Part shown: piece after piece, positions 1-64,000 of the stretch
Numbering within the stretch: the stretch's first letter is position 1
Layout of the letters: every line of letters starts with the position of its first letter
From: Paracyclopina nana
Lineage: Eukaryota; Arthropoda; Copepoda; Cyclopoida; Cyclopettidae
Direction: 5' to 3'
DNA: 64,000 bases
NCBI GenBank assembly: GCA_019096065.1
Contig: JAGUCH010000001.1
Location: 16,306,001-16,370,000, forward strand
Position numbers and translations under genes: made by a program
The notes under the pieces: generated by a model
Told to the model about the DNA's origin: nothing
The model's input: the letters and a program-made list of their open reading frames with translations, nothing else
Database searches by the model: none

Positions 1-1241
1 TTAAATCAAGTTGAACGCGGCACAATTACTTTGATGGGTGAAATTAATTTTAGGGGAATGAATGAAATAAGTAGGAGTCGACGGAAAAGTTGCCCAATTA
101 GTTACACTCGACTTTTTTGCCCTTTCTCTGCCATAGGTAGCTACTTAGCTTTGGTAATTACTGATCAGTAGCAGACTTTACATCTAGGCCACTTTACCTC
201 CTTATTACGTCTGCTAGTATTTCTCATGCAAAATGAATTGCCTTTTCTCTCCTCCAGAAAAGAGATGTCTCACATATGTGCAGTACGCCAGTGGAAGTTT
301 ATTGGGTACAACTTTTCGTGGAAATGCGGCCACAAAAGGTAAGTACCATATCCAATGCCCATTTTCTCCGCAATTCTGCATAATGAGCTTTCCATTAACT
401 TGAGACTGCTGAACTAATGTAAATGTTCCAAAGTAGCTTTGGAAGCACACATTCTTCGATCACCTTTTTCTCAAAAGATCAGTCATATTGCGCTTTCCCC
501 GCTTCATTTACCGTGTGTGGCCTTGACAAAGAAAAAGTAACTGGGTTTTTTGCATATGGTTTCTTTTTCAGCTGGAAATCTCTGCTGAAAAGCACGGGCA
601 CTCAAGTTGAGAAGTCTTGGATTTTATGAAGGGAAAATCGCGAGCTTCCTCTCGACATTAAAAGTTAATAGCCGTGAATATTTGTAGAATGTCTGAGCGA
701 CATGCTAGCGATACCAGCAACCTGCGCAAAAGCTATTTCCTTTTTCTTGTTAAAGTGTCACAGAATCTTCTACGACTACACTTCTGTGCTTTTGAGAGTC
801 TCAAATGAATGGGGAAATGCGAAAAATGTGCAACACTTTTATTCATTCTTCCCTTTTGAAACATCTCGCCTTCGCAGTTCACAATTTCATTCAGCATTTT
901 CGTTTTACATTACACTACATTTGACATTGAAACGTACCTGATTTTTTGTTGCGTTTTATATATGAACTACACGATGAAACTTTGCGTAAGTTGCATTGGC
1001 ATAAATAGAGTTTAAAAAGCTCGGCGGATACATTTAATATATGTAGTGATATTGGTCCTTGAATGCTTGAGCCTCTCTGCTTTCATACTTGTCATTTCGG
1101 ATTGTGCTCAACTTGAGGATCACGATCACAGCTGTCACTTCACAAAAATCAGCTCTATATACTTTGGCGATGCGATGATGCGCGTTAATTGCTTTCTAAC
1201 TTTAACTTATAGCTTTCTGAGAGTTTCTATATGGTCTTGGT
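1..1241. other. Non-coding flank downstream of the GPCR gene
   Basis: AT-rich sequence with only short frames. The part nearest 1241 is probably the 3' UTR of the GPCR gene. I see no gene, repeat array or RNA gene here. Confidence 0.5.
838..843 (-). terminator. Candidate polyadenylation signal of the GPCR gene
   Basis: AATAAA read on the minus strand, about 400 nt past the GPCR stop codon. Position and orientation suit a 3' end signal, but nothing else in the sequence confirms its use. Confidence 0.25.
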
Positions 1242-4200
1242 TCAGATTCGCTCCTCGGGGTCTGTCGTCCGTTTCAGTACAAAATTGGCAGCCTCAGTGG
1301 TGGTGGCCTCTGCGGGAGGAGCTGCATGAGGCATATCCTCATTCGCCATATTCGCACTTTCAGCTGGCATGGCATGGTCGTTGTTTTGCACGTACAAATG
1401 GGCATTGATGATGACTTGAGGTGGCCTCGGTTGGAGCGGCTCTTTGGGCCTCTCAGCAATCAGCGGCCTCAGCTCGTGGTAGTTGCGGTCAGCATTTTTA
1501 TTCGCCCTCGCCGCGGTTGGACATTTGCACCAGGTCAGCCCGAACGTCTGCAGGAATGTTTTGCGGAATTGGCGTGACATAAGGTAGTAGATAACGAAGT
1601 TGATGGAGGAATTCAAGAGCGCGATATCATCCATCAAATCGCCGAGGGGGAGGTAACAATGCTTGAAGAAATCCATCTTAATCGCTGACAGCATGCCTAG
1701 GATAGCCTGGAAACAAAAGCACATCATTTTCGAGCGAAGCGGAGTTCTGCCGTGAATCCGGAGCTGCATTATAACAAAACTAGGAAACTAGCGTATCCGC
1801 TCGAATCAACCGAGGCGGATAATATTCAAATTTCGGCGTAGCATATTTGGGATGCTTCCTTTTTGTTGAACAAAAGAGTACTGTACTGTGATTAGTCCTT
1901 CTGGCATGCGTGTTATATTGCGTGGCATTAGCTCACCTGGGGGAACTCAGTGAGGAGAAACAGAACGAGGATGACAATTAAAAGCCGCGTCGTTCTATCT
2001 GTGCTCTTCTTGCGGCTCGATGGCTTCCCGTTGGTGCCAGCGCACGTCGACTTCCTCCTGATGGATCGCATGTGGTTCAAAGTGGTCGCCACCACATTCC
2101 CATTATTATTCACTACCACACGCATGTTGTTGGTTTGCATGGAGGTCGTGACCTTACCGCCAGCCTCTTCTTCCTGATTGGGAGATGGAGGCTGCGGATC
2201 AGCTGCCCTCGTTGCTGCTGCAGCAGCCGTGACTCCTGTGGCCGGAGTGTTTTTTTGCCCACCTCGGCCATTTTTGAGGCGAGCTGATCGCTCCTCAGCC
2301 TTGTAGAGAGCGTGGATCAAGAAGCCCGTGAAAACTGTCAAAACTATGCTTGGAATGAACTTGAGAATGAACGAGTACAGCCAGATGGTGAGCCTGGGAC
2401 AGAGCAAATAACTGTGATGCCATAAATGTGCGTAGCGTAAAATAGAAAGCCGAACCTGAAGAGCAAGTTGTCCCTCTCCTTGGCGAGATCGCTGAAGTGC
2501 ATGTAATATTTGGTGATGTTTGTCGTGGTCCAGGTCATGTTCGTGGGATCTGTCCACACGTTTGGCAAATTTGCTCTCATGGCCTCATCTGGATCGGCCA
2601 TGGTTATGTTGACCTCACCAGTGTGCTGAGCTATGGTGAACGTGAAGTAGCTGGGAATCGTGAGAACGACAGGTCCGACTGGCAGAGAAGAAAAAGAGGA
2701 GTTATTGAAAAAACATGTTTTTCATTGGCTATTACAAATTGCCTAATATAATGTATAGCACGTAATGCATTGTGAAAGCCAGCGGCAGAAACGAGAACTC
2801 ACCATATGCCGAGATGAGAACGAAATGGCATCTCTCCATGGTGCAATAAACCGGGACAAGAGTATGGTACTTTATCATAATGAATCTCCAGACGGCGACG
2901 GTCAAAGTCAGCCAAATTGACACATTGTGGATAACGATGCTGAAGTTGGCATGGAACCATAAATAGGCTGCCCAGCCCCAAGAGTACTGCACTGAGGCCT
3001 CCTCCGAGGGCCACAGGTCCTGGTGAACCAGGAAGGGCAAATACTCGATGATTAGTGTGATGTCAGCCACTGCCATCCCTAGAAAGCAAAAACCCGAGTA
3101 GTGAAGGACACACACACCATTTTCCAATTAGTTTTGGCGACGAAAGCCATTTGGTCGCTTGCTTTCGAGCTAGGCCAGCTCCTGATACTGAAAGGTCTTT
3201 TCCCTGTCATGCAATGACACAGGGGCCACATTGGTATAAATTAATCCATTAAATAGATGGTTTCCAAAGCCACTCAGCCTTAAAATGGCTCTAATTTACT
3301 ACTTGAGTACTCATATGAGTTGGTAGGAATAGTTTCGGTTCAAAGGCTGAGCCTTTCAACTGTTATATAGTTGAGCAGCTACTTAGACTTTGTTGCTAAT
3401 TAGAATAGCCTGAAGTTTGTAATTTACCTGTGAGGATCCTGTTAATGGGAGAGCCATTCATGTCTTTCCTCGTGAGTACAATGATATTGAGCAGGTTGGC
3501 AATGGCGCCGAAAATGCAGATGACCAGGCAAATGTATCCGTGCACTTCGCCGTATTCAATGCTAAATTCGCTCAAATCCTCGCACATTGGCTGCTCCTCG
3601 AGCGGCGTATCTGTCATGATGGTGGTGCTGATGTCTCCTGCGCTGACACCAGCCATTAAATGGTGGTCAGTGGAGCCATTGGGAAAAGTCGATTGCGTTG
3701 AGTAGTTTACATGTCTCTGCCAAAAGTAGTCCAACTCGGACCGGGAAATGTTCTTGGCCTGTGCGGATAAAAAAGAAGAGATATTTAGCAAAAGAAGGCT
3801 CAACTCTCTTTTGGGTTGTTTTCCCGTCATCGCGTCTCGTTTTGTGGCGCACTGCAGATGACTTTGTATTTTCAAGGAGCAAATTAACTCGTTGATGGTT
3901 TTTCCTTCAGCAAGTCGCTAACAAACTCAAGCTTTCTCTTATAGTAAGCTACAGCCATGTCAGTTAGTATCTCGTTGAAAATCTCCCAGAAATCCCGCTC
4001 ATTATGGGGATCCTCTTCTGCTGTCGCTTTTTTACATCCATGGACATGTTGTAAAACATGCCATTAAAAACGTGCCCTCTTGCAAAACTTTTTCGCACAC
4101 TCTATGAGCGTGATTTTATGCATGAACTTAACTTGGTTTGTCCATCATAGGAGGATCATCGTTATTCTGAATAGGAGCAAAAATCTTGGAGACTTGCTTT

Positions 4201-4889
4201 ATAAGGCAACTCCAAGATGCTTTCACAAATTAGGTGCTAAGATTTTGCTGATACTAAAATAGTCAGCAAAATGCATCGTGCCTTCGGCAAGTTTGTACAA
4301 TAATGGGAAACTCCGTGTATTGCTAGAAACTTTCAAAGTTTGCATGTGCACGTTCCGCAAAGAGTTCTTCTCCCATTTTGATTCCCTTGAAAACTTGTTT
4401 TTGCGCCTTATATGAATAATGGTTCAAGTTAAATTCTTGCACAAGTTGTTTTAAGGTTTTCGCAGAGCCTTTTCGCTAATGGAATTGTGGTGCTACGCAG
4501 AAGTAAATGATAAAAGTAGCCAACAACTGCAGGTGATGATTTTCCCCTCACCGTAGCACTTTGCTATCCAAGCAAAAAGGATTCCCACATTTTTCAGCCA
4601 GGATACAGTATATGCGTTTTGGCGCATTTTCAAGTAGGATTATACATATCTCTATTTCGGGTAGCAACATAGCCCAAAAAAAGTCAAAAGGAGGCGTTTA
4701 GAGCATCTACACTGGAGAAATTGCATTAATTTGCCCTCCGATAACCCAATTATCGACTAGGTTCATTGAACGTTTGGTAGCACATGGCAAAGCATAAATT
4801 ACCTCCAGAACTGCAGTGGGTATCGCAGGGAAGCCAGGGGTCCAAATCACATCATCAGGGTCCTCGTTTTTCGCGTCAGACGAAGCCAT
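1242..4889 (-). CDS. Myosuppressin/FMRFamide-type (DMSR-like) neuropeptide GPCR, six coding exons
   Basis: Class A GPCR, probably a plasma-membrane receptor for a myosuppressin or other RFamide-like peptide. Coding exons: 4889-4803, 3758-3428, 3078-2803, 2678-2456, 2393-1937, 1706-1242, giving 612 codons before the stop with matching phases. The N-terminus has three N-glycosylation sequons (near residues 32, 47, 56). TM1 is about 101-124 (VHGYICLVICIFGAIAN), TM2 142-163, TM3 178-203, TM5 307-330, TM6 440-460, TM7 480-502 with NSSINFVIYY in place of NPxxY. The DRY position reads AVWRF (201-205), as is typical of the myosuppressin/sex-peptide/DMSR receptor group. Extracellular loop 2 holds three more sequons. 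Loop 3 is long (~105 residues, rich in A, N and basic residues). The first exon is inferred: its donor and the pyrimidine-rich acceptor at 3759 join in phase 0; without it the frame could start at 3875. The donor at 2455 (GTTCGG) is weak. Ligand assignment is inference. Confidence 0.88.
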
Positions 4890-5939
4890 GTCCTTTGTCC
4901 CCAGACCTGCACAAAAAGGGGAGAAGAATGTTGAAGAGCTTGCAGTATTATGTAGTGGAGGGGCAAACTCATTCCAAATTCAACGATAGTAAAAGATATG
5001 GGCAGCTAGAGCTCAAGGTCTCCTAACCTTGACATCTTTTTCTTGAGCTTTATTCTTTCTCTCTCTTTGGATTAATATGCAGGTATTGCTGCTGTTTAAT
5101 TATCAGAGGTTCTGGCTAATATGAGCCCCTAATTACCTTAAATAAATGCTTTCCCATGCTTTCAAATTGAGATGATACTTACAATGTAAGTAAAAGCGAC
5201 GCGTAGTAAGCGTTCCACTTAAAAAACTTTTAGATAGCTGCTTTCAAAATGGTGAAAAAAGCCTTTTTTAGTTGGCTATTGTGCTTGTCCGTCTGCCAGG
5301 ATCTGTTTTCACTGTAAAAGGCTCGTGGCAAATTAACCTTGACCCTTTGTGCTTGACAACTACAATTTTGGATGAGTAAGCCCTTTTTTCCTCTGAGCCC
5401 ACTCAATGGATTAAAGACACTGAAAACCAGGCAATGCTACGTTTGTCTTCAACGTGATGTTGCTCTTAGGCTGTTTGTTTGAGCAGATCTTGGTAATTAC
5501 GAATCTAACCGCTGCCACGTGAATTTTTACCTGGTTCAACTACAGCCAAGAATAACAGTCGTCCTATATTATGGCTCAAAATATTAGATCAACCATAAGG
5601 AAATCAATTGAAGATTCATGAAAGTACTAATAGAAGGTGTGAGCTGCTTGCGTTTTTTGTTCTTTTGTCTCCTCGAATACAAAACACAAGTACATGGTCG
5701 TCAATAAATAAGTAAGTATTGACAAGCAAAGCATTGAATGCACACACCGTGTAATTGCTACTTTTAGCTGAACGCGTGTCGCATGCGTAGCTGTATCCTG
5801 TTGTATTTTACGTGCGTTGTATTTGAGCTTGAGATTCTGATGGATTTTGCTTCTCACACCTCATTTACCACAAAAAGCCGGCCACATCTGTTGGTACACA
5901 CTGTTTGCAAAAGACGTAAAAGAAGTCCTAGCGGCTATA
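4890..5939. other. Intergenic DNA upstream of the GPCR coding start
   Basis: It presumably contains the GPCR promoter and 5' UTR, but I see no convincing TATA or initiator arrangement. The short frames lack domain-like sequence. The right boundary is a TIR element. Confidence 0.5.
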
Positions 5940-6658
5940 CAGTCTGTCCCGTAGATTTCTGTACACTTTGAAATCAAAAGTTTGTGTTAAAACTTCTGGA
6001 AATACTCGACACAATGGATACTGTTGGAAAGCTTGAAACTTAAGCCATCTTTTTTAGTTTTGAGATTTTTAAAAAGTATTAATTCAAATTTAGATTTAGA
6101 CCTCAAAATTGATAGTTACTCCAAATTCACGCCCATTTTCACTGATTTTTTTGATGAAAAGTCACTTTCACAAAAAAATTATTTATTCAATTTCACATAA
6201 AATTGGTTAAACATTTGATCTTCATAAACAAAAAATCCCAAAGATGTGATGTTTAAAACACTAATTTTGAAACTTTTTTAGTAGGCAGTGGCCTTATTGT
6301 CTTTTTTTTACTGAAAAATATCCTTTTGAATCATCCACCTTTCTGATGAGCCAGCATAGGCTGCAAGATTTTTTTTTGATGAAAAAATGTCAAAAAAATA
6401 GCCAGGATTAGCTTAGCTGAAAATTTGGTCAATGATAGCCGATTTTGGCAAATTTGCTTTTTTGGGAGAAAAATTAAGGGTACTTCAGGAAAATTAAGTT
6501 TTCTCATTTTTTTACTTTTAATTTCTTTTATCCATTGAAGCAAAAAAAGATGGCAAAAGATTCAAGCTTTCCAATGATATCCATTGTGTCTAATATTTTC
6601 CGAATTTGTAACACAAACTTTTGATTTCAAAGTGTACAGAAATCTACGGGACAGACTG
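5940..6658. mobile_element. Non-autonomous TIR element (MITE), Tc1/mariner-like, 719 bp
   Basis: The ends are inverted repeats starting CAGTCTGTCCCGTAGATTTC. The first 50 bp or so match without a mismatch seen by eye, and the match continues with scattered differences to about 118 bp. Both sides carry TA (5938-5939, 6659-6660), the target duplication expected of Tc1/mariner transposons. The interior is A/T-homopolymer-rich and has no coding capacity, so the element would need a transposase supplied from elsewhere. It has no visible relation to the transposase gene at 15994-18492. Confidence 0.85.
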
Positions 6659-8719
6659 TATACACTTTATAATAAGTAAGTAAAACAAATTGGATAATGC
6701 TGATGAAATCGGCTTTTCTATTCCCTAGGTGCGGCTCTAGCTTCTATAGCGGTATTATATTAATTCTCTTCCCAAAGAGGAATCGTCTATCCGCAATGCA
6801 ATATCAACAAATGCTGATTGCTCAGCAAAGTCCGACGACAAAGATCTCCTATCTAAATAATGGTTTATCTCGATGCTCAATCTTTCCTTTTCTTTCCAAG
6901 ACGAAACGATTCTTGGCTGCTAAAGCAATTTCGGGCTAACTTTCATGGTGTAGAACCAGTCCTTCGTTCTTCTTCTTCTCCTCAAGCAGCAGCTCACTTT
7001 TTCCCGAAAAGTTCTGACGTGCGAACTTTTAATATTGAATAAAGCTGTCAAAGGAAGGCTAGCAAGCTGGCTTCTGTAGGTCTGTGGAAATTCATGAGTC
7101 AAGTGTCAGACAAGTTGATGGAAAATTGATTTCGAGGCGCTAGAGCGCGCTAGTGCATAGTGGTTGAAAAACGCGTGTACTAATACTAATGCTTATCTGG
7201 GAGAGAAACCAATTACAGTCGGATTTGGCAGAGGCCACCCGAGGCTGTTGACGTCCTCGATGCTGCTACCTTCATCACCTCTTGCGCTTTCACACCTAAA
7301 ATGCTCATGAATAATTTGGGATCGAGGAACCCCGACATAATTGATTTATGGCTATATGTTGCGGCGGACACCGAAATGATAAACTACTCGGTTCATTATC
7401 ATTAATTCTATAGACAACATAATACGATATAGCATTCAGGCGAAACATTACTATTTTTAAGGCTCAACTGCTCGCTACAGAAATTCGAGAAGTCTCATCA
7501 AGCCGTAAACAAGTTGATCGTTGTTGTCGTGGCTCATTTAAGAAAGAGCCAAAGTTTGATTCAAAAACGCCGAATTTTGCACTGCTTCAGCTTATCCATA
7601 GGGTACATATTTACATAATGAGAGGTGCTAACGCTCTTCGTGAAGTGGAGAGAGAGAGCTCATTAAGTGCGGCAAATTGGAGGTGTTTGCTCAAGAAGAG
7701 CTAAATACTTCAAGCCGTGCTGAGACCGTTTTTTTCACGGGAGCGCCGCCATACACTACCACAGCCTAATGATGATGAGGATGCTGACGATGAGGAGATG
7801 CAGAGGCTGTTTGTTCAGTGGCAGCAGCAGGCAATAGCTCACCGCGAGCGCAGTTCATCTTAATGTGCAGCCATTTTCACGTTCTAGACGTTAGGCACTC
7901 AAAATGACCGACGGATTAGATTTACGCGCTCGCTCGCCAAGGCTAGACAGTATTTTTGCTTGCCCCTTACAATGATTGAAAACGCAAAAACTCAATCATT
8001 GCAGCCGCCATAGTTATGCAAAACTCAGCGCTTTTGATATCTAATCCGGTTATTGCTTTCTAAAATAGGCTTCTCTGGTGGAATACTTTGCATGTTGTAT
8101 TTAATGTGCGAATACTTCAACGTATTTCTGCAAATACGTTTTTGCAGCGTAAATGACAGATTGATAATGATCTTCAGCGGTAAATAATGAAAGAAATGAC
8201 AAAATATAGTGCGTGCTTATCATAAATAGAAAGGTAGAGCTGAATGCTAGCCCAATTATGTTTTTTCAGGCTTTCTTCCGATATCCATTGCTTACGCACT
8301 TATCTGCCCATATTATTTATAGCCCCAGGAAGGAATAAAAAATGGCGTTGGCAAGCAATTTGAGCGAGAAAAAGGCACCCTAGCAACACCACAACACCTC
8401 AGTCTCCACGACAGGCTCTCAATTCAAACGCTCAAGCCAATATGAACTGTCTTCAAATGGGCTTTCAACCAAGCTATGTCAATATTTGTAGTTCAAATCA
8501 ACGCCGCGCGTGGCTATTGCGTATTTGCCACAACTTCAATGCGAGACCATGGCATCTTGGCTACCATCAATTTGGCTACCATAAATTGCTAGCTACATGA
8601 ATGGAAAGCTCTTATTGCTACCTACTGAAATCTGCGGGTATCTGTAACTCTACACACTAGGCTGCTCACTCTCGATAGCTACAGATGTGGCTACATTTAT
8701 GCGAAATAGCAAGATAGTA
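6659..8719. other. Intergenic DNA with possible plus-strand coding remnants
   Basis: Two stretches look weakly coding on the plus strand. One spans about 7224-7404 and stays open for about 60 codons after an AG that follows a TACTAAT-like branch site. The other is a short C-terminal-like frame ending at 7862. Neither can be linked to a recognised gene. The rest shows nothing identifiable. Confidence 0.35.
7738..7862 (+). pseudogene. Possible terminal coding exon or gene fragment, unrecognised
   Basis: An open frame without its own start ends at TAA 7860-7862. It reads as a highly acidic then Q-rich tail (DDEDADDEEMQRLFVQWQQQ followed by a short basic/Ser end). The composition looks like a real protein C-terminus, not like AT-rich noise. 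A T-run precedes it, with an AG just before the frame at about 7742. No upstream exon could be joined with confidence. It may be the last exon of an unseen plus-strand gene, a decayed copy, or chance. Confidence 0.25.
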
Positions 8720-9101
8720 GGGCGGTCTCATATTCGTCAATTGGGCAAGGTAGGTGGACTCACCTTCCCACCTACCTAGGGTAGGTAGGTGAGGGTAGGC
8801 AGGTGAGGGTAGGCAGGTAGGTAGGTGGGTAACCTAGTCGCTTAGTGAACCAGTTAGTATGCAGGCAAGTTAAGTCAATTTGACCCAGAAATCACGAGAA
8901 GACATTTTGTGTAGAAGCAGCTTTTTGTTATGCTTAAAAAATTGACTTAACTTGCCTACACTAATAACTGGTTCACTAAGCTACCAGGTTACCCACCTAC
9001 CCACCTGCCTACCCTCACCTGCCTACCCTCACCTACCTACCCTAGGTAGGTGGGAAGGTGAGTCCACCTACCTTGCCCAATTGACGAATATGAGACCGCC
9101 C
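8720..9101. mobile_element. Fold-back MITE with ~150 bp inverted repeats, 382 bp
   Basis: Long, nearly perfect inverted repeats begin GGGCGGTCTCATATTCGTCA. They include a run of GTAGGTAGGTGAGGG-type tetranucleotide repeats mirrored in the right arm. The central loop is only about 70-80 bp. The flanks read TA on both sides (8718-8719, 9102-9103), fitting a Tc1/mariner-type insertion; an alternative reading with a 3 bp AGT duplication is also possible. There is no coding capacity. The transcript or single strand would form a very strong hairpin. Confidence 0.88.
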
Positions 9102-10237
9102 TAGTATGATGAAGTTATTGTTATTTAGCTTTTTGCAGCAATAGTTGTTGCTCCTCGTTCTCTGGTACATAATAGAGAAAGCTGCTCTTGTATGGCAACT
9201 GTGGTATGTTTACCTTTTCATGAGGCTTCCTTGTTAGTGGATTATCAAGGCCTTCTATTGGGCTACCTTTTCACACGACTGCACAGGCAAGTTGTTATGT
9301 CAAGCACAGGCGCTGTGGTTTTTACTCACTACTCTCTACTAAACAGAATAATTGTAGAAATGATTGAATGCCTCTCCAAAAACATCCGCTAATTGTCATT
9401 TTTCCCTCAAGGTAAGATTTTAATTATTTTAGATAAGCCACAGAAAAGCCGGGACGATCATGTCTCAAATGGAGCATTAGCCTTTCGCTCTGGTCAATAA
9501 TGTTGGGAATTGCAGTTGGCAACCCATGCTAGGGTAAATCTGCCAAAACTGGGGAGATTTCTAGCTAGCTTTACTGTTTGAATTGGGATACGTAAGATAT
9601 GGGAAAAGTTTGTAGAATCTACCATATATATATACCCAATCGACCAAGAAATTATTGCTACACATATGCTGCGTACCTTAATCATAAATTAGTAGCATGC
9701 ATCGTGCCTTTTTATGCCTGGATCAGTTGTTATCGATTGCATAATTTCAGCTGCTTTTTGCCTTTGTCTTTCTATTGAATCCAATTAATTACCACAGATA
9801 ATAAGAGCGCAATTGTGGTTAAGTACGTAAGTTGCAGAAGATGCTTTACAATAAGCTTAGACAGCAAAACCTGTACCATTTCGACTTGACTTATTTTTGA
9901 AAAAAAATTAACTTTGACAATGTACCAGACTAATTCAAATCTGAGAATAATACGAGCCTAAGAATTGATTTTGGCATCAAGGACAGCCACAGATCAAGCA
10001 AGACAATTTTTTAAAAATTATCCCAAAAATGAAGCCATCATTATATGGCCTTTTCTGGCCTTTGTGGCCTTTATACATAGGTCAATTAAAGGTCCCAACC
10101 TACCCTTGAATTCGCTTAATTTCTCAATCAAGAGGTCAAGTAAGAGTGGAGGCTGATATAGTTTTTTAAGTTTTTTAAGCTGAAATTTCCACTGGAGGCA
10201 ACAATTGAGATGATCCCTTTAAAAATTGGTTGCTTTA
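9102..10237. other. Intergenic DNA, no feature recognised
   Basis: AT-rich sequence with short frames only. A small GGCCTTT-type direct repeat occurs near 10048-10074. Nothing else is supported. Confidence 0.5.
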
Positions 10238-10645
10238 TGCCCTGTTCATGTATTAAGAATGCCTTAAGGTATGGAAAAAATTGTCATAAGGAAAAGTGAA
10301 TCTGCTGCTGACTGCCACTCCACGAGTTCAGCTTGGGGCCGAGCGGCGTTTTTCATGGCAATTTTTGCTATTTTGTCGCATGGTTTTCAGCATATTTCAA
10401 AACAAAATATCTTTCATTAAGCTTATTTGATAAAAGATGAAATTTAACTTTTGATTTTGCTCAAAATGATTAAAATGTAGAGTACTTAGAAGCCAAAATT
10501 AGATTTGTTTACTTTCAAGTTGGCTTAAAGTCGATCTGATTTTTCTAGTGGCAGCTGGCGCTTGTCATAAGACAATTTTTCTCCTTTCCTTGAGGTGTTT
10601 TTCATGCCTTTTCCTAAGGAGTTTGGGGCGTACATGAACAGGACA
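10238..10645. mobile_element. TTA-flanked MITE (PIF/Harbinger-like), copy 1
   Basis: The left end is TGCCCTGTTCATGTA and the right end is its inverse with one change (TACATGAACAGGACA). TTA flanks both sides (10235-10237, 10646-10648), the 3 bp duplication usual for PIF/Harbinger elements. The inverted similarity extends inward, for example around the TTGTCATAAG motif. There is no coding frame. A second element with the same TIR lies at 41185-41670, which supports a family. Confidence 0.8.
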
Positions 10646-13600
10646 TTAGTCTGGTAATAGGTATTCTCAAAATCCAAGTTGGCCCACGCATATGACGCTC
10701 TCTAGAAGTCTCTGGTCAAAGTTCATCAAAAAAGGCCAGCCTTGAAAAAAGGCTCAAGTTTGCTGCCGCACCTTGTAGAATTTAGTGCTTTTATGGTCTA
10801 GCTTCATGAAGTTGTCATCATTGAAAGTTAGGTCATAATGCAATATAAAAGGAGCGATTGATGAGCAGTATGTTTCCTCTTTGATGATTTTTTTATTGTT
10901 GGACTAACCAATACTTTGGTCGTTTGAAATCGTAATAGGTCTATTGGCCTTTGCATGCACAATTCCTTGGCTTAATGGCTTTGCAGGAATAACTCAACAA
11001 AAAGAGCCTTCTAAATAAAATCGATGGTCCTTTCGATGCAAAGTACAGGCAATTTCAATGATTACGCCTTGGCATTACTATGTACTTTTACAGATGGATT
11101 GCTCTACTTTCTGGTAAAATGCTAATGAATGAATGTTTTTACGTAAGCAACAATCAAGTTAAATGTAAGGCTGTAAAATATCCTAAGATATTTGCTACTT
11201 TTTCAACAAAAAAATCGTGAGGATGTTTTTTGGACGAAAATTATAAATATTCTTTTGCATTACAACAATAATTTACAAAGTGTGATTGGAGGAAAAAATA
11301 AGGGTCGCCTATGTGCCTCCATCTCATTTTGTTACATCACTTTTCACTCGTCACCGTGATAAATACTGCTGGTACATAAAATCTTACGAACATAATTCAG
11401 CTAAGCTTTCTCCGTTTACTAAAATAATTGAAGCGTTGCTAACTTACGCCGCAAAGATCGATCAGAAAATTATTCAGTTGAGTTGATGCAAAAAACCTCT
11501 TTGATCTTTACCCGAATGGAAAAGTATTTGGTGGGCCCCCAAAAATTGGGCTGAATTTGCCCAAGGCAAGACGAGACCATGGTGCAATACAAGAACATAA
11601 GCAAACATTACTTCTACTATAACCTAACTAGCCGAACATGGGAGAAAGCAATGTTTTGTCAGATGCTTTTTAGCTCTCTTCAAAGGATCATATCGGATCA
11701 GTAATCACAAAAGTAATTTGCATGTACGTAATGCAGCAGTACATAATCTACTGGGAGCTTTAGCATTTTGGCTTGAGGACATACTATTTTGCTTATTTCT
11801 GCAGGGTCAAATCGACTAAATCAAGGCCTTATGGGCTTCCATTCTTGGTGATGATGGTCGTAGATTGTGAAAATGCTCCTCTTTGGGCGCTTATAGGAAT
11901 TGGGGTTCATAAATATTGTCGACCCCTCGAGAAAATAACAAGGAGGTCGAAGAAAAGGGCGGAATTCACACGAGAATCCTCGCGAGGATGTCGTATGTCT
12001 TGCCACAGAAAGCTACTCGCAGATTCTTGGACAATGGCTGGCAAATCTCTGCTCATTTTTTGCCATAAGAGGCCCTTTTCAAAAGGCTGTCCAAAGTTGC
12101 GCACAATAAAGAAATAAAAAATCCATGAGGCTCACAGTCATCATTAATTAGCCGCGACACACACACATTCTGCGCATAGTTAGTAAATACAATATGATAC
12201 AGAATATTTTTTCGGGTTTTTTTTAAAAAAAAAGTTGTAACTGGTTTATGTCGAGAGCCATTAGGCGTTCATGCATTGATGAAACGCAGCATCTGGCCGA
12301 TACATAAATACATCCTTGATACTGCGTACAACGCGGTAGCTCTTCGATGTCTGACCTTATCTTACTAATGGATACAGTCGAGTATTTGTACTAGTATCCG
12401 TTTATGCTTGATGAAAGCAGGCTAAAATAAACGTAGTTTTACCTCTTTTTTTGGGAGAACGTGTGCTCAAAAAATCTTGCTTCGCTTAATATGCTACATC
12501 ACAGTATTTCTTAAAATTACTTTATCTTGTATCACAATTTTGTAAGCTCGTTAGTTCGCCAATTAGAGCAGCTTTTGAAAGGCAAATGTGTGAGGAAATT
12601 TGATACAGACCCTAATTTTCATGAAGATGCATGACTTTCCCTAGCATACGAGCAATCACAACCTAAAATTATAGATAAAAAAATCTTGTATCCACTCACC
12701 TATATTATGCCGAAAGTGTGTATTGGTGTGATGCTGTAATCTGGAGGTGGTATAGACTTTAGTAACTTAAATGCCGAGCTTGAGGCGCTGAATGAAAGGA
12801 AACACTGCAGCATACGGCGAGCTATAATAGCAGCTCGAGAAGGCGGTAACAGCGAGAGCAGTGACGGAGGCCTTAACGGCCTCAGAACATGTCTCAAGCG
12901 GCCTTTGAAGGCTCCACAATAACACGCGGCCTCTGAGAGCTCAACCTCGAATGACATTAACAGAAAAAACAAGCGATGTGAGACTTCAATCGTTAATGGT
13001 GTAAAAATAGAGAGCTCGTTTCCCCTCCATCTTAGTTGAGAGCTGACTTATTGCTGACACTACTTTCGCTTTTAATTTCGATGCGCTTTTAGAAAGGCCT
13101 CAAAAGGCCAGGCTCAAGTTTATTATTCAGCTCTGAAATATGAATAAGCAAAATCAGGCAAACTCTGATTTCTGAATGCAATCTTCCATTAGATTTGAGA
13201 AGGCTTGCAGAAAAGTTTTCCGAAGAGCTTTTCTGCTTTCTAAAATCAGCGTTTCAAGTGTTGATGCATTTTTTGAATATTGCGGAAGGCACCTTGTATT
13301 GTTAAGAGACTTCATGAATTTTTGACATTACTCCTTATTCTCGAGTGCATTCTTGTAGAAAGAGGAAAAAGAAGGTGAAATACACCTCTCACAAAATCCT
13401 ATATTGTGTTATACAATGTAGCATGTATTTAGACAGGCTCTGTGAGTGCTTCTCTGGAAGAAACGCTTCGAAATGGGAACGATTATTTTGGCCGTCAACG
13501 CATCACTGTCGATCTCAGACAGTTTTATTTGAGAGGCATATGTATATATCAATAATGCGATCATTTCGTGAATAGATGCTTTACTTTTGAGCGATATCTT

Positions 13601-15993
13601 AGTAGAGCGCGCTCTGCAGGCGCAGTCTGGTTGTACATAGCTCCTACAAAGCTACTAATGAGCACTGCACTCAATCAAGGCTCCATTGAGGGCTCTATGA
13701 GAAAAAAGAGGGTCTTTATATTCTCAGGGTTTTGCTTACTTCAAGATTGTCCTCGCTGCATGATGCCTCCAATCAAAAAACCTATAATGAGATTTCAAAC
13801 TTGAACAGGGAATGCAACAATAAAAAATCGGCTTATTCTATTAACTCATCCCATTATCGGAATTTTTTAAGCTCTTGCTCTAAGTAGAAATTCTCGTCAG
13901 CTGGCATGAACTAGGTAAAGTGAAAAAAAAGGACAGCAAAATACTTTGCTTTTAAGTGTGAATCAAAGCTCAATATGCTAATAGAGAATTATCAACTTTG
14001 CTTGAATAGAGAACAGAAGGTTGTTTCTTATGAAAATTGAACATTGCCAGCATTCCGTAGTATATACTTAGTCGCCTGCTAACGGATGCATTTAGTATGT
14101 GAGGCATAAATGCTTCCCATCCATTTGAGACGAGAAAGTTTGCAAGTTTTGGAAACAACACAAGAGGTCTTTGCTGCTTTTGTTCTGCAACTACCAATAA
14201 TTGCAGGTTTTACCGCAGTAAACGTTGTGCTACTAGTGAGAAAGTGAGTTTGCTCAAGCCACGAATGGCTTTAGATGCATTTACCCGATTTACCAGTGCT
14301 TTCCAGCAATTGTACCCACTGGTAAATGAGCCGCAGTCTTTTATGTAGATAATACTGGTTTTCACCCACATCTGCTCTCTTCTTCTTAATTAGAGCAAAG
14401 GTAAAACTGCGTACAACAAGGCCATATTTCATAATATCCAAGATAATAATGAGCAGGATCAGGCTTTGTCTTCAAGGTCACAAAAGTTTGCTTACAGCAT
14501 TTTTAAAATAGCTAGTTATGCTACACATTTGAACTTTAAGCTTAGAGATAGAAGATTTTTTCTGTATTTTCTTACATGTGACAAAAAAATATTGCAGCAG
14601 AGGACATAGCCCTTTTTTGTGCACAATTCCTCATCTGTTCTTGCCTTGGGGGGGAAAATTATATGTCACTAAACTTCCACGTCTTTATTGTACTTCTGTA
14701 TTGTACTATAGCTTACGCTGTGGAAAATGAGCCACTTTATCTTCTTCAACGTTGAAACAAAAGCCACAGTACAGTATATGTTATACCGTGTGTAATTGAT
14801 GTACTAGCATTTCCGGAATTAGAAAGCTCCTGTGGAAAGGACCTTGGCCAATAGATATGCGCACCTATGTGCAAGTACGTTATCCTTATCGAGCTCAATC
14901 AAGTTTTGTTGATTTCCTCGTGAAAGTAAACAGGAAACTTCAGAAGCAGGAGAGAGCAAGGCGTTCTGTATTTGTCTCTCACAAAATAATCCACTTTATA
15001 GATCTAGCTTGCGAACTGTTGTGTAAAGGGAAAGAAAAACGATAAATGAGCGTTCCTCAAAAGATGACGTCCATTCAGAGCCAAATTCGCTTAATGCACT
15101 TTTGAGATTAGTTCAAGAGCAATTTATCGATGGAAAGTAGGAAAAGCAAGCATGTACAGCGTGTCTCGTGAAAAGCGCAAGAAACTACTATAACTGCAAG
15201 ATGGCGCCTCTTACAATTTCTGAAATGGGTAGCTCCAGCTAAGATGCGTCAAACCAGTTTTCAGTTAGCGAGTGCGCCTAAAGTAGCTTAGCATAACATA
15301 AACATAACAGACCGCGGAGGAATTATGACGCATGATTGCTGATCAAATGTTTAGCCTTGAATGCTTGCTGTAGTGCGCACTCGCTTACTTGTAAGCAGCA
15401 ATACAAACTTGACTTTTATAACATTCAATTGAGAAAAGATAAATTTGTGCCACGACCTAAGTAAAAGAAAAGAAGACACAGAGGGGCCAAATTGCCACGA
15501 AAAAGAGCCCTCAAGCAAGAAAAATGAGTCCAAGAGACTCCATTTGCCGATCACAATTTCGAGCAAATCAGTGACAATATTCAGCCTTTCAGCCAGTGAG
15601 GTGAATGTCGCCTGCCATTCTCGGCCTCCCAACAGGCCGGAGGCTGCATCAGATGTTTTCATAATTTGGTAAGCTCTTTTTATTGTAGTAGTAAAAAGTT
15701 TTTGCAAGTGTCTCCTTTTTTTTACTAAATTGATTGATCCACCTAAAAAGGCAAGGGTTCAAAGACTCCGCCACGTCAATGGAAGGAACTATCTTGATGA
15801 TTTCTACACAGTTGCACTGATGAGATAAAGTTACGAGTGCAATGGGATGATGAATATGCCCTCATTCCTGACTACTCAATTTTTTGCAGTTAAAGCCAAT
15901 GAATTTGTATCATTTTCATGAATAATAATGATAAAAAACAATAAAACTTTTAGTTCATGACAAATAAATCATTATGACTAGAACAATAAAAAA
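10646..15993. other. Intergenic DNA between the MITE and the transposase gene
   Basis: About 5.3 kb without a recognisable gene. The frames present (for example near 11773-12117 and 12700-12972) show no domain, no splice context and no codon pattern. Short GGCCT-rich palindromic stretches occur near 12865-12940. The last few hundred bases before 15994 are probably the transposase gene's 3' flank, but no minus-strand AATAAA is visible there. Confidence 0.45.
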
Positions 15994-18492
15994 TTAAGCA
16001 TCACGAATTTTGCGATTTTTTTCAAATAGGCCACCATTTCGCAGGATGCATTGTCTGAACCGCTCTTTTAAGCCTTGAAATGCATTTCTGATCTCTTCAG
16101 GAGTGATGGCATTGTAGACAGCAATTATTTTGGCTTCAAGCTCCTCAAGCGTAGTTGGCATTGGGTGAACATAAACATGACCTGTAACAAAAAGAAATAT
16201 TGAATTATGAAAGATGAAAGATGAGAGTAATTAATGTAATCTTTCTTGAAAGAACAATTTTTAAGCAAAGCTTTCACTGTATTGGATTTTTTTGCACTCT
16301 CATCATAAGTGTGTGTGTAAAGCATTAAAAAGGGGCCAAATCTTTCCCAATTTATGCCTGGCTCTTACTTTTAATCCTGTTGTTAAGCCAAATGTCGAGA
16401 ACTGTTAAGTCGGGTGATCTCGCTGGATAATCTACTCCATGGAAGCCATTTTCGGGGTCATTGAAGCCCAATCCAATAAGGCGATCTCCGAACTGACTTC
16501 TAAGGTACCGTTTGACTCCTCTGCAATAGAAAGTAAAACAAATGAGCTTTAATTAGGGATACAATATTCCACCAGATGGCAATACAGGGACAGGTGGCTT
16601 GCCAAGGTTTAAAAAGCATTGATTTACATCTGTATCCAAATCTGCACCCAACTTTCAAACCAAAAAAATCAATTTAAACTTACTCTTCCCGATGGCATGG
16701 CGCACCATCTTGTTGAAAATGAAGTCTTTCGCGAATTTCTTCTGGTACAGCATCTCGTAGAAAAGGCATGAGGTGATGGCTCAAAATTCTGTAAAATAGC
16801 AAGTTTGGGACACAAGAAAAACAGCTAGATCTCTCCCCACAATAACTAATTCAAGCTGATGTTACACAGTAAAATTGCCTGAATTCAAACAATTGATTTG
16901 AGAGAGGTGGCAGATCATGCTTTATTGTAGCTGTTACAAATACAACTACTTACCGTTTATACCGTTGACCATTCAAGCTGCCACGGTAAATCTTGATTGG
17001 GATTTTTATCCCACTACCAATAACACCGATCCAAACATGTAGCTTTGTTTGATCCTCTGGCTGAACATGATAAAACTCATCAGGCCGGCCCTCTCCCTGA
17101 GCAGAATACCTCCTATCCGTTTGTGAATTAACATTGCCTGAAATATGAAAAAAAAAACATAGAAGTCGCCCATAAAAGCTTTTGGAAATTGAAAAAGTAT
17201 TCACTAGTTCCACTCGAATTTCAATACCTAAGGTACCTTGAACAGCTACCAGCGCATACCGTTTCTCATGACTCAATCAGTATTATAATACTATTTTTTA
17301 CCTCCAAGGGTGAAGGCACATTCATCGCTCATAATAATGTGGTCCAAAAAGTGCTCATCAGCAGCAATATTCATTTCCATCCATTCACAAAATATTCGTC
17401 GAGCTTGAGGATCACGGAGAAAATTGTGTTTGTGCTCTTTTCCTTTGAAGAGAGTAATTATTTCATAATTGGCATATCCCTTCAAAGTTTCTATTAGCCT
17501 TACCTTTCTTATATGCATTAAATTCCAAATCTTCCCGAGTGATGCGATTGAATGATGAGCGTGAGATACCTGAATAAAAAGAAATCTTATAGGGTGTTCA
17601 CCCATGCCTTGTTTCCTTAAATCTTACAACAGCCTTAAACGAAATTAAACGAAAGTTTTCGTACTTCTGATTAATCAAAACTCGAAACTCATAAGACTAA
17701 AAGAGGTAGGAAAAGTTGTATACTTGAGGCTATGAAAAGTGCGTAAAAATGATCAGTTCTGAATAAGGAGGCTTGAGTAAAACGCAATTTAATGGTAGGT
17801 GAACACAGCATTAGTTCTAGTGAAAAATGGCCATTAGTCCCAACATTTTAGTTTCAAGCTTTCAAGCCAAGCTAAAGCTCTTTCCATCACTAATCAATTC
17901 ATTATTACTTAATGTGTTAAAAGGTGCTCCATTTTACCAAAATCATTCCGTCTTGCACTTGAGCCTTTCATAGCAGCTGGATTGGCATGCTCAGCAAGAA
18001 GAGCATCTCTCACTTCCGCAATTTTTTCAGGAGTCCGTACAGTTCGCCGACGTTCCACAAACTTATTCTGGAAATGAAGTAAACAAGCTGAAAAGCAGTT
18101 TGATTAATTTGTAATTTGATGCATTTCTACCTGATTTTGCACTGTTCCTTTTTCATCGAATTTGTTGTAGTTGCGTGTAAAGGTTGAAATACTTGGCACA
18201 TGACCTTCTCCATATTCCTGGATCCAACGTTGTTGGGCCTGAGTAGCTCCAAAATCCCTGGTCCAAAATACCATATTTTTTCTATGATATAAGAGTTGTT
18301 GGCTGTGGTACATTTTCATAGAATAAGACTCTATCTAAAATCTTACCTTTCTTCATCGGTGTACTGGTACCGTGTGGGATTTTGAGCCCTTACCGCAGGG
18401 AAATTAGGCTGCACAGTTGGCACACCTCTGTTGACAGCAACTCGAGATTTCCGCATGACACGACCGTGAGCGATGGGAGCAAATCTTTCCAT
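15994..18492 (-). CDS. Tc1/mariner-superfamily (IS630-type, DDE_3) transposase gene with eight introns, frame intact
   Basis: Exons: 18492-18347, 18257-18131, 18067-17938, 17569-17504, 17442-17302, 17137-16954, 16788-16684, 16520-16369, 16181-15994. They join by GT-AG into 412 codons plus a stop with no frameshift. An N-terminal helix-turn-helix region (about residues 40-95, STFTRNYNKFDEKGTV) resembles the DUF4817-type domain of insect transposases. The catalytic domain shows IIMSDE (D196), FQQDGAPCH (D292) and ARSPDLTVLD (D337), a DD-44-D arrangement. The WI/G-rich strand and NG-x-Y motif of the family are also present. Family role: cut-and-paste transposition in the nucleus. Oddity: such transposases are usually intronless, so this is either an intron-bearing transposon gene or a domesticated host gene. 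No terminal inverted repeats were seen around it. A plus-strand repeat array starts about 0.5 kb upstream, head-to-head. Confidence 0.85.
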
Positions 18493-19011
18493 TTTCAAAA
18501 CATAAAAATTGGCTTCAAAACAAGATAAAACCAAAGAAAAGTGAGCATAATAAACCCAAGCCACATATTACAATAGCAGCAGGGAGTCTTACCATTTTGC
18601 ACATGAATGGAGGCTACTTGGATATCTTGGCATGGCGCATTTCCTAATGCTTTCTTTTGATAATTTATTGAAATTGAATAGAAATGTGGCAAAATAAGAT
18701 GATCAAACAAATAGCAACATTTTTAGCAACCATTTCGTATTTCATGTTACATCTCATCCAACTTCTAAAGCACCATATACCATAAAAATGAATTTTAGGT
18801 TTGCTATTTCACTTCTGCAAATTAACTATTTATCAAAAAATGAGCCGTCATTTTTGCCCTAATTTTGACAGCTCAAGCAAATCAAGAAGCCGGTAAAGGT
18901 TTTGTTTGTATCTTCTAATTGTTCCGATACGCTCAATTTTTGTGTCAGCTATATATTTGAGAAAAGTTGCTGCTGCTCTAGAGAAGAGACGCTGTTTCAA
19001 CTTTATTAGAA
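18493..19011. promoter_or_regulatory. Head-to-head spacer between the transposase gene and the exon-like array
   Basis: About 0.5 kb separates the transposase start codon (minus) from the first clear array unit (plus), so it should hold the transposase 5' region and possibly a divergent promoter. No core promoter motif is convincing. The short GCTCAAG word found in the array already appears near 18872. Confidence 0.3.
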
Positions 19012-20159
19012 TCAAACGACAACCTTTCCAGACACCTGTCCATATCCAGACTTGTTCAAGCAGACCAAAGTGCCATTTTCGTCTTTATTAGGTAATGCAA
19101 GTGAAGCCCAGAAAAGAGTCCATTTTTTTAATAATAAGTTTCTCTTCATCAGGTCTCTTGACAGACTCAAATGATGACTTTTCAAGACACCTGTCCATAT
19201 CCAGACTTGTTCAAGCAGCATTTTCGTCTTTATTAGGTAATGCAAGTGAAGCTCAAGAAAGAGTCCGTTTTTTTAATAAGTTTCTCTTCAGGTCTCTTGA
19301 CAGACTCAAATGATGACTTTTCAAGACACCTGTCCATATCCAGACTTGTTCAAGCAGCATTTTCGTCTTTATTAGGTAATGCAAGTGAAGCTCAAGAAAG
19401 AGTCCGTTTTTTTAATAAGTTTCTCTTCAGGTCTCTTGACAGACTCAAATGATGACTTTTCAAGACACCTGTCCATATCCAGACTTGTTCAAGAAGACTG
19501 AAGCGGCATTTTCGTCTTTATTAGGTGAGTTGAGGCTCAATGACTAAGCAAGAATCACATTTTTTCATTATTCAATTTCAGGTCTCTTGACAGAATCAAA
19601 TGATGACTTTTCAAGACACCTGTCCATATCCAGACTTATTCAAGCAGATTGAAGCAGCATTTTTGCCTTTATTAGGTAATGCAAGTGAAGCTCAAGAAAG
19701 AGTCCATTTTTTTAAAAAAGTTTCTCTTCAGGTCTCTTGACAGAATCAATAGAAGAGTCTCCATCTCCAGACACCTGTCTTTCTTTCCTACCCTGGATTG
19801 TTCAAGGAGACCAAAGTGGCATTTTCGTCTTTATTAGGTAATGCAAGTGAACTTTAGCCAAGAGTCCGTTTTTTAACGAAGTTTTCTTTCAGGTCTCTTG
19901 ACAGAATCAATAGAAGAGTCTCCATCTCCAGACACCTGTCTTTCTTTCCTACCCTGGATTGTTCAAGGAGACCAAAGTGGCATTTTTGTCTTTATTTGGT
20001 AATGCTAGTGAACTTTAGCCAAGAGTCCGTTTTTTAACGAAGTTTTCTTTCAGGTCTCTTGACAGAATCAATAGAAGAGTCTCCATCTCCAGACACCTGT
20101 CTTTCTTTCCTACCCTGGATTGTTCAAAGAGACCAAAGTGCAACTTTCGTCTTTATTAG
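19012..20159 (+). repeat. Tandem array of exon-intron-like units (at least eight copies)
   Basis: Exon-like blocks lie at (start unclear)-19091, 19153-19236, 19292-19375, 19431-19524, 19582-19675, 19732-19837, 19893-19998 and 20054-20159. Their lengths are 84, 84, 94, 94, 106, 106 and 106 bp after the first. Each later block starts GTCTCTTGACAGA after a pyrimidine-rich CAG and ends TTTATTAG or TTTATTTG before GTAATG or GTGAGT. Spacers are about 55-61 bp and mostly similar to each other. The spacer after 19524 differs in sequence yet keeps GTGAGT and a pyrimidine-rich CAG. Joined in order, the 84 bp blocks add 28 codons without shifting frame; the 94 and 106 bp blocks shift it, and the third full block ends in a stop (19480s). 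Blocks could be exons of a repeat protein or of a noncoding RNA, or a minisatellite that mimics splicing signals. Confidence 0.85.
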
Positions 20160-20940
20160 GTAATGCAAGTGAACCTTAGCCAAGTGTCCGGTTTTGAACT
20201 TTTTGTGTTTTAGGCCACACTTTAGCTCCAGGATGCTCAAGAAGACAAGTACAGTGCATCCGAGGATGCTCAAAATGGTTGATACCTTTCCCTGTGTTCT
20301 CCCACAGCATACAAATTCAGGCCATGACAATTTGCCGAGACAAGTTCAATACTCATTCATGTAGAACTAACAAAGACTAACAAACTACCTAGGCATTTTT
20401 GTAGGTCTCTAACACACAGTTGCTCTCAATGGCCTTGTAAGACCAAAGACTTAGTCCAGAGAAGCGCTGCCTTTCACCATGTGTTAAGGAATTACAGTGA
20501 TCGTATCTGGAAGCTTCTGTGAGCAGAAACTAACCCATAGAAAGTTAAATGAAAATGAAATAATCCTTGGACCCATTGTCTCAATTAAGCCAATTTTGAC
20601 TTTATTTTTGCGTTTCAGGCCGGACTTCAGCTCCAGGATGGTCAAGAAGACATTGAACAGGATCAGGAAATTCATCTAAATCAATGGACTTTGCAATGAC
20701 TACTTATAATCATGATGCTTTGTTCTGTTTTATCCTTTTTGAAGAGATAGTTTAGCTCCGAGATAGTATAGCTCCTGACAATAAAATTGTTGTGTTTTGG
20801 TAGGGTTAACATCACCTAAGATACAGGACCAAAAGTGGATTTGACCCATGTGGATCCAACCCTTGACTTTGTTTTGTTTTTCAGGTTGTAATTAGGCTCC
20901 AGGATGTTCAAGAAGACAAGTGCTAAATGCTTTCTTAAAA
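20160..20940 (+). repeat. Degenerate downstream units of the array
   Basis: Three more pyrimidine-tract plus AG boundaries occur at 20213, 20618 and 20884. Each is followed within about 12 bases by the shared core CTCCAGGATG then TCAAGAAGACA. They are spaced 405 and 266 bp apart, and the intervening sequence is not conserved. The core relates to the TCAAGxAGAC end region of the main units, so these look like older or truncated copies. Confidence 0.6.
20780..20785 (+). terminator. AATAAA in a duplicated 3'-end-like module (copy 1)
   Basis: A plus-strand polyadenylation hexamer inside a module that recurs around 20963: TTTAGCT, then AATAAAAT, then a TTG-rich stretch with GGTAGG. This suits a transcript end for the upstream array. 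Confidence 0.4.
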
Positions 20941-20962
20941 AGTTAGTTTAGCTGCTGTTTGA

Positions 20963-20968
20963 AATAAA
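20963..20968 (+). terminator. AATAAA in a duplicated 3'-end-like module (copy 2)
   Basis: Second copy of the module described at 20780, about 183 bp downstream. It follows the degenerate unit that starts at 20885. Confidence 0.4.
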
Positions 20969-21359
20969 ATAGCTGTGATTGGGTAGGTTAAGGTACAGCA
21001 AGACAATTGATGCTGCTCAAGGCAACAAGTTGAGGCTGCTCACCAACTGATCACTGAAAGTCTAAGGTTACTTGAAATAGCAAGACAAGCTTGACCTACT
21101 AAATTGATCCACCATAACCAATGTCAACTACCCTTCACTGGAGAAACTACATAAGAGAACGGGCTCCTCCTACTCGAGCACTAAAAAATTGGCGCTAAAA
21201 TCAAAATTTGGACTTCCCGCTTTTTCATTGAAGCAAACAGCATTAGCGCCACCGCACAAATGACGAAAGAACTAAAATAAGTTTAGTGAATTAATTTGCA
21301 TACTTCTGTCTAGAATTGTCATAGTGGATGGCCCTGACTTAAAATATAAATTGTGGTGG

Positions 21360-21640
21360 CTGTAGGTAAAGTCTGCAAATTGAGGCTGATCAAGACCACA
21401 AATTGAAGCTGTTATGGTTTGAGGTTGCTCAAGAATGCAAATTGTGGCCGCTCAAGACTAACAAAGGAAGCTACTGCTAATTGAGGTCATTAAAGACTAC
21501 ACATTGAGGCTGTTCTAGCCTATGCTATGGTTTGAAGCTGCTAAAGGCTACGATGTCACAGGTCACTGATAACTAATTGAGGCCGCTCAAGACTGAATAA
21601 GAGGCCATTCAAGACTGCTCATTGAGGCTGTTTATTTCAT
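21360..21640 (+). repeat. Degenerate short tandem repeats of TTGAGGCTG(C)TCAAGACT
   Basis: Roughly ten imperfect copies of a word close to AATTGAGGCTGCTCAAGACT follow one another at about 20-35 bp spacing. They vary as GAAGCTG, GAGGTTG and GTGGCCG. The GCTCAAGA core is shared with the array upstream. There is no open frame. Confidence 0.6.
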
Positions 21641-23906
21641 GAATAAAGAATTTATTGCTCTTTATAATGCTTTTTCTGTAGAGGCAGCATTGTTCTGCCA
21701 TCAGCTTTTAGATAGTTTATTTTGCACACAAACTTGCACTGACAAGATGAGCTGAGCAAAGATTGCCCACTTAGCTAGCGTGCGTAAAGGAACTATTTCT
21801 TCTAACCCAATCAGCTGCCTGGGTGGCTTGCTAAGCTGACTGCTTGCGCTTACGAGTCCGCTAAATTGTGCGTCATTAGCTACAACTGATTTTAATGCCT
21901 GAAAAAGATCAAGTCGTTCTACCTCAACGCCCCTGTTTTCCTATTTACTTGCGCTTTTGACGAGACAAGCTGTAGAAAAATATTGGCTCTAAGAGATGCT
22001 GGTATTATTGGCCTCAGTGATGGCCAATATATCTATCAATTTCAGTGAAAATGGCTTTGCACAGATCAATGAAATCTTCTACCCACGAGGCCAATTTTAA
22101 CTACTACTTTTCCGCTTAACAAAAAATGGTGCGCAACTTTCTTGGCTCAGGTGTGCAAGATTTGCGCACCAAGAGACCATTTTAAGTACTCTGAAAAATG
22201 AATATCTTGGCTATTTTAGGTATGACTTCCTTCCTTTCAATCATGAATATAAAAGTACTATGATGCCACCAACAAATCTACCTGTGTGAGAATGCTACGA
22301 TTGAAAGTTTCCACCGGCGATGCAGCAGACTTCAGTAGTGTGTTCGTTTCCTATTAATGAGACTGCATCCCTGGCTTTAGTGCTTTGATCGAAAAACTCA
22401 TTAAAAGAACTAAATCAATTTCCCTCCTCATTCATACAGATTGAACGTAATATTCAAAAAATTAACATTGTTTAGTTGAGCTCTTTTTTCAAGGGCAGAC
22501 TCAAAGAAGTTGTGTATGTAAACTGATTGCAACACGTTTCACGACGAGCTCTCCAAGTTCCGAAAATGAGAGTATTTTTTCTTCCAAGTTGTTATGGAAA
22601 CTTTTGCAGCAAAAAATAAAAATGCTCCTTGGAAGCAAAAGCCCTTGCTCATTGTAGCTCGCATCATTAGCGGCAACAAAAGGATACATATATTTTATAT
22701 TTTATAATACCCACACGAAATGACAAATGCCCCAAGGCCTCGTCTTGTCACCGCACTGTACCAACAAGGAAACTTGTGTGAGCCAGCAGGATGAATTTTC
22801 CTCAGCTCGGAAATGAATGGCAAAGAAGCTAACACGACGACGAGAGTCTAAGCCATTTATCATCCCTCTTGAGAAATTCCTTCCAAAAAGTCCCTTGGGA
22901 TTTGAAATCAAGCCAGCTAAGGATTTAGATGGCGGTTGAAATTACCTTGCGACACTTCAGCTCTGAGATGAAGAGCAATTGATATGTCGCTCCTTTGTAG
23001 CAGAAAAAGAAAGCAAGTACGCGGTACAGTGAAGTGACCATTCACTCTTCGCATTTTCGCTGAATGGCGATTGAATAACAATGGCGATTCAATTGTAAGT
23101 ATTCAGGCCTTGAGCTTTCTCTCTGCTGAAAATAAATCTACATTTGGCACGCGTTCCAATCCCTATATATGCTTTAAGCCAGTGAACGATTTCATCCTGC
23201 TGGATTTCCCTTTTGAGCAGCTGTTTTCCCCAGAATGTTGCCCTTTCAAGCCTAGCGCCTATAACAAAAGAGCTGACAGCAATAAATCATCTTTTCAAAG
23301 TTGTTGAGCTTTTTCCGATTCATGGACTAAAAATTCAGGCTTGAAAATACTTACGATTATTTTCATTCATGGATCAGCTGCTTTTTGGCCCCTCTCTGCT
23401 TGAAGGCACTAGTGAAATGGCAGAAAATCGTAATCTGACGAGTTTTCACTAACACAGCGAGTATGAAGAGAAGGGCAGCCTTTCCTTCTAAAGTAAAGTT
23501 AGCACAACGAGGAAGGTTACATTTTCTCCGTCAATCTGTCAAGATTAGAAAGTGCTTTAAAAAATGAGTTAATGGAAAAAGTTGAGCTCATCAACAAGAC
23601 TTGTTTGGAGAAAGTTGATCACACACACATCATCTTGAAAAAGTTAGCTGATGTTGTTCAAAAGCAGGTCAAAAAAGTGGAACGAAGGGGCTCTTGGCTG
23701 CCCTCGAAGCCACGTGAGGAAAATACCAAATTTTCTCGAGTGCTGTCTTTGTAATGGTGATGATTGGCAATCTTGGACCTCCTCCCTCTTCTTCTCCCTT
23801 TTTCACGAAAATAAAGAGTCAATCATCAGCATTGAATATGAATATCATTTACGCTATATCACAGTTTATTTCTCACAGCCAGGAATAAAACAACAATGGA
23901 TGATTA
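21641..23906. other. Intergenic DNA downstream of the RhoGEF gene
   Basis: No gene is recognised. An imperfect hairpin with arms ATGGTGCGCA and TGCGCACCA lies near 22124-22170. The part closest to 23906 is the RhoGEF 3' flank with its polyadenylation signal. Confidence 0.45.
23865..23870 (-). terminator. Polyadenylation signal of the RhoGEF gene
   Basis: AATAAA on the minus strand, 36 nt past the RhoGEF stop codon at 23907. It is the only hexamer this close to the stop and lies in the right orientation, implying a short 3' UTR. Confidence 0.5.
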
Positions 23907-26900
23907 TTAGCTTGAGGCAAGGTCAACTAATTGGCTCATCGAGGAGGACTTGGGCACAAACGAGTGCTTCTTTTCGAACGACGAGGCTCCATAGATCATA
24001 ATATTGGCCATCCCGTTCCGTCGTCGCCTCCAATTGCCCAAATTCAAGCCATAAAACTGGAGAGCTTTAAACCATTGGCGGGTGCGAGACGCGTCCTCGC
24101 CCTGCAAAAAATGAAAGAGAGCCCAATAAAGTTGGGGTCGATTTGATCTATTGCAAAAGGGTATTTTAAGGGCTTTCACGCCAATTGGAAAAAGCCAGCT
24201 CTTGTTATATCATAGGGAAAATCTATATAAAACAGCCTTAATTAAAGGAAGCAACAACAGATTGCTTCTTAAGCCAGGCTTAGTATGTGTTGTTGTAACG
24301 TGTAAGGCAAGTTAGTAATAAAATGTGTACGTAGCATATAGCTCAAATTGGTTCTATTTTCTATATATGCTTTCTGTGATTAAAAAAACCAGCTAAGTAA
24401 CTGAGCCTTCGGTAAAAGTGCTATGAGGAACAAGTTCTCGTTCATCAATTGCAATTTTTTGTGCGTGGTGCAAAGAACCATGGGAAATTCCGTATCATTA
24501 AAAAAAGAGAAAGCCCCCTTCTTTCCTTTGAGAGGGCAAAGTTATTTGCAACCTCCTCTTGAGCAGAGTACACTCGATCTCTTCAGGTTTTCAAAGGGAT
24601 TTCTGTGAACTCAGGTCACACCTTACTTCCTCCACCATATGCTAACTTTACTTATGTTGCGGCGTTTGATGCTTGCTTACCTTGAATATCAAGGATTCCT
24701 TGGCCGAAATGAACTCCTGCACCTCGAAACAGTCGTCCCAATCTTGTTCCCAACAAATGATGCAATTGCCAAGGAAGATGGGATCCTGCGAATTTTATGA
24801 ATATTACAAGACATCTTGTAAAAAAGCATAGCCTCGTAAAATAGCTTGGAATGTGGTATACTCACTCGAATCATGCTAAAACGGTTGTTCTTTTCTCGGA
24901 TGAGAAGGAGGGCAGCCTCGGTGGCTCCAGTGTCAGCAGGGAAGTTCAAATTGGGGTCATCCTGGAGGCTGCTCGGAGGTTCGAGGCTGTTTCTGCCAAG
25001 GGTGACGAGAAGTGCACTCACTGGCGTCAATTTGACGTTCCAACGTCTCCAATTGGCTTCCGTGGCCTGAGTGAACATCAGTTTACCCTCGAGCACAAAA
25101 TTGACGTCCTCGCGACTCTTATTTGTCCATTGAAGCACATCCAGAGCCATCTAGTGAAAAAAGGAAATTCTTTACAGACACTTTTCAGCTTCTACATAGC
25201 TAGACCTAGTTTGTGCGATTGTGTATATATCCGGCGAAACCCAAAGAACGCTTTGATCAGCTTGCCTTTCAAAGCGATGCATTAACCTGATTAAAATCCT
25301 CGCTTTCAGTTGAAAAGGGGCTTGGAAATATCATACTCATTTTCACGCCTTGCTTTTTTCACGGCGAGATCGAATTCCATTTTTGTAGCAGCAGCAAGAC
25401 TGACAATATTTACTCAACATGTCCTAGCCGAAAGTCTGAGATATCCAAGAAAATAGAAAATGTCTGAGCAAAATGAATGAGAAACACGAGAAAAATAGCC
25501 ATTCAACGAGAGTGAAGAGAGCCTACGAACAAAGAGCTGTCATTCTTCATGAATCTATTTTTGACCAATTTTCCTTCATTATTTACCATTAAATCTACAC
25601 ACTCTGATAAAAGACTCTAATTTTCCCTGAGGGGAAAATATTTGAATGAAGCATGGCAAAAAGCGCTTTAGAAATATGGGTTGCCAGCTCTTTGCTTGTA
25701 GGCGTTCAGAGAGGCAAGAAAAACATGGTATTAGGTGGAAGAATGAAAAAGTTTGCAGCAGCAGCAGCAAGAAGAAGGCCGGCTGCTGTATGTAGTGGTA
25801 TAACTTTTTTTAGCACTACTCTGGCTGCAGTAGTATAGTACCTTTCTAATTCCCCAAGTGGTGTTGCCAAGCACATCCAATTGGCTATCCATTTTTCTGT
25901 AGCTAGACACATTAATCATCGATATCCTTCGCCACAACCGAGTGCTATTGGTGTCTTTTGCCTCTTGATTCATGTTTTCCAAATGGTGCTCGATACGTTC
26001 GCGGCTCTCCTGCAACGAGGTGCGATCCTCGTGGTGCGAAGGAGTCACCTTGAGCAGACGAGACAGCAACAACGGGTATTTGGTCACTCTTTGCACAGGC
26101 ACCTGAAAATATGAAAAAAGTATAGTTGTCATACTACATAAGAATGTAAGAAAGGTATCCTAGGTTTCACTAGTTACAACAGAGTTACGGCAGATATGCG
26201 CGCGCGTGAAAGCGTTTCTCCAAACGACTGAATTGTGTATAATGCACAACAAAAGCAGTCTAGGTATTCAGCAGCATAATAGAATTTTTGTTCGAAAATA
26301 GCGTGTCCAATCAAGGCACTACTACTTTCTTCTGTATAGAGCAGCAGAGAAACCTTCCGCGGTGGTTGTAGTCAAAGTTTACACTTTGTATTATAGATTC
26401 CATCAAGAAAACCAATTAAATTACCATGAGGAAACTGCTCAAATTCATTCTGCGCAGAATGGTATTTTCCATTTGCGAGACCCTGAGGAATATTCGCAAC
26501 AGCTCGCGCTCCTTCTCCAAAGCTGCCAATAATGCTGACGAGGAGCCCTGAAAGTATAAAGTATAGAAATAGCGTTAATGAATTGAGCGGACATTAAATG
26601 GCCAATTAGCAAGTACCTGTCTCGTGCAGTAGGACTTGAAGGCACCAAGCATTGGCTCAGTGTCCTTGAAGATTTGGCCTATTTTGACCGTGCAGAGGTC
26701 CTCGTCGCCCTCGTCAAGAGCCAATTCTATGGCGTCTCGAAGGCTCTCCGTGAAGGATTTGTTCACCTCGGCCAACTCTTCGACATTCAAGAAGATGGCG
26801 GAGAGCTGCTCGTGGCTGAGCAGACCTGCCACGAGCATTGGCCTCCGGAATTCCTCCAGGATGATCCGCAAGTCTCGGCCGTACTTGATCTCGGTCTCGA

Positions 26901-29900
26901 TGATCTCGGTGATGATTTCTTTCCGCTCGCATCTCCGCTTGGCACAAGGCAAGCACGTTGAGGAATTCGGGTCGAATGTTTCATCGCTGAAATTAGTTCA
27001 AGGATTCTTAACTAAAGAACCAATTATTTTTAGCCTGGAAATTAAGGTATGAGTATTCATAGTATCCGGTATGATCATCACATTATTGATTAATGCCATG
27101 ACAGCTCAAAGTTATTTTTAAAACTAGTAATTGACGATAGTAAGCTAAACAGGTGGCCACATCAAAAGGCCGCTCTCATAAAGGCTGCACCACGACAGAA
27201 TTTTAAATTGCACGTCTATTATAAGGTAAATTCCATTTAACCAAATATGGGCTTTGAATAAACCTCTAATATAATAATATAACAAAACCTAAAATATGTA
27301 GTTTTGCAAATTATATAGAATTTTAAAGCTTTTAAAATTTATATACCTTTTGGTGCACGCTGACCGATCCTCAATTGGCTGGTCACAGTCCTCGCAGATG
27401 TGAAGGTCGGTGAGCTTGAGCTTGTCTCGGATTTTCACCGGTCGCTTTCCGGATTTGCCCGTTTCCGACCCCAATCCGGAATCGTTACGCTCAATCTCCA
27501 CAGACGTGGTCCATTTGTCTTTCCCGTTGTGAATGATGATGGTGCTACTCGAGCTGCCACTGCTATTGCTGAATTGGCTCACTCGGTTGGCATGGTTGCG
27601 ATCCTCAAGCTGAGCCTCGGACTCGTTGTCATCGTGCTCCAAATTGTCCACTCCGCGCTCCTTGGCATCCTCCAAGTAGTTGAGGATCTCGTACTTGGTG
27701 GCTCCCACGAAAATCGACTTGACGTCTTCCTCGTCAATTTGAGCCTTCAAGCTCGAGAGCTTCGACGACACGGAGACCACTGTGGAGGTGGTCGACACTT
27801 TTGGAATGGGTGGCAGAGGTCGGTTTTTATTGGCAGACGTAGGGATTTCCTCATAGATGTGATCCTTGTCCTTGGCTGACTCCAATGAGGACGTGGAAGA
27901 GGACTTCACGTCAGGCTTCAAAATGATGATGCTCTTCTCTTCGGAAGAGGGATCCTCATAGGATTTGGCCCTTGGTGAATCAGCAATGATGTGATCTTTA
28001 GTGGTGGAAGATGGGGTGAAAGACTGGGACCTCTCCTTTTTCTTTTGCCTGGGAGGCTTCGAAGGAGCCTTGTTGCCATTGTTGGTATGCAGAATGACCA
28101 CATTCGAATTGATGCTCGCGTCTGGAGCCTCGTCGTTCTCAGATATGTCATAGATGGCCTTATTTGGCGGAGGCGGAGGTGGCGGATCCTTGGGCCGAAC
28201 TGCAACCTTCTCCTTAAAGCTTTGCGAGATGCCACGCCTGCCCAAGCGATGATTTTCGCCACTGCTCTGAGCAAAAGCCTCTTTGATCGAAGGTCTGGAG
28301 CTCATCCGGATCCGCGTGGTGTCATTGAATAGATGTGAGTGGTTCAAGCCCTCATCTGGAAAAATGGTGCTTTGAAAATGAAGGCCGCGGAAATTTGTTT
28401 GAGAAAGGCCGCTCTATATATGTATGGATACATAAACACGGCAATAAAAATCCAATTTCTCAGTGCCAGATGGGAAATGAAGAAGCCTGTGCTATATAGC
28501 AGCGCGGCAGCGGGTGTGTGCATGAAAAATTAAGTTTTCGGCTGAAAAAAAATCGGTAATAACAGTTGCTGCTGCCTATACACCAAAATTGTAGGGTAAA
28601 CACATATTCCATATATCTCACACAAAGAATTGAGATCAATCATGATGTGAGAATGCTCCAAAATGAAATAATTCGTTCTTGTGCTTTGCAAGGTGAAAAT
28701 TGGGCCTGGCGGGTGATTTTTCTTCTGCAAAAACGCGCAATGACCATTCTAAAAGCCTGAAGTCGATCATCAATCACGCTGTTCAATATACCACTTATTA
28801 TCTATAAAGTACTATATGTAGTACATCATTGGATCGCGTGTGGCACTGAACAATTGATCCCCAATCGCTAACCTTGACCCTTATGCTGACCTGGACTGGC
28901 CTGCTTTTAAAAATCATGGAGACTGACTATGGGAAAATGGTAGCGCTACCAAAGCTCACAAGTAATTATCCACGAGGCGCGAGGAAAATGACTCATTAAT
29001 AATGGCGACCTTGATATCTGCGCTCAATTATACCTGATGCCCGGCTGCTGCTGTCCTTGCTCAACTTGGGCAAATTCCTGGTTAATTCTCCAGGGTTGAA
29101 TTCGCACCGGATTTGCTGCTCCTGCTGCCGCTTTCGTCGGTGGTACAATTGCATCAGCTTGGATTCGCTCTCGATGGTGTTCTCAAGGCTGCGCGATTTG
29201 TTGCGTGACCTTCGAAGGCTACTCTGGCCGACCTTGTTGACCTTTTTCGGCGACTCCAATGCGCTGATATCGGCATCGTAGTCCTGATCCTGATGATTCT
29301 CTTTGATTTTCGCCGATGACGAGGATGATGATGAGTTTTGCTGCTGCACCACAAGTGCACGCAATTTTTCCTCCTCTTCTCGCACCTTTTCGCGAAGCCT
29401 CTTCAAATTGCGAATCTGCAGCCGCTTCAATTTCTCCTCGTGGCTCACATCTTCGTGATCACTGCCATGCTCATTGTCATCGCTCAACGACTCCTTGGCA
29501 CTGCTCTCGCTCCCTTCCTTGTTATTATTGTTCGGAGTGGAGGCCGCCACGAGCACAACGGCCTTCTTGGCCGCAGAGGACGTCGAAATCGGGGTGCCAG
29601 TGGGCCTTGGAGGCGTTGGGAGCATTTTCGGAGTGCTCGGAGTCTTGAGGATGATTGAGCGTCGGATGACATTGGAAGAAGACCTCTGCAGCCTCTGGGG
29701 ATCCACGTGAATGTAGGGAACCATTGGGGGCATATGCATGACTGGAGGCGGCTGCGGCCTCCGTCTCACCGAGTTGTAAATGTAATCAGCCTCGGCATAT
29801 GCACGAGCTTTGTCCTCCTCGTCGAGGTCGCAGTCTGAGGCCTCTTCGTCCTCGTCATCCTCGGTGCTTTCACCTTCGTTCCAGCCGCTGAAGTAGCGTC

Positions 29901-32900
29901 CGGAAGCCGATACGTTGTTCGTCAGCCTCTGCTTTCGCATGGCCTCGTATGGATTGGAGGTCGACACGGACTCCTCCGATTGAGACCGCCTCATCATGGC
30001 CTCGTTCTGACTCGTTTTCTGCTTGTGCATCCAGTCACGCCACCATGACTCCACTTTGGCCTTTGAGGCTTGCTTCTCCAGGCCGCAACGACGGCACAGT
30101 TTGCCTCCGGAGGAGCCTTCTGGAATTTCGCACAGGCACACGTTCCCATTAATGGCGAGAGTGTTGTCAATCACTGGTCGGTGGATGTACACCTCGGTGG
30201 GCTTTGGCGGCGTGTTGGAGGCCCACGTGGGTGTCACAGCAGCTGACACTGGGGGGTGCACGTAGAACCTCCTCGAGGCCGAGCTGGGGCCTCGCATGCT
30301 ACCAGCAGCCATTGCATTGTTGCGAGTGGGTAGCACATTGTAGAAAGTCCGTCGAGGTCGAAAATGAGGGGAGAATCCTGGATGATGATGATGATGATGA
30401 TGCTCTGGTTGCTGCTGAGTGTTCACGTGGTTGATGATCCTCGCTTGTGATTTATCTGCAGAACTGGACCGCTTGAACTTGTTAGAGATCCTCGTTGCCA
30501 GGCTGGCCTTTTTCCCATTCTTGTTCACTATGCTCCGGTTCAACTGATCCACCTGAAAATTGTACATATATAGAATTATATCCTTGAATCAAGTAAGGGG
30601 GGGAGTAATCAGTAATTTTGCAACTTTTTGGCAGGAAATTAATGATGGATGATTGTTATATTTCGAGGATGCAGATTTGGCCCCTGCACATAATTTCATT
30701 CATATTGTTACTTCAATGTGCAGCAACTTTCGAAATTACTGCCATACAACAGCTTTTTTCTTCCAATTGATAATTGTTCGCATTGTGTTTTCCCATCGCA
30801 CCAAAAATTACAAAGCAACATGAAAATTTTTTAATTGGTCCCCCAGCTGCAGTAGCCACGCTGATTGCATCAATAAAAGTTACGTTTTCTTCAAATACGA
30901 CCGCATAATGAATTTAGACGCGTCTTAGCATTAACCACACGTTGCGGTTAATCAATTGGACAATCCCTACAATATTTTCTTCCGCCAACTTAATCATGCA
31001 TAAGAGAATTCGAACTGCACCAGGAAAGATTTTTTTCGGCAGAAAATTGGCAAAAAGAGGACCTTTGAAATATGCAAGGATAATTTGCCAACTTCGGGTT
31101 TAAAGCCAATAAAACAGTCGTCATCATCGAATTGCTGAAATGCCTTGGTCGTTTGACGAAAAATCCTCGTGAAGTTATGCATATATGTGCAATATTCGAA
31201 CAAAACAATGAGCACATGGTATATGCACACTCCGCCAGAGTCGTGATCTGGTAGAAAACGAGACAAAAGTTTAATAGCAGGGCAATTCATCATTCCAATG
31301 CACCTTGATCACTATGAGGCTGCTGCATGCAAAAATATGCAAAAATTTCCAATTTTTGCCACCAGGCTCGAAATCAATGGTATACTTTTATAGCTCTAGT
31401 AAAGCAGACGGTAAAGTGTAGTACCGCGCACGAAATTGCTGGGTATAGAGCTTAGTAAATTTTCCCAAGTGTGTATCCACAGCGTTCTACAACACACACC
31501 ATCAAGCAGCCTGGGAAATTCTGGGCACTGATTCTAAATTAGCCACGAGAGTGGAAAATGCCAAGAAAAAAAGATTTTGGCATAGAAGACTGCTTATACC
31601 GTGATTGTCCAACTTTATTTTTCCAAAGATTTCTGCTATTTTTGCAGAGCCTCAAAAACATATTGCGCCAAGTTGACAAACAGAACTCAATGGAGGAGTG
31701 ATTACGCAATAACCAGGTTGACAAAGGGGAATTTCTACATTGAGCTCTCTGCACAGATCTAAGCTATTTGGCTGCAAATAGAAAAGTGTACTACTACTAT
31801 GCAAATAGTTGCATGATCATGCCAATTTTAAAATTATCTCCAATTCCTCTTATTGTGCACTAATGCAGCTGCTGGCAAACATTCAGCAGTAAAAGTCAGA
31901 TGTGGTGAAAACTGTGAAATTGTCGTCTTTAAATGAGTATTTGCATTTGCCATGAGTCACTGTGCGCTACGTCGAGTTTCACCACTTTTTATGCACGTCC
32001 AGAGCAAAAAGCTCTGGGTTGATTAATGCTGCACCTGGACTGATGACCAAGGACTGATAAGCCACTCCTTTGAAATTAACCAACTTTGGCTAGCTGAGAT
32101 GATGATAGCCAAAACTAGCCAGTTCAATTACCACAGAATGTAAGGAGGGCAAGATGTACTACAATCACCCAGTGTGGATTGAGAATTTCGCAAAGACGAG
32201 AGATGACACATGAGAACCAATTGGCATAACACCATAAATTTCGAGTTGAGATGATAAGTGGGAAATCTCCCCCAAGGACACTTGGCATGACCAAGTTTGC
32301 ATGGAAAGGCCAATGAATTGTGCTGCTCATCATCATCATTATTGTCATCTCAGATAAGCATCAGCATTACTCGAAGGCCATAAGTAGCTATATAAGCAGT
32401 TGGGCATCAAAATGAGCAGGGTGGATCAGATATACACCCAAAACCGCCACCTTATGAAAAGTTGCTGCTGCAATGCAACAATCCCGGCTCAAATTTCCCC
32501 GCCTATCAAGTTTTATCTTGCTGATCTGGACTCTCGTTTTGGTACACCCTGTTAGAGAAAAATGGGGTTGGGAGCACAATAGGCCACTTTTTGCTGGACA
32601 ACCCCAGGTTTAAAGTCTCCAAAATTGGCCCCTGCCGTCAATTTTGCTTTTTCATATCATATCAATCTCATATTCTTCAAGGTGTTTTAATGTAGCTAAA
32701 TGGCCGAAGAGATCACTAGGTCAAAAGGATTTTTATCCAGTTGACATTGGAGGGATGATTGATCCATGGAAAATGGTATTAAAGTACCAGTTGAGGAAAC
32801 AGTTTTTTTTTCTGCAAAAAATTGAAAGACTATAATATGATTGAAAGCATCCAGAATAATATCCCGAGCTTCCTATGCTATGTCAAGGCCAATGCTCGTC

Positions 32901-34026
32901 GTCATGAAATTAGCTCTTGATGAATGATCCAGCTACAATGGAATCGAGAATCCCAGTTCCTCGTCAAATTGGTGCAAAGATGTGATTTAAAAATGCTTTA
33001 CAGCCCTCCAGAAGACCCATTACGTAACGTGATAATGTCCATAAATTTCTCACCTCTGATTTCTTGGCAGAGTTTTCAAAAATTGCTCTAGTGCACTCAC
33101 GACTTCAATTCTTGATTAGCACGGAAATTTGGTTAAAACATGCGACTGTTGTTAGATAATATTTAACCTTGATGAGACAAGAGCCTTCATCCATGAAATC
33201 CAAATATTTGGTGGCCACAAAGAAGCAAACTTAGCTAACACACATACAGCTTTGTTTTGCTACAGTAACTCAGTGTAGAGTGAATCAACAACAATTCAGC
33301 TAAACAACAGCAGCAGCACAGGTACATATCGTTTGGATCGATATACGCAAAGTCACTTGCTCCTTTGCTGATGAAGTGAAAGTCTCGCGATGTAACACAG
33401 AGTTACCTGCTATTTGCTCCTCTTGGACTGCACTCATATGAACTTTATGGACTTTGTCAAAAACCACAAAAAATTCCTGCAGTCATTTCAGCTCGTTTTT
33501 CTCAGCACCAAAAACCTCTTTTTAAAAATCTGCACTTAACCATGATCACCTATGAAATTGATGACTGATGTAATTTGATGCATCAAATGGCTAAGAATAA
33601 TTTGACGATAAAAAGCTCTGAAGCTTATTGATGATTATCCCTTTGAGCACCGCGCGCACATAAGCTCATTTGCTGCGGCTAAAAGGTTACGTGTACATTT
33701 TCAATCAGCCTTTAATCAGGGGCCGATATCGATGTAGGGATTTATTGGGCCATAATAAAGGCTGCTGCTGCTATAAATGGCAGTAGAGGGCGCTATAAAA
33801 TGGCCTCATGACAATAAGTTTCTTGGGACTGAAAAAAGGAGCAGCAGCAAATGAAAAATGACTGTTGTAGATATAGTACAAGTCAGCTCAAATTCCCAAA
33901 TAAGAGTGTGTATATTTTTGTGCTTACGTGGGCGAAGGTGATGCCATGGTGATAGTAGGCACTTGAATTGCCTCCAATTTGGGGGGGAGGGGGGCTACCC
34001 ACAAATTCACGGCCGGGGTTCAGCAT
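23907..34026 (-). CDS. Rho guanine nucleotide exchange factor with DH and PH domains, nine coding exons
   Basis: Exons: 34026-33928, 30552-29034, 28355-27347, 26986-26617, 26547-26425, 26102-25842, 25150-24866, 24785-24681, 24101-23907. Phases match and give 1321 residues. It should load GTP on Rho-family GTPases at membranes to control actin. The N-terminal ~850 residues are disordered: a run of seven His (about 84-90), acidic Asp/Glu stretches, a seven-Pro run (about 597-603), and Ser/Lys-rich segments. A Cys cluster (CEDCDQPIEDRSACTK, then CLPC) lies just before the DH domain, possibly binding zinc. DH about 898-1080 has the conserved last helix VPVQRVTKYPLLLSRL. PH about 1125-1290 ends with RQWFKALQF. 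The start ATG has an in-frame TGA upstream and follows an overlapping upstream frame. The family resembles Gef64C-type RhoGEFs, but orthology is unproven. Confidence 0.92.
28356..29033 (-). other. Second intron of the RhoGEF gene (678 bp)
   Basis: Donor GTATAA, acceptor TTTTTCCAG, phase 1. No feature was recognised inside. Confidence 0.6.
30553..33927 (-). other. First intron of the RhoGEF gene (3.4 kb)
   Basis: Bounded by donor GTAAGC after the 33-codon first exon and by acceptor TTTTCAG before the large second exon, both phase 0. No other coding exon or repeat family was recognised inside. Such a long 5' intron is where enhancers or alternative promoters could lie, but none is visible. Confidence 0.6.
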
Positions 34027-34217
34027 TTTGCCTCCTGCTCCTCCAAGCCACCAGCGGTAATTTCATTCAATTTGGCCATCATTATTGGTGGTCGATTTGA
34101 TGGGTTCAGTCTGTGATTGCTGCAGAAAAAACGATAGATGGAATAAATTAGGATGGCCAACAGCAAAATGGTGGGCGAGGACGCGCTCACAAAGAACCGC
34201 TGCTTGCCCGTCATCAC
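34020..34217 (-). other. Upstream open reading frame overlapping the RhoGEF start
   Basis: A 65-codon frame starts with MMTGKQR, holds a hydrophobic run (TILLLAILIYSIY) like a membrane segment, and ends in TGA whose bases interlock with the RhoGEF start (ATGCTGA). If this region is in the mature mRNA, reading it would place ribosomes at the main start. It could also be chance, or the coding start of a separate isoform. Confidence 0.35.
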
Positions 34218-36866
34218 ACAGAAGCAGTGGATTTTACATGGAAAAAAGGCAAGACCTAATTATCCTATGATGTACTGAATAATGGCCCTCAGAATGCAAG
34301 GTCAGCGGGGAAAACGGTGATGAAGAGCATCCCATTTGCAAACAAATGGGAAACTTGCGCGTTAAATTAAGCCGACTGAAATTACCTCGTCTGTATACCC
34401 AAATACAGAGCGGTATTTTGACAAGTAGCTGATATAACTTTCGCCGCGAGGATTTTCTCAGCAAGTTCGTGACCTCCTCTTCTCTAATTCGCATTCCCAA
34501 TAATATTTATTGCATTCACTTCATGAGCAGCGAGTTATGGGCTTCACACTTTTAAATTGAATTGCCCGTATAGCGTGATGTTGTGATAAATGTAACTTAA
34601 CGAGAATTTCCAAGCGTGATACCAATAAATGCCTGGATCCTCGATACGCAGCAGCGAAACCTCTTTTATATGCAACACCCCATTTTGCACCTATAACACT
34701 CACGCGGCCATTAATGATAAATTGCTGAAATCAAAACACAATGAAGCATTGTGTCGTACCTGCTCATTTTCTGACAGCGTTGCAGATTGATAGAGAACAA
34801 TAAAAAGCCAACTTCGTGAGGCTGATTCAGGCGAGTAAAAAACAGCATTTTGGCCTGACAAAGGTTTTAAAGCATCATCAGAGGTGATGGCGACATGTAC
34901 AAAGGAAGTCATACCCCCATGCAATAATATGAATATTATGGAATGATTCGCATGCAAGCGCAAATTCACGCGCTGAAGCTGTAGCGCAATTTGTATGCGA
35001 CGTAGCTTCGAGTCTCTTTTATGGGTTAGACACGAAAAGGTGATCTTGTCACGTAGATTGCCACTAATGATGACTGATCAAAAAGTCGAAGAAATTTAGG
35101 GGCAATCCTGGCCACCCAAAACGGCCTTGGTCTCAACAGCAGCTAGGCAGCATATTCAGTAGTCATTTAATATAGGCAACATCTGAGGAAATGGGAAACG
35201 CAAATAGCACACAACTCCCACATATAAATTGGTCATTAGCTCTACTTTCAGGGACGGAAGGTAGAAACCATGCTGGGTAATGATTTGCGGTAGTGAGTAG
35301 TGAACTTTGAAAATTGATATCAGAAAATCAAGACGAAACTTCACAACAGTCATGATTTGGCAATAATCCCGCGCCGCGCGTTAAAGTCTCCAGATATCAA
35401 CAGCTGAATTTTTATAGCGGCCGTTTGTGATTGATTTCAAATGTAGCTATTTTAAATACCCTTGAAAGGTTTTTTGTCCCCGCCACTTTTTGCTCGATTT
35501 TTTGCGCGTTTACTCACTCAGGTGACAGATCTGGTTGGGAATTTGCCAAGTGACAGGAGCAAGGTCAAGCAAGAGCGTCTTTAAAAGCTCCTTCGTCAAT
35601 TTGATGTAATTATAGCGACAAACTTCAAGTACCATCAAAACGGATGAAGCTGGGTGGATTTCTTGTCACGATGGCCGGGGAAAAGGGAAGAAAAACAAGA
35701 CAAATTCGCTCATGAGCACACGAAGGAAGTGCTCACTTACATATATACCTTCAGTATATCCTTGAGAGTTCGACAGGTGAAATATAGGCCCCCTTTAAAA
35801 AGCCGAATGATCACTAATGGTTGGTCAATTATAGGCACTAGTCTACAAATGACGCAGACCCTTTTGTTATCGCTGACAAGAGCTCAGCTTTTGAAGATCT
35901 ACATAATTTCGTTGGCTGTCACTTCTTTTGAAGGATGATGGAATATTCAAATGGCGTAGACGAACTACGGTTGTTTGTCAAAGACACGATCTCCTTTGGA
36001 ATGCTACAGCCTTTTTGAGAGTGGAGGACACGTGATGATGACTCTGGCACTTATGGACAAGCTCTCAACTCATCAAGATCTTATTTCTATTTAATTTAAA
36101 GTAGCCAAGCTGCAGCTCTTAAATGGAGAAAAAAGGAAAGTTGACACCACGTCACTCTCTCGTCAAAATGAGCTAAATCAGATGCGCGCGCGAGGCGAAA
36201 ATCAAGTCAAGAGGATATAAAATATGTTGTGTTCACGGATGTGTCATGGCATTTTGCATATCGTTCATCACGGGCTTAGTCATGAATACCATTTGGGTGT
36301 CCCTTTGAGAAAATATGTTCAGCCAGTTCAAGGGTCGTCGTGCGCTTGAGGGGTCACACATTTCTGCAGTCAAAATGGATAAATAATCACAGCTGACTCT
36401 GTCACAAAGGAGGCCCAACAAGGATGTGTATATAATAGTAGAGTCTGGCAAAGTTTCTAAACTCGACTCATTAATCTTGGAAAACAAGTTAGAATAGCCT
36501 CTGTATGTAGCAGTGAAACTTAACACCGATAAATGATGACATGCAGAAGAGCCTCGAGGTTCACTTTTTCATTTAAGGCCACCAGCCCGAAACTCCTGTA
36601 GGTTTGATCTTTCAATTTGATTTCGGGTTGGGAGAGGAAAAATCCTCGAGACAATGGATATTGTCTTGGCACTCAAGATCGTGCATCAACATGAGAAAAA
36701 GCCGAGAGTGTAAAATCTGACAATGGATCTTTACATCCCAAACTCTAAATAATTAAGGGCAATTCTGTGATCCTTCGTGCACGGCAAAACAAAAAAGCTC
36801 GCTAATTCGCTACTACAATGATCACTTTTGATGGCTTCAATTAGACCATTTTTGCCACCTCTTTAA
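34218..36866. other. Intergenic or 5' intronic DNA upstream of the RhoGEF start
   Basis: No gene, RNA gene or repeat array is recognised. The frames present are short and look random. If the candidate exon at 45356-45379 is real, this belongs to a very long first intron. Confidence 0.45.
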
Positions 36867-37064
36867 GGCATGGTTCACCTGCTCATAATATCTGATATTT
36901 TGACAAAATATCGGAACGAAATACTGAGAAACTGAGAAATTAGATACTGTTGTAGGATGGCTTTTGGTACCAAAAGACCGAATCCGAAGAAAAAATTTAA
37001 AAAATGGTTTTGGAAGTACCTGATATTTGCAAATATCAACATAATATCGCAGGTGAACCAGGCC
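36867..37064. mobile_element. Short MITE with GGTTCACCTGC inverted ends, copy 1
   Basis: The left end GGCATGGTTCACCTGC mirrors the right end GCAGGTGAACCAGGCC. The interior contains ATATTTTGACAAAATAT and AAAGACCGAATCC, which also occur in the copy at 41674-41866. It is about 198 bp with no coding frame. The flanking target duplication is unclear (TAA against TTT). Confidence 0.7.
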
Positions 37065-40000
37065 TTTGAACTAGAAGTGTTTTGATTAATCAGACTTCAC
37101 AATTTCATTTAAGGTTTTTAAGGCGGAGTTTTGAGAGACGCTCACGACAATTTTCGGACAAATGTTCCTGAACGTATTGCATTATACATGATGATGTGCG
37201 AGAACCATTTTCTCGGTCAGGGCCTACATGGTGAAAGTTTCGTTCCGCCCGGGTCGCGCGTTTCCTTCGCATTTTATTGTAGGACACTTCAACATTGCGT
37301 AGGAGTCGTTTTCCTCAAGAGTGACTTGACCACCAAAGGTTTACACATTTTTAACGAGGGACACAAGATTGTAGCAGCAGGACTCTTTTAATATATTGCT
37401 GTTGCAACATCATCATCATCATCATCATGCTTGTCAAATGTTTTCGCAATAAGCTTCTTTTTGCAGTTTCAATGGCACTCACTGATGAGAATGAGATGCG
37501 GTGTCATGCTCGCTATCCATACAAACAATAAAAGTTTTAGCACACTATTTTCTTAGCATTGCAAAACGCTATTGCAACAAATGGGCAAGGCAACAAAAGA
37601 AACATCTTGAAGATAACAAGTGAAGCTACATGACAGATGTCCTTCAAAACAGCCATTACTGTGTATCTGCCATTGTACCATTTATGCAGCAAAAATGGAA
37701 AATCTCCTGGCCAAAGCGCATTTTTACTACTGCATTATGCACTCGTTGGAGCATACTCGGAATTAAGGGCTACACCATAGAGCTGAACAAATTGGTGGAA
37801 TGTGTGCATTTGATATACTGTGGATCGATAGGCAACAAATTCATCATCACGGCCGTGGCCATGAATTTTTGCTCCATTCACAGAAGATTATAAATAAATT
37901 AATATGCCACCACATAGAATATGCTCACAAAATTAATCAAAGCCCGAAGGACACGTGCACTTGCTTAAAAAATGTTCAATTTTTTTCGGTAGCTCAGAAG
38001 GGAAAGGTAGCTTTAAAAAAGAAACTGCATTGCTCAATTAAATGACAGGGCATTTACACGATGTTATTGTAGGTGAATGGAAGGAGCAAAATTGATTACT
38101 GCGTCAATCCATTGCCGGAAATAATCCAGCAGTTCAATAGAGTGACCATCAAAATGGCAGCCTTTTGAGCTCTCAATCATCATTCGTGTTCCTCCATAAT
38201 TCCGCGGGCTAAATTATTGCAAAAACTGTCCGACTCCATTTTATGCTTGAATGGCACGTAATGCATATACTACATATCATCATTACTACGCTAATGAATT
38301 CCAAATTACCCATATGTAAATCAGCATAGAGTTGAAGCGCACGCAAACTACACTACGATACATTAAGCATAACTGTATCCAGGTTTTTTCTTAAAATATC
38401 AAGTTAGCTGATAAATGTGGCTATAAAGTTACCAATTTCCCACACAGTCAGCACGTTCACCGAGCGGAAATACCCGCTACATTGCAGTAGTGAATACCTT
38501 CTCAGAAAAATTTGCATCGTCTAGCCGAGCTATATAGGTTTGTGTCTTCCGCCAAAATAAAGGCCATGACTTTAGGAGAAAAAGCCAAAATGAATGGTAA
38601 TCTTTGCGAAATCTAGTACAGTCTTTTTTGTAAGAGAGTGTGAAGCAGCGGAAAAATACCACCAATGCACACACATTTCGCTTCGAGGAATGTCGTCACA
38701 GTTGTCTTTTTACACACGCGTCTATTATTTGCCTCTGAGCAGCAGGGAGAGGCGAGATGGCCTATAAAAATGCCTGGATGGAAGAAATTCCTTGCACATA
38801 TGCATATACACATCCAAAGCCTGAAAAACGGGCAGTGTGATCTACGATAGCCTTGGCCAAATATGCGGCTTCATTTGTCACTTTTGTCACAATAGCAGCT
38901 GGAAATCTCAATCTCAGTTGGCAAACTTAATTAGAAATGAGATTTGAGGCGACCTTTGAGGCCAAAAAAAAAGTGACTGGCCTTGGCTTGGAGAAAAAAG
39001 GCGCTTTTTAAAGTGAAACCACAGGAAATTATCGGGAACAATTACTCTTCTTCAACTGTCAATAATAAAAATCTCGCTCCGCTCTTTTTCTCACGCCGTT
39101 TTACCGGAAAACTACGGTTACTCACGGATTCACACATTCCACCAATTACACACATTTACGGCTTATTATGACAACATACCGTACTAAGATTGGCAAAAAT
39201 ATGGTCATTCTGTCAGTGTATTTACCCCACCTAAAGGGAGGAGAATATCGATGCCTCCTCCAAGAATTTCCTAACCTTGCTTTTCGCAGACCACACACAC
39301 AGAATGATTGATTCTATTGAAAACTTGCCTGCTTGTCAGAAATTGCTAGGCTTTTCTCGAATTGACAGGGACACAGCAGCCTCTCTGGCTTAACCCAATA
39401 AAACCTTGCACGTATGTCATAAAATGCCAGGATTGTAAATCATTTCAAACATATGGTCAAATAATATTAGCCCAGCCAGGGAAAAACTTCCGAGGGAGCA
39501 AAAACGGTGGTGATAAATTTGCTCCTACTATGCAATAATTCTGTATAGTATTAATATTAGGTTATATTGGCAACTTGAGCTCATTATCAGCGCTAACCTT
39601 AGGCAACTTCAGGTGGGTCCAACTTTTAATTTGTTTTCTGCGCAATCATGCCTAAAGCACGTGCTCTAAAGACAGCTAACAAGTACAACCAAAATTAAAA
39701 ACTACTAACAAATACAAATAAAATTGCGAGTGATTTCAACGAAAGCTGGCAACAACAAGCAGCGCAAGGATATTATGGCATAAATTGCAAGAAAATCGGG
39801 ACGATTGCCAAGTTCTTCTTGGGTGTCAGTCAAAGCATGCAAAGCCAAGGTCGAGTTTTCAAGCCCCACAGCCACGTGTGATACATCAATTCAATCTTTG
39901 ACATCAAAGGCACTCCCATTAAATTGAAGCAACATCTTCCAATAAGTAAATCGGACTCGATCATCAGAATTCCGAGTTCTACACCGAAAAAATTAAGAGG

Positions 40001-41184
40001 CGAATTAAAAGAGCTAGAAAAAAAGGCTGTTTCCTGCTTTTTTTAAAATGGCTGCATAAATTGGGCCAGGGTCACAATGAAGCTCATCTTTTATTAGACT
40101 TATATTGAGTGTATGCGTGAGGCCGCCACACCCTACGAGCATAAAGTATATAGATGCTGAACTACTTCATCGATTGGGTAATCAATCAAGAAAATCCCAC
40201 CAATTTTGGCCACCGATCAGCAATTGTGGCTCAACAAAATAACCAATGACTCATACGTTTGTGGGTAGCCAGTATAAAAATGTATAGCACGAGTTTTAAC
40301 TGCAGATTTCTGATTTTTCATCAGTTAGCCTTCTAATACGAAAATGGTGGGCTGGTAATCTGAAAAATGAGGACCTTCCAAGATTAAAAAAATGTCACTC
40401 AAGTTTTGAAAATGGCGTAGGTGGAATATTTTCCCCTGAAATATGCCCACTTTTCACTGATCTCAACATTATCATAAAGGCCAAGAAAAACTTAAATAAT
40501 AGCTCCATGTGGTTTATTATGAAGTTCGCAGTTGCTGTCAATTCGATTATAAATTGCCGATCTCCTCCTACCAAAAATAGTAAATATATATGGAGTAAAA
40601 TTGCAGTCACCCGCAACAAACAAAACCACGTGGTTGGATTAGACTTGGTGGTCTGGGCATTGAAAGCAAGCCGCTGCTAACCTAGTTTCGATTACAATTT
40701 TATAGAATTACATATATACCTTTTGAACAATGAAAAGTGCCGAAAAAAGAAGGGATGAGTGAAGTTGGGCGTGGCCGAAAACATCCTGGCTTTTGGCTGC
40801 ATTCAGCCAAATTTGGAATTAGCAAAGTGGAATTTAGCAGAAAAAACCGTGCCTAGTTAAACAAAGAGCTTTTAAATTATTGTCTCCTTTTTTGGCTCGA
40901 ACCACTCTTTCCCATAAATTTGCGAGGCAGCACATTTTGAGGCGGTTGCAAATTCAACATTCATGCATGGAATAACCGATTTCATGGTGATTTATTGTCA
41001 ACTCTCTTTAGACAGCTCAAAATTGGTATACTAGTATACCATTGCGGTATCGTATTATGTGTACAATTCGCAGCTTTAGATTTCGATTTTATTTTTGCGT
41101 GTGTTGCCTCTTTCTGCGGTTTTGCTGGCTGCTAATAATCTCTCAGCTAGAGGAGAAAAATGCGAATATTTCAGACAAATCTTA
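37065..41184. other. Intergenic DNA, mostly featureless
   Basis: About 4 kb of AT-rich sequence. A (CAT)n microsatellite lies near 37409-37430. No open frame shows domain-like sequence. Confidence 0.45.
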
Positions 41185-41670
41185 TGCCCTGTTCATCTAC
41201 AACGACAGTTTCTGTCGTAACTCCAGGAGTCTTACAAAAATTTGTCGTTATTCTATAACGACAAAAACTGCCTTAAGTCAGCATAAGACCAGTCGTTAAC
41301 GTACGAATTGGGTAAGCGCGTTGACCAAGTTAAGCGCATGCAAGCTAGGGCTGACTAAATCAGTTTTTATTTGCCTTTGTTTTGGCGCTTACTTTAAACC
41401 TTCCCATGGTTTAGTGTGTCCTAACGTAAGAATGAGTCTTACAGCAAGTAAAGCTGGCCTGCTAGGGCCGACTAAAACATTCTGCTAGGTCTATCACAAG
41501 TGGGGATTCTTTCCAAAGTTGCATTAGTTTAGTCAACCCTAGAGGGATCGCTAAAATAACAACAGTTCTTACAAGTTACGACAGCTAATAGAAATTCGTG
41601 GAGTTACGACAGCTTTTTTCGTAGGGTAAGTCAAGAAAGTTACGAAAAAGTAGAGTAGATGAACAGGGCA
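41185..41670. mobile_element. TTA-flanked MITE (PIF/Harbinger-like), copy 2
   Basis: The ends are exact inverses, TGCCCTGTTCATCTAC and GTAGATGAACAGGGCA, with TTA on both sides (41182-41184, 41671-41673). Inside, both arms carry ACGACAG and CTGTCGT words in inverted orientation, so the element folds back. It shares its TIR with the element at 10238-10645. There is no coding frame. Confidence 0.85.
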
Positions 41671-41673
41671 TTA

Positions 41674-41866
41674 GGGCCTGTTCACCTGCATATCATAACC
41701 GATATTTTGACAAAATACTGAGAAACTGGTAATTTTTAAATTGGTGTAGGTCTATTTCGCTACAAATAGACCGAATCCAAAGCCAAAATCTGAAAAATGT
41801 TTTTAGAAATATACCAGCAGAATACCGCGCGTTATTTTGTTAATAATATTGCAAGTGAACGGTATA
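41674..41866. mobile_element. Short MITE with GTTCACCTGC ends, copy 2, abutting the TTA element
   Basis: It starts GGGCCTGTTCACCTGC directly after the TTA that ends the previous element. It finishes at GCAAGTGAACGGTATA before another TTA (41867-41869). Interior words (ATATTTTGACAAAATA, ATAGACCGAATCC) match the copy at 36867-37064. The two neighbouring elements share the middle TTA. Confidence 0.72.
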
Positions 41867-41869
41867 TTA

Positions 41870-44800
41870 GCCCCAGCCTGCTTATATGTAAATAACAGCT
41901 CAGATCGGCAGATAGTCGAAAAAACTTTCCTTTGAGCTGCATTATCACCACAAAGGAAAATGAATGAGCACTTGGATGTCGAACTGCGGATCTTCTTCTA
42001 TCTGACGTTGAGCTGGTAAAAAATTATGCTGCAGATGGTAATTTCACCATCATGGCATTCCGCGCGCGGCAGCAAATTCTACGTCATAAAAAGCAAGCCT
42101 TGCCGATTTTCCCACTATGGTATACTTGGGTAGGCCCAGCTGCATAACAGTAAATATCAAGTGGGTAAAAACAGGCGCTTGATTGTTGGGTGAAACTTTT
42201 CGGAAGTCTAGCCCGCCATGCAGAAGAAGTGTGCATTACAGGCAACTTTCACCTCAAGATGATCACGATCATTATGATCGATTTGGCTATGGAAACGAGC
42301 CCGTCGATGCTACCGAAAAAGCCTTATCAAATTTGGCATACTCCTACTCTGAGATGAGGGGGAAAACAAAAAGATGATTTGACAAACAAGGACTCGAAAT
42401 TGCCTTTTTGAGCTTGTTTTCTACTCTGACAAGCGACACACACGTGACAGGGCAGGCTGCTGTCATCTCCCCAATTTATCTCCTCACATCAGCTCACATG
42501 CCAATTTTTGTGATTATTTATGAGAAAAAAACAAGTTGCTTGTCTGATTTCAGATTCTGAGAAGCTTTTAGAATACGTTTGCAGGCAACAAAGTCGTTTT
42601 GGGGATATAATGCCCAATTTATGAATGCAGATGTGAGATGTTAGCGGTGCTGTTAAAATTGCCTGAAATTGAACCGTTGCATGTGAAAAAAATGGAGTTG
42701 AACTCGACTTCTTTTTTTCCTTGCAAAAAGCATTATCAAGCTTATACCTAGCTGCATGGCAAAAATTCCGAGCCATAAAAAGCCATTTTCTAATCTTAGC
42801 AACTGACATTTTATTGGTGCCATAATTCGCTGGCAATCATGCAACACTTTCTAAGGCATAAATGCAAAAAATCACCACTTTTGCTCCTGCACATATGAAG
42901 GGTAAAATTCACAATAATGCGATAATACTCTCGCCAGTCAAAAGAAGACTTGGCAGTCTGCAGAAAACCACACAGAGCTCATTTGAAAACCAACAAAAAA
43001 TTCATTCAGACCTTCAATTGTAGGAGTAACCAATGCAAGTAATCAATTACCAACTTGACACTGAACATGCTTCCTTCTCCAGCTTTTTCAGTACAATGAA
43101 AGAAATGTACTTGAATCCAGCAGCAGTAAAAAAGCAGTTTGTGACAGGTGAAAAAGTGTGTGTGTTGTACTATGAGGGCTGGTTTAAAGTTGTCCTGTCT
43201 GACCTACTTGCTTTGCCTCAAGAAAGAAAATGGCTAGTAAAGATCAACAGCAGCAGCAAGCTGCATGCGTAAAAGTGAAACTCTCACTGGCTTGAAAGTT
43301 GTAACGTGAAGCTATGCACGGTTAGAGTACATACAAACCCTTTTTATTGCATCACGACCAAAGCTGTGGTACAGTAAAAAGAGGAGGAAGGCAACTCTTG
43401 AAAGGCTGGGCCCACCACATTTTGGAGGCGGAAATGTAAATAAGAGTAACAAGGCATTCCGACCATAAATATGCATAATAATTTTGGGTCAATCGTCTCT
43501 TTTTGGCATTAGAAGCCAAAAACGACCATAATCGTTTGCGGTTGGAGCAAAGCCCAAAAGTCACCGCGGTGTTTTCGTAGCAAAGCTACATTACGAATTA
43601 CAAAGGAATAAAGATGCATATTTTTTTTCTCAATGCTTAGAAAATATAAACATTTTAATTAAATTATTGTGGCTCAATTTCTCGCTGGTGTCAACTAATT
43701 CATAAATAAAAATATTGCCAATAGATAGTTTTTGAAAAGTTGGCTCTTGAAAAAACTATCCCACGATTTTATATAGGGAAAAATCCAATTGGAGCAACGA
43801 TAATGGAACAGCAGTGTGAGTATTAAGGTTTCACCAAAAATTCATTAAAACCAGCGGTTTTGCCCCCCATGTGTATGTGTGTTCATTTTGAGACTTGTTT
43901 TCACACAAGTTGATCCCATCATTTGGTGAAATGATTGATGACCTAAAAGCCATTTTCAGCTCTGCTAACAAGTTGCTGTTGCCAAAATTACTCAACTTTT
44001 GGAGGTTGTCAAATAGCTACATTTAGCAGGAAGTGGCAGCCAAAGCTAGCAACGCAGCGTGACGATGCTGAATCTTTTTTATTTGTTCATGAGCATCATC
44101 AAACTCCAATACTACTCGGTTAGCAGTTATAATAGAAAGTTTTTATATTATTGGAAGGCAATCGAGCTTGAACCACATTTTCAACTGGGCAATCTCAGCT
44201 GGAGATGACCTTATTAAAAGTGTTTTTTCAATTTATTTGCAATTTGCCAAGAATGCTTTTCCTAAAAGTTCCCAGCAGGTTTTTATCACAATTGCAATAT
44301 TTACTAGGAATTTCTAGGGGCTGCTTTTTTCCAAGAGAAGATTTTTTATGGCAACTTTGAAGCTACATAAATTATTAAAAGGCCTAATGAAGCAGGTAGG
44401 TAGCTTGTTAACGAGTATGGACATGGTTGGCAAAGAGTGGCGAATTATCAAAAATGCATGTAGGGAGCGAGCCGGAGGAGACTACATTAAAAAACAGAGC
44501 CACCCCGCATTGTCCAACGGAAATCCGCTGCAGTGCAGCTAGTAGCAGCGTTGTTTTGGTGTAGCTTATCGCGACATCCTGTCTTTTGAGGCTAATTAGA
44601 CCTGGATTTCTTGGCATTGACTACAATTCAGACAACTTTAAATCTCCCAAATTCAACGGCGGAAAAATTTCAAGGCAAAAACCTTTCTTCCTAGGCAAAA
44701 CTGGGAAACCAGCAAATCAAGATGATCTTGGGGGTGAAGAGATGATAAGAAGACATGATGACAATGGCAAAGTAGTGACCCCGAGGCGAAAAGGGCCTTG

Positions 44801-45355
44801 TTAGTGGAGCTACACACATCAGCAGCATCTTCCACAAGGTCGTGTACTGACCCCATGCTGATGGTTTTATGCGCGAGGAGAAGATGAAAAAGACTGGCAA
44901 AAATGCGGTGGTGGAAAAAACCAGGGAATTTGTCACAACAACAAAGCTAGCTAGCTTGCTGGCAATTGAGATAAATGCTCAATTAACAATTCTATTTTTG
45001 AGTTTTTTCCACCTTTCAATTTCTGGCAGTAGGGAGGAGGACCCAGTTAAGGCAGGGCATTGAAGTTCCTCCAGGGTGGATTTTAAACCACTTGGCTCAT
45101 TTTTTTCCAGGACCTTTCACCATGAAAATTATTATGCATGCATCATAAGTAGTTCAGATGCCAAAACGAAATCGATTTTGGCACTCACTCGTCATTATTG
45201 CTCAATCAAAAGAATCACGAAATTAGCTGATAGAAATGAACTTCCTAGTCATGCTACCACCCACTGTCCTTCAGCAGCTTTTGGCTCTAATCAAATCCCC
45301 TATTAAATCATACCGCACTTTTAAAACACAGAAGTAAAAAATATATCGGCCTTAC
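41870..45355. other. Intergenic DNA with one doubtful plus-strand frame
   Basis: Apart from the frame at 43033-43272, nothing gene-like is visible. The short frames between 44340 and 45060 have no recognisable domain. Confidence 0.45.
43033..43272 (+). CDS. Doubtful 79-codon frame, unrecognised
   Basis: A complete short frame has more protein-like composition than its surroundings. Its middle (FVTGEKVCVLYYEGWFKVVL) faintly recalls a Tudor-like beta-strand repeat. An AG precedes it, and GTAAAA overlaps its stop, so it could be one exon of a longer unit or a fragment. No family is assigned and chance is quite possible. Confidence 0.2.
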   Translation: MQVINYQLDTEHASFSSFFSTMKEMYLNPAAVKKQFVTGEKVCVLYYEGWFKVVLSDLLALPQERKWLVKINSSSKLHA

Positions 45356-45379
45356 CTCGTAGCTCGTTAAAGCCTTCAT
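45356..45379 (-). other. Candidate alternative first coding exon of the RhoGEF gene
   Basis: ATG followed by seven codons (MKALTSYE) runs into a consensus donor (GAG, then GTAAGG). The phase is 0, so it could join the RhoGEF second exon at 30552, whose acceptor is also phase 0. That would make a 14.8 kb intron. The match is short and could be accidental. Confidence 0.22.
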
Positions 45380-46803
45380 GGCCTTTCTTTGAGTGTGTAG
45401 TAGCACTGAATCACTGCAAAATTCCACTGTGTAGTACGATGATAAGAAACTGGTCTGCTCTAATTCACGTTGCTGCTGCTGTTCCAATAATCAAAGGTAT
45501 CGATCACACACACGAGGAGTCGCGTAGCAGTAGTAGTTGTCTTCAGCGAAAATCACACACAACTGACTGGATCATCGAGTCAGCCGAGTCCCAACCTGTA
45601 TACAAGGCATGGTATGCGAAGGGGGCGCTTTACATCGAGCGCTTCAGTGCATGACGATCATGCTACTACTGCTTCAAGTTGACGACAATTCCAAGACTTT
45701 TCAATTGAGAACTCCTCGATGACGATGGCCTGATTCTGGAAATTTGAATGGCAATAATTACTATATATACGTATGCAAGAGAAATCTTCGGTTGAATTAC
45801 CTACCTGCCAATTTTTAAAATTGGAAATTTCGCACTTTTCTGAATGTGCATGCCTATACCCACTCCCTTATTGCATATGTGAGTTGTACGCATAAAGGAG
45901 TTTTTTGATGAGGTGCTGAAAAAATAAGCATGCATAATAAATTTATTTTGGCAAGGCCTTTCGCGTACAGGAATAAGTAGTGCTGAAATTACCTTGTGTG
46001 ACAAACTGCATTTATCGACTCCGCGCTGATGCTGATTCATCTACTGCTGTTGGTTAACCATCAGCTGCAAAATTGTAAACACACCCAGGAAGTGAGAATT
46101 TTCAAATTAGCCGTTTCAAAGATTCCTGCTAATCAAATTAAAAATAAAGGCTTTGCACAACACTGCAAGTAACTGCTTCAAGCAAGGAAATGACTGAACT
46201 TTTCGATTATTCCAATACCAATTGGAAAGTTGGGGCAAAAAGACTAATTTGAAAAAATATATATGTCAAGAAGGGCATAATGAAAGAGTTCGTGGTAGTT
46301 GTCAGCTCTTTGTTTTTAGGCGTTGGATAAAAGCAAAGCTGGGTGGTCTGGATCACGTCTAGCGCGTAGCCAGTATTTAGTTACAGTGCACCCCGTTCTG
46401 AAGCCACTTATCAACTTTCTCCCTCCCGAGAGATCTATAATAAGCAGGCTGGCAAAAGTGATTACACACATATCTATATCGCAGCAGCATCAAAGTTTTC
46501 CGGCGAAAAATCGCACTCCTGAAGATGAATTGCCACACTTGCCAATTTGCTCAAAATATATGATGCAGTTAGCACGGTGGTCCGAAATACTGCAATTTCA
46601 CTCATTTTTACAACAAGTCGACCTCCTCAACTCTTATTTGTAATTAAAATTGAGGGCAGCTCGTTACACTAATTACCATTGGTACACGAAGGCAGATAGG
46701 CTGGAAATAGCGCATATATAGAGCCAATGTATTCTTACTAATTACTGAGAACTGGTTTTTCTCATGATGTTCGGCAAAAGAAGAGAGGAAGTGGTAAAAG
46801 TTA
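45380..46803. other. Intergenic DNA downstream of the VAP gene
   Basis: No gene is recognised. The 106-codon plus-strand frame at 46323-46643 has no domain and no supporting splice context. The VAP 3' UTR lies at the right edge. Confidence 0.45.
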
Positions 46804-48896
46804 CTACATTTTTGCCATCTTGGCAGCAAGCAGTCCCAACATAGCGCCAGCCATAACGTAGAGAAACACCGAGTCGTTTTTGAGCAACATTGCCTCAAGG
46901 CAGTTCACACGATGGCTCAACTCCTTGATGGTGGTCATCCTCGTATCCTCGCTATTTTCCACTGGAGTACGAGCAGTTTTAGACAGGTTATTGTTGTTTT
47001 TGCTCGTAATTTCCTCCTGGAGAAGAAGCTCCTCTTCTCCAACATCTTTCATCATTTCCTCTTCTGTTGGCCCAGCCTAAAATAAAAGTTAATAGCTCCT
47101 CCTTGGGAAAAACTCAAACATTGAACCATTAATATGAACAACAACCTTTTTTGCTGGCATGCTTAACAAAGTAATAAGAGCCGCCGAGCTCTTGCCACCA
47201 ACCACGAACGAATTTACTCAAGTACGTAGTAGAAGATGCAACAAAGAAAACAAAGGCTTCTTTGGCCGGATGACCTAATTTCCAGAATTAGTAGTCTACA
47301 GTAGATGATTTGAAGCATTATTATCTTGCTTGAATCAAGCATTTTCGGCCACGAAATACAAAAGATTGAGAGTTGACCAAAAGCGTAGAAATGATCAAGT
47401 TTCATGTTGAGAGAGGCATTGTGTGAAAAATCGCCCACTGTGTGTGTGTGTGCCATATTCGCCTTTTCTATGCTAACGCTAGCAAACTATGCGGGAAGTC
47501 ATCTGAAGGCAAAATAATGATAAGAGCCATTAACGATCAAAATTGGCTAGCTGACTAAGCTGGCACGTTAATTTTCCCGAAATCTTGATTTTTCACCCAA
47601 GTTTATATGGCTTTAACGAGTCAAATTGGCACCTGGGTGTCAAAATGGAGATAACGTCAGATAAAACCTGCTACGTACGTAGCGTGCATATAAACTCCTC
47701 GCAGGAATAATGCTATCTTGATATGCGAAGTTCATAGAAAATCCGGAGAAACTGGAGCAAAGGAGCTCAGCATGCCGTGAAATTTTTCTCAAAACCTCCT
47801 GCTGCAAGAGCTATGAAGGCTCTAATTTCACGAGATCGAGGAAGAAACAATTACTTAAGGCGACTCTTAAAAATGCCATCAATTATCCGCGCGGCCAACT
47901 TCGACTCAATTTCACACTGCCAAAATCGCAGTTTTTTCACCTGGATTTCCAGTTGGGTTGGATTGCTATAGTCTTTGTCCGCCGCGGAGTGTGAATCTTG
48001 ATTTTCCTCGCGGAAAGATGAGTCATCCAAGCCATCTTTGTCGTTGTCATCCGGGGTGGAGTTTTTGAACCGTAACAATAGCCGAAGAGCTGCGACGTTG
48101 CTCGCGAGACGCAATACGTCCTTTGGGGTCGATGTAGCACCTGAAAAAGAACCACCATTATTATTTGTGCTACAACAGCTTTAAATGGGAATTTTGCCAT
48201 TACTGGGCACAGCGGTCAATGCGGATTGAATGAGAAACTTTTCCTTGTCCCGGATCAATGGATCAACACGATGATTTCCAGGGACTTCAACCAGAACCTG
48301 AAATAATATTGACAGATAACTTTTTGTAAGTTTTTGCAGGACGATTTTATTGAATAGTTAACAGCTCTTAAAACTTTCATCATCATAATCGTCGTATGAA
48401 GAATGATGGCCAATTTTGTAGAAATTTCAAAGTTTTTTCAGAGCACGATGACGATCAACGTTTCATGTCATTTGCAACTGGGAAAGTTGGCATCGTCAAC
48501 TTCTTGACAGAGCAACAGCACACATAATAGTTTATAGTATATATCTGCGAGTGGTGGGAACCATAAAATATCCATTCGGATTTACGTATAGCGTTTTTTT
48601 TGGCTGAGTCTGCAATTTGCAAAATGGAAAAAGCCAGCGTTAATCCCTTCTGAGAAAAGAGACACGCTGCTTAATGGAAGCCTGTCATGATATCGAGATT
48701 AGGCTGAACTCACCTCGATCCTCTCGAATGGCTTGATAAATCCGGAGCTGGGCGATAGGCCAATCACGTCTGGAGCCGTGGACTTGATACGAAAAGCTTG
48801 ATATTCGCCCGATTTATTAAGGAGGGAAAACACAGTCCTTCGTTCACCGCCGAAAGGACCTTCCAGCACCAACTCGTCCGGACTGACTTGCAACAT
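46804..48896 (-). CDS. VAMP-associated protein (VAP) family ER membrane protein
   Basis: Exons: 48896-48714, 48297-48204, 48140-47941, 47076-46804, giving 249 residues, the usual VAP length. VAPs sit in the ER membrane and bind FFAT-motif partners to tether the ER to other organelles. The MSP domain begins at residue 1: MLQVSPDELVLEGPF aligns with the VAP start, followed by FRIKSTAP (like FKVKTTAP) and KFLIQS (like KFMVQS). The end of the MSP domain is weakly conserved. An acidic/Asn-rich linker leads to a short coiled coil (about 205-226) and a C-terminal membrane anchor (229-246) with a GAMLG (GxxxG) motif, as in VAPs. Oddity: the conserved aromatic-C-V-R-P-N segment after TAP is replaced by DVIGLSPSS, so FFAT binding may be altered. 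It could be a divergent VAP paralogue. Confidence 0.9.
47077..47940 (-). other. Last intron of the VAP gene (864 bp)
   Basis: Bounded by donor GTGAAA after the third exon and by a TTTTAG acceptor before the last exon, phase 0. Nothing else was recognised inside. Confidence 0.6.
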
Positions 48897-50531
48897 TTTC
48901 TGGCAGCTTCAATCAGCTTATTTTTTCCAAGTCATCACCACACCACCACTACAGGTCAAAAATTTCTCCTCGATTTGAACCAACGAATACAGCGCGGCCA
49001 CGATTGGAAAAAAATGGAAATTCTGCTGGACTCAGCAGGCTGAACTGGTCAGAATTTAGTGATGGAACGAGCTCGAACTCGAATCGGTAACTCGAAAGGA
49101 AAACTTGGCTCGGACTAAATAAGCTTCCAACTCGAACTCGTTCGAAAAATAATTTCCAGCGAACTCCAAAAATTTTTCGTCAACTGATAGAAAAATTGGC
49201 AAATGTATTAAGCAAATTCCTGAAAAATTGGATGAACTCGGAAACTTCGAGTCAACTCGAACGAGCCAATGTTCAAAATGAGTCAACTCGAACCCAATTT
49301 TCGTAACTCGGAACTTACTCGAACCCAATTTTTTCGACTCGTTCCAACACTAGGCCAAATCAAAATCAACTGAGTCCTCAAAGGAGTGGAGCAGAGAAGT
49401 GAATTTGGAGTGGAGTAACGTAGACGCTGAGCCGAAAGTCCGAAACTGAGCAATAAATTGAGAGCCTTGTCAAATGGAGTGAGTAAAAACTTAGTTCCAT
49501 GAATAAGCCAGGTTTTGGTAGAATGTAATGGCATTTTACCGAAAAAATAATGAACAGTTTAAGTTTTGGTCAAGTTTGTGCTTTTTTGGGCGCATGACGT
49601 CCAACTGCTTTCAACGCTGGGGAATTTCCCAATTAAATAGTCTATTTAATTTAAAATTGGACAACTTGCTGGTCTCTGATGAATTTTGCTACTCTAATTG
49701 CTTTAACACTTTTATCCATCTTAAAAGAAGCCCGATCCAAAACTATTTATGTGAAGATTTCGATTTATACGGATAACTGGGAATAAATGCGTAGGCGATG
49801 TTTTTTTTAAGATTCTCAATGTTTGCGATTCTTCACTAATAATTATCAATAATATTTTTGTTGCGTCGTCATCATCATCGAGAATGTATGTATGTATGAA
49901 CATGTCGTGTCTAGCAATGCTTTCTCTGGTAATGTTTTGCGCGACAATTCCACCTGAAGTAGCAGTAGTAATTGTAGTTGTAGTACAGAAAAAGGGGAGT
50001 TTGTAGATGTTGTGTGATTGGTGGGCAAGAATTGGGAGGGCCGTAGTCGAAATAATGTTTTGTTGTTTGTTTGGAAGATTCACTTGGTTTTTGATGCCAT
50101 CACGAAAAAAGATGGCAAAGCAACATTGGTCAACATGTAATCTTTGTTGAAAAAAATAATGAAAGCGTATTCATGTCTAGTAGTAAGTAATCATTAATTA
50201 ATAAGGATCTTTTCTCATGGGGATTGATCAATTCATCATGTTCCAGAGATGCCATTAAGTTAAGAATGAAAATCAGCAGCAGCAGCAGCATTTTTTTTGG
50301 CACCTCAAAAAAGCAAATTTGGGATCGCTTTCCAACAACGACCGAATTTTTAAAAGAGAAGAGCTCTTCAGCAGCATTAAGTGGCTCTCTCCTTTCCTTA
50401 GGCCGATGACAGTCGAAAAGTTGGGGAATGTTGATTTTCCTCGAGATTGTTCGCAGAGTTCCACACTTCACGCTTCATTTGTTGAAATTAACGAATTGGT
50501 TTATCACAGCACATATGAAGTTTTCAATTGT
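48897..50531. other. Spacer between the VAP 5' end and the CHD 3' end
   Basis: Contains the VAP promoter region, the hAT-like relic at 49057-49352, and presumably the CHD 3' UTR next to 50531. No gene is recognised. No clear minus-strand AATAAA follows the CHD stop. Confidence 0.5.
49057..49352. mobile_element. Possible hAT-like relic rich in GAACTCGA repeats
   Basis: The left end TAGTGATGGAACGAG and the right end CTCGTTCCAACACTA are inverted with one mismatch, and TAGTGTTGGAACGAG-type ends resemble hAT termini. The interior repeats ACTCGAAC and its variants many times. No convincing 8 bp target duplication was seen, so the call is tentative. Confidence 0.45.
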
Positions 50532-53500
50532 TTAAGCACTATCCTCACTCTTAGTGTCTTGCAATTTGTCCACAACATTGTCAAGTTTTCCGAGGCCTCG
50601 TCGCCGACCAGACCTGGTCAGTCTGATTGGCGCTCCCGAGGCGTCAGTTCCGTCAGTGATGGAGCCTTCAGCTCCGCTCGAGTTGCCTCCGTCGTGCTCC
50701 TGAAGCTCTTGCTCCTTCTGGAGTCGAGCTCGCTTCTTTTCACGCAAAAGCACTCGCTCCTCACTCGTCAGTCCGCCTTTGGTTGAGCCCTCGTTGTCAG
50801 TAGCCTCATCCGCGGTGCTCGTCTTGTCATTTTCAGACTCTTTCTCGTTATTGCCATTCTGGTGCTGGTCCTCCTTTGGCATCACCGCAGCTCCAGACGC
50901 AGCAGCGGCATCTTGGGTCTTCTTCTCAACACTCTCGTGATTCTTGGAAGCTTGGGGATCAACTACAGCAGCAGCGGCGGCTGCAGCCTTTTTCTTCTCT
51001 TCTAGAGCAGCAGCCACAGTCCCTGGTTTGGCCTTGACTCCAGCACTCGATCCAGAGCTGGCTTTGGATGACACTCCGTTGTGAGAGGTGCTGGGAAAGC
51101 CAAGGCTGGAGTACATTGCAGCCAACGAGGGATCCAGGCTGGCCAAAATCTTGGGATCCAAATTGGCCAAGTCTTTGGGATCCATGGTGGCCAAACTGGC
51201 CATTGTTTTTGGATCAAGACCAAACATCTTTGGATCGAGACCTGCTGAGGCCAACAGCTTCGGATCAAAAGCAGAGGCCATCGAAGTGGGTCCTGGCTTG
51301 GTATCAACCAGTCTTGGATCGATGCCCATGCTGGCCAGGATCTTGGGGTCCATTCCAGCAAGCATTTTGGGATCAAGGCCAAGCATCTTGGGGTCGAGCA
51401 ACATGCTCTCCGGAGCCTTTTTCTCTGATGAAGATGATGCTCCTCCCTTTGTAGCTTCCTTCACAAACTTTGGATCAATTCCATACGCTGCCAGAGTTTT
51501 GGCATCCATGCCAGCAAACATTTTGGGATCCAGGCCAAACATCTTGGGATCGACGCCACCAGCACCAAACATTTTAGGATCAAGTCCATAGGCTGCTGCA
51601 GTCTTGGGATCCAGACCAAGCAACTTGGGATCAAGGCCAGCCAATAGTTTGGGATCTATCCCACCATACAATTTTGACAAATCAGATGATGTCGAGGGAC
51701 CTGTAGATGTTGTCGTGCTTGATCCTGAGGCCGATGTCGCCACTCGGGTTCCCAAAGCTGAGAAAGTTGGCGCAACAGTTGATGTAATCTTGGCCATGGT
51801 CTTGGTCGATGGAGGCTTTGCTGGAGTTTGCTTTTGCTCCAAAAGGCTGGCCACTATTTTGGGGTCAAGTCCAAGACTCTGGAGAGCCTTTGAGTCGAGA
51901 CCCATCAGCATTTTGGGATCCAACCCAAGAAGCCTCGGGTCTAGTCCGGGTCCAAAGCCAGTTGCACCAGGCATATTGGATCCTTTTGAAGATTTCGGAT
52001 CGAACATCTTGGGATCAAAGCCAAATAATCTTGGGTCGAATCCACCAAACAAAGTCTTGGGATCCATGCCTGCCAACATTTTAGGGTCCATCATGGCGCT
52101 CAACAGCTTAGGATCCATACCAGCAAACAGTTTTGGATCAAGCCCAGCCATGGAGGTAGCAGCGGTTGTTGACGTGCTCACTGATGTCGATGCCATAGAA
52201 ATCTTGTCAAGACCCGGAATCATTTTTGGGTCAATTCCAGCAGCCTGCAGAAGTTTGGGGTCCATGCCAGACAAGACTTTAGGGTCAAGTCCACCAAAAC
52301 CCATCATAGTGCGAGGATCAAGTCCAAGCATTTTGGGGTCCATGGAAGCCAAAGACTTAGGATCCAGACCAGCAGCTTTCAGCAGATTGGGGTCCATACC
52401 AGCCAACATCTTGGGGTCGAGACCAAGAGCAGCAGCAGCACTACTCAATGCTGATGAAGGCGTGGAGGTTCGTGGAGCCATTGAAGATGGCACTGAAGTT
52501 CTGGGCGATCTACGGTCATCACTCTTCACGCTGGCCCTTGATGGTGGTCTTGGAGAAGCTCTGGGGGAATTAGAGTTGCCAGCTTTGCTCGTGGAGGGCG
52601 AGGAAGTAGTCGATGTTTTGGACTTGGTACCCAAAAACATTTCCATGCCAGGCATACCAGCCATCATGGCAGGATTCATGCCATAGCCATACATTGCAGC
52701 AAGCTGGTTACTGGGATCCATGGCGGCCATGGCTGCCATCAGGCTAGCATTGGGGTTCTTGGGGTCAAGCCCAAGAGCAGCCAAAGTCATGGGGTCCATT
52801 TTCTTGGGATCAAGGCCAATTGCAGCCAGCATTGAGGCATCAAATTTGCGAGGATCAAGACCCATCGCCTTGGCCATAGCTTCCATGCTTTGATTGGCAC
52901 TATCATTTGAGGCCTTTGAGGTCGGTGTTGCTTTTCCACTAGGTGAAGAAGTGGGCGGAGGCTTCTTGTCCGGCGCCAAGAGACCCATGGCTTGCAAGGA
53001 TTTGGTGTCGAGTCCCATTTGCTGCAAGAACTTGGGATCCAGGCCCATGCTCTGAAGAGTCTTGGGGTCCATGCCCATTGCCGCTAGCATTTTGGAGTCG
53101 AATCCACTATTGGAGGCTGATGTTGTTGCCGGTGCCTTTGGCTGCTCAAAACCCATGGCTTGAAGCATCTTGGCATCGAGGCCCATTGCAGCAAGCGTTT
53201 TTGAGTCCATGCCAAGACTTTGAAGCATCTTCGGGTCCATGCCAAGCCCAGCAAACATCTTGGGATCCATGCCAAGAGCTTGAAGGCTCTTTGCATCCAA
53301 GCCCATGGATTGCAGCATTTTCGGGTCCAACCCTCCCATCATGGCGTTCTTGGACGCATCCAACATTTTGGGGTCCAATCCCATGGCAGCAAGGCTTTTA
53401 GCGTCAATACCCATTGCTTGAAGAGTTTTGGCATCCATGCCCATAGCCGCCATCATCATTGGGTCCATTTTCATGGGATTTTTGGGGTCACCAAATCCAA

Positions 53501-56500
53501 GCATAGCAGCTGTCACTGGATCGAGCTTTTTGGGATCCAATCCATAGAGAGCGGCTAGAGACATTGGATTTTTGGGATCAAGGCTGGCCAAGGCAGACAT
53601 GGGGTTCTTGGGATCCAAGCCAGCCATTGTGGTGAGACCAGAGAGGCTGTATGATGGGCCGATGCCACCAGAGGTGCTCTTTTTACTCGCTGGTTCATCC
53701 ATTGGAGGTCGTCCAGGGCCTTTCCTCTTCTGGGCAGATCCAAGAGCCCCAAGATCAACACCTGTTTTCAGAGTCTCTTTGTTCTTGACCAACTCGGCCC
53801 ATTTGGGGTCCACATCAAACATGGGATTTTCGATGAGCCACTGAGCCAAATACTTCAATTTCGGCCCCTGAGTTCCAGACAATTTCTTGCCTGTGAACCT
53901 GTTGAGAACGGTCACGTGCTCGTCACCAGACAAATTAGACATCCACTCCATGAGGTTGCCAACAGCTTTGGGAGACTTTCCAGCTGACGTTGACGTAGCC
54001 GTAGCATTCGAAGTGGAGGGGGTGACTGGCCTGTCAGGTACCACGCCCATTTGAGCCTCAAGCCACTTTTGAACCTTCGTTTCAGATGGGGAATCCGGCC
54101 TTCCCAACAAATCTTGAAGCTTATTCAGGTCAGGAATCCTTGAGACCGATGCCAAGGCTTCTTTGCTCTTCAGCAAGCTTTGACCTGGCGTGGCTTCTTC
54201 CTTGTCAAGGTTCACTCCCTTGGCAGCGCCAAGACCAAACATGATATCATCCAGCCTCTTCTTTTTCTTGGTCTTGTCCTCAGTCGTGCCCTCGGCGAGC
54301 TTTCTTTTTTGACCCAGCTTGTCTAATGCCGACTCCAACTTGGAGCCGGTTTTCTGCGATGCTTTCTTCTGCAAATCAGCCAAAAACGAGCTAGTCTCAG
54401 CAGCTTCTCCATTGACGGCTGTTATTTCCACTCCACTCAGCCCGCGATTTTTGGTCAATCTGAAAAACAAAAGTACCTCTGTCGAGTTATGTGCATTTAA
54501 ACAGGGCAGCAAATAAATAGCAATCACGGCACGACGTCAAGAGGACAGGACGACGAAAAAGTACCCAAAAACTTCGTCCATGTATGTAGTCTTTGGTCCT
54601 TTTGGTATGACAGAGATTGTCAATCCATTAATGGTTCGTTCATGAAACTGATGTTGTTGCTGCTGTTGGTGTAGCTGAGGCTGAGGACCAAAAAGGTCCT
54701 CGTAAGTGTTGACTCTAGAAGTGCTGTCTGTTAAAAAGCTCTCGATGGAAGGGTAAGTGTCATGCACGAGATCATGAAAAGGATCCCTAGATTTATAAGA
54801 AGAACAATAATAGGGAGATAGCGAGGGAAAATTGATTTAAGAGGGGTAGTAAAAAGCTGGTAACAACCGCTGCTACGACAATGCTTCAAAACTATTAGCA
54901 GAAAATATGTGGTATAGGAAAAAAGTGTAGTTGAATTGGAATAATTTTGCAATTTTTGCATACCTGGCTAAAGGATCATCCTCATCCAATTTGGATGCTC
55001 CACCGAGGCCAGAGGTGAGCAATTGATGAATTTTGCTCTCAGTCGACTTGAGCTTATCGGAGGATGATTCGCTCATGGGAGTTGAAGTCTCCCTCAAGTT
55101 GGAATCAGGGCTCATTGGATCGAAGGGAGTGTTGTCAGTGTCTTGCAGGTGGGCCAAGATTTCGCCCAAGCTGTAGTCAGCCTTCTCGGGGAATTTGCCA
55201 TCCTGGACGCATTTCACAACTTGCTCAACTCGGATGGCCAATACTTGATCCTTGGGCCATTTGAAGGTGGCAGCATATGTTTGTGCCACGAGGTCGTTCA
55301 TCATGGACATGTCATAGAGAAGGCCACCTTTTGCCATCTGCTCCATCTGTTGCATGGTGATTTGTGGCGGAGCAATAGTGACGCTGGCTCTTCTGGGTTT
55401 TTTGGCTTTTCCGGCCTTTTCTTTGGGCTTCTCCTTGTCTTCATCAGCATCCTCCTTCTCCTTGTCATTTTCTTTCGGCTTCCCGTTTTCTTCGAGAGGT
55501 TTATCGCCAGCTTTGTCATCAGATGATGATGGTCCAGCCTCTTCATCTGCAGGTGCTTCTTTTGATGCCTTGGCTTTCTCCCTCAATTCCTCGTACTCTT
55601 TGGCCATCTTTTTGTCAAGCAGAGGTTCATTCATTAGTTGCCTTTTGAGGAGGTCTTTGAAGCATAGCTCCTCGCTCATAATGAAATAGTCCATCCTTGC
55701 CATGCCAGACCTAGCAACTCCATGGAGCAAATCTTTATCGTGCTTTCCTGAGATCCACCACTCGGGCAAGTCGCAGGCATCTTCGCACAAGAGCAGCTTC
55801 TCATCGAGCTTAGCATCAGTCAAAATGACGTCACGGATTGTCTTCAATAAGTCGATCCGGGCGAAAATCTTCTTCGCTTTGACCTCATCTATGGCATCGA
55901 TGTGAAGCTGGCAAGCCTCTTCATCTTCGCTCAGACTCTGGCCCAAAGCCTTTTTGCAGGCAGCTGTGAAGGCAGTGTAATACTCACTCAAGGTATCGTC
56001 ATACTTTTTGTCCAGCCTAGCCAACTGCTTGAACCGATCCCATTGAATCTTCTTGTCTTTGGTCTCAATGCCATAGGCCATGATGGCTCGGAAGAAATCG
56101 TTCTCCTCCTTTTTGCTCAGCTTCTGTTTCGAGTCCATTTTCTGCTGCTCGCGCTCCTTGATGACCTGCTCAATTCTTTCTCGTCGCTCATTTCTGCGAT
56201 CTTGAGCAGCCAATCTGGCTTCTTCCCGCTTGTTTTCTCGCTGATATGAAGCCATCAATCGCCGGAGCCGGCCATTCAACTCGGAGGAAGATGGGAAAGG
56301 TTTGAATTGACCGTTGGATGTAGATTCATCCTTATTGGGCTTGATGCTGGAGGCTCTCTCAGAGGGAGTCTTGGACCCAGACAGCATCGAGTCTTCGTCC
56401 TCGTCCAGCTTGGAATCATCATCCATGTCCATGTTATTTTTGTTCAGAGGCTTAGCAGCGATCTCATCTTCGTCAGGAGGGCCGCAAATTTTCAAGAAGC

Positions 56501-59500
56501 AAAGTTGGGGATCCAGTCGCATCATATCGTACCTAAATTGGCGAAATAAAAATCAAGTCTTGGAAATGCTCCTAATTAAAAACAACTTACGATTCGTAGC
56601 CATGTCTGTACGTGCCAACAAGCAAAGATTTGTCTGCCTGAGAGTCCCACCAAGTTGTGAGTGGTCCATCGCACGGCGGCACAACCAGAGGAATCTCCCT
56701 GTAAATAGAGTAATAAATTGATCCAGCTGAATTTATTGATCAACAAGATATAGAACTGCAACGGCAGCCGAAAGGGAGAGCATAACTAGCTTTGGCTTTC
56801 CCCTCCTTCCTTCCAAATGGGGAGTGAAATGGCTTCAGACTCTTAGTATTTTGCCTTTCCCAAAAGAAGGAGACAATGCAAAGTAAAAAGAAGCTGAAGA
56901 AAGCAGGAAAGCCTCCAGCCTAAACTACAAGCCAAAACCATGAGTGTCGGCTCGATTTTCAAGAGACGAGAGCTGATAGGAGGCTCTTTGCTTACAGAAT
57001 TTACTAACTTTCTCGAGTCTGCCTCATAGCTGCTGTGAAAGGCTAGTTATGGCGATGGAAATTTCTATAATTTCGTAACAAGAGAAAGCACCTCTCAGAG
57101 TCTCACACAATAAAAATGTGCTTCTTCGCGCAGAGAGCAGCAGCCATCATAGAATTTTCCGTGTACTTACGAGAGCGGCTTGTTATTGGCGACAAGCTTG
57201 TCATGGAGGGAGCCAAAGATGTCGTGTTTCAACGACCAGAGCATCTTGATTCGCAGGAGAATCTTGTTATTATGACGATCCAGGTGTTTTCTGTAGTTCT
57301 TGTCGAGGTTGACTTCCATGTCGTACTTCTCATCAGCAATCCACTCAAAGCCATCTCCCTCGGCTCCACGGCCTTTTTTGCCCTTTCTGCTGCGGGAATT
57401 TCGCTTCGCAATGAACTCAGGTGGGGTGATGAGCTCCCAAATGAAGGCTTTGAGCTTCTCGTCTCCTCGGTAGGTATTAACGCAGTAAAGCAGGACGAGC
57501 CTGTAAGCATCTTCCACGCTTTCTGCTGTGTAGCCCTTGCGCAGACCAGAATGATGGACAATTTCCTCCCAGCGTCCCCAACTAAACAGAAAAGTTAAGA
57601 TTAACAGCAAAGTACATTAGGGGATGATCACTATCATGGAGGAAGCCAAAATCTCAGACAGTGCATTTAACTCATAGAAAGCCCCAAAGTGCTTCTCGGT
57701 ATTAGCATGGCAGGTCATCACAGAAAAGTAGCCCCAAATTGAACAAATCTTGACAGACTGTAGTTTGATTGATAATTAGCTTACCCAAACGTGAGAACGG
57801 ACTTTTCCAGCCGGAAAAGCTCAGACTTGCTCCAGGATCCATATTCGACCTGTCGCTCATCCTCCATGTAGTCCTCGTCATCTGAGCCTCGACGCCTTCG
57901 CGAGGATCGGCGGTTCTTCTTGCCACGACCACTACGCTCTTCATCGCTGTCACTGGAGGAGTCCAGCTCAGACACATTATTGGGGTCGAGATTGTCATGG
58001 CCGCCAAACCTTTGGATCTTCTTGCGAGAGCGAGGCTCAACCATCATCAGTCGGGTGTTCTCGTCAATTTGCTCAATTTCAGCCTTCTTGGCCCACTTGG
58101 CCCAAAAGTCTGGATCGTCAATGGCAATATCAGCAGTGTCCGCTGACGCAAAAGTGGCCTTGGCAAAACTACCGCCAGATTGGCCAGCTGTGTCCATGGT
58201 GACTGTCTGAGTTCTCCTTTCCAAAATCGAATCAATGTCCTCCTCGCAAAACTTGTCAGCAGCAGTGTCATCGTCCATCAGGGCGCCATAAGCGCCCTTT
58301 TTGAGGAGATCCTCCACCTCCTTCTTGGACAACGCATTCGACTTTTCGGGATTCTTGCTGCCCTGCTGGGTATTCATGGACTGAAGGACAGCCCGATCCA
58401 GACCCAATTTCAAGCTAGCCCGGTCGAACATTTCTCGCTCGTAAGTGTTACGAGTGATCAACCGGTAGATTTTGACCATTTTGTCTTGACCGATACGATG
58501 ACATCTGGCCTGAGCTTGCAAGTCGTTTTGTGGATTCCAATCACTGTCATAAATAATGCAAGTGTCGGCAGCAACGAGGTTGATTCCAAGACCACCAGCT
58601 TTGGTACAAAGCAAAAAGACGAACCTGTCCGAGTCTGGACGGCAGAAGCGATCGATTGCGGCCTGCCTCATATTGCCACGAATGCGACCATCGATCCTTT
58701 CAAAGGCATACTGCTTTCGAATCAAATAGTCCTCGAGGATGTCCAACATTTTGACCATTTGGCTGAAGATGAGGACTCTGTGGCCATTTGCCTTCAGCTT
58801 GGGCAGCAGCTTGTCCAGCAACACCATTTTTCCCGACGAGTGGGTCAACGCTTTGAAATAAAGCTCCTCTTCGTCGGTGAAATCTGATTTCCTGGACTTG
58901 TAGTCCTCTTGGATTTGCTCTTCGGCCCCATTCAACAGATAGGGATGGATGCAGCATTTCCTCAACTCCATCATGGTGTTCATCAAGTTGGGAACATTGG
59001 CATTGCTCGTGCCTTTAGCCAAAAAGCTAAAGTTCTTCTCGAGAATGGCTCGGTAGTATTTCTTCTGAATGTTGGTAAGCTCCACCTCAACGATGGTTTC
59101 TTCCTTGGGCTTGAGAGACTTCTCCACGTCCTCCTTCATCCTCCTCAACATGAGTGGCTTCAACAAGGCCTGGAGTTTATTGACCTGGTCCTCGTTTTGC
59201 ATGTCACCAAACTCTTTGATGAATGCCTCCTGCGAGTTGAATTGAGCTGGCTCTAAAAATGAGAGCAACGAGTACAACTCGTGGATGTTGTTCTGCAAAG
59301 GTGTTCCGGAGAGGAGAAGCCTGCATTCGATCTCCAGTAAATTGAGACCCTCCAGAAGCTTACACTTGGCATTCTTGAGCCTATGAGCCTCGTCGATGAC
59401 ACAGGCCCTCCATCGAATCTCACGCAACTCGAGGATGTCCGTGATCAAGCACTCGTAGGTAGTGATGAGGACGTGGAATTTGAAGATTCCATTCATGCGT

Positions 59501-62500
59501 TCGCCTTTGTCGTCCTTGTAGTACATCTCGTACTCGGCAAGCATGTTTCTGCTCGTTTGGCTGCCATGATACACAATGACATTCATATCAGACCAGAGCT
59601 CAAACTCTCGCTGCCAATTGGGAATTGTGGAGAGAGGAGCTATAACTAGGAAGGGCCCGCGAATGCCATATTTGAAAATGGCATCTAAAAAGGTCAAGCT
59701 TTGAATAGTCTTGCCCAAGCCCATTTCATCGGCCAACAAACAGTTACGTCCGTTGTACCACGAAAACAGAAGCCAGTTCACTCCCTCGAGCTGGTAAGGC
59801 CTCAAATTGTTGCCATTTTTGTACACTGGAGACTCGTCCCATTTCTTCCACTCGTGTTTGCGGGGCCTTCGCTTGTTGTTACCGACCTCTTCCAAGGGTG
59901 GATTTTTCCACTTTTCGTACTCCTTGATTTTTACAGGGTCGACATCAGACTCGAGTTCCCATGTGCAATCTTCGTATGGAAGCGACCTCCACTTGACCAG
60001 ATAATGCTTGGTGACCACGTTGGTCTGCTCATCAGTGTGAATTGAGGAGTCGAGCACTCGATCAACTTCAATGTACTCAGGGTTGAAATGCTCGTCTTCG
60101 CAGAACTCGAGCACATTGGCGGATTTTTCGCGTTTTTGCTTGTACCGCTTAATCTTCTGGCTGATTCGCTTGTCGCCTCGGTGCAGCTCTTCCTCGGTCA
60201 ACCATTGGCAATGAAGATAGGAGAAATTTTTGAACTTCACCAGAAATTCCTCAACTTCAATCATGCGAGCAGTCTTGTTAAGCTCTTTGGTCTTCTTTGT
60301 TGGCGTAATCTCAGTCTTGGTAACTGCAGCCTTTTCAGGCTTTTCAGCCGTCGGCGCATCACCCTCAGTTTTGGTTTCTGTGGTGGGCTCGGGCTCAGTT
60401 TTCTTTGGTTCATCCTCCACTTCGCCTTCTTTGGGCTTTTCAGTGTCAACCTTTTCAGCTTCAGGTTTAGCTTCGGCTTCGGGCTTGGGATCAGCTTCAG
60501 GCTTGGCTTCTGCCTCCGGCTTGACCTCAGCCTCCACCTTGGCTTCTTTTTCTTCAGGCTTAGTGGTTGGAGTCTCTCCCTTAGTGGCATCATCAGTAGC
60601 ATTTGAACTGTTGGCAGCCTTTTCAATGGCTTCTTGAAGCTGAGACTTTGTTGGCGGAGCTTTGCCAGCAAATTTGGTCAATTGATCCCTTGGAACCTCA
60701 AAGGCATTTTCATCTTCCTCGTCTGACTCGAGCTCTCGAGTACCCATTCTTGAGGCCAGGATGATTTGAACAACCATAGTATCCTCAGCGAGTGGGTCCT
60801 AATGGAAGTTAATTTTAGTAAAATTTACTTAGTTGGTTAATATAAATAACTTACCACATAGGCATAGTTCGGGCCAGACACCGAGTCATTTGTGTCCTCA
60901 GCTGGAGCTGGCTTGGCCTCAGAGGCCACCGAGGCAGGTGCTGAAGACTCTTTCGGAGTTGCCATTCCTGAGTCAGCTGACTCCTTGGCAGTAGGAACAC
61001 CTGCATCTCCACCAACACCAGCATTGGCCACATCGGGAGGCAAGTTCATGAGCAAATTTTCATCTTCTGACAAATTGAGGTCGATTTCGTCGACATACTT
61101 TTTCCGCTGAGTATGGCGGCCGGACCTTCTTTTCTCGGAGTCATCACCAGCCTTGGGAGAAGGTGGGGGCGTGACATCGAGTTCAACGTCACTCCCACTA
61201 TCACTTCGTTTCCGCTTTTTCTTTGAAAATTGAAGAAGGGTCCTAAAACAAATTTCAAAATTACTCACTCTGGAATTTCCAATTATCAAGATGACTAATT
61301 ACTTGTTAGGCTTGGGCTTTTTTGGAGTGGTGGATTTGAGCTTGGGCTTCCTGGAATCATAATCAGCCTCGCCCATGTCATCGACTCCAAAGTCAGTCTC
61401 GGCCTCATCGCCACTCTCATCTTTCTTCTTCTTCTTGGCGGCAGCTCTGGAATCACAATCAAGAGATGTTCGTTTTTAACAGGAATTTAACTACAGGGTG
61501 GTTCGTGCAAACAAAAAGTAGTATAGTATATGGAGATAATCATGCAGGAGAGAAGAAGAAGAGCATGGCAGCATGGGTCACCTTTTTGTCTTTTTGGAAG
61601 GCTCAGCTTCGAGCCCTTCCGTAAGATCGCCGGCCTCAGAAGTCTCCATCATGCCGTCCTCCATATCGTCGAAAACGTCATCAGCATTGTTGTCTTCGTC
61701 GACACTGTCTTTCTTGGACTTTTTCTTGGCTGGCTTAGCCCTGTTGTGGAAGGACAAACACAAAACACAGAATGAGGATTACGTACAATTTGTGCACAGC
61801 ATTAGTTTTCAAAAAGAACGTGATTTTTCCTTGAACCATTTTGTTGTTTGAAGGCGGAAACGGTGCAAAACACGAAAACAAGATTCCCTCAATTTCACAT
61901 TTTTTTTGCTATCACTTACCGTGGTTTCTTTTCTCTTGGGGCTCCCGGAGGCTTTTTTGAGCCTTTGCCTCTCTTCTTTTGTTCATCGTCGTCGTCCTGA
62001 AAAAGTACATTTTAAGTTTTTATAAATAATAAAAGGACAGCCATGATCTAACTTCCTGGCGGATGAATGCGGCTGTTAAGAGCAGCGTTACAATTCACCA
62101 GCCAGAATAAAAAATAATAATAAGCTTTGGATATATAACTAGGGAAAAAAGCCATGCATAAGCTGGGATCTAAATGTAGTAGCCTCTATCGAGATACACT
62201 GCGCGGGAATTGAATGAAATGAAAAACTTAATAAAGTCATTCAATTTTTTTTGAGCCTCTGACCTTAGGCCTAACTTTATCTGAAGGCTCCTGATTGTCA
62301 AAATCATACACGTCAGTGGAAGCCTTAGCCTCAGATTCAGAACACTCATCTCCGCTTTTAGTAGCTACAGATGAGGAATCGGGCTCGTCCGCAGCACCCT
62401 ACAAAAATTAACCAATTCAATGGCCATTTTTTGTTCTCGTTTCAACGACCGAAGTTATGGGAAATAAGGCGTTTTCCGATAAAATCCGTGACTAACCTGC

Positions 62501-64000
62501 ATGTGCGAGGGCGGCATCATACCAGGAGGATGCCCCATCATTCCTGGGTGATGCCCTGGTGGTGGATGAGGCCCCTGCCAGCCAGGAGGAGGTCCTGGTG
62601 GCATTTGTTGCTGCAAGTGCTGCAAGCGGGCTTGCAAGTCATTAATCTGGAATAGAATATTACCAAATCATAAACATTTCATATAAGCTAGTAGTTCAAA
62701 TACGATAATTGAAGTCCGCTTGACAATAAGCTTTCTTCCTAATTTAATTACGCTGTTTAATTCACCGTTTTTTTAATATGTCAGCTAGAAATGAGGCACG
62801 TAAAGGAAAAAAATGAATTCGTCGCCTCATTTTCATCAGAGCATTAAATTAAGAAGAGTAAACTGCACCGGTGACTGGCAACAAAAATGAAAAGTGGCGC
62901 AAATTAAGCGCATTTTTCTATGACATAAAGAAATTACGATTAAGGAAAAAAGTTAAAACAAGATATGGCGGCACAACTTGGGAAAAACACTAATCAGTGC
63001 TTTTTTGATAAATATATAAACATTTCTAAAAATCATTTGCCATTTTTCTTGCCGACGCGATGCAGCCACTGGTACTCTGACTCATATACCATTATGACTA
63101 CCAGTATACCTATAAAGCCAATTTGAGGTATTTTAATTGGCTAAGTTAATGTTTTCCTATTTTGTGCCTAAGCCTGTAAAAAATCTTAATATATGCGAAG
63201 TGAGATCTAATGAAAGGTGCAAAAAATACGTATTTACTAACTTATCTTAGCTCATTGAAAGTATGAAACCAGCACTGATAAACTAACCTGTTGCTGTATT
63301 TGGGGATTTTGCTGAGGATTCTGACTGTAAAGATGATTCAGTTGCTGATGTAAGTGTTGCATTTCCATCTGGATTGGATGAGGCGGAGGCATCATGTGTG
63401 GAGGGTGAGGGCCACCAGGTCCCATGGGAGGTCCGTAACCATGAGGTGGTGGACCATAGCCAGGCGGTGGCATTCTTCCATCAGGACCCATGGGCCCAGG
63501 TGGAGGCATTCCTCGAGGCCCATAGGGCATTCCAGGGTGCATGCCTGGATGCATGCCTGGGTGCATTCTGGGGCCATAGCCGTGCATGGGGTAACCAGGC
63601 GGAGGATGGGGCCCACTCTGTGGATGCGGAGCTCCGTGAGGCCCAGCTTGACTGTGAGGTACTGGCCCGTGAGGCCCACTAGCCTGACTATGAGGAGGTG
63701 GAGGCCCATAAGGTCCACCTGCTTGACTGATTGGAGGTCCATGAGGTGGCACACCTTGAGGCGCGGGCCCGTGTGGAGCGCCGTGCGGCATTGGGCCATG
63801 TGGGACACCTTGAGGCGGCTGCCCATGAGGGCCCATGTGAGGGCCTGGAGGCGGTTGCATGGTACTGCTTGTGGTCATGGTTGGAGGCGCCGTAGAGGCT
63901 ACGGTTGTGGTTGTCGTGGACAGTGCTGTGGTTGTAGACTCTGCTGATGATTTGTTATCTGACGACGCCAGCTCACTACTGTTCTCAACAGATGCAGGGA
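50532..64000 (-). CDS. CHD chromatin remodeller, class III (CHD6-9/kismet type), 5' end outside window
   Basis: Exons: 64000-63288 (partial), 62646-62497, 62398-62264, 61996-61920, 61740-61582, 61446-61303, 61242-60855, 60798-57785, 57581-57171, 56698-56591, 56532-54964, 54786-54565, 54459-50532. Phases agree; 3671 residues lie in the window (numbered here from the first full codon). Order: Pro/Gly/His/Met-rich tail, charged Lys/Glu segments, [10 protein letters not shown] repeats, two chromodomains (about 760-885, [11 protein letters not shown] and [18 protein letters not shown]), SNF2 ATPase with DEMGLGKT (945-952) and DEAH (1057-1060), helicase C with [18 protein letters not shown]-like regions (about 1577-1630 and in exon 56532-54964), a BRK domain (about 2543-2582), a GPGRPP AT-hook-like motif, then a very long hydrophobic-D-P-K repeat tract to about 3490. 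The family slides nucleosomes at enhancers and promoters, with chromodomains reading histone tails. All helicase motifs look intact. Confidence 0.96.
51078..53630 (-). repeat. Coding tandem repeat: (G)(L/M/I/F)DPKxL decapeptide-like units in the CHD C-terminus
   Basis: More than fifty copies of a unit close to x-G-L-D-P-K-M-L-x, with Ala, Ser or Thr at times for Pro and Arg for Lys, spread over about 850 residues. They are broken by Ser/Thr/Ala-rich spacers. Copies differ at the DNA level, so this is not a recent slippage array. It lies entirely inside the last CHD exon. Confidence 0.9.
62647..63287 (-). other. CHD intron, 641 bp, after the first exon in the window
   Basis: Donor GTTAGT and acceptor ATTCCAG, phase 0. 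AT-rich; no other feature was recognised inside. Confidence 0.6.

Follow-up and report, generated by a model that had tools for sequence, protein, structure and literature searches.

A mariner-like transposon of the copepod Paracyclopina nana with a candidate second transcription unit of amplified exon–intron modules

Transposons of the Tc1/mariner type usually carry the transposase alone. Revolver, a transposon-like element of plants, is reported to give a spliced transcript while lacking a transposase, and we know of no tandem amplified exon–intron units in it. DNA transposons with internal tandem repeats are already on record, examples being Pokey, a piggyBac-superfamily element of Daphnia (PMC3849761), and Galileo, a P-superfamily element of Drosophila (PMC3688188). 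Pokey has repeats upstream of its transposase and gives rise to deletion derivatives without the transposase; its own features are a TTAA target, a piggyBac transposase and repeats of ~200 bp from the rDNA spacer, and exon–intron units are not mentioned in the available portion of the report (PMC3849761). The repeats of Galileo, according to the available portion of its description, lie within long inverted repeats and contain THAP binding sites (PMC3688188).

The locus analyzed here shares with Tc1/mariner elements the TA...TA ends, the short inverted repeats and the weak matches to DDE_3 and helix-turn-helix transposase domains. It differs from them in the second, divergent tandem exon–intron unit, the multi-intron transposase gene, the spacing of 49 residues in the putative catalytic region of the transposase on contig C2 and the Pfam scores below cut-off. 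With Revolver it would share a spliced transcript in a transposon-like element without transposase. Repeats upstream of the transposase and deletion derivatives lacking it are common to this family and Pokey, as far as the accessible part of the Pokey report goes, and we take the analogy to be one of position only; likewise, internal tandem repeats in a DNA transposon are shared with Galileo as partly documented. Among the best matches in the open-licence literature searched, we found no description of a transposon with a second gene of amplified exon–intron units. Our preferred reading, which we consider somewhat probable on the sequence, is that the array, oriented away from the transposase, forms a second transcription unit of a mariner-like element whose RNA is spliced and noncoding, and that it was amplified unit by unit.

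The transposon, its copies and its transposase

The window, i.e., the whole stretch of 64,000 nucleotides that was analyzed (C1:16306001–16370000), belongs to a genome of 91.95 Mb in 10 contigs. The inverted repeats, together with the alignment of both subterminal regions to other copies, delimited a whole transposon copy of 6820 bp with TA...TA ends (15155..21974). Its 5' terminal inverted repeat (15155..15181, plus strand) matches the inverted 3' repeat (21948..21974, minus strand) at 25 of 27 bases, and the best ungapped pair among 20 shuffles matched at 21; in an earlier gapped test the repeats scored 26, compared with a mean of 12.5 and a maximum of 28 in 200 shuffles. The subterminal alignment at both ends, across copies with different inverted repeats, is a stronger argument for a transposon than the inverted-repeat score, and the 3' subterminal region aligned with seven other copies. 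Short copies have 28-bp inverted repeats and TA at both ends, and a genome scan for these 28-bp termini with up to three mismatches found 14, the reversed control giving none. By-eye counts from the printed ends gave inverted repeats matched at 26/28 bases in copy C2b and 22/26 in C1b.

All eight complete copies start and end with TA. Besides the window copy they are C1b (6122 bp), C2b (10214 bp), C8a (3129 bp), C5b (2970 bp), C4 (3162 bp), C3a (2261 bp) and C8b (3144 bp). The array is present in every one of these end-to-end complete copies, and the transposase too in three of the eight. The retrieved copies share long homologous stretches, several of them with sharp ends, and the family occupies at least ~16 loci, including one segmental duplicate and fragments. 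On these alignments the locus in the window is a transposon that has clear-cut termini and further copies throughout the genome, not a free-standing array; the exon-like blocks are the interior of that transposon, beside the transposase gene. The initial annotation, which knew of no described family matching the locus, had missed the whole transposon with its inverted repeats, TA ends and genome copies. It had also suggested a search of the unit against the genome, and this returned at least 41 matches of array DNA and related loci with the same anatomy.

Two further arrangements were noted among these loci. At C8:6384315–6390840 (L013 5316–8459, L014 1–2840) two near-identical copies lie 3.4 kb apart, with 99.97% identity over 3081 bp, the second without its first bases; the pair is a recent tandem duplication of most of one element. 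At C7:2.638 Mb (L028 4298–4989) a 5' end of the element with its inverted repeat was found ~15 kb from the C7 array (L015), matching the array edge at 95% over 172 bp, and the two are probably a single copy broken apart.

Putative coding stretches of a mariner-like transposase, supported by matches to three other loci, lie divergently from the array on the minus strand at 16021..18492 (18337–18492, 18125–18286, 17924–18076, 17288–17623, 16950–17141, 16355–16522 and 16021–16164), and they agree with the head-to-head start with a transposase gene proposed in the initial annotation. The corresponding matches at C1:11.60, C2:3.10 and C3:9.00 Mb have 39–78% amino-acid identity to the window, depending on the stretch, and at all four listed transposase loci the array units are divergent from the transposase. 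The gene contains several introns. A DUF4817 helix-turn-helix match was obtained with the window stretches below the curated cut-off, and the protein from C2 matched DUF4817 (E 0.0038) and DDE_3 (E 0.02), both under the curated cut-offs; the PDB search with the same protein gave a single match, to a hypothetical bacterial protein (E=0.26). The second and third catalytic acids of Tc1/mariner transposases are ~34 residues apart, and spacings longer than DD34D/E occur in the wider group. In the C2 transposase the putative catalytic acids, assigned by reading, are residues 204, 300 and 350, with 49 residues between the last two, so the DD34D/E spacing of Tc1/mariner was not found among them. The transposase matches in the C3 copy end at residue 320 of the 413-residue query and its array is down to a few diverged units. 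Just past the last transposase match of this incomplete copy (C3:9.00 Mb, L026 2949–3465) there is a 19-bp GC-rich minisatellite of 26.8 copies.

As for the neighborhood, adjacent frames gave matches to a chromodomain helicase of the CHD6-9 type, to a RhoGEF domain and to a 7TM receptor. A frame of 1334 aa with short repeats like GLDPKMLA (window 50532–54536, minus strand) adjoins the helicase frames.

Units of the array and their splice signals

The tandem units of the window occupy 19012–20213 on the plus strand and comprise seven complete exon-like blocks of 84, 84, 94, 94, 106, 106 and 106 bp, in this order, preceded by a truncated one and separated by spacers of 54–61 bp. Every spacer starts with GT and ends with a pyrimidine-rich stretch and AG. 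TRF scores of the array (870 and 912) are far above chance. The tandem blocks of 84, 94 and 106 bp with short spacers, and the GT donors and pyrimidine-rich AG at their junctions, were thus described correctly in the initial annotation. The 5'-truncated first A exon (19012..19091), the end of a predicted exon 1, is followed by A intron 1 (19092..19152, GT...CAG) and by A exons of 84 nt (19153..19236, 19292..19375), 94 nt (19431..19524, 19582..19675) and 106 nt (19732..19837, 19893..19998, 20054..20159), the last being the window's last unit with an aligned donor. Further on, units of a second type, B, appear on the same strand: a first B-type exon whose 3' end is undefined (20214..20260; acceptor ttttag and B profile match) and two B-type terminal exons (20619..20785 and 20885..20968). 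The duplicated AATAAA modules reported earlier at the end of the locus were found at 20780 and 20963, after these last two B blocks.

On the upstream side, TATATA at 18950..18955 (plus strand) reads as a possible, weak TATA box of the array unit, and the alignment with other copies is unsupportive; the promoter region is alike in most short copies and differs in the window. Between these landmarks two irregularities were seen. The sequence ahead of the first block (19003–19030) ends with CTTTATTAG, like an A exon end, and runs straight into the interior of an A exon (AATCAAA...); the piece missing there, which would have a GT start and a GACAG end, could be a lost intron with a cryptic acceptor or a plain deletion. 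A stretch common to the window (20404) and C5a (near 3800 of L009) lies between two B exons, and its start resembles an A exon (TAG GTCTCTAACACACAG).

Two arguments of the initial annotation did not hold. The A intron with the GTGAGT donor (19525..19581, plus strand), said to be unrelated to the other spacers, is a diverged homologue of its neighbors: with the splice-site ends removed, 4, 6 and 48 of 2000 shuffles scored as high as it did against three neighbors, and with the ends kept, 1, 0, 0, 0, 0 and 0 of 500 did so against six neighbors. The lengths 84, 94 and 106, taken for a growth series, are not shown to be one, as 102 nt is the commonest length outside the window (15 of 25 A exons measured); against this form the 106-nt exon has four additional bases and the 84- and 94-nt exons lack bases. 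What stands is the exon/intron reading itself, which is still the best, with the same anatomy at related loci and donors lost mainly past the poly(A) signal.

Across the loci the two unit types are A, that of the window's tandem units, and B, of which ~36 stand in tandem on C2 with a period of 142. The exon of type A is mostly 102 nt and A–A introns are 55–61 nt (36 pairs measured); the exon of type B is 82–84 nt, 83 nt in most loci, and B–B introns are 58–59 nt (63 pairs measured), pairs outside 30–120 bases being excluded. C8c, a segmental copy of C8b, was left out of the length counts as well as of the donor, acceptor and codon counts below. Array copy number varies widely among loci, and the part of the C2 array that was scanned has 97% matches over 26.8 copies. 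No likeness was seen between A and B introns in the single pair tried (471 of 2000 shuffles).

A and B exons have in common a TGTTCAAGAAGAC-like core. The support for this core is modest, the four pairs tried giving 20, 39, 291 and 129 out of 1000 shuffles. The core is purine-rich, and known splicing enhancers are purine-rich. The shared core can also be taken as a point for regarding the repeats as DNA sites, bound by the transposase or a host factor or acting as transposase enhancers, with the splice motifs incidental. The position of the array, upstream of the transposase, is that of the Pokey repeats (PMC3849761), and tandem repeats can carry transposase sites, as the partly accessible Galileo description indicates (PMC3688188); however, the array is one-sided and outside the inverted repeats, and paired donors and acceptors, narrow intron lengths and AATAAA after the array are left unexplained. 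We judge this explanation improbable. Of two additional core matches outside the known loci, the one at C8:492582, which appears to be fortuitous and lies in an open frame, was set aside, and a search of viral contigs with one exact core pattern returned no match. The other, at C3:9087359 (L033 1860–1939), is a solitary B fragment of ~80 bp that, shortly past the end of an open frame, perhaps belongs to the 3' untranslated region of a host gene.

The signals of spliceosomal introns, a GT or GC donor and an AG acceptor with a pyrimidine tract, are present across the loci with exceptions that were counted. GT or GC donors were found in 46 of 48 A and 68 of 79 B units. An AG acceptor stood at the fixed column in 39/42 A starts and 70/94 B starts, and 16 of the other 24 B starts were one base off. 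Nine A donors are other than GT, seven of them GC, and the change from GT to GC is tolerated by splicing. Upstream of the first AATAAA, 106 of 107 units have GT/GC donors vs. 8 of 20 downstream (Fisher 7e-11; 7e-8 without the two long arrays), counts that overstate the evidence because units and loci are related by descent. Only unit matches reaching the donor column entered this count of 127, some of the downstream units without a donor represent a single inherited type, and the 'first AATAAA' is a crude mark, since in C5b and C8b it stands ahead of B units whose donors persist.

Introns diverged between loci more than exons did (0.36 vs. 0.22 for B and 0.21 vs. 0.145 for A, the near-identical C8a/C5b pair being skipped). 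The last three bases of B introns showed a between-locus difference of 0.00 vs. 0.30 for the preceding 22, in a comparison from which clipped alignments are missing. Conservation of the A donor columns +1/+2, in which C1c and C3b deviate, does not exceed the exon average (0.156 vs. 0.145), and B donor columns +3 to +6 are more variable than the intron middle (0.40 vs. 0.36).

These figures bear on a rather unlikely alternative, namely that the arrays are a passive satellite, grown by unequal exchange from an old exon of the transposon that was spliced and noncoding (or at one time coding); the satellite would now be functionless and would keep its splice motifs only because the units are young copies of each other. 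Near-identical units are possible within a locus, as on C2, copy number differs greatly, the related loci are not independent and the conservation of A donors is unremarkable, all of which suits a satellite. The donors kept upstream of the poly(A) signal and mostly lost downstream do not, nor do the non-GT A donors, mostly GC, or the occurrence of array units beside transposases as distant from the window's as those of the other loci and in all eight complete copies.

Coding capacity, structure and spliced copies

One possibility weighed against the noncoding reading was a repetitive protein encoded via in-phase exons. Most A exons of 102 nt have two frames free of stops, and in C4 a stop-free run of 219 codons extends across eight joined exons, the shuffle maximum being 160 in 300; this run weighs little, because the units repeat and one open unit makes all of them open. 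Against such a protein, the codon positions of full-length A exons from five loci vary equally in all three frames (0.053–0.061), and single-base changes in A exons of five loci were synonymous in 7/26, 10/38 and 9/28 cases, near the 0.24–0.26 expected at random (C5b was dropped from the codon test). The exon lengths 94, 103 and 106 nt do not preserve phase. The B exons, mostly 83 nt, are open in one frame at most: all 12 of C1b are closed in all frames, and of the 35 in C2b, 23 have a single open frame and the remaining 12 have none. A protein-coding repeat gene is therefore disfavored, the array having neither the codon constraint nor the phase expected of one, the C4 open run excepted, and we regard the repetitive protein as highly improbable.

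Signs of a structured RNA were also looked for. Folding of six stretches gave z from -0.88 to 0.83, one of 10 pairs in the exon alignment had a double change, and Rfam returned no match in the window at the gathering threshold. The absence of structural and coding signals is what a functionless satellite would show as well. Spliced retrocopies were searched for in the genome with three patterns and rejected: the intronless A–A junction gave 10 matches, all of them intron–exon joins by their letters, and the B–B and A–B junctions gave none.

A proposed second gene of the transposon and its possible use

Returning to the spliced noncoding transcription unit, we suggest that a promoter near 18.95 kb would drive an RNA through the A units and then the B units, with its end at an exon that has AATAAA behind it. 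RNA polymerase II would transcribe the array, the short introns would be removed and the product would be a polyadenylated noncoding RNA; this second gene of many copied exons and introns seems to encode no protein. Unequal exchange would add and remove whole blocks of exon plus intron. With an acceptor and a donor in every unit, the RNA would be processable at any copy number and the arrays would be free to grow, which would explain the wide variation in array size.

The use of the array to the element, the least certain point, may be an effect in cis by which the shared promoter region and the transposase would stay accessible to transcription; we put this forward as our first choice by analogy of position with the Pokey repeats (PMC3849761), and consider it possible though doubtful. 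The retention of the array in transposase-less copies fits a use in cis, and these copies may descend from one founder. An intron shield against HUSH-like silencing was not adopted, because the transposase gene itself contains introns and HUSH was shown in human cells, where, according to the report, minimal splice signals did not counteract it (PMC8770142).

In a bolder proposal, which we consider less likely than not, this transposon lineage may possess a dedicated second gene for a spliced noncoding RNA, with up to ~36 amplified exon–intron modules, kept for the element's own spread beside transposases at about half identity. A second, apparently noncoding gene kept in long and short copies alike would raise the question of how a transposon might profit from an RNA or from the splicing of that RNA. 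Arrays with splice sites in each unit would make a natural series for gauging the number of short introns that the spliceosome of the host is able to handle. The same arrays would serve as a natural series for how introns affect the silencing of mobile DNA, a question for which HUSH in human cells, on the accessible part of the report, offers a comparison (PMC8770142).
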